Shown here: positions 1 through 44,303 of the stretch, one piece after another
How positions within the stretch are numbered: the first letter of the stretch is position 1
How the letters are laid out: every line of letters starts with the position of its first letter
Assembly (NCBI GenBank): GCA_018715645.1
Contig: DVLE01000039.1
Coordinates: 1 to 44,303, forward strand
DNA length: 44,303 nucleotides
Reading direction: 5' to 3'
Source of the DNA: Candidatus Merdisoma merdipullorum
GTDB taxonomy: Bacteria > Bacillota > Clostridia > Lachnospirales > Lachnospiraceae
Notes under the pieces: model-generated
What the model saw: only the letters and a program-made list of their open reading frames with translations
Database searches by the model: none
Told to the model about the DNA's origin: nothing
Made by a program: the position numbers and the translations under genes

Positions 1-281
1 AATATCCGGCCGAGACAGCCATCTGACAGGCGTAAAAACACCCATTTGAATACAGACTTTACAGATACGATTGGTGTTTTTACTATAGCACAGGACAGGG
101 ACACATGTCAAAGAGAACTTGTATCCGTTCACGGGAGTTTGACACCCCTCTAATGAAATGATAACTTAGAAATCCTTAGTTTAAGCCCTCGTGGGCTTAT
201 TATTTTTGTCAAATTTCTTGTTTTTATATATAGGCTTTTTGGGCTTTTTATGTTATAATAGAGGTAGCGGGGAAGAATGCC
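1..281. mobile_element. Left flank of the IS1634-type element
   Basis: No gene is seen here. The stretch holds an 11-bp perfect inverted repeat (GTAAAAACACC at 32-42 with its complement at 73-83), the terminator at 182-207 and a TATAAT box at 254-259 in a good place to drive the transposase, though no good -35 is visible. The left terminal repeat of the IS could not be matched to its right end, so the exact boundary is unresolved and may lie outside the window. Confidence 0.4.
182..207 (+). terminator. Intrinsic terminator upstream of the transposase
   Basis: A 7-bp stem (182-188 with 193-199, TAAGCCC/GGGCTTA), a four-base loop and a T-rich run to 207. It sits between any transcript entering from the left and the transposase promoter, so it probably insulates the insertion sequence from outside transcription, a common IS feature. 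The function is inferred from shape and place. Confidence 0.6.
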
Positions 282-2045
282 ATGAAAGTCAATACTTCAA
301 AGTCAAAGAACGCGGAATCATTCTATATCAAGCAGTCCTATATAGATGCTAACGGAAAGTCTACTTCCAGGACCATACGTAAACTCGGAACACTGGAGGA
401 ACTTTTAAAAGAGCATGGTCCCACAAGGGATGACGTTATGGCCTGGGCCAGGGAACAGGCCAGGATAGAAACTGAAAAGTATGAGCTGGAAAAAGAGAAT
501 CACTGCTTTCCGGTCGTGTTTCACCCTAACAGAAGGATCCCCTATGGAGAGAGGCGAAAGTTTGATGGAGGGTATCTGTTTCTGCAGTCTATTTATCATG
601 AGCTAAGGCTTCCTTCCGTATGCAGAAAGATCCGTGATAAGCGACACTATGAGTACGACCTTAATGCCATACTATCTGATCTTATATATACAAGGGTACT
701 GGATCCCGGAAGCAAATGTTCATCCTATAAGGCTGCCCAGGCTTTCCTTGAGCCTCCAAAGTATCAGCTTCATGATGTATACAGGGCATTAAGTGTACTT
801 GCTGAAGAGAGCGACCTGATACAGTCTGAGGTATATAAAAACAGCCTCCAGGTTATAAAACGTAACGACCATATCCTTTACTATGACTGTACCAATTATT
901 ACTTTGAGATCGAACAGGAAGACGGGGATAAAAAATACGGTAAAAGTAAGGAACACAGGCCTAACCCCATCATACAGATGGGATTGTTTACCGATGGAGA
1001 CGGTATACCTCTTGCTTTCTCTTTATTCCCAGGAAATCAGAATGAACAGAAGTCTTTGAAGCCTCTGGAACAGAAAGTGATAAATGATTTCGGATGCAAG
1101 CGCTTTATCTTCTGCTCTGATGCAGGTCTTGCGTCAGAGAATAACCGTATCCTTAATGATGCAAAGGACAGAGCCTTTATAGTCACGCAGTCTATAAAAA
1201 AGCTGAGTGCCGAATATAAGGAGCTTGCTCTTAATCGTCAGAGGTTCCGCAGGCTCTCTGATAATAAGCTCGTTGATCTTGATGATATTACTTCGGATGA
1301 CTATGATCAGCTCTTTTACAAAGAGGAACCTTATAGTTCCAAAAAGCTGGAACAGCGTCTCATCATAACCTACTCTCCCAAGTATGCTGCGTACCAGAAG
1401 GAGATCAGGCAAAGACAGGTGGAAAGAGCCATAGCCATGCTGAAAGACGGGAACCATAAGAGACAGAAAAAGAACCCCAATGATCCAGCAAGATTCATTT
1501 CCAAGGATGCTGTAACAAAGGACGGAGAGATAGCTGACATCTTATACTATCTTAATGAATCCAAGATAGCTGAAGAGGCTATGTATGACGGCCTATATGC
1601 CGTATGCACAGACCTTTTCGACGATGACGTTGCAGATATACTTAACGTAAGTGAAGGCCGGTGGCAGATAGAAGCCTGCTTTAGGATCATGAAGACTGAT
1701 TTTACTGCCCGCCCTGTATACCTTCATCGTGAAGACAGGATAAAGGCTCATTTCCTTATCTGTTTTCTGGCGCTTCTGATATACAGGATACTGGAAAAGA
1801 AACTCAACAAGGAGTTTACCTGTGAGCAGATACTCAGGGAACTAAAGGACTATCAGTTTGCGGATGTACTGGGTCAAGGTTTCATGCCTATCTATACAAT
1901 GTCAAAACTTATACATAGACTGCATGAGGCATGTGGATTTAGTACGGACTACGAGTTCCTCACCAAGAGCAAAATGAGGGAAATACAAAAAAGAGCAAAG
2001 GAAAATAAAAAGCCTATATTTCAAAACGAAAAGAAACCGCTGTAA
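282..2045 (+). CDS. IS1634-family transposase
   Basis: A 587-residue DDE transposase of the IS1634/IS4 type, which would cut and rejoin the ends of its own element. The acidic triad is visible: Asp near residue 202 (YYDCTNYYFE), Asp near 280 (CSDAGLAS) and Glu near 462 in GRWQIEACFRIMK, the YREK-like signature. Length fits the family and the frame is intact, so the copy may be active. A weak GGGGAAG ribosome site precedes the ATG. The stop codon lies inside the left arm of the following terminator. The element has cut the ATPase gene that ends against it on the other strand. Confidence 0.9.
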   Translation: MKVNTSKSKNAESFYIKQSYIDANGKSTSRTIRKLGTLEELLKEHGPTRDDVMAWAREQARIETEKYELEKENHCFPVVFHPNRRIPYGERRKFDGGYLFLQSIYHELRLPSVCRKIRDKRHYEYDLNAILSDLIYTRVLDPGSKCSSYKAAQAFLEPPKYQLHDVYRALSVLAEESDLIQSEVYKNSLQVIKRNDHILYYDCTNYYFEIEQEDGDKKYGKSKEHRPNPIIQMGLFTDGDGIPLAFSLFPGNQNEQKSLKPLEQKVINDFGCKRFIFCSDAGLASENNRILNDAKDRAFIVTQSIKKLSAEYKELALNRQRFRRLSDNKLVDLDDITSDDYDQLFYKEEPYSSKKLEQRLIITYSPKYAAYQKEIRQRQVERAIAMLKDGNHKRQKKNPNDPARFISKDAVTKDGEIADILYYLNESKIAEEAMYDGLYAVCTDLFDDDVADILNVSEGRWQIEACFRIMKTDFTARPVYLHREDRIKAHFLICFLALLIYRILEKKLNKEFTCEQILRELKDYQFADVLGQGFMPIYTMSKLIHRLHEACGFSTDYEFLTKSKMREIQKRAKENKKPIFQNEKKPL

Positions 2046-2088
2046 TACCCGCATAGAATGGGCGTTACAGCGGTGTTTCTTTCTTTTT
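2037..2088 (+). terminator. Terminator after the transposase
   Basis: A 9-bp perfect stem (CCGCTGTAA at 2037-2045 with TTACAGCGG at 2065-2073), extended by an inner CCC/GGG pairing, then a T-rich tract to 2088. The transposase stop codon is inside the left arm. The T-tract is on the plus side, so it mainly ends transposase transcription. Confidence 0.8.
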
Positions 2089-2905
2089 AACTATCAAAGA
2101 CGGGACTATATCGTTTGATATCGTAAAAGACAAAAGCGTTGCACAAATACTTGATATATTTGCCAACAGTTACGTGATTGGTTATTGTCTTATTCGCTGT
2201 AAGGAGCTGACTGACCTTATTCGGAGAAGTCAGATTGCTGATATTGTCCATAAGAAACTCGCTTAGCCGCTGTAAAACCAATGTGTCCGGCAGCGAATAC
2301 TTCTGCACAAGATCTCTTGTAACGATTGTTTCATAAACCTCCTTGATATAGCGGATTCTGTCTGCTTCTGTTTTATAAACGTAAGAACCTGCCAATCCCC
2401 CCCTTATGGAATAAGCCTCAAACAACTTCTCTTTATCATCTGTTTCATCATAATACCGGCAGTATTCCCGAAAACTGAAGGGGAACACATGAATCCCGAT
2501 ATAACGTCCGGTAAATAGAGTTGCCAGATCCGCACTCAGCAAAAATGCATTGGAACCTGTAATATAAATATCATATTTCCTCTTCGAATAAAGACTGTTG
2601 ACCGCCAGCTCGAAACTCGGACACATTTGAACTTCATCCACAAAAAGATAGTTTGTTTTTCCCGCTTGATAATGTTCTTCTACATACGCATGAAACGAAT
2701 GATATTCTTTGAGTTTTTCATAGGTCATATCCATAAAGTCAATAAAAATGATATTGATGTTTTCAAAATGACCTTTCAGATACTCAATGTATGCCCTCAT
2801 CAATTCTGACTTTCCCGACCGGCGAATACCAGTAATAATTTTAATGTCCGGAGTTTGATTTAACTCGATGATTCTATTTAGATACTCTGTTCTCGTTATT
2901 ATTTT
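2087..2905 (-). pseudogene. AAA-family ATPase (AAA_14/DUF4143), truncated by the IS
   Basis: Resembles AAA_14 ATPases with a C-terminal DUF4143 domain. Walker A is GIRRSGKS near residues 27-34, Walker B is YLFVDEVQ, and the TGSNAFLLS sensor-like segment follows. Family members, and the paralogue next door, are about 400-435 residues. This frame stops after about 272, and similarity to the paralogue breaks just after an Arg-Tyr pair at about 2,107; the last residues (SPVFDS) are read from IS sequence. The start taken is the GTG at 2905, behind GAGGG and downstream of a clear promoter; the frame is open further upstream only through a TTG that would leave almost no leader. Function of the family is unsettled. 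The C-terminal half is missing, so it is probably inactive. Confidence 0.75.
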
Positions 2906-2920
2906 CACATGCGCCCTCGC

Positions 2921-2953
2921 TTTCAAAAAATAAATATTTTTATTTTTTTGAAA
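2921..2953 (-). promoter_or_regulatory. AT-rich hairpin in the ATPase leader
   Basis: Inverted repeat in the 5' leader of the truncated ATPase gene: TTTCAAAAAATAAA (2921-2934) faces TTTATTTTTTTGAAA (2939-2953), with one extra base in the second arm. It ends a few bases before the GAGGG ribosome site, so it could affect ribosome access. The role is inferred. Confidence 0.35.
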
Positions 2954-2968
2954 CCATTCTTGCAATCT

Positions 2969-2997
2969 ATTATACTATCATAAAATAGTATATTCAA
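2969..2997 (-). promoter_or_regulatory. Promoter of the truncated ATPase gene
   Basis: On the minus strand TTGAAT (2997-2992), a 17-base spacer and TATAAT (2974-2969). It overlaps the last codons of the upstream ATPase gene, so the downstream copy has its own promoter. Predicted transcription start is near 2962. Confidence 0.65.
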
Positions 2998-4282
2998 GGC
3001 ATTTCGGGTCAAGCAGAAAATCATAGATGTTTATGGTCAGGATACCATATTCATCATACTGCGTTGGCACCATGTCCCTGGTAATGATGATTTTCTTGAA
3101 AGAATCATCAATCTTTCTGAATGGTCTGACCTCCTGCGTGCGCTTTGCTTCATCAGGCAGAGTGTAGGCGGATTGAATATAGTATCTGGAAGAACCTAGA
3201 TTACACACAAAATCAACTTCCAACTGCTTACGCGTTACTTTCCCGTTCCGATCTTTTTCAGCGACAGGTACAACTCCTACGTCCACACTGTAACCACGCA
3301 TACGAAGCTCATTATAAATCACATTTTCCATGGAATGGGTCTGTTCAAACTGGCGAAAGTTAATTCTTGCATTCCGAAGTCCAAGGTCAGAAAAGTAATA
3401 TTTTTTTGGGGTTTCAATATATGCCTTTCCCTTGATGTCATAGCGCTGAGCAGACTCGATCAGGAATGAATCTTCAAAATAATCCAGATACTTTTTAATG
3501 GTATTGGCAGTTATTTTAGATTTCTTCGCCGTCCTAAAAGTGTTTTTAAGCTTCTCCGGATTGGTCAGAGAGCCGATTGCAGAAGAAAGAATGTTCAGAA
3601 GATCTTCCAATTCGCCGATGTTTTTAACACGGTTCCGCCTAACTATATCCTGGATATATATTTCACTGAACAGACTCTGTAATGCCGCAGCTTTATCATT
3701 TGCCCCAGCACGCAGAACGACTAAGGGAATACCGCCATAGAGCATATATTCGGACAGTCCCATATACTTATCCCCTTCATATACAGACATAAACTCTGCA
3801 AAGCTCAAAGGGTACATATGAACTTCATCACCACGGCCGGCAAACTCAGTAGCGATATCTTTGGACAGGAGCTTTGCATTACTTCCTGTCACAAATACAT
3901 CCATGTTATCCTTGCGCAGATAACTGTTCAGTACAGCTTCAAAACAGTCCAACATCTGGATCTCATCAAGCAGCAAATAATACATTCCATCGTCAACGAC
4001 TTTGGTTCGGACATAAGCCATGAATTTTTCCGGGTCTACCCCACGCTTTTCTTTTTCAATCCCAATAAGACTTTCGCCGATCAGGTACAGATCGTCCGCT
4101 GAATCAAAGGCAAAACGCAGGATATGGCTGGCATCCACACCGCTCTCCAGTAAATGATGATAAAAAAGGTTATTGAGCAGATAAGACTTACCGCACCTGC
4201 GAATGCCAGTGATAATCTTAATGAGTCTGTTATTCTTTCTTTTTATCAATTTGTCTAAATAGAAATCTCTGCGAACCTCCAT
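2978..4282 (-). CDS. AAA-family ATPase with DUF4143 domain
   Basis: Intact 434-residue ATPase. Residues 1-200 form an AAA_14 P-loop domain: Walker A GIRRCGKS at 26-33, Walker B LLLDEIQ at 103-109, TGSNAKLLS at 132-140. The C-terminal half is a DUF4143 region with the restriction-nuclease-like segment EVDFVCN near 355. Such proteins are widespread in anaerobes, often in several copies; their substrate is not established. Start ATG follows AAGGAGG at 4290-4296. The truncated neighbour downstream is a divergent paralogue, so this is a tandem pair. Confidence 0.85.
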   Translation of the reverse strand: MEVRRDFYLDKLIKRKNNRLIKIITGIRRCGKSYLLNNLFYHHLLESGVDASHILRFAFDSADDLYLIGESLIGIEKEKRGVDPEKFMAYVRTKVVDDGMYYLLLDEIQMLDCFEAVLNSYLRKDNMDVFVTGSNAKLLSKDIATEFAGRGDEVHMYPLSFAEFMSVYEGDKYMGLSEYMLYGGIPLVVLRAGANDKAAALQSLFSEIYIQDIVRRNRVKNIGELEDLLNILSSAIGSLTNPEKLKNTFRTAKKSKITANTIKKYLDYFEDSFLIESAQRYDIKGKAYIETPKKYYFSDLGLRNARINFRQFEQTHSMENVIYNELRMRGYSVDVGVVPVAEKDRNGKVTRKQLEVDFVCNLGSSRYYIQSAYTLPDEAKRTQEVRPFRKIDDSFKKIIITRDMVPTQYDEYGILTINIYDFLLDPKCLEYTIL

Positions 4283-4294
4283 TCAGCAACCTCC

Positions 4295-4313
4295 TTGCAA
4301 AAGATTTTTGCAA
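4295..4313 (-). promoter_or_regulatory. Hairpin beside the ribosome site of the intact ATPase
   Basis: An 8-bp perfect inverted repeat (TTGCAAAA 4295-4302, TTTTGCAA 4306-4313, loop of three) touches the AAGGAGG ribosome site. It lies inside a 16-bp direct repeat whose second copy is at 4384-4399. A translational or protein-binding role is possible but unproven. Confidence 0.35.
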
Positions 4314-4399
4314 CCTAATACACTTTTCCGTTCTATTTTATCATGAAACAAATGCCAACTCAATATGTCAGCGCAGCTCACAAAAAAGATTTTTGCAAC
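4299..4399 (+). repeat. Pair of 16-bp direct repeats
   Basis: AAAAGATTTTTGCAAC occurs at 4299-4314 and again at 4384-4399. The copies bracket the ATPase promoter, and the second one overlaps the 3' end of the sirtuin fragment. This may be a recombination or duplication scar. Confidence 0.6.
4335..4363 (-). promoter_or_regulatory. Promoter of the intact ATPase gene
   Basis: On the minus strand TTGAGT (4363-4358), 17 bases, TAAAAT (4340-4335). Position is about 50 bases upstream of the ATG. Confidence 0.5.
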
Positions 4400-4671
4400 T
4401 TTTGGCATTTTTCTCCTTTGCAGATTTCTTTAATCACAGTGTAAATCCAATCCGTCGCTTCGGCCCCTTCTGCAAGGAGCGCCGCCTTTTCATCTTCATT
4501 CAGCCTGCGGGAAAGCACCCGTATGGTTCTTTCGTCCACATGCTCTTTCCCCAGGTTGACGCAGGCATAAACCGCCTTGGGATTCTCCGCTGTCATTCTC
4601 CAAAACGAGTATTTGATAATGACCGGGGTGTTATGTTTATTGCGCGCCAAAAAGTTTGTATAATGCGGCAT
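4378..4671 (-). pseudogene. C-terminal fragment of a SirTM-like sirtuin
   Basis: The readable segment FLARNKHNTPVIIKYSFW followed by RMTAENPKAVYACVNLG matches, residue for residue in most places, the C-terminal part of the intact sirtuin at 6257-7174 (FLELGVGGNTPGIIKYPFW...). The NAD-binding Rossmann core, the zinc site and the catalytic motifs are all missing. The tail after the match is longer than in the intact copy. No good ribosome site precedes the first ATG. It is best read as the remnant of a second, divergent sirtuin gene and not an active protein. Confidence 0.7.
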
Positions 4672-4687
4672 TCCTCATAACTACAAC

Positions 4688-4714
4688 CAGCCGATTGGAT
4701 TGGGCAATCGGCTG
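4688..4714 (-). terminator. Stem-loop after the AlbA_2 gene
   Basis: Perfect 10-bp inverted repeat (CAGCCGATTG 4688-4697, complement 4705-4714, seven-base loop) 18 bases beyond the AlbA_2 stop codon. The following T-run is weak, so termination is likely but not certain. Confidence 0.55.
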
Positions 4715-4731
4715 TATGACAGGTAGTTTCA

Positions 4732-6075
4732 TTATTTTACAATAGTATAACTGGTACTTCTTGCTTTTCCATTCCGCTTTAACAGGTTGTTTTTTACCAG
4801 ATTTTTCAGGATTCTTACAGCAGTAGATGAGCTCACTCCCAGCAATCCGACTACATCATTTCTTGTAACAGCTCCATGTATCCGAACGTATTCCAATACT
4901 TTTTCTTCTCTGGCACTGATTGGTACACCGTCAGAAGCGTTTGTCAACAGTTCTGAAGAAAGTGCTGGATTACTGTCCTTTTCATCTTTTGCATTAACAT
5001 TCGGCAGTATGATCTTGAAGGCATTTTTCGTAGTTTCAATCACAGGTTTTTCCTCCATGCCCTCATATGCCTTCATAATTTTTCCCATTCCAGTACCATA
5101 AGCCTCAATTAAATGCAATCGGTAGAATACATCCGCAAGATCCTGATTTCGACATACGGAAATACCAACCATAATGTCTTCCAGGTCAATTCCCGGCATT
5201 AACCCGCCAATGGACACAAATTCAAGCCGGTCAGCATAAATACTGATAAGCGCACTGGCACTAAAAGAATAATCTCGATGAACCAGTAAATTCAACAATG
5301 CTTCCCTGACAGCCATTTCAGGATAATCCCTGACATCAATTCTCAATAATTTTTTTATAGTTGCATGGGTCTGATTACGAAAATCAATAAAATCATATAC
5401 TTCGTTCATCTGCTGCAGCAGTGACCCGGTGAATTCCCGACGATCCTTAAAAACTGTCTGATCTTTTCCCTGAAAAACAGCAGCCTTAATCGTATGGATA
5501 CATTGATCGGACAAAAGCAGTCCCAAATTGCTGTAAAGGTTATCCTGATCGACCAACTTCAAAGTACGCATTTGCTGCGGGCCAAATTCTATGTTCCGAA
5601 GCTCAAATTCCTTTTTTGCTGCTTCAAATGTAAGTTCCTGATTCAGAGAGCGCATCGCTTCAAAACGGTCCCCATCCGTTTCCTTAATCATACGGCGAAT
5701 CGCCGTGTCAGTAGCCGGAACCGAAGAATAACCCTGCCTGACATATACGCCCTCCGGACGCATTCCTTTTTTTGCAAGATAATAAGGGCGGTCTGTCCCT
5801 CGCTGAATATCCACAACAACGATTTCTTTTCCGCTTTCTTCAATGGTTTTATAGTGCAGAAACATCGTTACATCGGGCTTGATTGCATCCCGCACCATAT
5901 TGCTGATTTGCAAAGATACACCGTCCGGATTGTCCACTCCGATTACCGTACCGTCATCCTGAACGCCGATATACAGTTTTCCACCGTCACAGTTAGCAAA
6001 AGCAATAATTTCCTTTTTGATTTCGTCCACAACAACTTCTTTCAGTTCTATGGTCTCACTTTCCCGAAAAAGCAT
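4732..6075 (-). CDS. AlbA_2 / Schlafen-like ATP-binding regulator
   Basis: A 447-residue protein in three parts. Residues 1-130 are an AlbA_2 (divergent AAA_4) domain with the marker pattern ESETIELK then AFANCDGGKLYIGV. Residues about 240-350 are a GHKL-type ATPase subdomain with REALLNLLVHRDYS and GTGMGKIM. The last 75 residues are a winged helix (AREEKVLEYVRIHGAVTRND onward). Known relatives are often called transcriptional regulators; the target is unknown. The frame is open 32 codons further upstream, but this ATG has AAAGGGA seven bases before it and lies downstream of a perfect promoter, so the shorter start is preferred. Confidence 0.85.
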   Translation of the reverse strand: MLFRESETIELKEVVVDEIKKEIIAFANCDGGKLYIGVQDDGTVIGVDNPDGVSLQISNMVRDAIKPDVTMFLHYKTIEESGKEIVVVDIQRGTDRPYYLAKKGMRPEGVYVRQGYSSVPATDTAIRRMIKETDGDRFEAMRSLNQELTFEAAKKEFELRNIEFGPQQMRTLKLVDQDNLYSNLGLLLSDQCIHTIKAAVFQGKDQTVFKDRREFTGSLLQQMNEVYDFIDFRNQTHATIKKLLRIDVRDYPEMAVREALLNLLVHRDYSFSASALISIYADRLEFVSIGGLMPGIDLEDIMVGISVCRNQDLADVFYRLHLIEAYGTGMGKIMKAYEGMEEKPVIETTKNAFKIILPNVNAKDEKDSNPALSSELLTNASDGVPISAREEKVLEYVRIHGAVTRNDVVGLLGVSSSTAVRILKNLVKNNLLKRNGKARSTSYTIVK

Positions 6076-6108
6076 GCCGCCATCCCTTTCATTGTCATTG
6101 ATGGTTCT

Positions 6109-6137
6109 ATTATAGCAAATCGTTTCAATCGTGTCAA
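6109..6137 (-). promoter_or_regulatory. Sigma-A promoter of the AlbA_2 gene
   Basis: On the minus strand a consensus TTGACA (6137-6132), exactly 17 bases, then TATAAT (6114-6109) with an extended TG upstream of it. One of the strongest promoters in the window; transcription would start near 6102. Confidence 0.85.
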
Positions 6138-6256
6138 ATTTATCAAGTAAATTATGATACGATAATGACACAATTGATACAATAAAGGGCAGTATAAGTA
6201 TCGCGTCTAATTCAAAATATACCTCGGTAACAAATTTCCAATGAATCTGCTGGTTT

Positions 6257-7174
6257 TCATTTTAATTTTTTTAATGCTTCCCCAATATCCCCGTCAATGC
6301 AGATTGATTGCTCCGCAATCTCCCTCGGCGCAGCCGCGTCTCCGTAATTGATACACGCATACGTTGCCTCCGGATTCTGGTACGTCATCTGCCAGAAGGG
6401 ATATTTTATAATACCGGGGGTGTTGCCGCCCACGCCTAACTCCAGGAACAGAATTTTTGTTCCCTTGTGTCGGCAAAGAAAGTCCTCGTACCGATTGGCT
6501 GCGCCATACCAGCCATCGTCTTGAACAAAGGTATCATCGCACCGGAGATTCATAGTCATAGGTCGGCCGCACCTGGGACAGCGGGGTACCAGCTCGGTGG
6601 AAACGCACATTTTGAGGTCCGTCCCTTCCGGCAGCTCTATACCGTTCCCGGTTACACTAAAACCCTGGCTCTCTACCATCTGACAGACAGCGGCTTCATT
6701 GTCGTATGTTTCCTGATGGCAGGGCTTGGAACACTGCCACAGGCCATAATCGCCTTGCGTATAGAAAATTCGTTTTTTATCAAATCCAGCCTTTTGAAAT
6801 TGGTGATCCACATTGGTAGTCAGCACAAAGTAGTCCTTACCCTGCACCAAACTCAGGAGATCATCGTATACAGGCCTGGGCGCGTCCTGATAGCGGTTGA
6901 TGTAGATATACCGGCTCCAGTACGCCCAGTGTTCTTCAAAGGATTCAAACGGATAAAAACCACCGGAATACATATCGCGGAAACCATACTTTTGAATGAA
7001 GTCTCCAAAATATTTCTCAAAGCGTTCCCCGGTATAAGTAAATCCGGCAGAGGCAGAAAGTCCTGCTCCTGCGCCGATAATAACCGCGTCCGCTGTATCA
7101 AGTTCAGATTTCAGACGGGATATTTTATCATAACAGGCGTTTGTAGATTTCATAGTCGATTTCTTTAAAAACAT
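6257..7174 (-). CDS. Macrodomain-linked sirtuin (SirTM-type ADP-ribosyltransferase)
   Basis: A 305-residue SIR2-fold protein. NAD-binding GAGAGLSASAGF is at 34-45, TTNVDHQF at 119-126, a Cys4 zinc site at C148, C152, C199 and C202, and the Rossmann end LGVGGNTPGIIKYPFW near 256-271. Where deacetylating sirtuins have the catalytic His (HG), this one has Gln140 in YTQGDYG. That is the hallmark of class M sirtuins, known to act as protein ADP-ribosyltransferases encoded beside a macrodomain hydrolase. The same arrangement is seen here: it overlaps the macrodomain gene by 47 bases, and its ATG follows AAGGTGAT, suggesting coupled translation. The usual lipoyl-carrier and lipoate-ligase partners of SirTM operons are not in this window. 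Substrate is therefore open. Confidence 0.85.
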   Translation of the reverse strand: MFLKKSTMKSTNACYDKISRLKSELDTADAVIIGAGAGLSASAGFTYTGERFEKYFGDFIQKYGFRDMYSGGFYPFESFEEHWAYWSRYIYINRYQDAPRPVYDDLLSLVQGKDYFVLTTNVDHQFQKAGFDKKRIFYTQGDYGLWQCSKPCHQETYDNEAAVCQMVESQGFSVTGNGIELPEGTDLKMCVSTELVPRCPRCGRPMTMNLRCDDTFVQDDGWYGAANRYEDFLCRHKGTKILFLELGVGGNTPGIIKYPFWQMTYQNPEATYACINYGDAAAPREIAEQSICIDGDIGEALKKLK

Positions 7175-7543
7175 TGAATATCACCTTGATTTGATTGGGA
7201 TTCTGTTGTTGCCAGGTCTTGACTGTTTGGATAGCAATCTTCGCTGCCAGCTCACCTGGAAAATGGAATTCGCCGGTGGATATACAACAAAAAGCAACAC
7301 TTTGCAAACCATAGGCTGCCGCCAGTTCTAAACAAGAGCGATAACAACTTGCCAGCAGCTCACGGGCTTGCTTTGTAACTCTTCCATAAATGATGGGGCC
7401 GACGGTGTGCAGCACATAACGGCAGGGCAGATTGTATGCTTTCGTGATTTTTGCCTCACCTGTGGGGTCTTCTTTCCCCTGAGCCGCCATGAGCTTTGCA
7501 CATTCAAGTCGGAGCTGTATTCCCGCGTAAGTGTGAATGGCAT
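7128..7543 (-). pseudogene. SirTM-linked macrodomain (ADP-ribosyl hydrolase), N-terminus lost
   Basis: Matches the C-terminal half of the zinc-containing macrodomain proteins that accompany SirTM: AIHTYAGIQLRLECAKLM, then PTGEAKITKAYNLPCRYVLHTVGP, then the loop CCISTGEFHFP. Full-length relatives are about 260 residues. Here recognisable sequence begins at about 7,543, and the N-terminal helices, the ADP-ribose-binding start of the fold and the Cys/His zinc loop are gone. The first ATG in frame is at 7490, giving 120 residues, without a convincing ribosome site. The loss coincides with the start of an unrelated gene fragment on the other strand, so a deletion or inversion has joined two broken genes. 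It is probably non-functional, though it may still couple translation into the sirtuin. Confidence 0.75.
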
Positions 7544-7546
7544 CTG

Positions 7547-7963
7547 CCGGGTGTAGCAGTAGTTTTAAGTGGTATGTCCGATATGCTGCAGACAGAAGAA
7601 AACGTAAATACTGCCGCTATAGAATATCCGTTAAACGGCGAAGAATTGTCGAAGTTAGAAAAAATCAGCAATGTACTCCGCAAAAAGATAGCGGTTTCCT
7701 GTACCGGCTGCCGATATTGCTGCGATAATTGTCCGCAAGGATTGGATATACCTTCGCTCCTGTCAGCTTATAACGACTATCGTGACGAAGCGGCCGCATT
7801 AGGAAACAGCTCTATGGCAGCATGGCGGCTGTTCCGTTTGAAAGCATTGCCGGAAGAAAAAATGCCTGCGGCTTGTATTGGCTGCGGAAACTGTACGGCA
7901 CACTGTCCGCAGGCATTGGATATTCCTTTCTATATGAGTGAAATGGCAAATCTGCTGAAATGA
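7547..7963 (+). pseudogene. C-terminal 4Fe-4S part of an aldo/keto reductase
   Basis: Readable from VAVVLSGMSDM, the last strand of the aldo/keto reductase barrel, to the end of the ferredoxin-like tail. Two CxxCxxCxxxCP clusters are visible (CTGCRYCCDNCPQ and CIGCGNCTAHCPQ), as in the iron-sulfur aldo/keto reductases common in clostridia. Those enzymes are about 370-390 residues; the TIM barrel with the catalytic Tyr and the NADPH site is missing. An ATG at 7496 opens the frame but would translate antisense macrodomain sequence, and the next ATG (7574) has no ribosome site. It is a remnant, unless the tail survives as a small ferredoxin. Confidence 0.7.
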
Positions 7964-7992
7964 AACCCCTTAAAAGAATAGCTAAAGAAACA

Positions 7993-8025
7993 GGAATAAG
8001 ACACTCACACAGAGTGTCTTATTCC
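7993..8025 (-). terminator. Terminator between the reductase fragment and thioredoxin
   Basis: Perfect 14-bp stem (GGAATAAGACACTC 7993-8006, complement 8012-8025, five-base loop). On the minus strand it is followed by TGTTTCTTT, so it ends thioredoxin transcripts; it probably also stops plus-strand readthrough. Confidence 0.75.
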
Positions 8026-8064
8026 GCAGATAGAAAACAAAAAAGGGGATAACGACCCGTTCAG

Positions 8065-8370
8065 TTATAATAATGAAAGAATCTGTTCCTTCGGCATAGC
8101 TCCCAGTGCGCGATTCGTGATTTTACCATCTTTGAATACCATCAGAGTGGGAATACTCATGATTTGGAAACGGGCAGCCAGGTCCGGTTCCTCATCCACA
8201 TTAATCTTGCCAACTTTAATGTCGGTTTGAGAGGAGGCTATCTCCTCAAGGACGGGACCTACCATACGGCAGGGGCCGCACCATGGAGCCCAGAAGTCCA
8301 GCAGAACAGTTTTATCGGAATGAAGTATTTCCTTTTCAAAATTAGCATTTGTTATACGCATAGCAGACAT
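8065..8370 (-). CDS. trxA: Thioredoxin
   Basis: Small disulfide reductase of 101 residues with the active site WAPWCGPCRM near residues 25-34 and the cis-Pro loop SIPTLMVFKDG. It would receive electrons from a thioredoxin reductase, which is not encoded nearby. The start is taken at MSAMRITNANF because AAGGAGG lies about eight bases upstream; the frame is open 16 codons further but without a site. It is transcribed away from the dehydrogenase gene, and both promoters carry the same 17-bp operator, so the two are probably co-regulated, perhaps by redox or aldehyde stress. Several thioredoxins usually exist per genome, so the symbol is generic. Confidence 0.9.
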   Translation of the reverse strand: MSAMRITNANFEKEILHSDKTVLLDFWAPWCGPCRMVGPVLEEIASSQTDIKVGKINVDEEPDLAARFQIMSIPTLMVFKDGKITNRALGAMPKEQILSLL

Positions 8371-8437
8371 ATGATATTCCTCCTTAAAATAGATTTCTCT
8401 GTTTTCTGTCCCTATCATATATCATCTTTCCATAGAA

Positions 8438-8454
8438 TTCTGTGATATTATCAC
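8438..8454 (-). promoter_or_regulatory. Operator copy 1 (thioredoxin side)
   Basis: Reads GTGATAATATCACAGAA on the minus strand (8454-8438); the first 13 bases are a perfect palindrome around 8448. The candidate thioredoxin -10 (TATGAT, 8419-8414) puts its centre near -41. The second copy, on the other strand, differs at one base. Confidence 0.6.
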
Positions 8455-8507
8455 TAAAATTTTTCGCTTTTGAAAAATTCAGAAACTCCTGAGCGCTAAT
8501 CAACATC

Positions 8508-8524
8508 GTGATAATGTCACAGAA
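8508..8524 (+). promoter_or_regulatory. Operator copy 2 (dehydrogenase side)
   Basis: Reads GTGATAATGTCACAGAA at 8508-8524, one mismatch from copy 1. Its centre at 8514 is about -40 from the start expected for the -10 box TATACT at 8542-8547. No good -35 box is present, which fits an activator filling that place; a repressor overlapping the promoter is the alternative. Confidence 0.6.
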
Positions 8525-8581
8525 AAACATACAGGTCCTGTTATACTATAGTCAAAATAATTGAAGTAAGGAGGAAACCGT

Positions 8582-9328
8582 ATGAGACTGAAAGATAAAG
8601 TTGCCATTATTACCGGAGGGAGCCGTGGCATTGGCTTTGCCGCCGCAGAAAAATTTATAAAGGAAGGCGCCAGCGTCATCCTGACAGCAAGCTCTCAGCC
8701 AAATGCTGATAAAGCAGCGGCAAAATTGAAAGCAAAATATCCCGAAGCAGCAGTAGCAGGAAAAAGCCCTCTGCTGTCCAGTTTGGATTCCGTTCGTGCT
8801 GCGTTCCGGGAAGTTTTTGAAGAATATGGACATATAGATATTCTGGTAAACAATGCTGGTATGTCTGAGAGTACGCCTTTCACTGAATATACGGAAGAAC
8901 TCTTCGACAAGGTTATGGATTTGAACGTGAAAGGCATTTTCAACGCCACAAAGGCAGCCAGCGAATACATGATCTCCCAGGGAAAGGGAGTGATTCTCTC
9001 TACTTCCTCTATGGTCAGTATTTCCGGACAAGCCAGCGGTTTTGCTTATCCCACATCTAAGTTCGCCGTTAACGGCATGACCATATCCCTGGCGCGCGAG
9101 CTTGCCCCCAAAGGCATACGGGTAAATGCGGTGGCCCCCGGCATCACAGAAACCGATATGATGAAGGCCGTTCCTAAAGAAGTGATCGACCCCTTAATCA
9201 GGCAGATTCCTCTGAGACGGTTAGGTCAGCCGGAAGATATTGCCAATGCATTTGCGTTCCTCGCCTCTGACGAGGCTTCTTATATAACCGGCGTGGTGTT
9301 GAGCGTAGACGGAATGGCGAGAGCATAG
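8582..9328 (+). CDS. Short-chain dehydrogenase/reductase (FabG-like)
   Basis: Classical SDR of 248 residues. The nucleotide motif GGSRGIG is near residues 12-18, NNAG near 90, and the catalytic Ser/Tyr/Lys appear as STSSMVSISGQ and YPTSK. The C-terminal part PLRRLGQPEDIANAFAFLAS is typical of 3-oxoacyl-ACP reductase-like members. The gene is alone, away from any fatty-acid cluster, so a detoxifying or sugar/steroid alcohol substrate is as likely as FabG. AAGGAGG stands seven bases before the ATG. It shares an operator with the divergent thioredoxin gene. Confidence 0.88.
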   Translation: MRLKDKVAIITGGSRGIGFAAAEKFIKEGASVILTASSQPNADKAAAKLKAKYPEAAVAGKSPLLSSLDSVRAAFREVFEEYGHIDILVNNAGMSESTPFTEYTEELFDKVMDLNVKGIFNATKAASEYMISQGKGVILSTSSMVSISGQASGFAYPTSKFAVNGMTISLARELAPKGIRVNAVAPGITETDMMKAVPKEVIDPLIRQIPLRRLGQPEDIANAFAFLASDEASYITGVVLSVDGMARA

Positions 9329-9337
9329 AACAGGCAG

Positions 9338-9366
9338 GGCGGCTGATTCACAGCCGCCTGCTTTCT
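9338..9366 (+). terminator. Terminator after the dehydrogenase
   Basis: GC-rich 8-bp stem (GGCGGCTG 9338-9345, complement 9351-9358) with a short T-containing tail. A second AT-rich inverted repeat (about 9368-9387, AAAAAAG facing CTTTTTT) follows and would serve both strands. Confidence 0.7.
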
Positions 9367-9455
9367 GAAAAAAGAATTATTCCTTTTTTTGACGCACTGA
9401 TGATTCTATCGGGCCAGGGGCCGAAGATACATGCAACACAACATTCCCGTACAGC

Positions 9456-10040
9456 TTACTGATTTTCCCGTATCACCCGGCATGGATTTCCGTAGGCAAT
9501 CACATTGCTCGGAATATCTTTTGTCACAATACTGCCAGCTCCAATTACCACATTATCTCCAATGGTGACGCCCGGCATAATAATCGCCCCTCCGCCTATC
9601 CACACGTTGTTTCCAATCACAACCGGGGCTGTTTGTGTTTTACAAAATTCAAAAGAGCCGTCTTCTTTCGGTGTTCCAAAACGGTCCGCTGCATTTGTCG
9701 GATGAAAGGCCGTGTAAATCTGGACATTGGGAGCGATTAGAGCGTTGTCACCGATTCGGATGATATTGTCGTCCAAAAAGGTACAATTCATGTTCACCTC
9801 GCAATTATTTCCAAAATAAATATTATTACCGTAATCCACATAGAATGGCGCGGTAATCCAAAGGTTTTTCCCCTTGCCTCCCAACAGCTCATTTAGAATA
9901 CGTTCTTTTTCCTGTGCATTGGCGGAATCTGTCTGGTTATAATCTCTGGCTAAATCTTTTGCCTTATGCCATTGTGTTAAAAGCTCTTCATCGCCACAAT
10001 CATAAAGCTGCCCTGCGAGCATTTTTTCTCTTTCTGTCAT
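9456..10040 (-). CDS. Sugar O-acetyltransferase (maltose/galactoside type)
   Basis: 194 residues of the NodL/LacA/Maa group, which move acetyl from acetyl-CoA to a sugar hydroxyl in the cytoplasm. The N-terminal MTEREKMLAGQLYDCGDEEL cap is typical of maltose O-acetyltransferases. The left-handed beta helix shows repeated hexapeptides (IIRIGDNALIAPNV, VVIGNNVWIGGGAIIMPGV), and the catalytic His is in YTAFHPTN near residue 113. Length is normal. AAAGG precedes the ATG; a TATAAT box at 10081-10086 (minus strand) could drive it. Confidence 0.88.
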   Translation of the reverse strand: MTEREKMLAGQLYDCGDEELLTQWHKAKDLARDYNQTDSANAQEKERILNELLGGKGKNLWITAPFYVDYGNNIYFGNNCEVNMNCTFLDDNIIRIGDNALIAPNVQIYTAFHPTNAADRFGTPKEDGSFEFCKTQTAPVVIGNNVWIGGGAIIMPGVTIGDNVVIGAGSIVTKDIPSNVIAYGNPCRVIRENQ

Positions 10041-10126
10041 AACAAACCTTTCCCTTTGAAATAGATCGAATGATATAACTATTATATCGTATTCTGTGAA
10101 AAATGAACATATCTCTTCCCTTACTT

Positions 10127-10834
10127 TTACTGCCGATCAGAGGAGAAGTTATATAACTTCTGATTTTTCTCCATAGCCAGGGAAACAAACTCCATCCGTT
10201 TATCCAGCCAGGAGCCGATTCCTCCTATCGTTTTTCCCATTGTGAGCGCCGCCAGAACCGTGCCGATTCCGATTCCCTGCAAACGTCCCAGAAACAGCCC
10301 TGTCATTCCTACAGTTACAGTCAGGCAGAGGATGTCAAACGATATTTTGACCGCAGGATACCCGACGTTCATAATCTTAGCGAATTCCCGCGGAAAAAGG
10401 TCTGTAGGCACGATCGGCAGACCGCAGCGATTGGATAGCGCAACGCCGAGGCAAATCAAAAAATAGCTTGCTAAAAAGTAGAGGATTCGCCACTGCGCAG
10501 CGTCCGGCAGCACATGAATCCACAGTTCATGGACATCCAGCATCTCTCCGAACACAAATCCTACCGCAAAACTGAACACATACGAAAGTACAAACCGTTT
10601 TCTCAAAATCATCAGACTCAAAACAAGCACGCCCTGGAAAATATAGGTCCAGGTTCCAAGGGAAAGACTCGGAAGTACCTCTGAGAAGGCATACGGTACG
10701 CTGGAAATCGCAGAAATCCCCGACCGGGAATACAGCATCAGGATGACTCCGAAACTGTTTATCAGTACGGCAAATAAAAGCGCCGCCTCCCCCCTGAAGA
10801 TATGCTTTTTCTCTCCCGCCAATTCTTCTTTCAT
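10127..10834 (-). CDS. YczE/YyaS/YitT-like membrane protein
   Basis: About 235 residues with five or six hydrophobic segments (for example LLFAVLINSFGVILML, WTYIFQGVLVLSLMIL, ILYFLASYFLICLGVAL). The pattern GLPIVPTDLFPREFAK and the GIGIGTVLAALTMGKTIG end are those of the YczE/YitT group, whose transport function is not settled. The start MKEELAGEKKH is chosen for AGGAGGGA upstream; the open frame begins 25 codons earlier with no site. It is divergent from a LysR regulator with an operator between them, so it is the likely target. Confidence 0.8.
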   Translation of the reverse strand: MKEELAGEKKHIFRGEAALLFAVLINSFGVILMLYSRSGISAISSVPYAFSEVLPSLSLGTWTYIFQGVLVLSLMILRKRFVLSYVFSFAVGFVFGEMLDVHELWIHVLPDAAQWRILYFLASYFLICLGVALSNRCGLPIVPTDLFPREFAKIMNVGYPAVKISFDILCLTVTVGMTGLFLGRLQGIGIGTVLAALTMGKTIGGIGSWLDKRMEFVSLAMEKNQKLYNFSSDRQ

Positions 10835-10923
10835 CCTATTGTCCCTCCTAACGACAAAATCACCCTTGCTTCCCATTGTATAGACAGGGAAAAATATTAT
10901 CAAATGCATTATTTTCTATTATA

Positions 10924-10942
10924 TGATAGTTTATTTCTATCA
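10924..10942 (+). promoter_or_regulatory. LysR-type operator
   Basis: TGATAG, seven bases, CTATCA (10924-10929 and 10937-10942), a perfect T-N11-A type box in the space between the divergent membrane-protein and LysR genes. This is where a LysR regulator commonly binds for autorepression and control of its neighbour. Confidence 0.6.
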
Positions 10943-11012
10943 ATTATGGTAATATAAAATCATGATTCATCTATCCATAATTGACACGGACATCTGCAGG
11001 AGGAAATCCTAT

Positions 11013-11909
11013 ATGAACTTATATCAGCTTCGATATTTTTCACTGCTGGCGCACACAGGTCATTTTCGTAAAGCAGCCAAGGAGCTGTGTATCGCTCAGT
11101 CCAGCCTCAGTCATTCTATCGCCCTTCTGGAGCAGGAACTGGGCGTCGCTCTGTTTGAAAAGCAGGGACGTCGTTCCATACTCACAACGGAGGGCGCACA
11201 GTTTTTAAAATACGTTGAAAAATCGCTGAATATTTTAGATGAAGGAATTTTGAATATGCGTCATATCGCAATGGGCGAAGGCGTCATAGAATTAGGATTT
11301 CTGCGCACGCTCGGTTCTGACTTTATTCCTGAACTTGCACGTAATTTTTTAGAAAAAGAGAACGGAAAATCTATTCACTTAAAATTTCACACAGGTATTA
11401 CTTATTCTCTGATCGAGGGACTGAAGCAAGAGCGGTATGATATTGTATTCTGTACGAAACTTGAAAGTGAAACAGATATTGAATATGTCCCTGTCGGCAG
11501 ACAGGATCTTGTTGTCATTGTTCCAAAGCAGCATCCCCTCTCCCTTCGGCATGCGATAGATCTTAAAGAGCTGGCTCCTTATCCGCAGATTTACTTTTCA
11601 AAAGCGTCAGGATTAAGAAATATCGTTGACCATTTATTTGAACAAATAGAGATCGAACCGCAGATCTCCTACGAGGCGGAAGAAGATATTGTAATAGCCG
11701 GGCTGGTATCTAAAGGATTCGGCGTGGCAGTCGTTCCATATATGACAGAGCTGCTTCGCATGGACGTAAAGATCATCCAGATTTCCCATCCTTATTGGGA
11801 ACGCAATTTTTATATGGCGACTTTGAAAAGCCATCATCTGACGCCCGCTGTTAAAAATTTTCATGATTATGTGTTGGATAACTGCAGAAACATTACCCTT
11901 GTCAATTAA
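11013..11909 (+). CDS. LysR-family transcriptional regulator
   Basis: 298 residues: winged helix at 1-60 (MNLYQLRYFSLLAHTGHFRK, then CIAQSSLSHSIALLEQELG), linker helix, and a periplasmic-binding-like effector domain from about 90. AGGAGG stands eight bases before this ATG; an ATG 17 codons earlier lacks a site. It diverges from the YczE-like membrane protein with a T-N11-A box between. Its effector is unknown. Its stop codon overlaps that of the convergent gene by three to four bases. Confidence 0.88.
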   Translation: MNLYQLRYFSLLAHTGHFRKAAKELCIAQSSLSHSIALLEQELGVALFEKQGRRSILTTEGAQFLKYVEKSLNILDEGILNMRHIAMGEGVIELGFLRTLGSDFIPELARNFLEKENGKSIHLKFHTGITYSLIEGLKQERYDIVFCTKLESETDIEYVPVGRQDLVVIVPKQHPLSLRHAIDLKELAPYPQIYFSKASGLRNIVDHLFEQIEIEPQISYEAEEDIVIAGLVSKGFGVAVVPYMTELLRMDVKIIQISHPYWERNFYMATLKSHHLTPAVKNFHDYVLDNCRNITLVN

Positions 11910-12628
11910 GGGGATACCCGTTCCCCATTCTTTAACATGCCCGACAGAACGACTGCCGTCATCGGGAGCAGAATCATCCCTGCCAGTCCAAATAGCTGCA
12001 GACCTACGAACATCGCGATCAATGTAATAAGGGGATGCAGACCTATCTGCTTTCCGACTATCCTCGGCTCTATCATATTTCTTATAATTGTAATGACTAT
12101 ATAAAGAATTAAGATTCCAATCGCCAGCGGATAGTCTCCAAGAACCAGCATGATAACCGCCCAAGGGAGAAGGACGCCCCCGGTTCCAAGCACCGGAAGA
12201 ATATCAAAAACAGCAATAGCCAGCGCAGCTACAACCGCGTAAGGAATTTTCAGAATCATAAATCCTACTGTCAGCTCCGCAAATGTCATCAGAAACAGCA
12301 GACTGTATGATTTTAAATATACTTTCAGCACATTTAATCCATATCGCTTCATATCTCCGACCGCTGCGATAATCTGTCCACCGCACAAAATAATAACGCC
12401 AAGCAGAAGTAAATAAAAACAAACCAGAAGCAGAATTGCCGCAGGTTTCTTCCCGCATCCGATTCCGGCAGCAAGCTTTTCTCCGGGCTTCTGAGCCAAA
12501 GCAGCAAAAACGGCCGCCAACAGAAAAGGCATCAGAGCCGGGAGAAGATACTGCAGCGCCATATAGAGAAGCCCTGCAAAGAATCCATAGTAAGCAATGT
12601 TAATCAGAAATTTCTTTTTCTTTTCCAT
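11906..12628 (-). CDS. AI-2E/YtvI-family membrane protein, short form
   Basis: 240 residues. Hydrophobic segments at about 10-40 and 62-88 match the N-terminal part of AI-2E-family permeases, and LLFLMTFAELTVGFMIL onward, including FDILPVLGTGGVLLPW and NMIEPRIVGKQIGLHPL, matches the C-terminal half. Relatives such as sporulation protein YtvI are about 350-370 residues. The loop between transmembrane segment 3 and the C-terminal half, about 110 residues, is missing here while the frame stays open. Either it is a true short variant or an in-frame deletion. The ribosome site (GAGAGTG) is weak. Confidence 0.75.
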   Translation of the reverse strand: MEKKKKFLINIAYYGFFAGLLYMALQYLLPALMPFLLAAVFAALAQKPGEKLAAGIGCGKKPAAILLLVCFYLLLLGVIILCGGQIIAAVGDMKRYGLNVLKVYLKSYSLLFLMTFAELTVGFMILKIPYAVVAALAIAVFDILPVLGTGGVLLPWAVIMLVLGDYPLAIGILILYIVITIIRNMIEPRIVGKQIGLHPLITLIAMFVGLQLFGLAGMILLPMTAVVLSGMLKNGERVSP

Positions 12629-12967
12629 AGTTCACTCTCAAAACTGCCTCTCTGCCTGTAGGATTTATGTAAATCAGCGTTCTGGGCGTCATTAACTCTT
12701 TGGGCAAAACTTTATCCGGATGTCCCTTCTTTTTATTGCAAAATCAGAATAGCCAGTTTTTGTTTGTTTCACATTTAATATTTGTTTCAAAATTATTATT
12801 TTCCGTTCCATCGGAAACCAAAATATGGTATGCTAATCCCGTGAGAATTCTGTAGGATTCTAAAAAAGCGTACCAATGAGTCAGTTTTTCAGAAAATACC
12901 GGAATCAGACGCTGTAAGCGTGCATATCCTTGTCAGCTTACAGTGTTCAAGAAAGGGAGGAATCTAC
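12629..12967. promoter_or_regulatory. Intergenic region upstream of the DUF2871 gene
   Basis: No gene seen. It holds a possible -10 box TATGCT (12829-12834), a small inverted repeat TTTCCG/CGGAAA (12800-12805, 12812-12817) where the -35 should be, and an 8-bp perfect inverted repeat CTGTAAGC/GCTTACAG (12912-12919, 12936-12943) in the leader, ending shortly before the GGGAGG ribosome site. Confidence 0.4.
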
Positions 12968-13387
12968 ATGAAACGATATATGAATACAGCTCTGCTGTAC
13001 GCCGTTCTTGCTATGGCTGGAGGTATATTTTATCGTGAATTCACCAAATTTAATCACTTTACTGCAAAAACTGCCCTGGGGGTGGTACATACTCATTATT
13101 TCCTGCTGGGTATGGTCTTTTTTCTTTTGCTGCTGCTGTTGGAAAAGAACTTTTCTTTCACCGGGGTCAAGACCGGACGGATACTGGCTGTCTATCATAT
13201 CGGCCTGAATCTGACCGCCGTGATGCTCGTGGTACGGGGCGTATTTCAGGTTTTAGAAGCCCCGCTTTCTTCCGCGATGAACGCGGCGATCTCCGGTATT
13301 GCCGGAATTGGCCATATTCTGCTGGGAGTCAGCCTGCTGCTTTTGCTCGTACAGGTCAAGCGCTGTATAACGAAAACTCAGTCATGA
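12968..13387 (+). CDS. DUF2871 membrane protein
   Basis: 139 residues with four hydrophobic helices: LLYAVLAMAGGIFYREF, a VVHTHYFLLGMVFFLLLLL helix, GLNLTAVMLVVRGVFQVL and GIAGIGHILLGVSLLLLL. This pattern, with the conserved HTHYF and the Gly-rich last helix, fits DUF2871. No function is known. The start MKRYMNTALLY has AAAGGGAGG upstream; the earlier ATG at 12920 has none. Confidence 0.75.
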   Translation: MKRYMNTALLYAVLAMAGGIFYREFTKFNHFTAKTALGVVHTHYFLLGMVFFLLLLLLEKNFSFTGVKTGRILAVYHIGLNLTAVMLVVRGVFQVLEAPLSSAMNAAISGIAGIGHILLGVSLLLLLVQVKRCITKTQS

Positions 13388-13447
13388 CTCACATCCCCGA
13401 TTCAGTTCTAAACCAGCCGACAACTCATTGATAGAGAACAGACATGA

Positions 13448-13501
13448 AACATCTCTCCCCTGCGTACCGAGGTAAACCTCCGTCCGCAGGGGAGAGATGT
13501 T
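13448..13501 (-). terminator. Convergent terminator hairpin
   Basis: A 17-bp perfect stem (13448-13464 with 13485-13501) and a smaller GAGG/CCTC hairpin in its loop. It lies between the convergent DUF2871 and pxpA genes. T-runs are short on both sides, so efficiency is uncertain. Confidence 0.65.
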
Positions 13502-13568
13502 GCTTCTTGATCCTCTCCGATTGCAAGCTCTGTAACTGCCATTTTACAGGAATCCTTACCGCTGCAAG

Positions 13569-14336
13569 TCACACAATCTCATCCAGCGGGCGTATCTCCA
13601 CGCCTTCCCTTGCAAGCGCTCCGCGTATTCGCTCTACGAAAGCCAGAGCCTTCGCCCCGTCGCCGTGGACGCATACGGAATCGGCCTGGATAGGAATATC
13701 CTTTCCCGTGACAGCCGTCACCTTTTTCTCCTTAATCATCCGGATCACGCGGGCAATGGCTTCCTCCTCGTCCGTTATCATGGCTCCTTCTTTCCTCCGG
13801 TTCATAAGAGAGCCATCCTCCTCATAAGCCCGGTCCGCAAAGACTTCGAGGGCTGTCCGAAGCCCCATATCCTTCGCCGCCCTGGCAAGCTCGCCGCCTG
13901 AGAGAGCAAGGATAATCAGCCCGTCGTCAAACTCCTTCACCGCCTCGCAGATCGCCTGGGACAGCTCATAGTCCTTCGCCGCCATATTATAGAGCGCTCC
14001 GTGGGGCTTTACATGCTGCATCTTCATTTTATGCGCCCGGCAGAACGCATCCAGAGCGCCAAGCTGATACAGAGTGTATGCCTTCGCTTCCGCAGGCGAC
14101 ACGCTCATATTCCTTCTTCCAAAGCCCATGAGATCCGGATAGCCCGGATGAGCTCCCACGCGGATTCCGGCCGCTTTAGCCTGCGCAAGCGTCTCATTCA
14201 TCACCACAGGATCTGAGGCATGATAACCGCAGGCCACATTCGCCGACGTAATCAGCGGAATGATTTTATCGTCATTGCCAATGGTATAACGGCCGAAGCT
14301 TTCACCCAAATCGCTGTTTAAGTCTACACAATACAT
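13569..14336 (-). CDS. pxpA: 5-oxoprolinase subunit A (LamB/YcsF family)
   Basis: 255 residues opening with YCVDLNSDLGESFGRY and containing ANVACGYHASDP, GAHPGYPDLMGFGRR and HVKPHGALYNMA, all marks of the LamB/YcsF family. With PxpB and PxpC it forms the prokaryotic ATP-dependent 5-oxoprolinase that opens pyroglutamate to glutamate. GGAGGAATTT precedes this ATG; the open frame begins ten codons earlier. It is last in the cluster, 80 bases after accC. Order B-C-accB-accC-A ties it to biotin enzymes. Confidence 0.92.
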   Translation of the reverse strand: MYCVDLNSDLGESFGRYTIGNDDKIIPLITSANVACGYHASDPVVMNETLAQAKAAGIRVGAHPGYPDLMGFGRRNMSVSPAEAKAYTLYQLGALDAFCRAHKMKMQHVKPHGALYNMAAKDYELSQAICEAVKEFDDGLIILALSGGELARAAKDMGLRTALEVFADRAYEEDGSLMNRRKEGAMITDEEEAIARVIRMIKEKKVTAVTGKDIPIQADSVCVHGDGAKALAFVERIRGALAREGVEIRPLDEIV

Positions 14337-14416
14337 CCAAATTCCTCCGCTTATTTCCTGAGTCACTTTCTTACAGCCTCATCTGCAAATGATTCGGCCT
14401 GTACAGAACAGTTACT

Positions 14417-15775
14417 TTATTTTTTCATATTCATAATATTTTCAATAAAGCCCGTGTCCGCCTTTCCCTCGCAGAACACCGGATGACGCATAATCTGATA
14501 CTGAAAATCAAGATTGGTCTCCACGCCCATGATCAGCATTTCATCAAGAGCGGAACGCATCTTCTGCAGAGCCGCCTCGCGATCCTGAGCATGGACGATC
14601 ACCTTCGCGATCATAGAATCGTATTCCGAAGGAATCCGGTAGCCTGTATACAGTCCCGTATCCACGCGGACCCCATTCCCGGCCGGAAGGTGAAGATGCT
14701 GTACGACGCCAGGGCTTGGCATGAAATTCTTCTCCGGAATCTCCGCGTTGATCCGGCATTCGATGGCATGTCCCCGTGGTTTCACGTCCTCGCGGGTAAA
14801 GCTTAAGGGTTCTCCCATAGCCACACGGATCTGTTCCACGATCAGATCCGTACCCGTCACCATTTCCGTCACTCCATGCTCCACCTGAATCCTCGTATTC
14901 ATTTCCATGAAATAGAATTCCCCTGTGGGGCTGACGATATATTCTATGGTACCCGCGTTCGTATAGCCTACGGTTTTGGCCGCCAGAACAGCCGACTCGT
15001 TCATCTTTTCGCGCACCTCATCCGTGATCGCCGGAGAAGGCGACTCCTCAATCAGCTTCTGATGGTTTCTCTGTACGGAACAGTCTCTCTCGCCCAGAGC
15101 AACCACATGGCCGAAATTATCCGCCATAATCTGAATCTCCACATGACGGGGATTTTCCACAAAACGCTCGATATACATGGTATCGTCGCCAAAGGCATTG
15201 GCAGACTCCCGCTGGGCCATGTTGAACTGAAATTCAAATTCGTCCTCGGACGCGGCCACACGCATTCCCTTGCCTCCTCCTCCGGAGGAGGCCTTAATCA
15301 TCACCGGATACCCGATCTCGCGTGCAAGCTTTATGCCTGTCTCCGCATCGTAGACCGGATCCTTCGTACCCGGAACCACGGGAACGCCAGCCTCCATCAT
15401 AGTCTTTCTTGCATGGGATTTATTTCCCATCTTGTCTATGACGTCCGCCTCAGGACCGATGAAGGTAATCCCGTTCTCCTGGCATCTGCGGACAAACTCA
15501 CTGTTTTCCGACAGAAATCCATAGCCCGGATGGATCGCGTCCGCTCCCATATTTCTGGCTGCCTGAATGATACGGTCCATATTCAGGTAACTGTTCCTGG
15601 AAGGCCCTTCCCCGATGCAGATTCTCTGATCCGCAAGCTGCACATGGAGGCTTTTGGCGTCCTCTTTTGAATATACGGCTACGCTGCGGATTCCCATATT
15701 GCGGCACGCACGGATAATACGGACTGCGATTTCTCCCCGGTTGGCTATCAATATCTTGTTAAACACAGTTTCCAA
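14417..15775 (-). CDS. accC: Biotin carboxylase subunit
   Basis: 452-residue ATP-grasp enzyme that carboxylates biotin using bicarbonate and ATP. Visible are NRGEIAVRIIRACRNMGI, the P-loop-like SSGGGGKGM near 165, MEMNTRIQVEHGVTEMVTG with the catalytic Arg near 295, and the C-terminal RINAE region. Length is typical of stand-alone AccC. It lies 14 bases after accB and within the oxoprolinase cluster, and no carboxyltransferase accA/accD is present here. It therefore probably serves the PxpB/PxpC pair and not, or not only, acetyl-CoA carboxylase. Confidence 0.92.
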   Translation of the reverse strand: METVFNKILIANRGEIAVRIIRACRNMGIRSVAVYSKEDAKSLHVQLADQRICIGEGPSRNSYLNMDRIIQAARNMGADAIHPGYGFLSENSEFVRRCQENGITFIGPEADVIDKMGNKSHARKTMMEAGVPVVPGTKDPVYDAETGIKLAREIGYPVMIKASSGGGGKGMRVAASEDEFEFQFNMAQRESANAFGDDTMYIERFVENPRHVEIQIMADNFGHVVALGERDCSVQRNHQKLIEESPSPAITDEVREKMNESAVLAAKTVGYTNAGTIEYIVSPTGEFYFMEMNTRIQVEHGVTEMVTGTDLIVEQIRVAMGEPLSFTREDVKPRGHAIECRINAEIPEKNFMPSPGVVQHLHLPAGNGVRVDTGLYTGYRIPSEYDSMIAKVIVHAQDREAALQKMRSALDEMLIMGVETNLDFQYQIMRHPVFCEGKADTGFIENIMNMKK

Positions 15776-15789
15776 CCTCCCTCCGGCTC

Positions 15790-16236
15790 TTACAGCTTCC
15801 TTACGCGAAACAGAGGCTGTCCGTATTCCACTTTCTGCTCATTGCTCACAAGCACCGCCTCAATCTCACAGTCAAACTCGCTCTGAATCTCGTTCATCAG
15901 CTTCATCGCTTCCAGAATGCACACGGTCTGTCCGTTCTTCACCTGATCTCCTACCTTGACGAACGCCGGAGCGTCAGGAGCCGGAGCCGAATAAAAGGTA
16001 CCGACGATGGGCGACGTGATAAAGAGCTTTTCTTCCTCCGGCTCAGCAGGCTGAGCCGCAGCCGGTTCCGCCGGGGCCGCGGCCAGGGATGGCGCCGCCG
16101 GCATACCGGCCGCCACTATAGGCGGATGATCCAGCTTGCTCATGGTGATCTTCAAATCTCCCTCTTTCAGAGTGAATTCTGTCAGAGAAGAATTCTCAAT
16201 AATTTTTACCAGGCCTTCAATCTTTTCCAAATCCAT
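15790..16236 (-). CDS. accB: Biotin carboxyl carrier protein
   Basis: 148 residues: an N-terminal region (DLEKIEGLVKIIENSSLTEF) as in AccB, an Ala/Pro/Glu-rich flexible linker at about 45-75, and a biotinyl domain with LEAMKLMNEI, the acceptor being Lys112. It carries carboxybiotin from AccC to a carboxyltransferase. In this cluster the only carboxyltransferase-like proteins are PxpB and PxpC, which are homologous to the urea carboxylase central domains. Confidence 0.92.
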   Translation of the reverse strand: MDLEKIEGLVKIIENSSLTEFTLKEGDLKITMSKLDHPPIVAAGMPAAPSLAAAPAEPAAAQPAEPEEEKLFITSPIVGTFYSAPAPDAPAFVKVGDQVKNGQTVCILEAMKLMNEIQSEFDCEIEAVLVSNEQKVEYGQPLFRVRKL

Positions 16237-16300
16237 TTTTTATCTCCTTTTCTATCTGATCTGAAGCTTTCCGGTCACGGCAGAGCGGCCGAAAGACTTC

Positions 16301-17308
16301 CTATTCTTCAAACAGCTTTCTCAGTCTCTTTGCCACAAGACGGCATTCCAGCACTTCCTTACATGGCTGATGAATGACTTCCCGCATTTTATCAAGCTCT
16401 TCTATCTCCTTAAGATAAAGGGCCTGGGCCTCCTGGACCGTAATCGCGCGGAAGCGGATTTTGTGATCGGTCTTTCTCTGCACCACCTTGGGAATATCCA
16501 CCGAGGCGACCGTCGCGATCTTTGCATATCCGCCTGTAGTCTGCCTGTCAGATAAAAGCACAATCGGCTTCCCATGGGACGGTACCTGTACAGAACCGAA
16601 AGCGATGCCGTCGGAAATAATGTCCGAGCCGCCTTTGGTGGCGATGAAGGGGCCTTCCAGACGGCAGCCCATTCTGTCGAAATCGCTTGTGACCGTATAT
16701 TCGCTGTTCAGAAATGTATCGATGCCCTGTCTGCTGAACAAATCATCCTGCGGTCCCATCACCACGCGGATCTCGGCTTCCTCCTGTTCAAATTCGTCCA
16801 GTTCCAGCTTCCTGGAAAGAAAGAACGGAAGATAACGTCTTTTGATGCGGAATCCGATATAATCTCCGGCCTGAAGCTTCCTTCCCTTGAAGCCTCCGAT
16901 CCCGCTTTTCATATTCGTACAGCGGCTTCCCATAACTACCGGTATGTCAAGATAGCTGGAAAACGCAATATAGCCTCTGCTGCCCGTTCTCGCGCTGCTG
17001 AATTTCAATATATCACCTTTATCCATATAAAGGGCCGTATACATCGGAGCCGGCTCACCGTTGACCGTCGGCTGGAAATCTCCCCCTGTGATAGCCACGA
17101 TGGTGGCGGAGGTAAATTCCAGCGTCGGCCCGATAAGCGTAAATTCCAGCACCGCCTCGTTTTCCGGATTGTCCAGGAGCAGATTGGCTATCTTAAAGGA
17201 GCGCACGTCCATAACTCCGGCGACGGAAAATCCCTGGCTCTGGTACCCTGTCCGTCCCAGATCCTGAACGGTTGTCATCATTCCACCTTTGAGTATGCGA
17301 ACTCCCAT
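16301..17308 (-). CDS. pxpC: 5-oxoprolinase subunit C (allophanate hydrolase subunit 2-like)
   Basis: 335 residues of the KipA/AHS2 family: VRILKGGMMTTVQDLGRTGYQ at the start, then NPENEAVLEFTLIGP, FSAGVMDVRS-type segments, and ILLSDRQTTGGYAKIATV-like end. AHS2 is also one half of the carboxyltransferase domain of urea carboxylase. GAAGGAGAGG precedes this ATG, which lies one base after the pxpB stop codon, so the two are translationally coupled. Six codons of open frame further upstream overlap pxpB and are not needed. Confidence 0.92.
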   Translation of the reverse strand: MGVRILKGGMMTTVQDLGRTGYQSQGFSVAGVMDVRSFKIANLLLDNPENEAVLEFTLIGPTLEFTSATIVAITGGDFQPTVNGEPAPMYTALYMDKGDILKFSSARTGSRGYIAFSSYLDIPVVMGSRCTNMKSGIGGFKGRKLQAGDYIGFRIKRRYLPFFLSRKLELDEFEQEEAEIRVVMGPQDDLFSRQGIDTFLNSEYTVTSDFDRMGCRLEGPFIATKGGSDIISDGIAFGSVQVPSHGKPIVLLSDRQTTGGYAKIATVASVDIPKVVQRKTDHKIRFRAITVQEAQALYLKEIEELDKMREVIHQPCKEVLECRLVAKRLRKLFEE

Positions 17309-17309
17309 G

Positions 17310-18038
17310 CTACACCTCTCCTTCATGAACCACGCACTGATATTCTCCGCGGTCTACTTCTTCCTTGATCCTGTTGTACTCGTCCTCATCCACAGGAACG
17401 AAACGGATATAGTCTCCGGCCTCCACCAGAATCGGCGTCTCCCTCTCCGGATCATAGGTCTTTACGGGAGTCATCCCCATAAGCTGCCAACCGCCCGGTG
17501 AATCCAGCGGATAGATTCCCGTCTGGGAACCGCCGATTCCCACGCTGCCTGCGCGGATACGGATTCTCGGATTGGCGAGACGGGGCGTATGAAGTCTCTC
17601 GTCCAGTCCCCCCAGATATGTAAATCCGGGCAGAAAGCCTAGCATGTAGATCAGATAATCTCTGGAAGAATGAATTTTGATGACCTCCTCCTCCGAAAGC
17701 CCCGCGTGTTCCGCGATATTCGCAATATCCGGTCCGTACTCGCCGCCGTAGCATACAGGAATCTCAAACACCCGTTTCTTTTGCTCTCCGGCCTTCGCGT
17801 CCATCTTTACAAGCGCCAGCATGCGCTCCCGGATTTCATCATAGCTAATCACCCGCGGATCATAGTTGATCAAAAGAGAGCAAAAGGCCGGAATCACATC
17901 CACCACGCCCTCGATATTCTGATCTTTCATCAGCTGAACGGTGGCTGTGATCTTCCGGTTGATGTCCGGGCTGATTTCCTTTCCGAATTCAATCAGGAGA
18001 GACGAATCCCCCTCTGTCAAAATTCTGATATTCTGCAT
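17310..18038 (-). CDS. pxpB: 5-oxoprolinase subunit B (allophanate hydrolase subunit 1-like)
   Basis: 242 residues of the KipI/AHS1 family: ILTEGDSSLLIEFG at the start, IPVCYGGEYGPDI near 105, YLIYMLGFLPGFTYLGGL, then RLANPRIRIRAGSVGIGG with QTGIYPLDSPGGWQLMG. Pairs with PxpC; with PxpA it makes the ATP-dependent 5-oxoprolinase. In Bacillus the same pair also acts as a sporulation kinase inhibitor/antagonist, which is not testable here. GGAGGTGA lies 13-14 bases before the ATG, a little far. A terminator hairpin separates it from the transporter gene upstream. Confidence 0.92.
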   Translation of the reverse strand: MQNIRILTEGDSSLLIEFGKEISPDINRKITATVQLMKDQNIEGVVDVIPAFCSLLINYDPRVISYDEIRERMLALVKMDAKAGEQKKRVFEIPVCYGGEYGPDIANIAEHAGLSEEEVIKIHSSRDYLIYMLGFLPGFTYLGGLDERLHTPRLANPRIRIRAGSVGIGGSQTGIYPLDSPGGWQLMGMTPVKTYDPERETPILVEAGDYIRFVPVDEDEYNRIKEEVDRGEYQCVVHEGEV

Positions 18039-18124
18039 AATTGTCTTTCTGTCACCTCCATAGCATTCTCATGACTACTTTGCTTTCACACATTAACGTA
18101 ACACGGTCTTTCCTATGAAACAAA

Positions 18125-18157
18125 GAAAGGTGCAACCCGTCCGGGATCGCACCTTTC
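18125..18157 (-). terminator. Hairpin between the transporter and pxpB
   Basis: 9-bp perfect stem (GAAAGGTGC 18125-18133, complement 18149-18157) with an inner CCCG/CGGG pairing, followed on the minus strand by a T-rich tract. It would reduce readthrough from the transporter gene into the pxp cluster, so the enzymes may be made at a lower level or from their own promoter. Confidence 0.65.
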
Positions 18158-18171
18158 GCTTTCATCACCTC

Positions 18172-19374
18172 TTAGAGCAGACTTCCCAGATTGGATACGA
18201 AGGTTGTAATTCCAAGATAAGCGGACACAAGCACAACGACGATTCCCAAAACGAGGAGCCATGTCGGATGATGGTACCCATCCCCCATAATGGATTTCTT
18301 CTTGGACGCGATCAGACAGATCCCCAAGGAAATCGGAAGAATCAGTCCGTTTACGGCGCCCGCCAGTACCAGCAGAGTCGCCGGATTTCCAAGAAACAGC
18401 ATAATCAGCGCGGAAACCGCGATAAAGGCGATGATAATCCAGTTTTCATTCTTTGCAATCGCCGGATGGAAGGTCTTCATAAAAGAGACGGAAGTATAAG
18501 CCGCTCCCACGATCGACGTCACGGCAGCGCACAGAAGCACCAGACCGGCAAAGCGGTATCCAATCTGTCCGGCTCCCTGAAGAAACGCATCCGCAGCCGG
18601 ATTGGAAGAGTCCAAAGTCACGCCTTTTACCACAACGCCGAGAACGGCCAGGAACAGGAATACGCGGACGATGGCCGCAATGCCGATACCCATGACGGAA
18701 CTCTTATTGATCTCCTTCAAATTCTCTTTTCCTGTAATCCCTGCGTCAATCAGACGATGAGCTCCCGCAAAGGTTATGTATCCGCCGACCGTACCGCCAA
18801 GCAGCGTCAGGATCGCCGGGACCAGATCTGCCATCTCTGCCTCAGGAACAAAGGTATTTTTCAGAGCAGAGCCAAGAGGCGGCTGCACCACCACGATGAT
18901 TACGAAGATGACGACAATCATGATTCCGCCGAGGATCTTCGTCAGTCTGTCCATAACTCCGCCCGCGTTTTTGGAAAGGAACACCAGAATCGCGGCGATA
19001 GCAGAAAGCACATACCCGATCTCTGTCGGAATATTGAGAAGCGTATTAAACCCAAGGGCGCAGCCTCCCACGTTTCCTATATTGAATATAAGACCGCCCA
19101 GAGCCACCATAAAGGCTACCACATAGCCCAGGCCCGGAAGGATCTTGTTCGCCACGTCCTGTCCGCGCAGCCCTGTCACACAAAGCACTCTCCAGATATT
19201 CATCTGAGCGATGGCAGACAGAATAATGGAAATGAGAATTACGAAGCCAAAGCTCGCCTGATGCTGACTGGTGAAATTCGCCGTCTGAGTAAGGAATCCC
19301 GGACCGATTGCAGATGTCGCCATCAGAAACGCCGCGCCTAAAAGGGCTCCACTGCTTTTTTTCTTTTCATTCAT
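18172..19374 (-). CDS. NRAMP-family transporter without the metal-binding motif
   Basis: 400 residues with about 11 transmembrane helices and the NRAMP fold. In metal transporters helix 1 carries DPGN and helix 6 a Met for Mn/Fe binding. Here helix 1 reads AIGPGFLTQTANF (GPG at 24-26) and helix 6 TFAGAHRLIDAG, so the Asp, Asn and Met ligands are absent. Its neighbours are the 5-oxoprolinase genes, as with Bacillus YcsG beside ycsF. A role in importing pyroglutamate or a related organic acid is more likely than metal uptake, but is inferred. The start MNEKKKSSG follows AGGAGGGT; a consensus promoter and a leader terminator lie upstream. Confidence 0.82.
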   Translation of the reverse strand: MNEKKKSSGALLGAAFLMATSAIGPGFLTQTANFTSQHQASFGFVILISIILSAIAQMNIWRVLCVTGLRGQDVANKILPGLGYVVAFMVALGGLIFNIGNVGGCALGFNTLLNIPTEIGYVLSAIAAILVFLSKNAGGVMDRLTKILGGIMIVVIFVIIVVVQPPLGSALKNTFVPEAEMADLVPAILTLLGGTVGGYITFAGAHRLIDAGITGKENLKEINKSSVMGIGIAAIVRVFLFLAVLGVVVKGVTLDSSNPAADAFLQGAGQIGYRFAGLVLLCAAVTSIVGAAYTSVSFMKTFHPAIAKNENWIIIAFIAVSALIMLFLGNPATLLVLAGAVNGLILPISLGICLIASKKKSIMGDGYHHPTWLLVLGIVVVLVSAYLGITTFVSNLGSLL

Positions 19375-19403
19375 TCTTTTACCCTCCTGAAAACAGTATT
19401 TCT

Positions 19404-19434
19404 TAAACAAAAACGCTCTGCAAAATGCAAAGCG
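19404..19434 (-). terminator. Leader terminator (attenuator) of the transporter gene
   Basis: On the minus strand a 9-bp stem with one G-U pair (19434-19426 with 19422-19414), a three-base loop, then TTTTTGTTT. It stands between the promoter at 19496-19524 and the start codon at 19374, with no gene of either strand ending here, so it should end many transcripts early unless it is relieved. Confidence 0.65.
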
Positions 19435-19495
19435 CCGTTGCTTCAGACAGATTCAATATGGACTTTTCCTATAACTATATCATTTCAACAAGGAA

Positions 19496-19524
19496 ATTAT
19501 AACTTGTTTAGCTATTTCTGTCAA
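19496..19524 (-). promoter_or_regulatory. Sigma-A promoter of the transporter / pxp cluster
   Basis: On the minus strand TTGACA (19524-19519), 17 bases, TATAAT (19501-19496): a full consensus promoter. The leader to the transporter ATG is about 115 bases and contains an intrinsic terminator. Confidence 0.85.
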
Positions 19525-19653
19525 TCTCAAAAGAGTCTGAATTTTCAGTAATTTCCTTATTCTCCTTTCCGGAGCCATATCTTTTTTCAGCAGCGCCGCT
19601 TCTTCATCATAAATTCATATTCCTGTGTTATACTTTCGGAGGGTGATGATTTT

Positions 19654-20322
19654 ATGAAAAATATTTTAATCGTGGAAGACGAACCGGACATTCAGGAATT
19701 TCTCTGCGCCTATCTGCAGGATGCGGGATATGAGACGGCTGTAGCCGGAGATGGAATCACGGCTCTCTCTCTGTTCGACACACAGTCTTTTGACCTGGTA
19801 CTGCTTGACGTTATGCTTCCCAAACTCGATGGTTTTGGCGTCTGCGAGCTGATCCGCCGCCAGTCTCAGGTTCCTATCCTGATGCTTACGGCTCTCGATG
19901 GAGAGAAGCAGCAGCTTCGCGGCTTTGGCCTCGATATTGACGACTATGTAACCAAACCCTTTTCCATGCCTGTCCTGCTGGAAAAGATTCGCGTAATCCT
20001 CCGCAGGAGCGGCAAGACGGAAGAAGAAGCCTGCCTGCGTTACCGGGATCTCTCTGTGAATCCTGACACCAGAGAGGTCATCCTGAATGGGCAGCCGCTT
20101 GAATTGACCGCGCGGGAATTTGAACTTCTGTATACCTTTTTATCCGTCCCCGGCCGTGTATTTACCAGGGAAATGCTATTAGCCAAGCTCTGGGGCTATG
20201 ATTTCTACGGGGATGCGCGCGTAGTGGACAGCCACATTAAAAATCTTCGCCATAAGCTTGGCCGGGATTATATCGAAACAGTGAGAGGAGTGGGATACCG
20301 TGTTGCGAAAGAAACTTGCTGA
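19654..20322 (+). CDS. OmpR-family response regulator
   Basis: 222 residues: receiver domain 1-120 with the acidic pocket (VEDEPD), phospho-acceptor Asp52 in LLDVMLPKLDGFG and Lys near 101 in YVTKPFS; winged-helix DNA-binding domain 130-222 (LTAREFELLYTFLSVPG, RVVDSHIKNLRHKLG). GGAGGGTGA precedes the ATG. It overlaps the sensor kinase gene by 23 bases and is followed by an ABC exporter, so it probably controls that exporter. Confidence 0.93.
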   Translation: MKNILIVEDEPDIQEFLCAYLQDAGYETAVAGDGITALSLFDTQSFDLVLLDVMLPKLDGFGVCELIRRQSQVPILMLTALDGEKQQLRGFGLDIDDYVTKPFSMPVLLEKIRVILRRSGKTEEEACLRYRDLSVNPDTREVILNGQPLELTAREFELLYTFLSVPGRVFTREMLLAKLWGYDFYGDARVVDSHIKNLRHKLGRDYIETVRGVGYRVAKETC

Positions 20323-21829
20323 AAGCCTGACAGCCCGCATCTTCCTCCTTACCGTCCTGATTCTGCTGGGCGCCGGGGCGATTACCTTCGGCCTCATCGC
20401 CTGGGCCACTCCCAGCACCTATACCGCCGTCGTCGGCGACGAACTGACCCGGCAGGTGGATGCTCTGGTAGAAAAGCTTTCCGGCTCTACCCTTGATGAA
20501 TGCGGAGGACTTCTGGACGAATTTATCCGTTCCTCCGGCGCAAACGCCTTGCTGATCGGACCGGACGGAGAAATCGCCGAGACTGGTTCCCAGCTCGCCG
20601 TCCAGGTCCTATATGGGGATGACACGGCGCTGATCGCGGCTTCCGAAGGAAGTTCCGCCGTCACCTATACAGCAAACGCGGCATCGGAAGACACGGTGAG
20701 CGTCACCCTGTCCGAGCAGGCCACTGTCACTGCAAGCGTACGCTTTACCGATCAGGCAGGACTCTATTCGCTCTATGTCACTCCCCGCATGGAGGCGGAA
20801 AATCTGGCGGTACGGGCTCTGGTACAGATGGCTCCCTGGCTGGCTCTGGCGCTGCTGACTTTTTCTCTGTTGTGCGCGCTTGTGTATTCCCGATACATCG
20901 CTCTGCCTGTCGTACGGCTCAGCGGCATCGCCGGAAGGATGGCGAATCTGGATTTCAACTGGGAATGTAAAGATAACCGCCGGGATGAGATAGGAAAGCT
21001 GGGACGCAGCCTTAATGAGATGGCAAAGAGACTGTCCGCAGCGCTGAAAGAGCTGGAAGCTGCCAACCATGCCCTGCGTGGGGAAATGGAGCAGGAGCGG
21101 GAACTGGACCGTCAGCGTATGGCCTTCTTTTCCGCAGCCTCCCATGAATTGAAAACACCGATTACCATTTTGAAGGGGCAGCTTTCCGGAATGCTGGAGG
21201 GTATAGGAATCTACCGGGACCGGGACAAATACCTTCTGCGCTCCCTTCAGGTGACTGGACGAATGGAAGCCCTGATCCGGGAGATGCTGGCTATTTCCCG
21301 CATGGAGACCGATTCATCATTTGTTCCGGAAGAATCTGTGGATCTGTCCGCTCTGGCAGAGCGGCAGCTTGCTTTGGACGCCGGCCTGTGGGAGCAGCGC
21401 CATCAACGTCTGACAGCCAGGCTGGAACCGGGAATCACAGTCAGAGGCGACGCCGCCTGGCTCGGAAAAGCAGTGGAAAATCTGCTGTCCAACGCGTCCC
21501 TCTACTCCCCGGAAGGCGCAGAGATCCGGGTGGTATGCGGTATATCGAACGGCTGTCCCACCCTGTCTGTGGAAAACACCGGAGTACGGATCAGTCAGGA
21601 TGCCCTTCCTCATCTTTTTGAAGCGTTCTACCGGGCGGAAAGCTCCCGCAGCCGCAGTACCGGAGGCAGCGGTCTGGGGCTGTATCTGGTGAAAATGATC
21701 CTGGAACGGCACGACGCGTCCTGCGCCATCGAAAATACGTCTGATGGCGTCAAAGTCACCGTGCGCTTTTTAAAGGATTCTCGCTTTTCTCCACACAAAA
21801 CACATACGCTCTACAAATCTTCTTCATAA
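20300..21829 (+). CDS. Sensor histidine kinase
   Basis: 509 residues. Helix 1 at about 13-37, an extracellular sensing region of roughly 130 residues, helix 2 near 175-197, then HAMP. The dimerisation helix carries SAASHELKTPITILKGQL with the phospho-acceptor His near 284. The ATPase part shows ENLLSNASLYSPEG and GSGLGLYLVKMILERH. Start is GTG, preceded by GAGAGGAG and overlapping the regulator gene. It pairs with that regulator. The signal is unknown; the linked exporter suggests an envelope-active compound or peptide. Confidence 0.92.
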   Translation: MLRKKLAESLTARIFLLTVLILLGAGAITFGLIAWATPSTYTAVVGDELTRQVDALVEKLSGSTLDECGGLLDEFIRSSGANALLIGPDGEIAETGSQLAVQVLYGDDTALIAASEGSSAVTYTANAASEDTVSVTLSEQATVTASVRFTDQAGLYSLYVTPRMEAENLAVRALVQMAPWLALALLTFSLLCALVYSRYIALPVVRLSGIAGRMANLDFNWECKDNRRDEIGKLGRSLNEMAKRLSAALKELEAANHALRGEMEQERELDRQRMAFFSAASHELKTPITILKGQLSGMLEGIGIYRDRDKYLLRSLQVTGRMEALIREMLAISRMETDSSFVPEESVDLSALAERQLALDAGLWEQRHQRLTARLEPGITVRGDAAWLGKAVENLLSNASLYSPEGAEIRVVCGISNGCPTLSVENTGVRISQDALPHLFEAFYRAESSRSRSTGGSGLGLYLVKMILERHDASCAIENTSDGVKVTVRFLKDSRFSPHKTHTLYKSSS

Positions 21830-21875
21830 AGTCCTGCTATCCTTTCTTCATCTCAACAGAAAGGAACATGACTAT

Positions 21876-22739
21876 ATGGAAATCAATATTCAAAACGTCA
21901 GTATGTCTTATCCCAACGGGAAACAGGCTCTGAAAAATCTGAATCTTGACCTGCGCGCTCCCAGCCTTATCGGGCTTCTGGGACCAAACGGAGCAGGCAA
22001 AACCACCCTGATGAAGCTGCTGGTAACAGCTCTCATGCCCACCGAAGGTTCTATTCTGGTGGACGGACAGCCTCTTGACAGCGCTGAACGGCTTCTGAAA
22101 TCCAAACTGGGCTATCTGCCCCAGGACTTCGGACTTTTCGACGAACTCACCGTAACGCAGTTTCTGGATTACATGGCTGCGCTGAAGGGACTTCGCCGCC
22201 CAAAGGCAGAAATCCGGAAGGTCATTCTGGCAGTCAATCTGGAAGAAAAAGCGAAAGCGAAGATCCGCACCCTCTCAGGAGGTCAGCGCCAGCGGGTAGG
22301 TATCGCTCAGGCTCTGCTGGGCGCGCCGCCTTTTCTGATTTTTGACGAACCCACAGTGGGGCTTGATCCGGAGGAGCGCATTCACTTCCGCAACCTGTTT
22401 TCCCGGACGGCTGAAGATCGGCTGGTGCTGCTCTCCACCCATATCATCGAGGATGTGCAGTCTGTGTGCGACCAGATCATAGTCATTCACCACGGGCAGA
22501 TTCTGTTCGCCGGTACCCCCGAAAAACTCATCCAGTCTGCCTCCGGCCATGTGGGAGTCTTCTGGGAAAAAGACGCCGCAAAGGAGCAGGGGCTGCGCAT
22601 CACTGCCCGCGTCAATACCAGCGAAGGCCTAATCCGGTGCCGGGCAGTCGCAGACCGGCTCCCGGCTTACGTCCAGCCAGAGGAACCTACGCTTGAGGAC
22701 GCCTACCTCTATCTCATTTCCGGGGAGGTGGCGGAATGA
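21876..22739 (+). CDS. ABC transporter ATP-binding protein
   Basis: 287 residues with Walker A GPNGAGKTT near 38, Q-loop GYLPQDFGLF, signature LSGGQRQRVGIAQALLG, Walker B LIFDEPTVGLD and the switch His in LLSTHI. The C-terminal 70 residues form a tail like that of peptide or antibiotic exporters. AGAAAGGAA precedes the ATG. Its stop overlaps the permease start (ATGA), so the two are coupled. Confidence 0.93.
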   Translation: MEINIQNVSMSYPNGKQALKNLNLDLRAPSLIGLLGPNGAGKTTLMKLLVTALMPTEGSILVDGQPLDSAERLLKSKLGYLPQDFGLFDELTVTQFLDYMAALKGLRRPKAEIRKVILAVNLEEKAKAKIRTLSGGQRQRVGIAQALLGAPPFLIFDEPTVGLDPEERIHFRNLFSRTAEDRLVLLSTHIIEDVQSVCDQIIVIHHGQILFAGTPEKLIQSASGHVGVFWEKDAAKEQGLRITARVNTSEGLIRCRAVADRLPAYVQPEEPTLEDAYLYLISGEVAE

Positions 22740-24940
22740 ATACCCTAAGACTCCTTCCCCTGGAGCTTGGACGGCTGCTGAAAAGCCGGCTGACCCGGAT
22801 CATCGTTCTGCTGACGGTATGCTCGCCCATAGCTGGGCTTATCCTCTACAAGCCAGCCTCCGCTTCCACCATGCTTTCCGTATATCTGGCCAATCCGGCC
22901 ATCGCAGGCGGTGTCGCTGGCGGCATTTTGTTTGCCCTGCTCACGGTATTTGAATGGGACCGGGTCGGCCGCAGCCGGACAGACGCTCTGATAGACGCCG
23001 CAGTCTCTCCGCTGATCATGGCTCTCACACGCCTTCTGGCTGTACTGGCTGCCGCCGCCCTGACTCTTGGCCTCACTATGCTGGTATGGCTCCCTGTCAG
23101 CGTAAAATTCATCGGTTCCGTCTTTGACGGCGCGGACTACGTGCTGGCCTATCTGATCTTTATGGGGCTGGCCCTGCCATTGTCCATTCTGGCTGCCGCT
23201 TGTGCATACCAGTTTACCCGGCGGACAGACCTGACGCTGGTGCTGTACGCTGCTTTCGCCGCCTTAAGCCTGACTGTCTGGGCTGACGACTGGCAGCTCT
23301 GCTGGCTGAATCCCTGTGTATGGGCTCTGTCTGACGACTTCTCCAACTACCGTATCTTTCGCTCGGCAGCCTACATGCGCCTGACCTGGCTCGCCGCTCT
23401 GTCCGGAATATGGACAATATCCTATCTCTGCATACGGCAGTATGGAAAAGGGCTTCCGACGTCTTTTCTCCACAGCGCCCGGAAGCTATACCGTCCTTTC
23501 CTTGCCCTGCTTCTGCTGGCCTGCTCTGTCACAGCCTACGCGGCGCAGCCCCTGGTGGACGACAGCAATCCGGATCTGACGGCGATGACTTTCTATGAGG
23601 TACCTTACGCGGAAGGACTGATCTGCACTGGCCGCAGCGCTCAGGTATTTCCGGATACTTCCGCCGGAACTGTCTCCGGCACAGCGACCTTTCACTTTCA
23701 GAATACCTCCGGTCAGGAACAGGCGGCGGCCTTTGGCATCAATCCCGGCTATGACGTTTCCTCTGTGCAGGCTAACGGTACGAATACTCCCTTCTCAGTG
23801 AGCAGTTACCAGGAATATAATGAAGCCATGCTGGAAGTATCCATCCCCTCTGAGGGACAGGTGGATTTGACCATCGAGTACGGCGGTTTTCCTCAGGAGA
23901 GCAGCGGTATGGCATCCATGCAGGGCGGCGCAGAGATCAGCACGGAATATCTCTGCCTGGAAAACGCCGAATTGTCACCCCGCCTGCTGAACGTGCTGCC
24001 GGATGAGAATATGTATCCCACTGTCATTGAAATCACACTGCCCTCCTCTATGACTGTGATTCCTTTTGGCACAAGCGAGGCGCAGGTTGTCGCGGAACAT
24101 AATGATGGTACGAAAACCTGGCGCTATGAATCCAACAGTACCGGAGGCATCCTCTATGCCGGCGACTATATCCGGGAGGACATCGAAGCCGGCGGCATAA
24201 CCATCGAACTTTACTATGGACGCAGGCATCAGTCTGTTATGGAGGCCGCCGGGGCTGCGGATGCCGTAAAAGCTGTCGTGGATTACTGCACGGAACATTA
24301 TGGCCCCCTGTCTTTTGGCACAGGCGGCACGCTCAAGCTGATCCAAAGCCGGGTGACCGGAGGCGGCTACGCCACAAACGGAGCCAGTCTTCTGGACGAA
24401 GCAGACTTTACCGCCGACAATCTGTCTGACACCGGCAAAGGCGGAGCGGCAGGAGAAGTCATGATCCATGAGCTGGTCCACCAGTGGTGGGGCCTGGGCA
24501 ATATGTTCGACACAGCCGACGGGACGACGCCCTGGTCCGCCGAGGGCCTAACAGTCTATACCACTTACCGCATTGTAAAAGAACTGTACGGCCAGTCCTA
24601 CGCGCAGGAACATTATATCGAGCAGTGGAGGCAGGCGGCAGACGATTATTATCTGAATTTCTACGTCCGTAATCCGGAATATTTGGAGAGTCTGCCCACA
24701 GATAAGCAGTTGGAAATCACAAACAGCCTGGCTTATGTCCGGCAGTACTGCGAAATGCCGCTGAAGATCTTAAAAGCAGAACAGCTTGTGGGCGGTGAGG
24801 AGGCCATGGACCAAATCCTGTATAACCTGTTCAACCGGGAGCTGGACCTTACGTACCCCTACCTGACCTATCAGGATTTTTTAGACGCCTGCGGGCTGAC
24901 AGAGGAGGAATTGAACCTTGATGAAAATATTTCGCTATGA
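22736..24940 (+). CDS. ABC permease fused to an M1-family metallopeptidase
   Basis: 734 residues. The first about 265 contain six or more hydrophobic helices like an ABC-2 permease (IIVLLTVCSPIAGLILY to LALLLLACSVTAYA). The rest is an outward-facing beta-rich domain and an M1-type peptidase with HELVHQWWG (His578, Glu579, His582) and the third zinc ligand Glu603 in SAEGLTVYTTY. Between His582 and Glu603 there are 20 residues against the usual 18. Fusion of transporter and peptidase suggests that a peptide is cleaved as it is handled at the membrane. It overlaps the ATPase gene by four bases and the next permease by about 20. Confidence 0.85.
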   Translation: MNTLRLLPLELGRLLKSRLTRIIVLLTVCSPIAGLILYKPASASTMLSVYLANPAIAGGVAGGILFALLTVFEWDRVGRSRTDALIDAAVSPLIMALTRLLAVLAAAALTLGLTMLVWLPVSVKFIGSVFDGADYVLAYLIFMGLALPLSILAAACAYQFTRRTDLTLVLYAAFAALSLTVWADDWQLCWLNPCVWALSDDFSNYRIFRSAAYMRLTWLAALSGIWTISYLCIRQYGKGLPTSFLHSARKLYRPFLALLLLACSVTAYAAQPLVDDSNPDLTAMTFYEVPYAEGLICTGRSAQVFPDTSAGTVSGTATFHFQNTSGQEQAAAFGINPGYDVSSVQANGTNTPFSVSSYQEYNEAMLEVSIPSEGQVDLTIEYGGFPQESSGMASMQGGAEISTEYLCLENAELSPRLLNVLPDENMYPTVIEITLPSSMTVIPFGTSEAQVVAEHNDGTKTWRYESNSTGGILYAGDYIREDIEAGGITIELYYGRRHQSVMEAAGAADAVKAVVDYCTEHYGPLSFGTGGTLKLIQSRVTGGGYATNGASLLDEADFTADNLSDTGKGGAAGEVMIHELVHQWWGLGNMFDTADGTTPWSAEGLTVYTTYRIVKELYGQSYAQEHYIEQWRQAADDYYLNFYVRNPEYLESLPTDKQLEITNSLAYVRQYCEMPLKILKAEQLVGGEEAMDQILYNLFNRELDLTYPYLTYQDFLDACGLTEEELNLDENISL

Positions 24941-25487
24941 ATGCAGACGACTGTTGTGGAACAAATTCTTTTTTGGCCTGCTGATGGTACTTTTATTCTA
25001 CGGCTGGCAGATATTAAACAACATAACCATTCTGGGCGTGTCCCATACCGCCCCTTTCTCCCCACAAAGCTTTGGAGATTACCTGTGCCGGATGATACCG
25101 CTTCTGTGGATCGGAGCCTTGTTTTTCCTGACCTTCTTTACCTCCGGCAAAGCGCGGCGTACGGCAGCCCTTACAGACGCAGCTCCGATACGCCCGCAGA
25201 TTTACGCTCTCATCCGGTGCGGCGCCGCCCTGACGGGTACGGCCCTCCTGGCCTGTCTCTGTCTCGCAGAGGCAGCGGTTTTCTACAGCCATTATTTCCG
25301 CTGGCACGCCTGGGGCAGCCTGCTGCTTCCGGCAGCGGTAACCCTGATCCCCTCTCTGGTCTTTGCTCTTGGCAGCGGCTGGCTGCTGGGAAGGATACGG
25401 CAATGGCTTGTCTATGTATGGATGCCTCTGCCCTTTGTGCTGCAGGCTCTGCCTCTTCCGGCTGCTCTGGGGATCTGGAACTGCTGA
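24921..25487 (+). CDS. Small ABC-2-like membrane subunit
   Basis: 188-189 residues with six hydrophobic segments (FFFGLLMVLLFYGWQILN, MIPLLWIGALFFLTFF, ALTGTALLACLCLAEAAVF, GSLLLPAAVTLIPSLVFALG and others). MKIFRYECRRLLWNKFFF is a common N-terminus of ABC-2 permeases. AGAGGAGG serves either ATG 24921 or the TTG three bases earlier. It overlaps the peptidase fusion gene and is probably the second membrane half of that exporter; family members are usually longer. Confidence 0.75.
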   Translation: MKIFRYECRRLLWNKFFFGLLMVLLFYGWQILNNITILGVSHTAPFSPQSFGDYLCRMIPLLWIGALFFLTFFTSGKARRTAALTDAAPIRPQIYALIRCGAALTGTALLACLCLAEAAVFYSHYFRWHAWGSLLLPAAVTLIPSLVFALGSGWLLGRIRQWLVYVWMPLPFVLQALPLPAALGIWNC

Positions 25488-25530
25488 CAGCATGTCTTCC
25501 AAAATCAAAAAAATAATAACCAGATGATTA

Positions 25531-25559
25531 TTGAGCGGGGAAGACAAACGTGATATGAT
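25531..25559 (+). promoter_or_regulatory. Promoter of the two-gene membrane operon
   Basis: TTGAGC (25531-25536), 17 bases, TATGAT (25554-25559), 12 bases ahead of the AGGAGG ribosome site. It allows the next two genes to be expressed apart from the exporter. Confidence 0.55.
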
Positions 25560-25583
25560 AGCTTTGTTGGAGGAGGTTATTTG

Positions 25584-25985
25584 ATGACAGAACAGACAAG
25601 TTATCCCAAAATCAGCCGCATGGCTGTCACATCACAATATTTCGGCATCTTTTCCGTAGCGTCCGTATTCCTGTTTTTCCTTCTGGGCATCCCGATGGCT
25701 CTGCTGGCTGCTCTGAGCTTAAGCTGCATGAGCATCCTGTTCGCTCATCTTTCCAAGGGCGGGGGCTTTCGTTATTCCGGACAGGCTATGGTCGGCCTGG
25801 GAACATCCATTTTCACCATCACTCTTTGCATTCTGCTGATCATTCTCAGCCTTCTTGGGCTGTATATGGCGATTCAGATGTTCGGGCTGGAAACTGTTCT
25901 GGATCCGGACGCCTTTCAGAAAGCAATGTTTGATTTCTTTTCCAGGTCCCTGGAATCCCTGCCCACAGGAGGAAATACATTATGA
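25584..25985 (+). CDS. Small membrane protein, DUF4190-like
   Basis: 133 residues with three hydrophobic helices (GIFSVASVFLFFLLGIPMALLAALSL, then GLGTSIFTITLCILLIILSLLGLYM). The plan of soluble N-terminus, double helix and a GxG before the last helix resembles DUF4190 proteins, but the match is loose and no function is known. AGGAGG lies seven bases before this ATG. It overlaps the following gene by four bases. Confidence 0.65.
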   Translation: MTEQTSYPKISRMAVTSQYFGIFSVASVFLFFLLGIPMALLAALSLSCMSILFAHLSKGGGFRYSGQAMVGLGTSIFTITLCILLIILSLLGLYMAIQMFGLETVLDPDAFQKAMFDFFSRSLESLPTGGNTL

Positions 25986-26734
25986 GAATCATATCCAAAG
26001 AAATGAAACGTAGAGCCCGCATCGCGCTGGAAGGAAATTATTTTCCGGCAGTCAGCCTTACCATCAGCCTGACGCTTTTCACCTTTGCTCTCACATTGCT
26101 TTTGCAGAGCAGCGGCCTGAACCTCTCCGTCAGCCCTCTGAATCAGGCTTTGTATTGGATCTTATATCTTATCACTCTCCTGCTTGGCGCACTGTTTGAG
26201 ACAGGGCTGATCCGCTTTCTCTATTCGCTCTCCCGAAAAGAGCCTTTGCGTGAATCCGGTCTTTTGTTTTACGCGTTCCGCAATCAGCCGGACACCTATA
26301 TCCTGACCTACGCATTCCGCTATCTGATCATGCTGATCTGGTTTGCGCCAGCCCTGTACTTTTATATGCGTCTTCCCCTGGTGATTGATCTGACCGCCAT
26401 CCCGGCTGATCTGCCGCGGAACGTGGGATTGATGCTTTTACTGGCCGCAGCGGCTGTGATCCCGGCTGCGCTCTGTTCTCTGCCCTACTGTCTGGCCACC
26501 TACGTGCTTCTCGATCATCCGAATCTTTCTGCTTCGGATGCCCTGCGCGCCAGCCGCCGTTTGATGAAAGGGCAGTACGGACGGGTACTCCTGCTGTGGA
26601 TTGGCTTTCTGCCGCTGTGCCTGCTGGGACTTGGCTCCTTGGGACTCGGCTTTCTGTGGATCCATCCCTATTTCCATACAGCCATGGCCCAGGTCTATCT
26701 GGAACTTAGAGGAATCGAGCCGGAAGGCGACTAA
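25982..26734 (+). CDS. DUF975-family membrane protein
   Basis: 250 residues. The opening KEMKRRARIALEGNYFPAVSLTISLTLF and the internal SASDALRASRRLMKGQYGRVLLLWIGFLPL are the two halves of the DUF975 pattern, with about five membrane helices. Function unknown. It starts inside the stop of the previous gene (ATGA), so the pair is translated together. A strong terminator follows. Confidence 0.78.
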   Translation: MRIISKEMKRRARIALEGNYFPAVSLTISLTLFTFALTLLLQSSGLNLSVSPLNQALYWILYLITLLLGALFETGLIRFLYSLSRKEPLRESGLLFYAFRNQPDTYILTYAFRYLIMLIWFAPALYFYMRLPLVIDLTAIPADLPRNVGLMLLLAAAAVIPAALCSLPYCLATYVLLDHPNLSASDALRASRRLMKGQYGRVLLLWIGFLPLCLLGLGSLGLGFLWIHPYFHTAMAQVYLELRGIEPEGD

Positions 26735-26739
26735 GATAA

Positions 26740-26795
26740 AAATGGCTTTCCGCATGATATTATACATATCATGCGGAAAGCCATTTCTCTGTTCT
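26740..26795 (+). terminator. Convergent terminator
   Basis: A 20-21 bp perfect stem (26740-26760 with 26766-26786) and five-base loop between DUF975 and lysC, with a T-rich tail. Serves both converging operons. Confidence 0.85.
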
Positions 26796-26798
26796 GTC

Positions 26799-28007
26799 TT
26801 ACTCCTCCAGACCGAAGGCGTCATGCACTGCGTTTACCGCACGCTCTGCGTCTCTCTCGTCGATCAGAACCGTCACACGGATCTCGGAGGTGGAAATCAT
26901 GCTAATATTGATATTATTGTTGTAGAGGGCCTCGAACATCTTCGCCGCCACGCCAGGGTTGGACATCATACCCGCGCCCACGATGGAAACCTTGGCCACA
27001 TCCCGTCTGCAGGAAATGCTCTTTCCTCCGATACGGCTCATGTTCTCCTCCAGAATCTTTACTGCATTGTCCGCGTCGTCCCGCGATACGGTAAAGGAAA
27101 TATCCTTGCTGTTCTCACGGCCGATAGACTGCAGGATTACGTCTACATTGATATTGTCTTTGGCCAACAGATTGAAAAGCTTAAAGGCGATACCCGGCTC
27201 GTCCTTCAGGCCGATCACTGAAATTCTGGCTGTATTTCTGTCCAGCGCCACTCCGCTGATTAACATTCTTTCCACGCTTGTTTCCTCCTTAACGATTGTT
27301 CCTTCGTGATCATTTAAGCTTGAGCGTACTACAAGCTGCACGCCATATTTTTTTGCCATTTCCACCGAACGGTTGTGAAGCACTCCGGCTCCCAGCGTCG
27401 CCAGATCCAGCATCTCATCATAAGTAATCTCATCCAGCTTGCGTGCCTTCGGCACCACCCGCGGATCTGCCGTGTACACGCCGTCCACGTCCGTGTAGAT
27501 CTCACATTCGTCCGCGTGCAGGGCCGCCGCCAGCGCCACGGCTGTGGTATCGGAGCCGCCGCGTCCCAGGGTTGTATAATTGTCGTATTTGTTCACGCCC
27601 TGGAATCCTGTGACAATCACGATGCGCCGATGCTCCAGTTCATGCATGATACGATCCGTATCGATACGTTTCAGACGGGCATTTCCATGTACCCGCGTCG
27701 TGTGCATCGCGATCTGGAACGCATTCAGCGAGACAGCCGGAATATCCATCATATCAAAGGCCATCGCCATGAGAGCTACCGACACCTGCTCTCCCGTAGT
27801 GAGCAGCATATCCAGCTCCCTCTTAGGAGGATTCGGGTTGATTTCTTTCGCCTTCGCGATCAGCTCATCTGTGGTTTTTCCCATTGCGGAAAGCACGACG
27901 ATCACGTCGTTGCCCTTCTTAAAGTCCTCCGCGCACCTTTTGGCCACATTGAAAATGCGCTCCTTGTCCGCCACGGAGGTTCCGCCAAACTTTTTCACTA
28001 TCAGCAT
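26799..28007 (-). CDS. lysC: Aspartate kinase
   Basis: 402 residues. The kinase domain (VKKFGGTSVA at the start, RGGSDTTAVALAAAL near 155, YTDVDGVYTADPR near 178) phosphorylates aspartate, the entry to lysine, threonine and methionine. Two ACT domains from about 265 (ISVIGLKDEPGIAFKLFNLL; VSIVGAGMMSNPGVAAKMFEAL) give amino-acid feedback. It is the last gene of a threonine-branch cluster, 69 bases after apgM. Confidence 0.95.
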   Translation of the reverse strand: MLIVKKFGGTSVADKERIFNVAKRCAEDFKKGNDVIVVLSAMGKTTDELIAKAKEINPNPPKRELDMLLTTGEQVSVALMAMAFDMMDIPAVSLNAFQIAMHTTRVHGNARLKRIDTDRIMHELEHRRIVIVTGFQGVNKYDNYTTLGRGGSDTTAVALAAALHADECEIYTDVDGVYTADPRVVPKARKLDEITYDEMLDLATLGAGVLHNRSVEMAKKYGVQLVVRSSLNDHEGTIVKEETSVERMLISGVALDRNTARISVIGLKDEPGIAFKLFNLLAKDNINVDVILQSIGRENSKDISFTVSRDDADNAVKILEENMSRIGGKSISCRRDVAKVSIVGAGMMSNPGVAAKMFEALYNNNINISMISTSEIRVTVLIDERDAERAVNAVHDAFGLEE

Positions 28008-28076
28008 AGATTTGTTCTCCTCATCTTTTATATAGCATGATTCCCGCCAACAGGCGGCCGGTCTCCCGGCCGTCCG

Positions 28077-29291
28077 CTACGGAATATCCTTCCTTTCAAA
28101 CAGCCTGTCTATCAGCTCATACCCGCGCTCCACGACGAAGCCGCTCTCTTTCGCTGATTTTTCGCTGTATACGCCCGGTCCCTTGTGTTCCTTTGTACTG
28201 TCGTACAGGAGGAAGGGGATCGGATCGCTGGTATGGGTCCGCACCCGGACCGGCGTCGGATGATCCGGCAGCACCAGCATCCGGTAGGATTCTCCTGAAG
28301 CATCCAGGGCGTCTTTCAGATTCCGGATCAATCGCTGGTCCAGATACTCTATGGACTGAACCTTTCTCTCCCAGCTTCCCTGATGTCCCATCTCGTCCGG
28401 AGCCTCCACGTGGACATAGACAAAATCAAAGTCTTCCTTCAGAAGCGCGTCAGCCGCCGCCTGGGCTTTCCCCTCGTAATTCGTATGAAGCTGGCCGTTG
28501 GCTCCCTCCACCTGGATATTTTTCATTCCTGCGCCCACGGCGATTCCTTTCAGCAGGTCCACCGCCGAAATCATCGCGCCTCTCTTGTGATTCTTTTCCT
28601 CAAAAGAGGCAAGCGTAGGCCGGGTTCCCGCTCCCCAGAACCAGCAGGAATTGGCCGGGTTCAGCCCTTTTTTCTTCCGCTCCAGATTGATCGGATGACG
28701 GGAAAGGATTTCATAGCTTCTTTCCTGCATCCAGCGAAGCTTCCCGTCCTCCGGAAGATGAGCGCCTACTCTCTGTCCAAGTACGTCGTGGGGCGGCGTG
28801 AGAGGCACGACGCTTCCCTTTTCCCAGATCAGAAGATGACGATAACTGGTTCCCACATAAAAATGATATATCTCGTCTTCCAGCTCCGCGCGGACTGCTT
28901 CCAGCAGTATGGCCGCATCTTCGGTACTGATCTCCCCGGAGCTGTGATCGAGAATCGTCTTTTCCTCATAGGGCTCGTCCCCATCGGAGACGGTAATCAG
29001 ATTGGTCCGCAGAGCCACGTCATCCGGCTTCATATCCACGCCGATGCTCAAGGCCTCCAGCGGAGACCTCCCCGTATAATACAGCTTTGGATTGTATCCC
29101 AAAACCGAGAGATTGGCGGTATCGCTGCCCGGACTCATGCCTTCCGGAATCGTATAGGCCAGCCCGATCTCCGAGACCGGAGCCAGCGCGTCAAGCGTCG
29201 GCGTCTTGGCATATTCCAGAGGCGTAAGGCCGTCCAGTTCTTCTATAGGCTCGTCGGCCATGCCATCTCCAAGTACAATCACATATTTCAT
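28077..29291 (-). CDS. apgM: ApgM-type cofactor-independent phosphoglycerate mutase, possible homoserine kinase
   Basis: 404 residues of the alkaline-phosphatase superfamily. Metal and nucleophile motifs: VIVLGDGMADEP at the start, SPGSDTANLSVLGY with the Ser near 60, and HVEAPDEMGHQG with VLPDHPTP late in the chain. Family members interconvert 2- and 3-phosphoglycerate. It is embedded between homoserine dehydrogenase and aspartokinase, only five bases from hom, and no thrB is seen. Relatives in such operons have been proposed to serve as homoserine kinase; that is the likely role here, by context only. Confidence 0.88.
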   Translation of the reverse strand: MKYVIVLGDGMADEPIEELDGLTPLEYAKTPTLDALAPVSEIGLAYTIPEGMSPGSDTANLSVLGYNPKLYYTGRSPLEALSIGVDMKPDDVALRTNLITVSDGDEPYEEKTILDHSSGEISTEDAAILLEAVRAELEDEIYHFYVGTSYRHLLIWEKGSVVPLTPPHDVLGQRVGAHLPEDGKLRWMQERSYEILSRHPINLERKKKGLNPANSCWFWGAGTRPTLASFEEKNHKRGAMISAVDLLKGIAVGAGMKNIQVEGANGQLHTNYEGKAQAAADALLKEDFDFVYVHVEAPDEMGHQGSWERKVQSIEYLDQRLIRNLKDALDASGESYRMLVLPDHPTPVRVRTHTSDPIPFLLYDSTKEHKGPGVYSEKSAKESGFVVERGYELIDRLFERKDIP

Positions 29292-29296
29292 GACAT

Positions 29297-30511
29297 CTAT
29301 CCTTCCATGCGGATCATATGGATGATCGCGTCTGTCTTCTCTGCGCGCTCCTGATACTCGGCTTCCGTCATCGCTCCGGTAATAAAGCCGAACTCTCCTT
29401 CCAGGTCTGCGTTCACCAGCTCAATCGGTCCGAACACCTCAGCCATACGGATAGCGTCTGCCTGACCGTCGCCCTTTGCCCGGACAAAGAAGCGTCTTCT
29501 GGCGTTGCTGATGTCTGTAAGCTCCAGCTTTTTCGTGCTCCAGAACGTCATAATGCTGCGGTGCAGATGCTTAGCGGCGTCCACCACATCAGCGACCACC
29601 GCGCTGGCGGTAGGCAGCTTGCCTGCTCCGCTTCCGTAAAACATAACGTCGCCCAGCACATTCCCCTTGGCAAAGATCGCGTTGAACACACCGTTTACAC
29701 TGTAAAGGGGATGCATTTCACCTATCAGGAAGGGCGCTACCATAGCGAAGAACTTTCCGTTCTCCTTCTTGCTCATGGCAAGCAGCTTCACAGCCCGTCC
29801 CATCTTTTTCGCGTACCGGATGTCTTCCGCAGTAACCTTCGTGATTCCTTCCGTATAAATATCTTCAAAATCCACCTGGCGTCCGCTGACCAGAGAAGTC
29901 AGGATCGCAATCTTACGGCAGGCGTCATATCCCTCCACGTCGGCTTCCGGGTTGCGCTCCGCATATCCCCTGGCCTGAGCGTCTTTAAGAGCCGTATCAA
30001 AATCCGTGCCGCCGTAGCTCATTTTTGTCAGGATGTAGTTGGTCGTTCCGTTTAAGATTCCTGTGATCTCCGTGATCTCGTCCGCAGTCAGGGAAGAGTT
30101 GAGCGGCCTGATAATCGGGATTCCGCCGCCCACGCTGGCCTCAAACAGATAATTCAGATTCCGCTCTCTGGCAATCTCCAAAAGCTCCGCCCCATGGCGG
30201 GCCACCAGCTCTTTATTGGAAGTACACACGCTCTTGCCTGCTTCCAGACATCTTTTCGTAAAGGTATAGGCAGGCTCCACGCCTCCCATGACTTCCACGA
30301 CAATCCGGATCTCCGGATCGTTCACGATCGTCTCAAAATCATGAATCAGCTTGGATTCCACCGGATCTCCCGGAAAATCACGCAGATCCAGCACATACTT
30401 GATGTTAATCTCATCGCCAGCACGTTTGTTAATGCTGGCCTGGTTGGTGTTCAGTACTTCCACCACTCCGGAACCTACGGTTCCGTACCCCATCACCGCA
30501 ATCTGAATCAT
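29297..30511 (-). CDS. hom: Homoserine dehydrogenase
   Basis: 404 residues: NAD(P)-binding MGYGTVGSGVVEVL at 8-21, TSNKELVARHG near 106, GILNGTTNYILTKM near 160 (substrate loop) and PEADVEGYDACRKIAIL near 190, with Lys in YAKKMGRAVKLL. The C-terminal part after 320 is ACT-like. Reduces aspartate semialdehyde to homoserine. It is 25 bases after the ACT-protein gene. Confidence 0.95.
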   Translation of the reverse strand: MIQIAVMGYGTVGSGVVEVLNTNQASINKRAGDEINIKYVLDLRDFPGDPVESKLIHDFETIVNDPEIRIVVEVMGGVEPAYTFTKRCLEAGKSVCTSNKELVARHGAELLEIARERNLNYLFEASVGGGIPIIRPLNSSLTADEITEITGILNGTTNYILTKMSYGGTDFDTALKDAQARGYAERNPEADVEGYDACRKIAILTSLVSGRQVDFEDIYTEGITKVTAEDIRYAKKMGRAVKLLAMSKKENGKFFAMVAPFLIGEMHPLYSVNGVFNAIFAKGNVLGDVMFYGSGAGKLPTASAVVADVVDAAKHLHRSIMTFWSTKKLELTDISNARRRFFVRAKGDGQADAIRMAEVFGPIELVNADLEGEFGFITGAMTEAEYQERAEKTDAIIHMIRMEG

Positions 30512-30536
30512 CTTTCTTTCGCTCCTTTGCTCTTTC

Positions 30537-30980
30537 TTACTCCATTGCCAGTATTTTCAGATAATGAATGCCTGGCCGGCTCTCAATTTTCTCAATCATT
30601 GAGGATACGTCCTTGGTGATCGGCAGCAGGTCCACCGTCAACGTCAGCGTCGCCACCCCGTTGATAGGGATAGTCTGATGAATCGTCAGCACATTCGCCT
30701 GATACTCCGCAATGGTCTGCAGCACCATGGAAAGCAGTCCCGGCTCGTCATCCATCTGCAAAACGAAAGTGATACTTTTCCCCTTTGAATTGTCGTGAAA
30801 CGGAAAAATATCATCTTTATATTTATAGAAGGAACTCCGGCTGATTCCCACCTGCTCCGTAGCCTCCTGAACGGTCATGGCCTTTGAAGATTCCAGCAGC
30901 CTCTTGGCCTCTACCACCTTCAAAAGCACCTCCGGCACAGCCTTTTGCTTTACTACAAAATACTTGCTTTTTTCTGACAT
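30537..30980 (-). CDS. ACT-domain regulatory protein (PheB-like)
   Basis: 147 residues: an N-terminal helical segment with a short HTH-like stretch (TVQEATEQVGISRSSFYKYKDDIF) and a C-terminal ACT domain (ITFVLQMDDEPGLLSMVLQTIAEYQ). This is the UPF0735/PheB group, commonly next to hom in clostridia. It probably senses an amino acid, but no biochemical role is settled. GGAGGAGA precedes the ATG. It is first in the threonine-branch operon. Confidence 0.88.
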   Translation of the reverse strand: MSEKSKYFVVKQKAVPEVLLKVVEAKRLLESSKAMTVQEATEQVGISRSSFYKYKDDIFPFHDNSKGKSITFVLQMDDEPGLLSMVLQTIAEYQANVLTIHQTIPINGVATLTLTVDLLPITKDVSSMIEKIESRPGIHYLKILAME

Positions 30981-31043
30981 TTTTCTCCTCCGTGTTCGTC
31001 CTTCAGAAACATTTGTGCTTCCTGCGTGGATTCGACACGAAAA

Positions 31044-31072
31044 ATAGTATCATATTCACAGAAAGAATGCAA
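31044..31072 (-). promoter_or_regulatory. Promoter of the threonine-branch operon
   Basis: On the minus strand TTGCAT (31072-31067), 17 bases, TACTAT (31049-31044), just beyond the prfB terminator. Confidence 0.65.
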
Positions 31073-31074
31073 GG

Positions 31075-31116
31075 GAAAAATAAGATTCCGGGCAAAGCCC
31101 TTCTGTCTTTGCCCGG
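31075..31116 (-). terminator. prfB terminator
   Basis: 10-bp perfect stem (CCGGGCAAAG 31088-31097, complement 31107-31116), followed on the minus strand by AATCTTATTTTT. Confidence 0.8.
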
Positions 31117-31189
31117 ATTCCTGCTGCAGCCGCATGTTTATACGGTTCGCCCTGTGTCTGTCTCCGCCTTTCCTGTCTTTTCCGCGCTG

Positions 31190-32309
31190 TCAGTTTTCGT
31201 CAGGTTTAACCGTGATCCACTTCAGATATGCGTTGATAAAGGGATCTATATTGCCATCCAGGACACCGTTTACATTACTGATCTCCTGGCCGGTACGATG
31301 ATCCTTGACGAGCGTATAGGGCTGCATGACATAGGAGCGAATCTGATTGCCCCAGCCGATTTCCTTGACCTCTCCCCGGATGTCGGACAGCTTTTCTGAG
31401 TTCTTCTGCTGCTCCAGAAGGTAAAGCTTTGCCTTCAGCATCTGCATGGCCTTATCCTTATTCTGGAACTGCGATCTTTCATTCTGGCACTGTACGACGA
31501 TACCCGTCGGAAGGTGCGTGATCCGAATAGCCGACGAGGTCTTGTTGATATGCTGGCCGCCCGCCCCGCTGGAACGGTAGGTATCGATACGCAGATCCTC
31601 ATCCCGGATCTCAATATCAATGTCGTCGTCGATCTCCGGCATAACGTCCAGAGACACAAAGGAGGTCTGGCGCTTTCCCTGCGCGTTGAATGGAGAAATA
31701 CGAACCAGACGGTGTACGCCCTTCTCTGACTTCAGATAGCCATAGGCGTTCTCCCCGTTGACCTGAAAGGTCACCGACTTGATGCCCGCCTCGTCGCCGT
31801 CGAGATAGTCCAGGACTTCCACTGAAAAGCCCTTATGCTCAGCCCAGCGGGTATACATCCGGTACAGCATTCCCGCCCAGTCACAGCTCTCCGTGCCGCC
31901 CGCGCCCGCATTCAGCTTCAGGATCGCGTTGTTCACGTCATACTCCCCGGACAGCAGCGTCTTGATCGTCATAGCATCCAGCTTCGCCGCAAAGTTCTCA
32001 AGCTCCTGCTGGATCTCCGGGATCAGAGACTCATCATTCTCCTCGTTTCCCATCTCGATCAGGGTTTCAATGTCTTCGTACTGCTGCTGAAGATTTTCAT
32101 AATCCTCAGCCTCATCCTTCAGATTTTTCAGCTCCTTCATTCCCGCCTGGGACTTCTCCGGATCGTCCCAGTACCCCGGAGCCTCCATCTCTCTTTCTAA
32201 TTCCTCGATTCTCTTTGCCTTGTTAGCCAGGTCAAAGTGAATCCCTCAATTCCACCAATGGTCCCTGATAGCCGTTCAGCGTATATTTGAACTGATCCAA
32301 CTCTACCAT
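31190..32309 (-). CDS. prfB: Peptide chain release factor 2 (programmed +1 frameshift)
   Basis: RF2 ends translation at UAA and UGA. The main frame shows PSSGAGGQHINKTSSAIRI-type GGQ loop (GAGGQHIN) and the SPFNAQGKRQTSFVSL segment. The gene starts at ATG 32309 after AGAGGTGG, reads 25 codons (VELDQFKYTLNGYQGPLVEL...) and meets TGA at 32234-32232 in the context CTT TGA C, with AGGGA just upstream. This is the classic autoregulated +1 shift. After it the frame reads LANKAKRIEELEREMEAPGYW. Total about 372 residues, normal for RF2. Not a pseudogene. Confidence 0.95.
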
Positions 32310-32404
32310 TTTACCACCTCTTTCTTTTTATATTCCGCAAAGATTCCGGCGAATCTGCGTCTTATGCGCTTTTAAGTATAGCAAAGTTCCTGGAGAGGCG
32401 CAAG

Positions 32405-32433
32405 AAAAAGCCGGACAGTCTGCCCGGCTTTTT
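32405..32433 (-). terminator. Terminator after the PspC operon
   Basis: AAAAAGCCGG (32405-32414) pairs with CCGGCTTTTT (32424-32433); T-runs on both strands. It ends the PadR-to-PspC transcript and could also work on the plus strand. Confidence 0.8.
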
Positions 32434-32462
32434 TTAATCATGAAAATATTCCGTATCCGTTT

Positions 32463-32663
32463 TTAAAAAGAGGTCGGCTGTTCCGGCATGATAACCGCCG
32501 CAATCAGATATATCAGAAACGCGGTCCCGCAGCTTGGTATCGCGCAGATAAGCCATATCAGACGTACCACCGTAGGGTCGATATTTAAATATTCGCCAAT
32601 TCCTCCGCAAACTCCGCATACAGTTCTATTGGTTGCTGAACGATATAATTTCTTCTGTTCCAT
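32463..32663 (-). CDS. PspC-domain membrane protein
   Basis: 66 residues: KKLYRSATNRTVCGVCGGIGEYLNID, then one membrane stretch LIWLICAIPSCGTAFLIYLIAAVIM. This is the PspC domain, linked to envelope stress sensing. AAAGGAGG precedes the ATG and lies at the end of the previous gene, 13 bases away. It is the last gene of the operon. Confidence 0.85.
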   Translation of the reverse strand: MEQKKLYRSATNRTVCGVCGGIGEYLNIDPTVVRLIWLICAIPSCGTAFLIYLIAAVIMPEQPTSF

Positions 32664-32676
32664 TTGAATTCCTCCT

Positions 32677-33762
32677 TTATTCAAAATTCAGTGTGATCTG
32701 ACCGATTCCGCAGTCCGCCGTAATGGTCCGCTCTGAACCATTATCAATAGACTGACTGTTGTCCAATCCCGAATAGCTTCGGGAACCGATCCGGATCATC
32801 CCGACTCCGCAGTCCAGCTTATAATTATAATCCGTTTCCTGTCCCGGCAGCGTAATCTCCGCAGAGCCCATTCCACAATCCAGATTTACAGCGTTTCCCG
32901 AAAAACTTCCCAGAATCAATTCGCCCGATCCTACGTCAAACTCCGCCCGCTGCGAAGCCAGAAGCTCGGACGCCGTGCAGCTTCCTACTCCAATATCCAA
33001 TTCGACTTCTTTTCCTTCGATGCGTTCCGCGTCCAGCAGGCCCGCACCCACGTCGATTCGGATCTTATCCGCCCGCAGGCTTTCCATATCCGCCTCGGAA
33101 GCGCCAAGCTCCAGTTCTATCTGCTCAAAGCTCTGGGGCGGAAGCCACAGCTCCAGCTCCAACGCCTGCTCTCTCTGATACTGTCTGTAATTCCGGGTAT
33201 CTTCCAGTTCCAAAGTATCCCCATCAAGACGGCTTCTGAAATAATCCAGCCCATTGCGGCCGCTGATGCGGACATCGCTGTTTTCTTCCCCGGCATAGAT
33301 ATGAAGCACCGCAAAATTCAATTCCAGCTTCAGTTTTTTTATCTCGTCTGCCGCAAAGCTGTCCTCAAAGGTATCCAGGCCCTCGCCTGAAGGGGGCTGA
33401 AACTGACCGGAATGAAAAGAATCGTCCCAATTATGGTGTCCTTCGCTCCAATGTCTGCCCCAGTTCTCCGCGCCTTCTTCTATATCCTCCGTCCAGGCGT
33501 CTATATCGTCTTCCAGATCTTCAGACCAGGTATCTATATCATCTTCCAGATCTTCAGACCAGGCATCTATATCATCCGCGAAATCGTCCGTTCCAGCTGC
33601 GATATTCCTGTCCAGCCACCGGAAAATACTGTTGTCATAATGTGCCAGATTCAAAAACTGACCAGGTCTCGCCCCCATAGCCATTCCGACGCCTACTCCG
33701 ACGATTCCGAGCACACAGAGAGCTCCAGCCAGAATCAGACAAAATTTTGTAAACATCTTCAT
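32677..33762 (-). CDS. DUF4097 envelope protein with acidic repeats
   Basis: 361 residues. One N-terminal membrane helix (FCLILAGALCVLGIVGVGVGMAM), then about 60 very acidic residues in 11-residue units of the form DDIDxWxEDLE (three clear copies and a degenerate fourth), then from about 135 a DUF4097 beta-solenoid of short repeats (IRIDVGAGLLDAERI, VELDIGVGSCTASEL, AEFDVGSGELILGSF). It is exported or membrane-anchored with the solenoid outside. Overlaps the DUF1700 gene by four bases. Function of the family is not established; it is usual beside PadR, DUF1700 and PspC. Confidence 0.85.
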   Translation of the reverse strand: MKMFTKFCLILAGALCVLGIVGVGVGMAMGARPGQFLNLAHYDNSIFRWLDRNIAAGTDDFADDIDAWSEDLEDDIDTWSEDLEDDIDAWTEDIEEGAENWGRHWSEGHHNWDDSFHSGQFQPPSGEGLDTFEDSFAADEIKKLKLELNFAVLHIYAGEENSDVRISGRNGLDYFRSRLDGDTLELEDTRNYRQYQREQALELELWLPPQSFEQIELELGASEADMESLRADKIRIDVGAGLLDAERIEGKEVELDIGVGSCTASELLASQRAEFDVGSGELILGSFSGNAVNLDCGMGSAEITLPGQETDYNYKLDCGVGMIRIGSRSYSGLDNSQSIDNGSERTITADCGIGQITLNFE

Positions 33763-34433
33763 TTCCGCGCACCTGCCTTTCTGAACGGGTAGCTAAGAAG
33801 CCCCACGATTCCCCGAATCAGCCAGGGGACGATCTTTACGCAGCACCATACAGTCGCCAGAGAAAGAACAATTCCAAGAGCGGTCAGAATGCAGCCCGTT
33901 CCCGCCAGCGCGATACCCACAGGAGGTGTCGCGAACGCCTGGGCGATTCCGACTCCTATGACTATGACTCCCGCTATCAGCACTGCAAAGCCTGCCACGA
34001 CAATTCCAAATACCGCCGCTATGATTCCAACCACGATTCCCAGCGCCGCCAGAAGGAGACCTCCGCACAGCGGAAGGATCACAGGCAGCAGCAGGATGCA
34101 CAAAAGGACGATCGCCAGTACCTTCCAGAAATCCCCTTCCTTCTTTCTTCCGGCTTTTTCCGTCTGTCCGGAAGAAAGTTCTCCATCCTTCGGTTCAAAC
34201 CGCGTATCCCGATAACCCTGCTCAGAAAACTCTGAGGACGAATCTGAAAGCCCTGCCTTGATCTTCTGAGCCACCTGTTCCGGACTCACCAGCTCCTCAA
34301 TTACCTTAGCCTCATTCTCCTCTCCGGCATCATCAAAATAATCATTATAGTACTGAAGGGCTTCTTCCCGCTCGCTGTCGGAGATATTCCACAGGAGCTT
34401 CTCCAGCTTTTCCATAAATTCTTTTCTGCTCAT
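33759..34433 (-). CDS. DUF1700 membrane protein
   Basis: 224 residues: the N-terminal MSRKEFMEKLEKLLWNISDSE followed by EREEALQYYNDYFDDAGEE is the DUF1700 (HAAS-like) signature. A polar linker follows, then a long hydrophobic region rich in Gly, Ala, Ile and Val from about 95 to 190. Known partners are PadR regulators, often acting as a membrane antagonist of the regulator. It overlaps padR and the DUF4097 gene by four bases each (ATGA). Confidence 0.85.
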   Translation of the reverse strand: MSRKEFMEKLEKLLWNISDSEREEALQYYNDYFDDAGEENEAKVIEELVSPEQVAQKIKAGLSDSSSEFSEQGYRDTRFEPKDGELSSGQTEKAGRKKEGDFWKVLAIVLLCILLLPVILPLCGGLLLAALGIVVGIIAAVFGIVVAGFAVLIAGVIVIGVGIAQAFATPPVGIALAGTGCILTALGIVLSLATVWCCVKIVPWLIRGIVGLLSYPFRKAGARK

Positions 34434-34753
34434 TTTTTCTCACTCCCCTCAAACAGCTTCGATATTTTGGATGAATAAATCCTCCATTCGCTCATATACA
34501 AATTGAGCTGAGCTGTTCCCACGTCTGTGATCCGGTAATATCTGCGATTTCTTCCCGCATATTCCATGTCGTACGTTTCCAGACAGCCATCTTTCTGAAG
34601 TCTGCGCAGTACCGGATACAATGTAGATTCCGAGATGTCAATGGCCTGCCTGACATCCTGTGTGATCTTATATCCGTAGGTCCCCTCCGCATCATGGGAA
34701 ACAACAGCCAGCACGATTGCATCCAAGAGCGCCGCTCCCGTGTTAAATACCAT
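34430..34753 (-). CDS. PadR-family transcriptional regulator
   Basis: 107 residues with the PadR winged helix: LLDAIVLAVVSHDAEGTYGY, QAIDISESTLYPVLRRLQKDGC, MEYAGRNRRYYRITDVG. It lacks a long C-terminal helix, so it belongs to the short PadR-s2 type. First gene of the envelope operon; a palindrome over its own promoter suggests autorepression. Confidence 0.92.
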   Translation of the reverse strand: MVFNTGAALLDAIVLAVVSHDAEGTYGYKITQDVRQAIDISESTLYPVLRRLQKDGCLETYDMEYAGRNRRYYRITDVGTAQLNLYMSEWRIYSSKISKLFEGSEKK

Positions 34754-34870
34754 GCAATCCTCTCCTTATTTTTAATATCTTTTATACATTTTCGTCTCTG
34801 TTTTCATCTACACTCCCGCATATGAATCCTGCCCTTCTCTGTTTCTATCGTATTTTATAATATTATATAC

Positions 34871-34902
34871 CATATAGTATTATAAGTTATTTATACTATA
34901 TG
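34871..34902 (-). promoter_or_regulatory. Probable PadR operator
   Basis: 10-bp perfect inverted repeat CATATAGTAT (34871-34880) / ATACTATATG (34893-34902) with a 12-base gap. A third ATAGTAT lies at 34925-34931, next to the -35 box. The right arm overlaps the -10 box, as expected for repression. Confidence 0.6.
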
Positions 34903-34924
34903 ATATATAATATAGCTTTGTCAA
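34895..34924 (-). promoter_or_regulatory. Promoter of the PadR operon
   Basis: On the minus strand TTGACA (34924-34919), 18 bases, TATAGT (34900-34895). The rest of 34754-35089 is very AT-rich leader plus the hppA terminator; no gene is seen there. Confidence 0.65.
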
Positions 34925-34972
34925 TAGTATTAAAGGAATCTTAAGAATCTGACTTTTCTCAGACATAAAAAT

Positions 34973-35020
34973 GCTTCCTTTCAGGAAACGGACCTTATTG
35001 TCCGTCTCCTGAAAGGAAGC
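34973..35020 (-). terminator. Terminator after hppA
   Basis: 14-bp outer stem (34973-34986 with 35007-35020) and a 5-bp inner stem CGGAC/GTCCG. Followed on the minus strand by ATTTTTATG. Also T-rich on the plus side. Confidence 0.85.
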
Positions 35021-35089
35021 TCCGCATTTTTCCATATTACCGTAATATTCCCACGGTAAAGCGTCTTAAATTTTCAAACAGTTCTTTGC

Positions 35090-37174
35090 TCATCCGAAAA
35101 AGGAAATCGCCGCAAACAAAGACGCCAGAAGAGAGGCTACCAATGACACTACCGTAATCTGCGTATTGATAGAGGGCCCCGCCGTATCCTTAAAGGGATC
35201 GCCTACCGTATCTCCCGTAACCGCTGCTTTATGAGCCTCCGAGCCCTTGCCGCCTTCGTTGCCCGCCTCTATATACTTCTTTGAATTGTCCCAGAGACCG
35301 CCTGCGTTCGACATAAACAACGCCAGGAAAAGACCGCTGACGATATTGCCGAGCAGAAATCCGCCGATAGCCAGCGGGCCGCCGATAAAGCCCACCAGCA
35401 CAGTCGCGGCAATCGCCAGAAGGCCCGCCGGAATCAGCTCATGCAGCGCCCCTTCCGTAGCGATATTAATGCAGGTATCATAATCCGCCTTCACGTCTTC
35501 CTTTCCCTCTCTCAGTCCGGCAATTTCACGAAACTGGCGGTGAATCTCCTGCACCATCTTCTGGGCATTTTTATCCACGCCAAGCATCAGCATGGCTGAA
35601 AATACTGCCGGGACTGCCGCTCCTATCAAAATACCGAAAAATACCGTCGGCTCCATTATATCAAAACCTGTAATCAGTTCCTTTCCCAGAGAAGCCAGAG
35701 ATACGTTTACCTCAGACATATACGCTCCAAGCAAAGAGATTACCGTAAGACCCGCCGCTCCGATGGAAAAGCCCTTTGTCACCGCCTTCACTGTGTTTCC
35801 GGCGCTGTCCAGCTCGTCAGCCACGCGGATGGTCTCCTCGCCCAGACCTCCCATTTCCGCCAGGCCCCTCGCATTATCCACAATAGGTCCGTAAGCGTCG
35901 TTGCTGATAATCATTCCCACGATAGACAGCATGCCGACTGCCGCCATTGCGATTCCGAACAGAGCATACCCCTCTCCCAAGGGCTCACACAGCTTATAAG
36001 CTGTCAGCGCGGATACCGCAATTCCCACCATAGCCGGCAGCGCGGAAATAAAGCCGTAGGAAACACCGGATAATATTGTAAACGCCGCTCCGGACTGCGA
36101 AGCATGCGCCACTTTCTGCACAATCGGCTTGCTGTCATCCGTAAAATAATCCGTCGTAATGCCAATAATTACACCCACTACAAGGCCCACCGCCGAAGCG
36201 CCCCAGATCCTCCATTCAAAACCATCCAGAAGCCAGGTCGCAGCCGCTGTCAAAACAATGAAAATCGCCGTAGTCGAGTAAGTCGAAGAATTCAACGCCC
36301 GTGTCGGATTGCCGTTCTTTCCCACACGCGCGCAGGCTATTCCGATAATGGAAGCCAAAAGACCGATAGCCGCATAGCAGAAAACCATAGCGCTATTGAC
36401 TCCCGTGCCTCCATCCAAAGCCTGCGCCATAACAAGCGCCGAGGCCATAGCCGCTACATTGGAATCAAACAAATCCGCTCCCATACCGGCCACGTCTCCC
36501 ACGTTATCTCCTACATTATCTGCGATAACCGCCGGATTCCGGGGATCATCCTCCGGTATTCCAAGCTCTACCTTGCCTGTCAGGTCAGCGGCCACATCGG
36601 CCGTCTTCGTAAAGATACCGCCGCCGGCCTTCGCAAAAAGAGCCAGTGAACTTGCGCCAAAGGAAAAGCCCAGCAGGACCGACGCGTCCGCAGTGATCAT
36701 CAGAACAGCCATAACTCCCAGAAGACTGAAGCCTACCACCGCGAGTCCCATAACCGCTCCGCCGCGGAAGCCTATCAGAAATGCCGGCTTCAATCCTTTC
36801 TGCGCGCCTTCCGCCGCACGGCTGTTGGCCTGCGTCGCCACCAGGATTCCTATCTTTCCTGCGATCGCCGACAGAATCGTGCCTGCCAGGTATGCGATCA
36901 TCATGGAAATATTGGAAATAATGTTTCCATTCCAGATCGGACTCGGCAGAAGAATCAGGATCAACACTGCCGCGACGCCTGCAAATTTTGCAAGGATCCG
37001 ATATTCTTTCCGCATAAAGGTATTGGCGCCTGCGTGAATCAGATCCGAAACTTCAATGATCTTTTTATTCACCGCCGGCTGTTTTTTCACCCAGAAATGC
37101 AGATATACGGCATACGCAAAGGCAATGATAACCGCGAAGAAAGAGGCTGTGTAAACTAGCTGCATAAGATCCAT
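35090..37174 (-). CDS. hppA: Membrane-bound proton/sodium-pumping pyrophosphatase
   Basis: 694 residues, about 16 membrane helices. Hydrolyses pyrophosphate and pumps ions outward. Substrate loops are clear: GIPEDDPRNPAVIADNVGDN with VGDVAGMGADLF near 205-235, and KKYIEAGN with KAAVTGDTVGDPFKDTAGPS near the C-terminus. The residues that set K+ dependence read GNTVKAVTKGF near 460: Lys and Thr, the K+-independent form. Known K+-independent enzymes are proton pumps, so H+ is favoured over Na+. It has its own consensus promoter and terminator. Confidence 0.93.
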   Translation of the reverse strand: MDLMQLVYTASFFAVIIAFAYAVYLHFWVKKQPAVNKKIIEVSDLIHAGANTFMRKEYRILAKFAGVAAVLILILLPSPIWNGNIISNISMMIAYLAGTILSAIAGKIGILVATQANSRAAEGAQKGLKPAFLIGFRGGAVMGLAVVGFSLLGVMAVLMITADASVLLGFSFGASSLALFAKAGGGIFTKTADVAADLTGKVELGIPEDDPRNPAVIADNVGDNVGDVAGMGADLFDSNVAAMASALVMAQALDGGTGVNSAMVFCYAAIGLLASIIGIACARVGKNGNPTRALNSSTYSTTAIFIVLTAAATWLLDGFEWRIWGASAVGLVVGVIIGITTDYFTDDSKPIVQKVAHASQSGAAFTILSGVSYGFISALPAMVGIAVSALTAYKLCEPLGEGYALFGIAMAAVGMLSIVGMIISNDAYGPIVDNARGLAEMGGLGEETIRVADELDSAGNTVKAVTKGFSIGAAGLTVISLLGAYMSEVNVSLASLGKELITGFDIMEPTVFFGILIGAAVPAVFSAMLMLGVDKNAQKMVQEIHRQFREIAGLREGKEDVKADYDTCINIATEGALHELIPAGLLAIAATVLVGFIGGPLAIGGFLLGNIVSGLFLALFMSNAGGLWDNSKKYIEAGNEGGKGSEAHKAAVTGDTVGDPFKDTAGPSINTQITVVSLVASLLASLFAAISFFG

Positions 37175-37227
37175 AATTCTTCCCCCATTCTATTAATTTT
37201 GTCTAAAAAAAGCGAACTTTGGTTCCA

Positions 37228-37256
37228 ATTATAGATCTTTTTGCACGAATAGTCAA
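37228..37256 (-). promoter_or_regulatory. hppA promoter
   Basis: On the minus strand TTGACT (37256-37251), 17 bases, TATAAT (37233-37228), about 55 bases upstream of the ATG. Confidence 0.8.
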
Positions 37257-37332
37257 TTCAATTTGCCATGTTTTTGTATATAATATAGGATCTATTTGTT
37301 ACTTCTTTGTTAATAACTGATAATTTTCACTT

Positions 37333-37827
37333 TCAGACTTTTCTTCCTCGTTCCGGACGCAGCTTCGCCGCGTCCGACTCCAGGATATGATTCAGCAGCG
37401 CTTCGCACCCCTCCTTCACATCCTCATAAGTCACATCAAAATTTCCTGTGTACCAGGGATCCGCAATATCTCTGGGATGTGCCGAAAAGTCCAGCAGAAG
37501 CGACACCTTGCCTTCCGGATCCGAACCCAGAATCCGCAGCATATTCCTGCGGTTCCAGCCGTCCATGCCGACGATATAATCGTATTTCTTATAATCGGCT
37601 TTCGTCATCTGCACGGCGCGGTGGTCGCCGCACCAGATTCCCATCTCTTTGAGTTTACGCCTCGTTCCGTAATGAACCCCGTTGCCGATTTCCTCGCGGC
37701 TGGTCGCCGCGGAGTCGATGTAGAAGCTGGAAGAAAGGCCGCGCTTGTCAACCATATCCTGCATAACGTATTGAGCCATTGTGCTGCGGCAGATATTGCC
37801 GTGGCAAATGAATAGTATTTTTATCAT
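37333..37827 (-). CDS. Low-molecular-weight protein-tyrosine phosphatase
   Basis: 164 residues. The phosphate loop CHGNICRST is at residues 8-16 and the general acid in DIADPWYTGNF near 125. It removes phosphate from protein tyrosine residues in the cytoplasm. The start MIKILFICHGN is preceded by AAAGGAATTT; an ATG 11 codons upstream lacks a site. The integrated element lies just upstream of its 5' end, so the phosphatase may depend on a promoter near the element's integrase end. Confidence 0.9.
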   Translation of the reverse strand: MIKILFICHGNICRSTMAQYVMQDMVDKRGLSSSFYIDSAATSREEIGNGVHYGTRRKLKEMGIWCGDHRAVQMTKADYKKYDYIVGMDGWNRRNMLRILGSDPEGKVSLLLDFSAHPRDIADPWYTGNFDVTYEDVKEGCEALLNHILESDAAKLRPERGRKV

Positions 37828-37943
37828 AACGCTAAATTCCTTTATTTCCTGTATTTTCAATGTTTACAGTCATTTTCATTGTTCTTGATTTCATACATTT
37901 TTTCTTGTATTGTCACGTATTTTCTTATGTTTTCCTCTGCAAA

Positions 37944-37980
37944 AGTGGTAAAATAAATGGTAAATTATTTCATTTTACCA
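37944..37980 (+). promoter_or_regulatory. Candidate integrase arm-binding repeats
   Basis: GTGGTAAAAT (37944-37953) and ATGGTAAATT (37956-37965) are direct repeats 12 bases apart, and the complement of the first recurs at 37971-37980. Tn916 integrase is known to bind short direct repeats near the element ends; these resemble such sites. The flanking 12-bp inverted repeat could also act as the integrase-gene terminator. Confidence 0.5.
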
Positions 37981-37989
37981 CTTGCCTTT

Positions 37990-39189
37990 TTACTCACCCA
38001 CTACACGCCGTAACTCGCTTTGCGCATCCTCAAAATTCACATGCGTGTATGTGTTTAAGGTTACGCTTATATCAGAATGCCCCATGATATACTGTAATGT
38101 TTTGGGGTTCATTCCGCTCTTTGCCATGTTGGAGCAAAAAGTATGTCGGCATACATGAGGGGTAACTTTCGGCATCTGCACCTTGTAAATGCTATTGTAC
38201 TTTTCAAGAATACGTTGCATATATTTTTCCCAATGTAAAGCAACCATAGGCATATCATTTTTATCCAAAAACAAAAAACCTGTATATCCGTCTATGATTG
38301 GCTCTATTTTGGGAGCTTTCCGATTTTTAATAATTTTTCGGAAACACTCTGCAACCTCATCAGTCATGGGTATATAGCGAATACCTTTTTCCGTCTTAGG
38401 TGCTTCAATCACATATTCCATTTTACTTGTTCGTTGTAACTGATGATTGACCCGAATACACTTTTCTTTAAAATCAATATCCGCAATCGTCAGACCACAA
38501 AATTCTGATATGCGCAAACCTGTATGAAATAATATAAAAATACCGTCATAATACCTGCAAAAATGCTTGTCTTCTTGAACAAATCTCAAATATTCTCTTT
38601 GTTGTTTTCTTGTAATGGCTTCTCTGGTTACACTATCGTTCACAACAACTGACGCCAACTCAAACTGGAACGGATTTTTACGGATTAAATCGTCATTTTC
38701 TGCCATTTGAAAAGCAGGTCTGAGTACCCCTCTAATTGTATGAATAGAACTGTACCCTCGTCCGTCTACTTTCTGTAGCTTAATCAACCACGCCTTTGCG
38801 TCAGACAGCTTTATCTTATCAATCCTCTTGTTACCGAATGGGTCTTTCTTCAAAATGTTTATAACGGTCTTATAGCCTGCTTCGGTGTTGTGCCTTACCC
38901 CAGTTTTTAAGGAAACATATTTCTCAACCAATGACAATACTGTATAATTACCGCCATTTGATACAATCTGATTAAACATATCCTGTTCAATCTGCTTTTC
39001 CTTTTCCCGAAGCGATAAATCTTTACGCTTTCCCTTCGGATAGGGGTCATTATGGTCTAACCGCCAACTATAAACATCTTTTGTGTTCCCATCCGTATCT
39101 TGATATGTAAAACGATACCTACCGTCAGCCCTTTGGGTCTCTCCAGTGTGTAAAATCCTGTTTCTTTTGTCTCTCCTTTTTTCACTCAT
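37990..39189 (-). CDS. int: Tyrosine recombinase/integrase (Tn916 Int type)
   Basis: 399 residues. The N-terminal arm-binding domain (GRYRFTYQDTDGNTKDVYSWRL) has the Tn916-Int three-strand pattern, then a SAM-like core-binding domain and a catalytic domain with Arg in TGLRISEFCGL, HVCRH (His-x-x-Arg) and GHSDISVTLNTYTHV containing the nucleophile Tyr. Intact. It would integrate and, with Xis, excise the element. GAAAGGAG precedes the ATG. The spacer from xis has a terminator-like hairpin. Confidence 0.93.
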   Translation of the reverse strand: MSEKRRDKRNRILHTGETQRADGRYRFTYQDTDGNTKDVYSWRLDHNDPYPKGKRKDLSLREKEKQIEQDMFNQIVSNGGNYTVLSLVEKYVSLKTGVRHNTEAGYKTVINILKKDPFGNKRIDKIKLSDAKAWLIKLQKVDGRGYSSIHTIRGVLRPAFQMAENDDLIRKNPFQFELASVVVNDSVTREAITRKQQREYLRFVQEDKHFCRYYDGIFILFHTGLRISEFCGLTIADIDFKEKCIRVNHQLQRTSKMEYVIEAPKTEKGIRYIPMTDEVAECFRKIIKNRKAPKIEPIIDGYTGFLFLDKNDMPMVALHWEKYMQRILEKYNSIYKVQMPKVTPHVCRHTFCSNMAKSGMNPKTLQYIMGHSDISVTLNTYTHVNFEDAQSELRRVVGE

Positions 39190-39220
39190 GGTTGCTTGTC
39201 TCCTTTCATATTCTTAGTGA

Positions 39221-39337
39221 ATCACGACTGTCGCGTCGCTCCTCGAATGCTCATGCAAACATGACATTCTCATCGCCACTCACGCAAAAAGAGACCCAAA
39301 CTCGTGATTATATACTACCACAAATCAAGGTCTCTTT
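39221..39337 (-). promoter_or_regulatory. Alternative stem-loops between xis and int
   Basis: A terminator-like stem (AAAGAGACC 39288-39296 with GGTCTCTTT 39329-39337, then TTTTTGC on the minus strand) has in its loop TCGTGATT (39303-39310), which can instead pair with AATCACGA at 39221-39228, beside the int start. The two folds compete, so integrase expression may be attenuated. A further TCATG/CATGA hairpin lies between. Confidence 0.5.
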
Positions 39338-39355
39338 CCATAAGCAAACCATCAT

Positions 39356-39574
39356 TTATACTACCGTCGCATGGTCTAAAAATTCTTCAAACTTCTGTCT
39401 CTTAATCAGTATACGGTTGCCATTCATAATGATAAAATCTGCTTCGGGGTGTTCGTCTGCTATCATGCGTAGTTTATTTTCTCCTATATGGTAGTATTCT
39501 GCCGCTTCTGTAATTGTCAGAACATATCTTTTCCATACCGGAATTATATCTTGTTGCATTTCATTTTTCTTCAT
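39356..39574 (-). CDS. xis: Excisionase (Tn916 Xis type)
   Basis: 72 residues with a winged-helix fold: VWKRYVLTITEAAEYYHIGE, then NKLRMIADEHPEADFIIMNG and NRILIKRQKFEEFLDHATVV. Matches Tn916 Xis in size and motif. It bends the element ends to favour excision. The start MKKNEMQQDI follows CAGGAG; the open frame begins 22 codons earlier without a site. Confidence 0.9.
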   Translation of the reverse strand: MKKNEMQQDIIPVWKRYVLTITEAAEYYHIGENKLRMIADEHPEADFIIMNGNRILIKRQKFEEFLDHATVV

Positions 39575-39673
39575 GCTTTTCTCCTGTACTATGCCTATAG
39601 AATATATACGAGTATTTATTTCTGATAGGAACATTGACATTTCTCATAATATACCTTCTTCTATTTAAATTTA

Positions 39674-40822
39674 TTAAGCTATTTCTTCCTGCGCTTTTCT
39701 GAGCCATAACAATTTTAGCAGTTCAAGGTCATCTTTTAAGGATTGTTTTACTAATGTATCTTTATGCTTTTTAAGCCAAAGCTGTACATCATCATTCGGC
39801 TCATATCCATCTTTATATATATCATACAGACATTCAAGCAAGTCCATTGATGTTTCTTCTCCCCAAATCGCATCACATTTGTACAGAGCCGGAAACAATC
39901 CCGAACCCTTAATAAGGTGTATGAGCGAAGTGGTGAAATCATTATCTCTTGGGCTTTCCAATCGTAAGCGTAAAAAACTCTCTTTTGACTGTTCGATTAA
40001 GGCTGTTGTAAAATCCGTATATTTTTTACATTCCAAGTCGTAGAACCTATATTTTTCCGTTATTTTGTCGGCAATTAAATCTTTCAGCTTTTCTTCCTTG
40101 ATTCCCATGATAATATCTGTCAACTGATGTGCATAGGTTCCTTTGAAAACCGCTTCAAAACGCACCCATGAGTTTGTATTCAAGGCTTCTTTAAAACGGA
40201 ATCCTTTCTGTTCAACCTGTTCCAATCTTTTATCGTAAACCCTTAGGAAAAGTCTTGTGCCTGTCTTCCTGCTTCCCACGTAAAACGTACTTGCCTTGCC
40301 ATCAACCTCAAATGCGGTAATCCTCGAATGGTTGGTTTCGCTTTTGTGGTCATGTATTTCCAGACGGTTATTCATGAGTTTCTGGTAGATATCATCCACC
40401 GTTATATCCCAATTCTGATAATCTACAGTAAAATCCACCCTGCTTAGGCGGACGTGGTAGGACTCTGATTGTATGGATACCAAGAATCTTTTAATGTTCG
40501 TCTGCCCCCTTTGGCAATACACAGCCCAGCTATATGCACTAAATTTCACAACCACGCCCATTTTAGGGTATGACGGGTGATAAGCAACTGCGAAGTAAAA
40601 AGGATTATCTCCATATTGGTAAGCGGTTGCGTAACCCTGCGGCGTTTTTCCGTCTAAGTCCTTTTGCATTCCGAAAATTTGTTCCAGATTCGCCAGTTTT
40701 ACAAACTCCGTAATCATGCTTTCAGCCTTTAGCATCCAATCTGCCAAATCTTTCACAAGGGTTTTATCTGCCGCCAAAACAACTGTCAATTCATCAATAC
40801 CTACAAATATTTCTGGATTCAT
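39674..40822 (-). CDS. Rep_trans-type replication initiator / relaxase (MobT group)
   Basis: 382 residues (389 from an ATG at 40843). The conserved core LSRVDFTVDY near 130 and RLFLRVYDKRLEQVEQKG near 200 with the Tyr are typical of Rep_trans replication initiators, the fold of the Tn916 Orf20/MobT relaxase. It would nick oriT and start rolling-circle transfer. Unlike Orf20 it lacks an N-terminal helix-turn-helix. The internal ATG is favoured because AAGG lies eight bases before it. A hairpin that may be oriT lies 70-85 bases upstream. Confidence 0.85.
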   Translation of the reverse strand: MNPEIFVGIDELTVVLAADKTLVKDLADWMLKAESMITEFVKLANLEQIFGMQKDLDGKTPQGYATAYQYGDNPFYFAVAYHPSYPKMGVVVKFSAYSWAVYCQRGQTNIKRFLVSIQSESYHVRLSRVDFTVDYQNWDITVDDIYQKLMNNRLEIHDHKSETNHSRITAFEVDGKASTFYVGSRKTGTRLFLRVYDKRLEQVEQKGFRFKEALNTNSWVRFEAVFKGTYAHQLTDIIMGIKEEKLKDLIADKITEKYRFYDLECKKYTDFTTALIEQSKESFLRLRLESPRDNDFTTSLIHLIKGSGLFPALYKCDAIWGEETSMDLLECLYDIYKDGYEPNDDVQLWLKKHKDTLVKQSLKDDLELLKLLWLRKAQEEIA

Positions 40823-40883
40823 GTTAATTACCTTGCATTTCATATATCTTTTTATATTTTATTACATAGCTACTATTGGTTCT

Positions 40884-40914
40884 GGAGCTGGGGTAATTAC
40901 ATTACCCCAGCTCC
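40884..40914 (-). other. Candidate oriT hairpin
   Basis: Perfect 14-bp inverted repeat (GGAGCTGGGGTAAT 40884-40897, complement 40901-40914, three-base loop) over the coupling-protein stop codon and into the spacer before the relaxase gene. No T-run follows. In Tn916 oriT lies in the same gap between the coupling-protein and relaxase genes. Confidence 0.5.
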
Positions 40915-42204
40915 CAGTGTATGCAAAACATCAAAGTTCAACGTAGGAAATTCACACAATCTGGGCTTATTCGCTACTGCCGGATACGTGAATACCCCAT
41001 CGCCGACTTCCATTTTCCGCAATGGAATATCCGCACCTGCCCCGAATGCTGTGACATATGTCTGATCTTCGGCATTTCCCAAGACAACTTTCCAAGGAAG
41101 ATTATCCCGAATAAACGTCGGAATATTGTTGCTCCCTGCCTGTTGCATGACAATCCAGAGGAAAAAGCCTGCCTGACGCCCTTTCAGAACGATTGAGGAT
41201 ATCAGGTTGTTTACATGGTCACGTATCTTCTTATCTTTCGATTGCAGAAGCAGAGAAAAGTCTGCAAACTCATCAAATATCAAAACATGAGGGGAAAGGT
41301 CAAAGTCTCTGTAGTCACCATCAATTTTTTTCGATAAATGCCTTTTCATTTGACGTTGCCTTTCCTGCATTTGGGAAACAAATGTTTCCAACAATGCGAC
41401 AATTCCATCAAAGTCATCCGCTGTTGTTTCCGGCGACACTCGTTCTCCAATCAGAGCGATGCTGGACGCTTTCGGATCAGCAAAATACAAATGATACGTA
41501 ATAGGCTTTATAAGCATTTGGAGCAGATATCCATGCAGTGCATAAGATTTTCCAGAACCCGTCTGACCTGCTATAAGTTGGTGTGTAAGCGTTAAATTCG
41601 TGTAAGAATCAATAAACAGTTCATATTTGCCCAGTAAATTGGAATGTGCTTTAAATTCTTCAAAGCTGTAAAATACCAATCTCCGCTCAAGAGAAGAATC
41701 ATAGAAGTCAAAACGATAGTGGTTAGCATCATCCGTCAAATACACCTGTTCGACAACGTATCTTCCCAGTGACGAAGAAATATCCAGTTTGCTTAATTTG
41801 TTATTAAATTGGATGCTGTTTTTTATCCAGATTGTGCCGCTTTTAAAATCTGGTGTGAAGTCAACCGTAATCCAAGGTATCTCCGCCCATTTAACAGCAC
41901 CTAATTTTTTAGTTGTATAAATTCCCGCATCCAGCAGATGCTTTCTTAGACCACGCACCAATTTATAATGTTTCCATGCATATTTTATGCCCCGGTCTAT
42001 ATGGTTACAAAATGCCCATGTTACAGCAGAAATGGCGAGCGGAATAAAACTTACAATGCCGCATATCAATGCGGTTGTTTTGAACATAGTGATTCCAGAT
42101 ATGTTCCCAGCGTGGCAAGATGCCACGCCTAAAATGGAACACATTACAAACCATGCGCACAGGAATTCGCTTTTGATCCGGCGGTCTGTTTTAATTCTTT
42201 CCAT
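40897..42204 (-). CDS. TcpA/FtsK-SpoIIIE-type coupling ATPase
   Basis: 435 residues: two membrane helices near 15-65, then an FtsK-like P-loop domain with Walker A AGQTGSGKSYAL near 215, Walker B HVLIFDEFADF near 300 and QAGFFLWIVMQQAGSNN. It brings the nicked DNA to a conjugation pore. Close to Tn916 Orf21 in plan. It overlaps the DUF961 gene by 14 bases. Without a pore in this element, it would have to use that of a helper. Confidence 0.9.
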   Translation of the reverse strand: MERIKTDRRIKSEFLCAWFVMCSILGVASCHAGNISGITMFKTTALICGIVSFIPLAISAVTWAFCNHIDRGIKYAWKHYKLVRGLRKHLLDAGIYTTKKLGAVKWAEIPWITVDFTPDFKSGTIWIKNSIQFNNKLSKLDISSSLGRYVVEQVYLTDDANHYRFDFYDSSLERRLVFYSFEEFKAHSNLLGKYELFIDSYTNLTLTHQLIAGQTGSGKSYALHGYLLQMLIKPITYHLYFADPKASSIALIGERVSPETTADDFDGIVALLETFVSQMQERQRQMKRHLSKKIDGDYRDFDLSPHVLIFDEFADFSLLLQSKDKKIRDHVNNLISSIVLKGRQAGFFLWIVMQQAGSNNIPTFIRDNLPWKVVLGNAEDQTYVTAFGAGADIPLRKMEVGDGVFTYPAVANKPRLCEFPTLNFDVLHTLGAGVM

Positions 42205-42580
42205 TTAAATCACCAACTTTCTTAATATCTCTGAAGCGTAACAGCAAATCAAAGCCTATTACATAAGATTTCTCTGGCATGAACCCAACCAAAGACACCT
42301 TGTCGCCTTTTTTTAAGGGCAATTCTGAATGCCCGTTAAGGATAGTGACATCGAACGTTTGCAAGACGTTGTTTTCCCGTTTACGCCCGTTCTTGTCCTT
42401 ACCGTAGTCCGTATTATCATGTAAAATGAGCAAGGTTACAATGACACCTTTGTCTTCCGGATTCTTCTTCGATTGATAAGGTTTTTGAGAAACGAACTGA
42501 AATGTATTATTCGTTGCCTTTAGAAATGCTTCATCATTAAACGTGGTCTTTGTATATACCCATGAATTTTGGATTGCCAT
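42191..42580 (-). CDS. DUF961 conjugative-element protein
   Basis: 129 residues, WVYTKTTFNDEAFLKATNNT early and LPLKKGDKVSLVGFMPEKSY late, an OB-like beta-rich pattern as in Tn916 Orf22/Orf23 (DUF961). Exact role unknown; it always accompanies the coupling protein. AGGAGA precedes this ATG; the open frame begins 16 codons earlier. Confidence 0.85.
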   Translation of the reverse strand: MAIQNSWVYTKTTFNDEAFLKATNNTFQFVSQKPYQSKKNPEDKGVIVTLLILHDNTDYGKDKNGRKRENNVLQTFDVTILNGHSELPLKKGDKVSLVGFMPEKSYVIGFDLLLRFRDIKKVGDLNGKN

Positions 42581-42684
42581 AATCCTTATCTCCTTTCTTT
42601 TCATTATTTTTTCATTTTTTTCTGTCAAAGAGCTCTTTTCAGTATAGAATTACTATATCAAAACTAATGCGGCTTGTTCCGTCG

Positions 42685-42710
42685 CCATATGCGGTATATA
42701 CCGCATATGG
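42685..42710. promoter_or_regulatory. 26-bp perfect palindrome
   Basis: CCATATGCGGTA at 42685-42696, its complement ending at 42710, no gap. It lies five bases after the regulator stop and about 105 bases before the DUF961 start. No T-run, so a protein-binding or replication site is more likely than a terminator. Confidence 0.6.
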
Positions 42711-42714
42711 TACG

Positions 42715-43149
42715 CTACGGATTTCCATGTTTGCTTTTCAAACGTTTTGCATTTTCTTCCGAAAGAAGAACAAGCAATTTTCCCAGTGTAAAATCATCTA
42801 TATCAGAGCTTTTTTGGCGTATAGCAAAATATATTCCGTTTTCTTCTATGTTTTTCAGAATGTCTTCGTTCTGATAGTTGGCTTTTATCTCGCATAATGT
42901 AAGCGGAGGAAGTCCCAAAATGTCAATAATTTCAGTAGTAGAAAAATCCAATACCTGAAACACGTTTAGAAGGCTAATTATATCAGTCAGGCATTTACCA
43001 CTTTCCCAGCGTTGATAAGTATCAAGCGATTTTCCAACCGCATTGGCAACTTCCATTTGTGTTAATTCGAGTTTTATGCGATGTTTACGAAGTTGCTCCC
43101 TTAATTTTTTTTGATAATTTTCACAGAAACTTGCAATATTATTTTTCAT
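42715..43149 (-). CDS. Cro/C1-type HTH regulator of the element
   Basis: 144 residues: helix-turn-helix at about 22-75 (KHRIKLELTQMEVANAVGKS, LDTYQRWESGKC) and a C-terminal part of unknown fold. It is upstream of the transfer genes and probably represses them. Ribosome site is weak (GAGAAAA), and lies in an inverted repeat touching the start codon. Confidence 0.82.
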   Translation of the reverse strand: MKNNIASFCENYQKKLREQLRKHRIKLELTQMEVANAVGKSLDTYQRWESGKCLTDIISLLNVFQVLDFSTTEIIDILGLPPLTLCEIKANYQNEDILKNIEENGIYFAIRQKSSDIDDFTLGKLLVLLSEENAKRLKSKHGNP

Positions 43150-43178
43150 ATGAATTTTCTCATATGATGCGCATCATA
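43147..43178 (-). promoter_or_regulatory. Palindromes over the regulator start
   Basis: CATATGA (43147-43153) faces TCATATG (43160-43166) across the ribosome site and start codon, and next to it is a 16-bp perfect palindrome, TATGATGCGCATCATA (43163-43178). Likely autoregulation by the HTH protein. Confidence 0.5.
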
Positions 43179-43369
43179 ATTACTTTCTTTCTTAGGTGGA
43201 TATCCTGGTCATTTAATCACAATTTACAATTTCTACATTTACAACTGCTGTAATGGTATTCATTACCATTACAGCAATGTAAGTTTATAAAAAATTTATA
43301 GAATTTTAATATTAAATTACTTGACAACCGATTTCAAAATGCTAGCATTATATTTGAAAGAAGTAAGAG

Positions 43370-43489
43370 ATGAGAGAGAAAGAGAGAAACAAGTTGTTAA
43401 ATAATTTATTTATTCAAAAAAAAGAGGGGAACGGGGATTTTCTCCGAGAAAAAGTTTTTGCGTATGCAAAAACGTCTATATTAAGATAA
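43370..43489 (+). CDS. Possible 39-residue peptide
   Basis: ATG to TAA, very charged (MREKERNKLLNNLF onward, many Lys/Glu/Arg). A TTGACA element and palindrome precede it, but the -10 box and the ribosome site (AAAGAAG) are poor. Not recognised. It is listed only because it is the best small frame here. Confidence 0.2.
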   Translation: MREKERNKLLNNLFIQKKEGNGDFLREKVFAYAKTSILR

Positions 43490-43616
43490 GTGAAATTGTA
43501 TAATTATTAAATTGAATGAATAAAAAAGGAGGGGACAAGAGCCGCTCTTTTTATATTTTAAAAGAAAGCATAAAATGAATGAAAGAGTCTTTCTGACCGC
43601 TTCTGGAAATATGCCA

Positions 43617-43682
43617 CAACAGGCTGGCAGAAACAAGGGTAAAATGAACTACTTTGTAGCCCTTGCTTCTGCCAGCCTGTTG
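43617..43682. terminator. Long stem-loop
   Basis: A 16-bp arm (43617-43632 with 43667-43682), one A/C mismatch, then CAAGGG/CCCTTG (43634-43639 with 43660-43665); loop about 20 bases. It is downstream of the repeat-protein remnant on the minus strand. A terminator or the remains of a small mobile repeat both fit. Confidence 0.45.
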
Positions 43683-43867
43683 CGGACTGAGGATAATCAA
43701 GCGGTTAAGAAAGAGTATGCCACCGGGTAACAATCGACTTCCAGCATTGGAAATTGCCCCTCAGCAAGAGTCACATAACAATCCCTGCAAGAAATCATCA
43801 CGTTTCATCTTTCTACGTTATTACCACATCAACTCTAATATCAATTCAACTTTATGTAGATTGCTTC

Positions 43868-44303
43868 TTATTCTGTATCATCGTAATCCTGTGAATAAAT
43901 TATTGTTCCATCGGCATTGACAAACTGTACACGAATGTACTTAAGGATTACACCCGCATCTTCTCCATTCAGCTTATGCTGTGCCATATGGAACATGAAG
44001 TCATTCTCAACGGTGCTGGAGCATCCACAGAAACATGTTCAGCGCTTCACCTGAGTCGTCTCTCCGTCCGGGTTCTCCGTATCAGGATTTTCCGGCTATT
44101 CCGTATCCGGTGTCTCATCAACCTTCGGCTCATCAACCTCCGGCTCATCAACCTCCGGCTCATCGACCTCCGGCTCATCAACCTCCGGCTCATCAACCTC
44201 CGGCTCATCAACCTCCGGCTCATCAACCTCCGGCTCATCAACCTCCGGCTCATCAACCTCCGGCTCATCAACCTCCGGCTCATCAACCTCCGGCTCATCA
44301 ACC
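43868..44303 (-). pseudogene. 3' end of an EPEVD-repeat protein gene, with two in-frame stops
   Basis: On the minus strand the 15-base repeat reads Glu-Pro-Glu-Val-Asp, about 11 to 12 times from the right edge, ending in [11 protein letters not shown] and a TAG at 44098-44096. The same frame goes on as PENPDTENPDGETTQVKR, then TGA at 44041-44039, then TCFCGCSSTVENDFMFHMAQ to IIYSQDYDDTE and TAA at 43870-43868. The downstream part keeps protein-like composition and a Cys-x-Cys...His-x3-His pattern, so it was once coding. Acidic Pro-rich repeats are typical of surface or exported proteins. The 5' part lies outside the window. Confidence 0.6.
44117..44303 (+). repeat. 15-bp tandem repeat array
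   Basis: Unit CATCAACCTCCGGCT repeated without gaps about 12 times to the window edge. The first unit has a T in place of C (CTTCGG) and one near 44162 has CATCGACC; the rest are identical. It is coding on the minus strand (EPEVD) and should vary in copy number. Confidence 0.9.

Follow-up and report, generated by a model that had tools for sequence, protein, structure and literature searches.

How did a gene for a class M sirtuin (SirTM) come to lie, itself intact, beside the broken gene of the Zn-macrodomain hydrolase with which it forms a reversible ADP-ribosylation pair, and is the transferase thereby left unopposed? The window, a stretch of 44,303 nucleotides that makes up the whole of contig C8 in a MAG of 97 contigs and 87% completeness, carries a complete SirTM gene (305 aa) on the minus strand at 6257-7174. 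Upstream of it lie a C-terminal remnant of the macrodomain gene on the same strand (7128-7544) and, head to head with that remnant, the back third of an aldo/keto reductase gene on the plus strand (7544-7963). The gene break is true and cleanly defined, and it is most likely the product of a recent deletion. It is best seen as a recent genetic accident that killed genes rather than as a new machine.

Two gene remnants and their join

The first-pass annotation placed the end of macrodomain similarity at about 7,543, where reductase similarity starts, and this boundary holds up. Similarity to Zn-macrodomains on the minus strand and similarity to the reductase on the plus strand meet at a single point (7541-7544), where they overlap by 2 bp, and alignments to the parent genes put the breakpoint at a dinucleotide, AT, that is common to both (7542-7543). 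On the macrodomain side, the minus-strand frame at 7131-7544 corresponds to residues 125-262 of an intact Zn-macrodomain protein of genome G008 at 78% identity (tblastn), and 7128-7541 covers positions 122-261 of the 265 in NCBIfam model NF003163, scoring 215 bits against a cut-off of 272. What is left amounts to the last ~137 codons and the stop, ~120-124 N-terminal codons being gone. The open reading frame with a start codon spans 7128-7490; similarity extends to 7541-7544, where there is no start codon. On the reductase side, 7544-7963 encodes the last 139 codons and the stop of a protein that in G098, a genome of another genus, has 376 aa with an Aldo_ket_red domain and two 4Fe-4S motifs. 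Codons 238-376 are kept, both 4Fe-4S motifs included, and the first 237 of 376 are missing, which leaves the Aldo_ket_red barrel incomplete. The claim that both genes lost their N-terminal parts is thus borne out and, given a correct contig, the alignments show this loss directly.

The macrodomain remnant lacks everything before A121 (in the numbering of the 263-aa protein of G098), that is, the three-helix bundle region, the NAAN motif and the zinc-loop stretch CFVPCHGC. The putative zinc-binding residues were assigned by reading the alignment together with the description in PMC11490716. According to the same source, the S. aureus protein SauMacro loses zinc when residues 1-70 are removed, and zinc binding tracks activity. 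Since helix bundle, NAAN and zinc loop are all missing, the linked hydrolase is very probably dead, and neither fragment is likely to work as its parent enzyme. The overlap between the two minus-strand genes is a separate matter. The segment first singled out, 7128-7963, takes in the first 47 bases of SirTM, and such an overlap is normal for intact loci: the aligned macrodomain and SirTM ends overlap by 41-47 bases in 53 of the 59 loci that have an intact macrodomain directly upstream.

Age and origin of the break

The reductase remnant is 90.7% identical in DNA to the gene of G098 and 84.3% identical to that of G157, both matches starting exactly at 7542; the two genomes hold the full gene in differing surroundings. 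By comparison, the best matches in 15 genomes of the window's own genus reach 33-49% protein identity (65% over 75 residues in G010). A DNA identity of 91% to another genus, against such values within the genus, suggests that the reductase gene was acquired horizontally. Codon changes number 12 on the window's branch (7 synonymous, 5 non-synonymous), 14 on that of G098 (11 and 3) and 35 on that of G157 (27 and 8), and at a further 10 codons no two of the three agree. The window's branch has a slightly high proportion of non-synonymous changes, but on 12 codons. By these comparisons the break is younger than the split from the reductase copy of G098. Measured against SirTM, the macrodomain remnant has not evolved faster than intact copies, with a ratio of non-synonymous differences of 0.86 in the 15 pairs that include the window and 0.88 (sd 0.15) in 105 other pairs. 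Because synonymous differences in this comparison, at ~0.57-0.82 in the pairs printed, are near saturation, the macrodomain timing is weak and the reductase gives the better bound. Together these comparisons support a recent break.

The first-pass annotation had suggested looking for the lost segment elsewhere in the genome and for another macrodomain there. The N-terminal part of the macrodomain had no match elsewhere in this 87%-complete MAG at an E-value of 1, in a search that included no positive control of its own; at that level of completeness, a second Zn-macrodomain or the missing halves may lie in DNA that escaped assembly. The NF003163 family search, which finds full copies in relatives, finds the remnant alone in this genome; the same model also matches seven of 14 control genomes, E. 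coli among them. Across 41 genomes, a Zn-macrodomain exceeds the family cut-off in 12 (the window's own genome being counted in the 41 and not in the 12). The N-terminal part of the reductase gave ten matches in the genome, the best of them at 41% identity on contig C82; at such identities (41% or less) they were taken as paralogues and rejected as the lost half.

We favour, with a probability of about 0.72, a recent illegitimate deletion that fused the back half of the Zn-macrodomain gene to the back third of the reductase gene, an instance of ordinary decay of a reversible ADP-ribosylation pair. Such an event would have removed ~1.1 kb of coding sequence, together with whatever spacer there was, using 2 bp of microhomology, and would have joined the macrodomain gene to a divergent, horizontally acquired 4Fe-4S aldo/keto reductase gene so as to leave two dead fragments. 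SirTM would have retained its start, which lies inside the kept 3' end of the macrodomain gene, and would have lost its linked eraser and the upstream end of its operon, and with the latter probably its expression. Decay of this kind recurs, if rarely, in SirTM loci. Since no relative was found with the macrodomain and reductase genes head to head, we infer the ancestral order and, from it, a deletion rather than another rearrangement. Of the two events first proposed, deletion or inversion, the single breakpoint supports the idea of one event that took both N-termini; the data are most simply explained by a deletion between two divergent genes, with no need for an inversion.

It is possible, but unlikely, that two unrelated pieces of DNA were joined by assembly or as a chimera in the MAG. 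The window is, after all, one contig among 97, and its reductase part is 91% identical to the gene of another genus, against ~70% for the SirTM region. Moreover, in a search of 397 genomes of the family, the window's own included, 134 of which gave a match, the macrodomain matches listed end at or before 7543, the reductase matches listed start at or after 7542, and among these matches the own genome alone spans the join. Likewise, a 231-base stretch around the join is matched in 3 of 16 genomes of the genus and is spanned in the own genome only. However, the join has only 2 bp in common between its two sides, no 14-mer of the 82 bases around it is repeated in the window or in 20 kb of contig C49, and GC content takes no step there (0.48, 0.46, 0.44). 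The lost halves were also not found on the other contigs, although the family model does find full copies in relatives. This negative result speaks as well against an inversion or transposition in which these halves first moved off and were lost later. That the surroundings of the reductase differ between G098 and G157, and that no relative establishes the ancestral order, would be compatible with such a history, but there is a single junction and no insertion element was seen at the join, and we consider this course of events distinctly improbable.

Even with a real break, the short macrodomain frame (7128-7490) could in principle be a selected, working product, for example one that serves translational coupling to SirTM. 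It offers 120 open codons without a stop and keeps the overlap with the SirTM start. We give this scenario very little credence: the frame has neither helix bundle nor NAAN nor zinc loop, and the same short macrodomain was seen in none of the relatives covered by the family profile search and the genus search. With no such close relative at hand, purifying selection on a short macrodomain would look the same as recent breakage.

SirTM without its linked hydrolase

The preferred deletion leaves the SirTM gene itself untouched. Its product matches PDB 5a3a (E 2.6e-68), and in an alignment of eight SirTM proteins the motifs TTNVDH and TQGDYG are conserved, with TTN present and QG in place of the catalytic HG. 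The assertion of an intact sirtuin next to a broken hydrolase therefore agrees with these alignments, which describe a complete SirTM and a linked hydrolase that is very probably inactive. According to PMC4518038, SirTM genes in bacteria stand next to macrodomain genes within a single operon. The window has a C-terminal remnant in place of the adjacent intact macrodomain; its gene is still a SirTM by sequence, linkage being usual and not universal.

How usual it is can be gauged from the best 80 of at least 594 SirTM pattern matches in named genomes. Three of these 80 stretches fail a simple check and were kept in the counts (L125, which lacks TTN, and L142 and L155, with one stop each). Among the best 80, an intact macrodomain adjoins SirTM in 65 (59 upstream, 6 downstream) and lies 1.36 kb away in one (L134); it is truncated in two (L148, L173) and absent in six whose flanks reach 2 kb or more on either side (L130, L132, L133, L159, L165, L170), and six in which none was seen count as undecided because a contig ends within 2 kb (L121, L125, L152, L153, L180, L196). 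The notion that known SirTM operons keep both genes is thus right for most of these loci and does not hold for those with a truncated or absent partner. By eye, the overlap frame still shows a macrodomain tail in L133 and, less clearly, in L130. L148 keeps ~40 macrodomain codons. In L173 (Anaeromassilibacillus sp. An250; 6452-6986) the macrodomain breaks off at residue ~112, where it meets the initial ~24 codons of a PNPOx-type gene. In a 98%-complete relative, G018, a DDE transposase between two copies of the 10-base direct repeat CGGTAGGACC splits the macrodomain beside an intact SirTM (contig C44, L083 1406-3440).

Separation from SirTM need not mean loss. A Zn-macrodomain search covered 18 genomes: 12 from the group of 14 whose macrodomain is truncated or missing (all but L152 and L196), and six others. 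In 10 of those 12, whose scanned SirTM lacks an intact macrodomain on its stretch, a Zn-macrodomain exceeds the family cut-off elsewhere in the assembly. The genome of L148 gave no Zn-macrodomain family match at all, that of L173 gave its truncated copy and two lower-scoring macrodomain matches, and in G018 the only other family match falls below the cut-off. Seven of the 12 genomes have a single SirTM match at E 1e-20, and in an eighth (G431) the second match is a tail fragment only. The pair is the rule, then, and separation happens; loss with no intact copy found was seen in four genomes, the window's included, each subject to the completeness of its assembly.

Whether the transferase acts unopposed depends on its being made. 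The first-pass annotation regarded an unopposed transferase as unusual. Loss of the linked eraser is indeed uncommon, if not unique, but the argument presumes that SirTM is expressed, and the break took everything upstream of macrodomain codon ~121. Because the upstream end of the operon is gone, SirTM may be silent rather than unopposed. The nearest minus-strand gene upstream beyond the join encodes a thioredoxin (PF00085; 8065-8418) and is followed by a terminator-like 14-bp stem on the same strand at 7993-8025, a match to consensus only, which could end transcripts before they reach the macrodomain remnant and SirTM; two such sites were found in the region, against 1.5 expected from shuffles. 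Promoter-like sites occur at chance level (5 found, 3.6 expected), and one of them, on the minus strand at 7652-7623, could serve SirTM. An SDR gene follows on the plus strand at 8582-9328. No protein of GcvH type (PF01597) matched in this genome at E 0.001, and lipoylated GcvH-L, the known target of SirTM, was accordingly set aside as a candidate substrate here.

A second SirTM gene lies on contig C49 of the same MAG (L081 10044-10952). The family profile search gave no macrodomain match on that contig, and a PNPOx-ferredoxin gene ends 11 bases before the SirTM start.

An alternative compatible with the deletion is that SirTM has been kept and is active, either as a one-way ADP-ribosyltransferase or with an unlinked hydrolase to reverse it. 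The gene is intact, the second SirTM of the MAG is also without an adjoining macrodomain, no intact Zn-macrodomain was found in the genomes of L148, L173 and G018, and in L173 the PNPOx-type gene upstream retains its start, so that transcription may still reach SirTM there. We nevertheless hold this alternative to be rather doubtful for the window, given the lost upstream end of the operon with a terminator-like stem before the join, a candidate promoter that belongs to hits at chance level, the lack of a GcvH-type target in the genome searches and the intact copies elsewhere in most other genomes searched. On its own, the break in the window is no evidence for an unopposed transferase. More generally, one may tentatively propose, at odds we would not put high, that SirTM still works in some gut Clostridia from which all Zn-macrodomain erasers have been lost, the modification being one-way or undone by some other enzyme, in which case the window, L148, L173 and G018 would each represent an independent natural knock-out of the eraser. 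Genomes that combine an intact writer with a broken eraser would reveal whether an eraser is required at all, and An250 is a named strain that is not labelled a MAG.

A putative cassette array behind SirTM and likeness to known systems

The array of genes behind SirTM may matter more than the gene break. Directly 3' of SirTM lies a SLFN_AlbA_2/HATPase_c_4 gene (Pfam; 4732-6171), followed on the same minus strand by the junction motif GGCGCGCAATAAACAT (4633-4648), which leads into a displaced SirTM tail from codon 251 (4545-4649 in all), a short mosaic ORF (4378-4671), an AAA_14/DUF4143 gene (2978-4282) and an AAA_14 gene (2087-2965); a DDE transposase gene lies on the plus strand at 282-2045. 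In the mosaic ORF the displaced tail runs into the C-terminal part of an AbiEi protein (match to the AbiEi model at E 7.7e-8), with 93% DNA identity to the AbiEi gene of G098.

Short SirTM 3' fragments of this kind, ~0.4-3.5 kb downstream of SirTM and in the same orientation, amount to 17 displaced tails in 14 of 93 records (18 entries less one SirTM remnant, L087 8530-8763). In most of them codon 251 (AACACCCC, N-T-P) comes first, and GGYGCGCAATAAACAW, absent from that place in native SirTM, stands immediately before it; the tails of L132 and L146 are without the motif. A search of 1.15 Mb with up to two mismatches gave 22 occurrences of the motif, of which 17 were read as leading into a SirTM-tail start, against 1 occurrence for the reversed control, a count that is not independent because the records were chosen for SirTM. 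In whole genomes the exact motif occurs at nine sites in 6 of 61 (reversed control 0), six followed by a SirTM tail and three not. Within the window, allowing three mismatches gave one match, an exact one, where 1.45 were expected. Matches in 16 viral contigs were discounted as likely chance, a judgement made without a control.

The cargo between SirTM and tail comprises SLFN_AlbA_2, AAA_14/DUF4143 (PADLOC candidate PDC-S01) and AbiEi/AbiEii or RhuM-like genes (PDC-S05/S23); in L083 and L084 no ORF of at least 90 aa lies between the two on that strand. Of the 47 loci that have 3 kb of flank on each side, 6 carry such cargo downstream and none carries it upstream, the query proteins coming partly from the same loci. 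A displaced tail is closest to the SirTM of its own locus in 6 of 12 rankable cases (not counting two entries of L087, nor L203, whose contig lacks a SirTM); the tails of the window and C49, 97% alike, are not closest to their own SirTM. Stacks of defence-type cargo, in units that close with GGYGCGCAATAAACAW and a codon-251 tail, were noted in the window (4545-4649, 2087-6256), in L081 (12504-12639) and in L083, L084, L087, L103, L126, L133, L143, L166, L171 and L203. From its sequence this looks like a modular array, with codon 251 of SirTM as the site at which units of SirTM tail, cargo and motif are gained, duplicated or exchanged, each junction being a conserved 16-nt motif with a displaced SirTM tail. 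No recombinase was noticed in the short units. The data suggest that small defence-type genes have repeatedly landed at the 3' end of SirTM. In a thin search of the open-access literature on mobile DUF4143 or SirTM in Lachnospiraceae, no mention of such an array was met.

At the other end of the window, a Tn916-type integrase and a Rep_trans replication protein lie at 37990-40843 in a low-GC stretch (0.39 over 37901-44303); further ORFs, on to 43149, are transfer-gene-like by eye. The region is probably part of an integrative element.

Of the known systems, the reductase fragment resembles aldo/keto reductases with a C-terminal 4Fe-4S dicluster domain (PF00248 + Fer4), whose two cysteine motifs it keeps at 91% DNA identity to the copy of G098; it differs from them in lacking the first 237 of 376 residues. 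The closest counterpart of the locus is the SirTM/Zn-Macro pair as PMC4518038 and PMC11490716 describe it. The window departs from that pair in that its macrodomain is a C-terminal remnant and no GcvH-type carrier was found in its genome; it also has no PNPOx-ferredoxin gene upstream of the macrodomain, where one lies within 60 bases in 21 of 66 intact loci. It shares with the pair the same QG motif, the order of macrodomain then SirTM, and a 47-base gene overlap like that of most intact loci.
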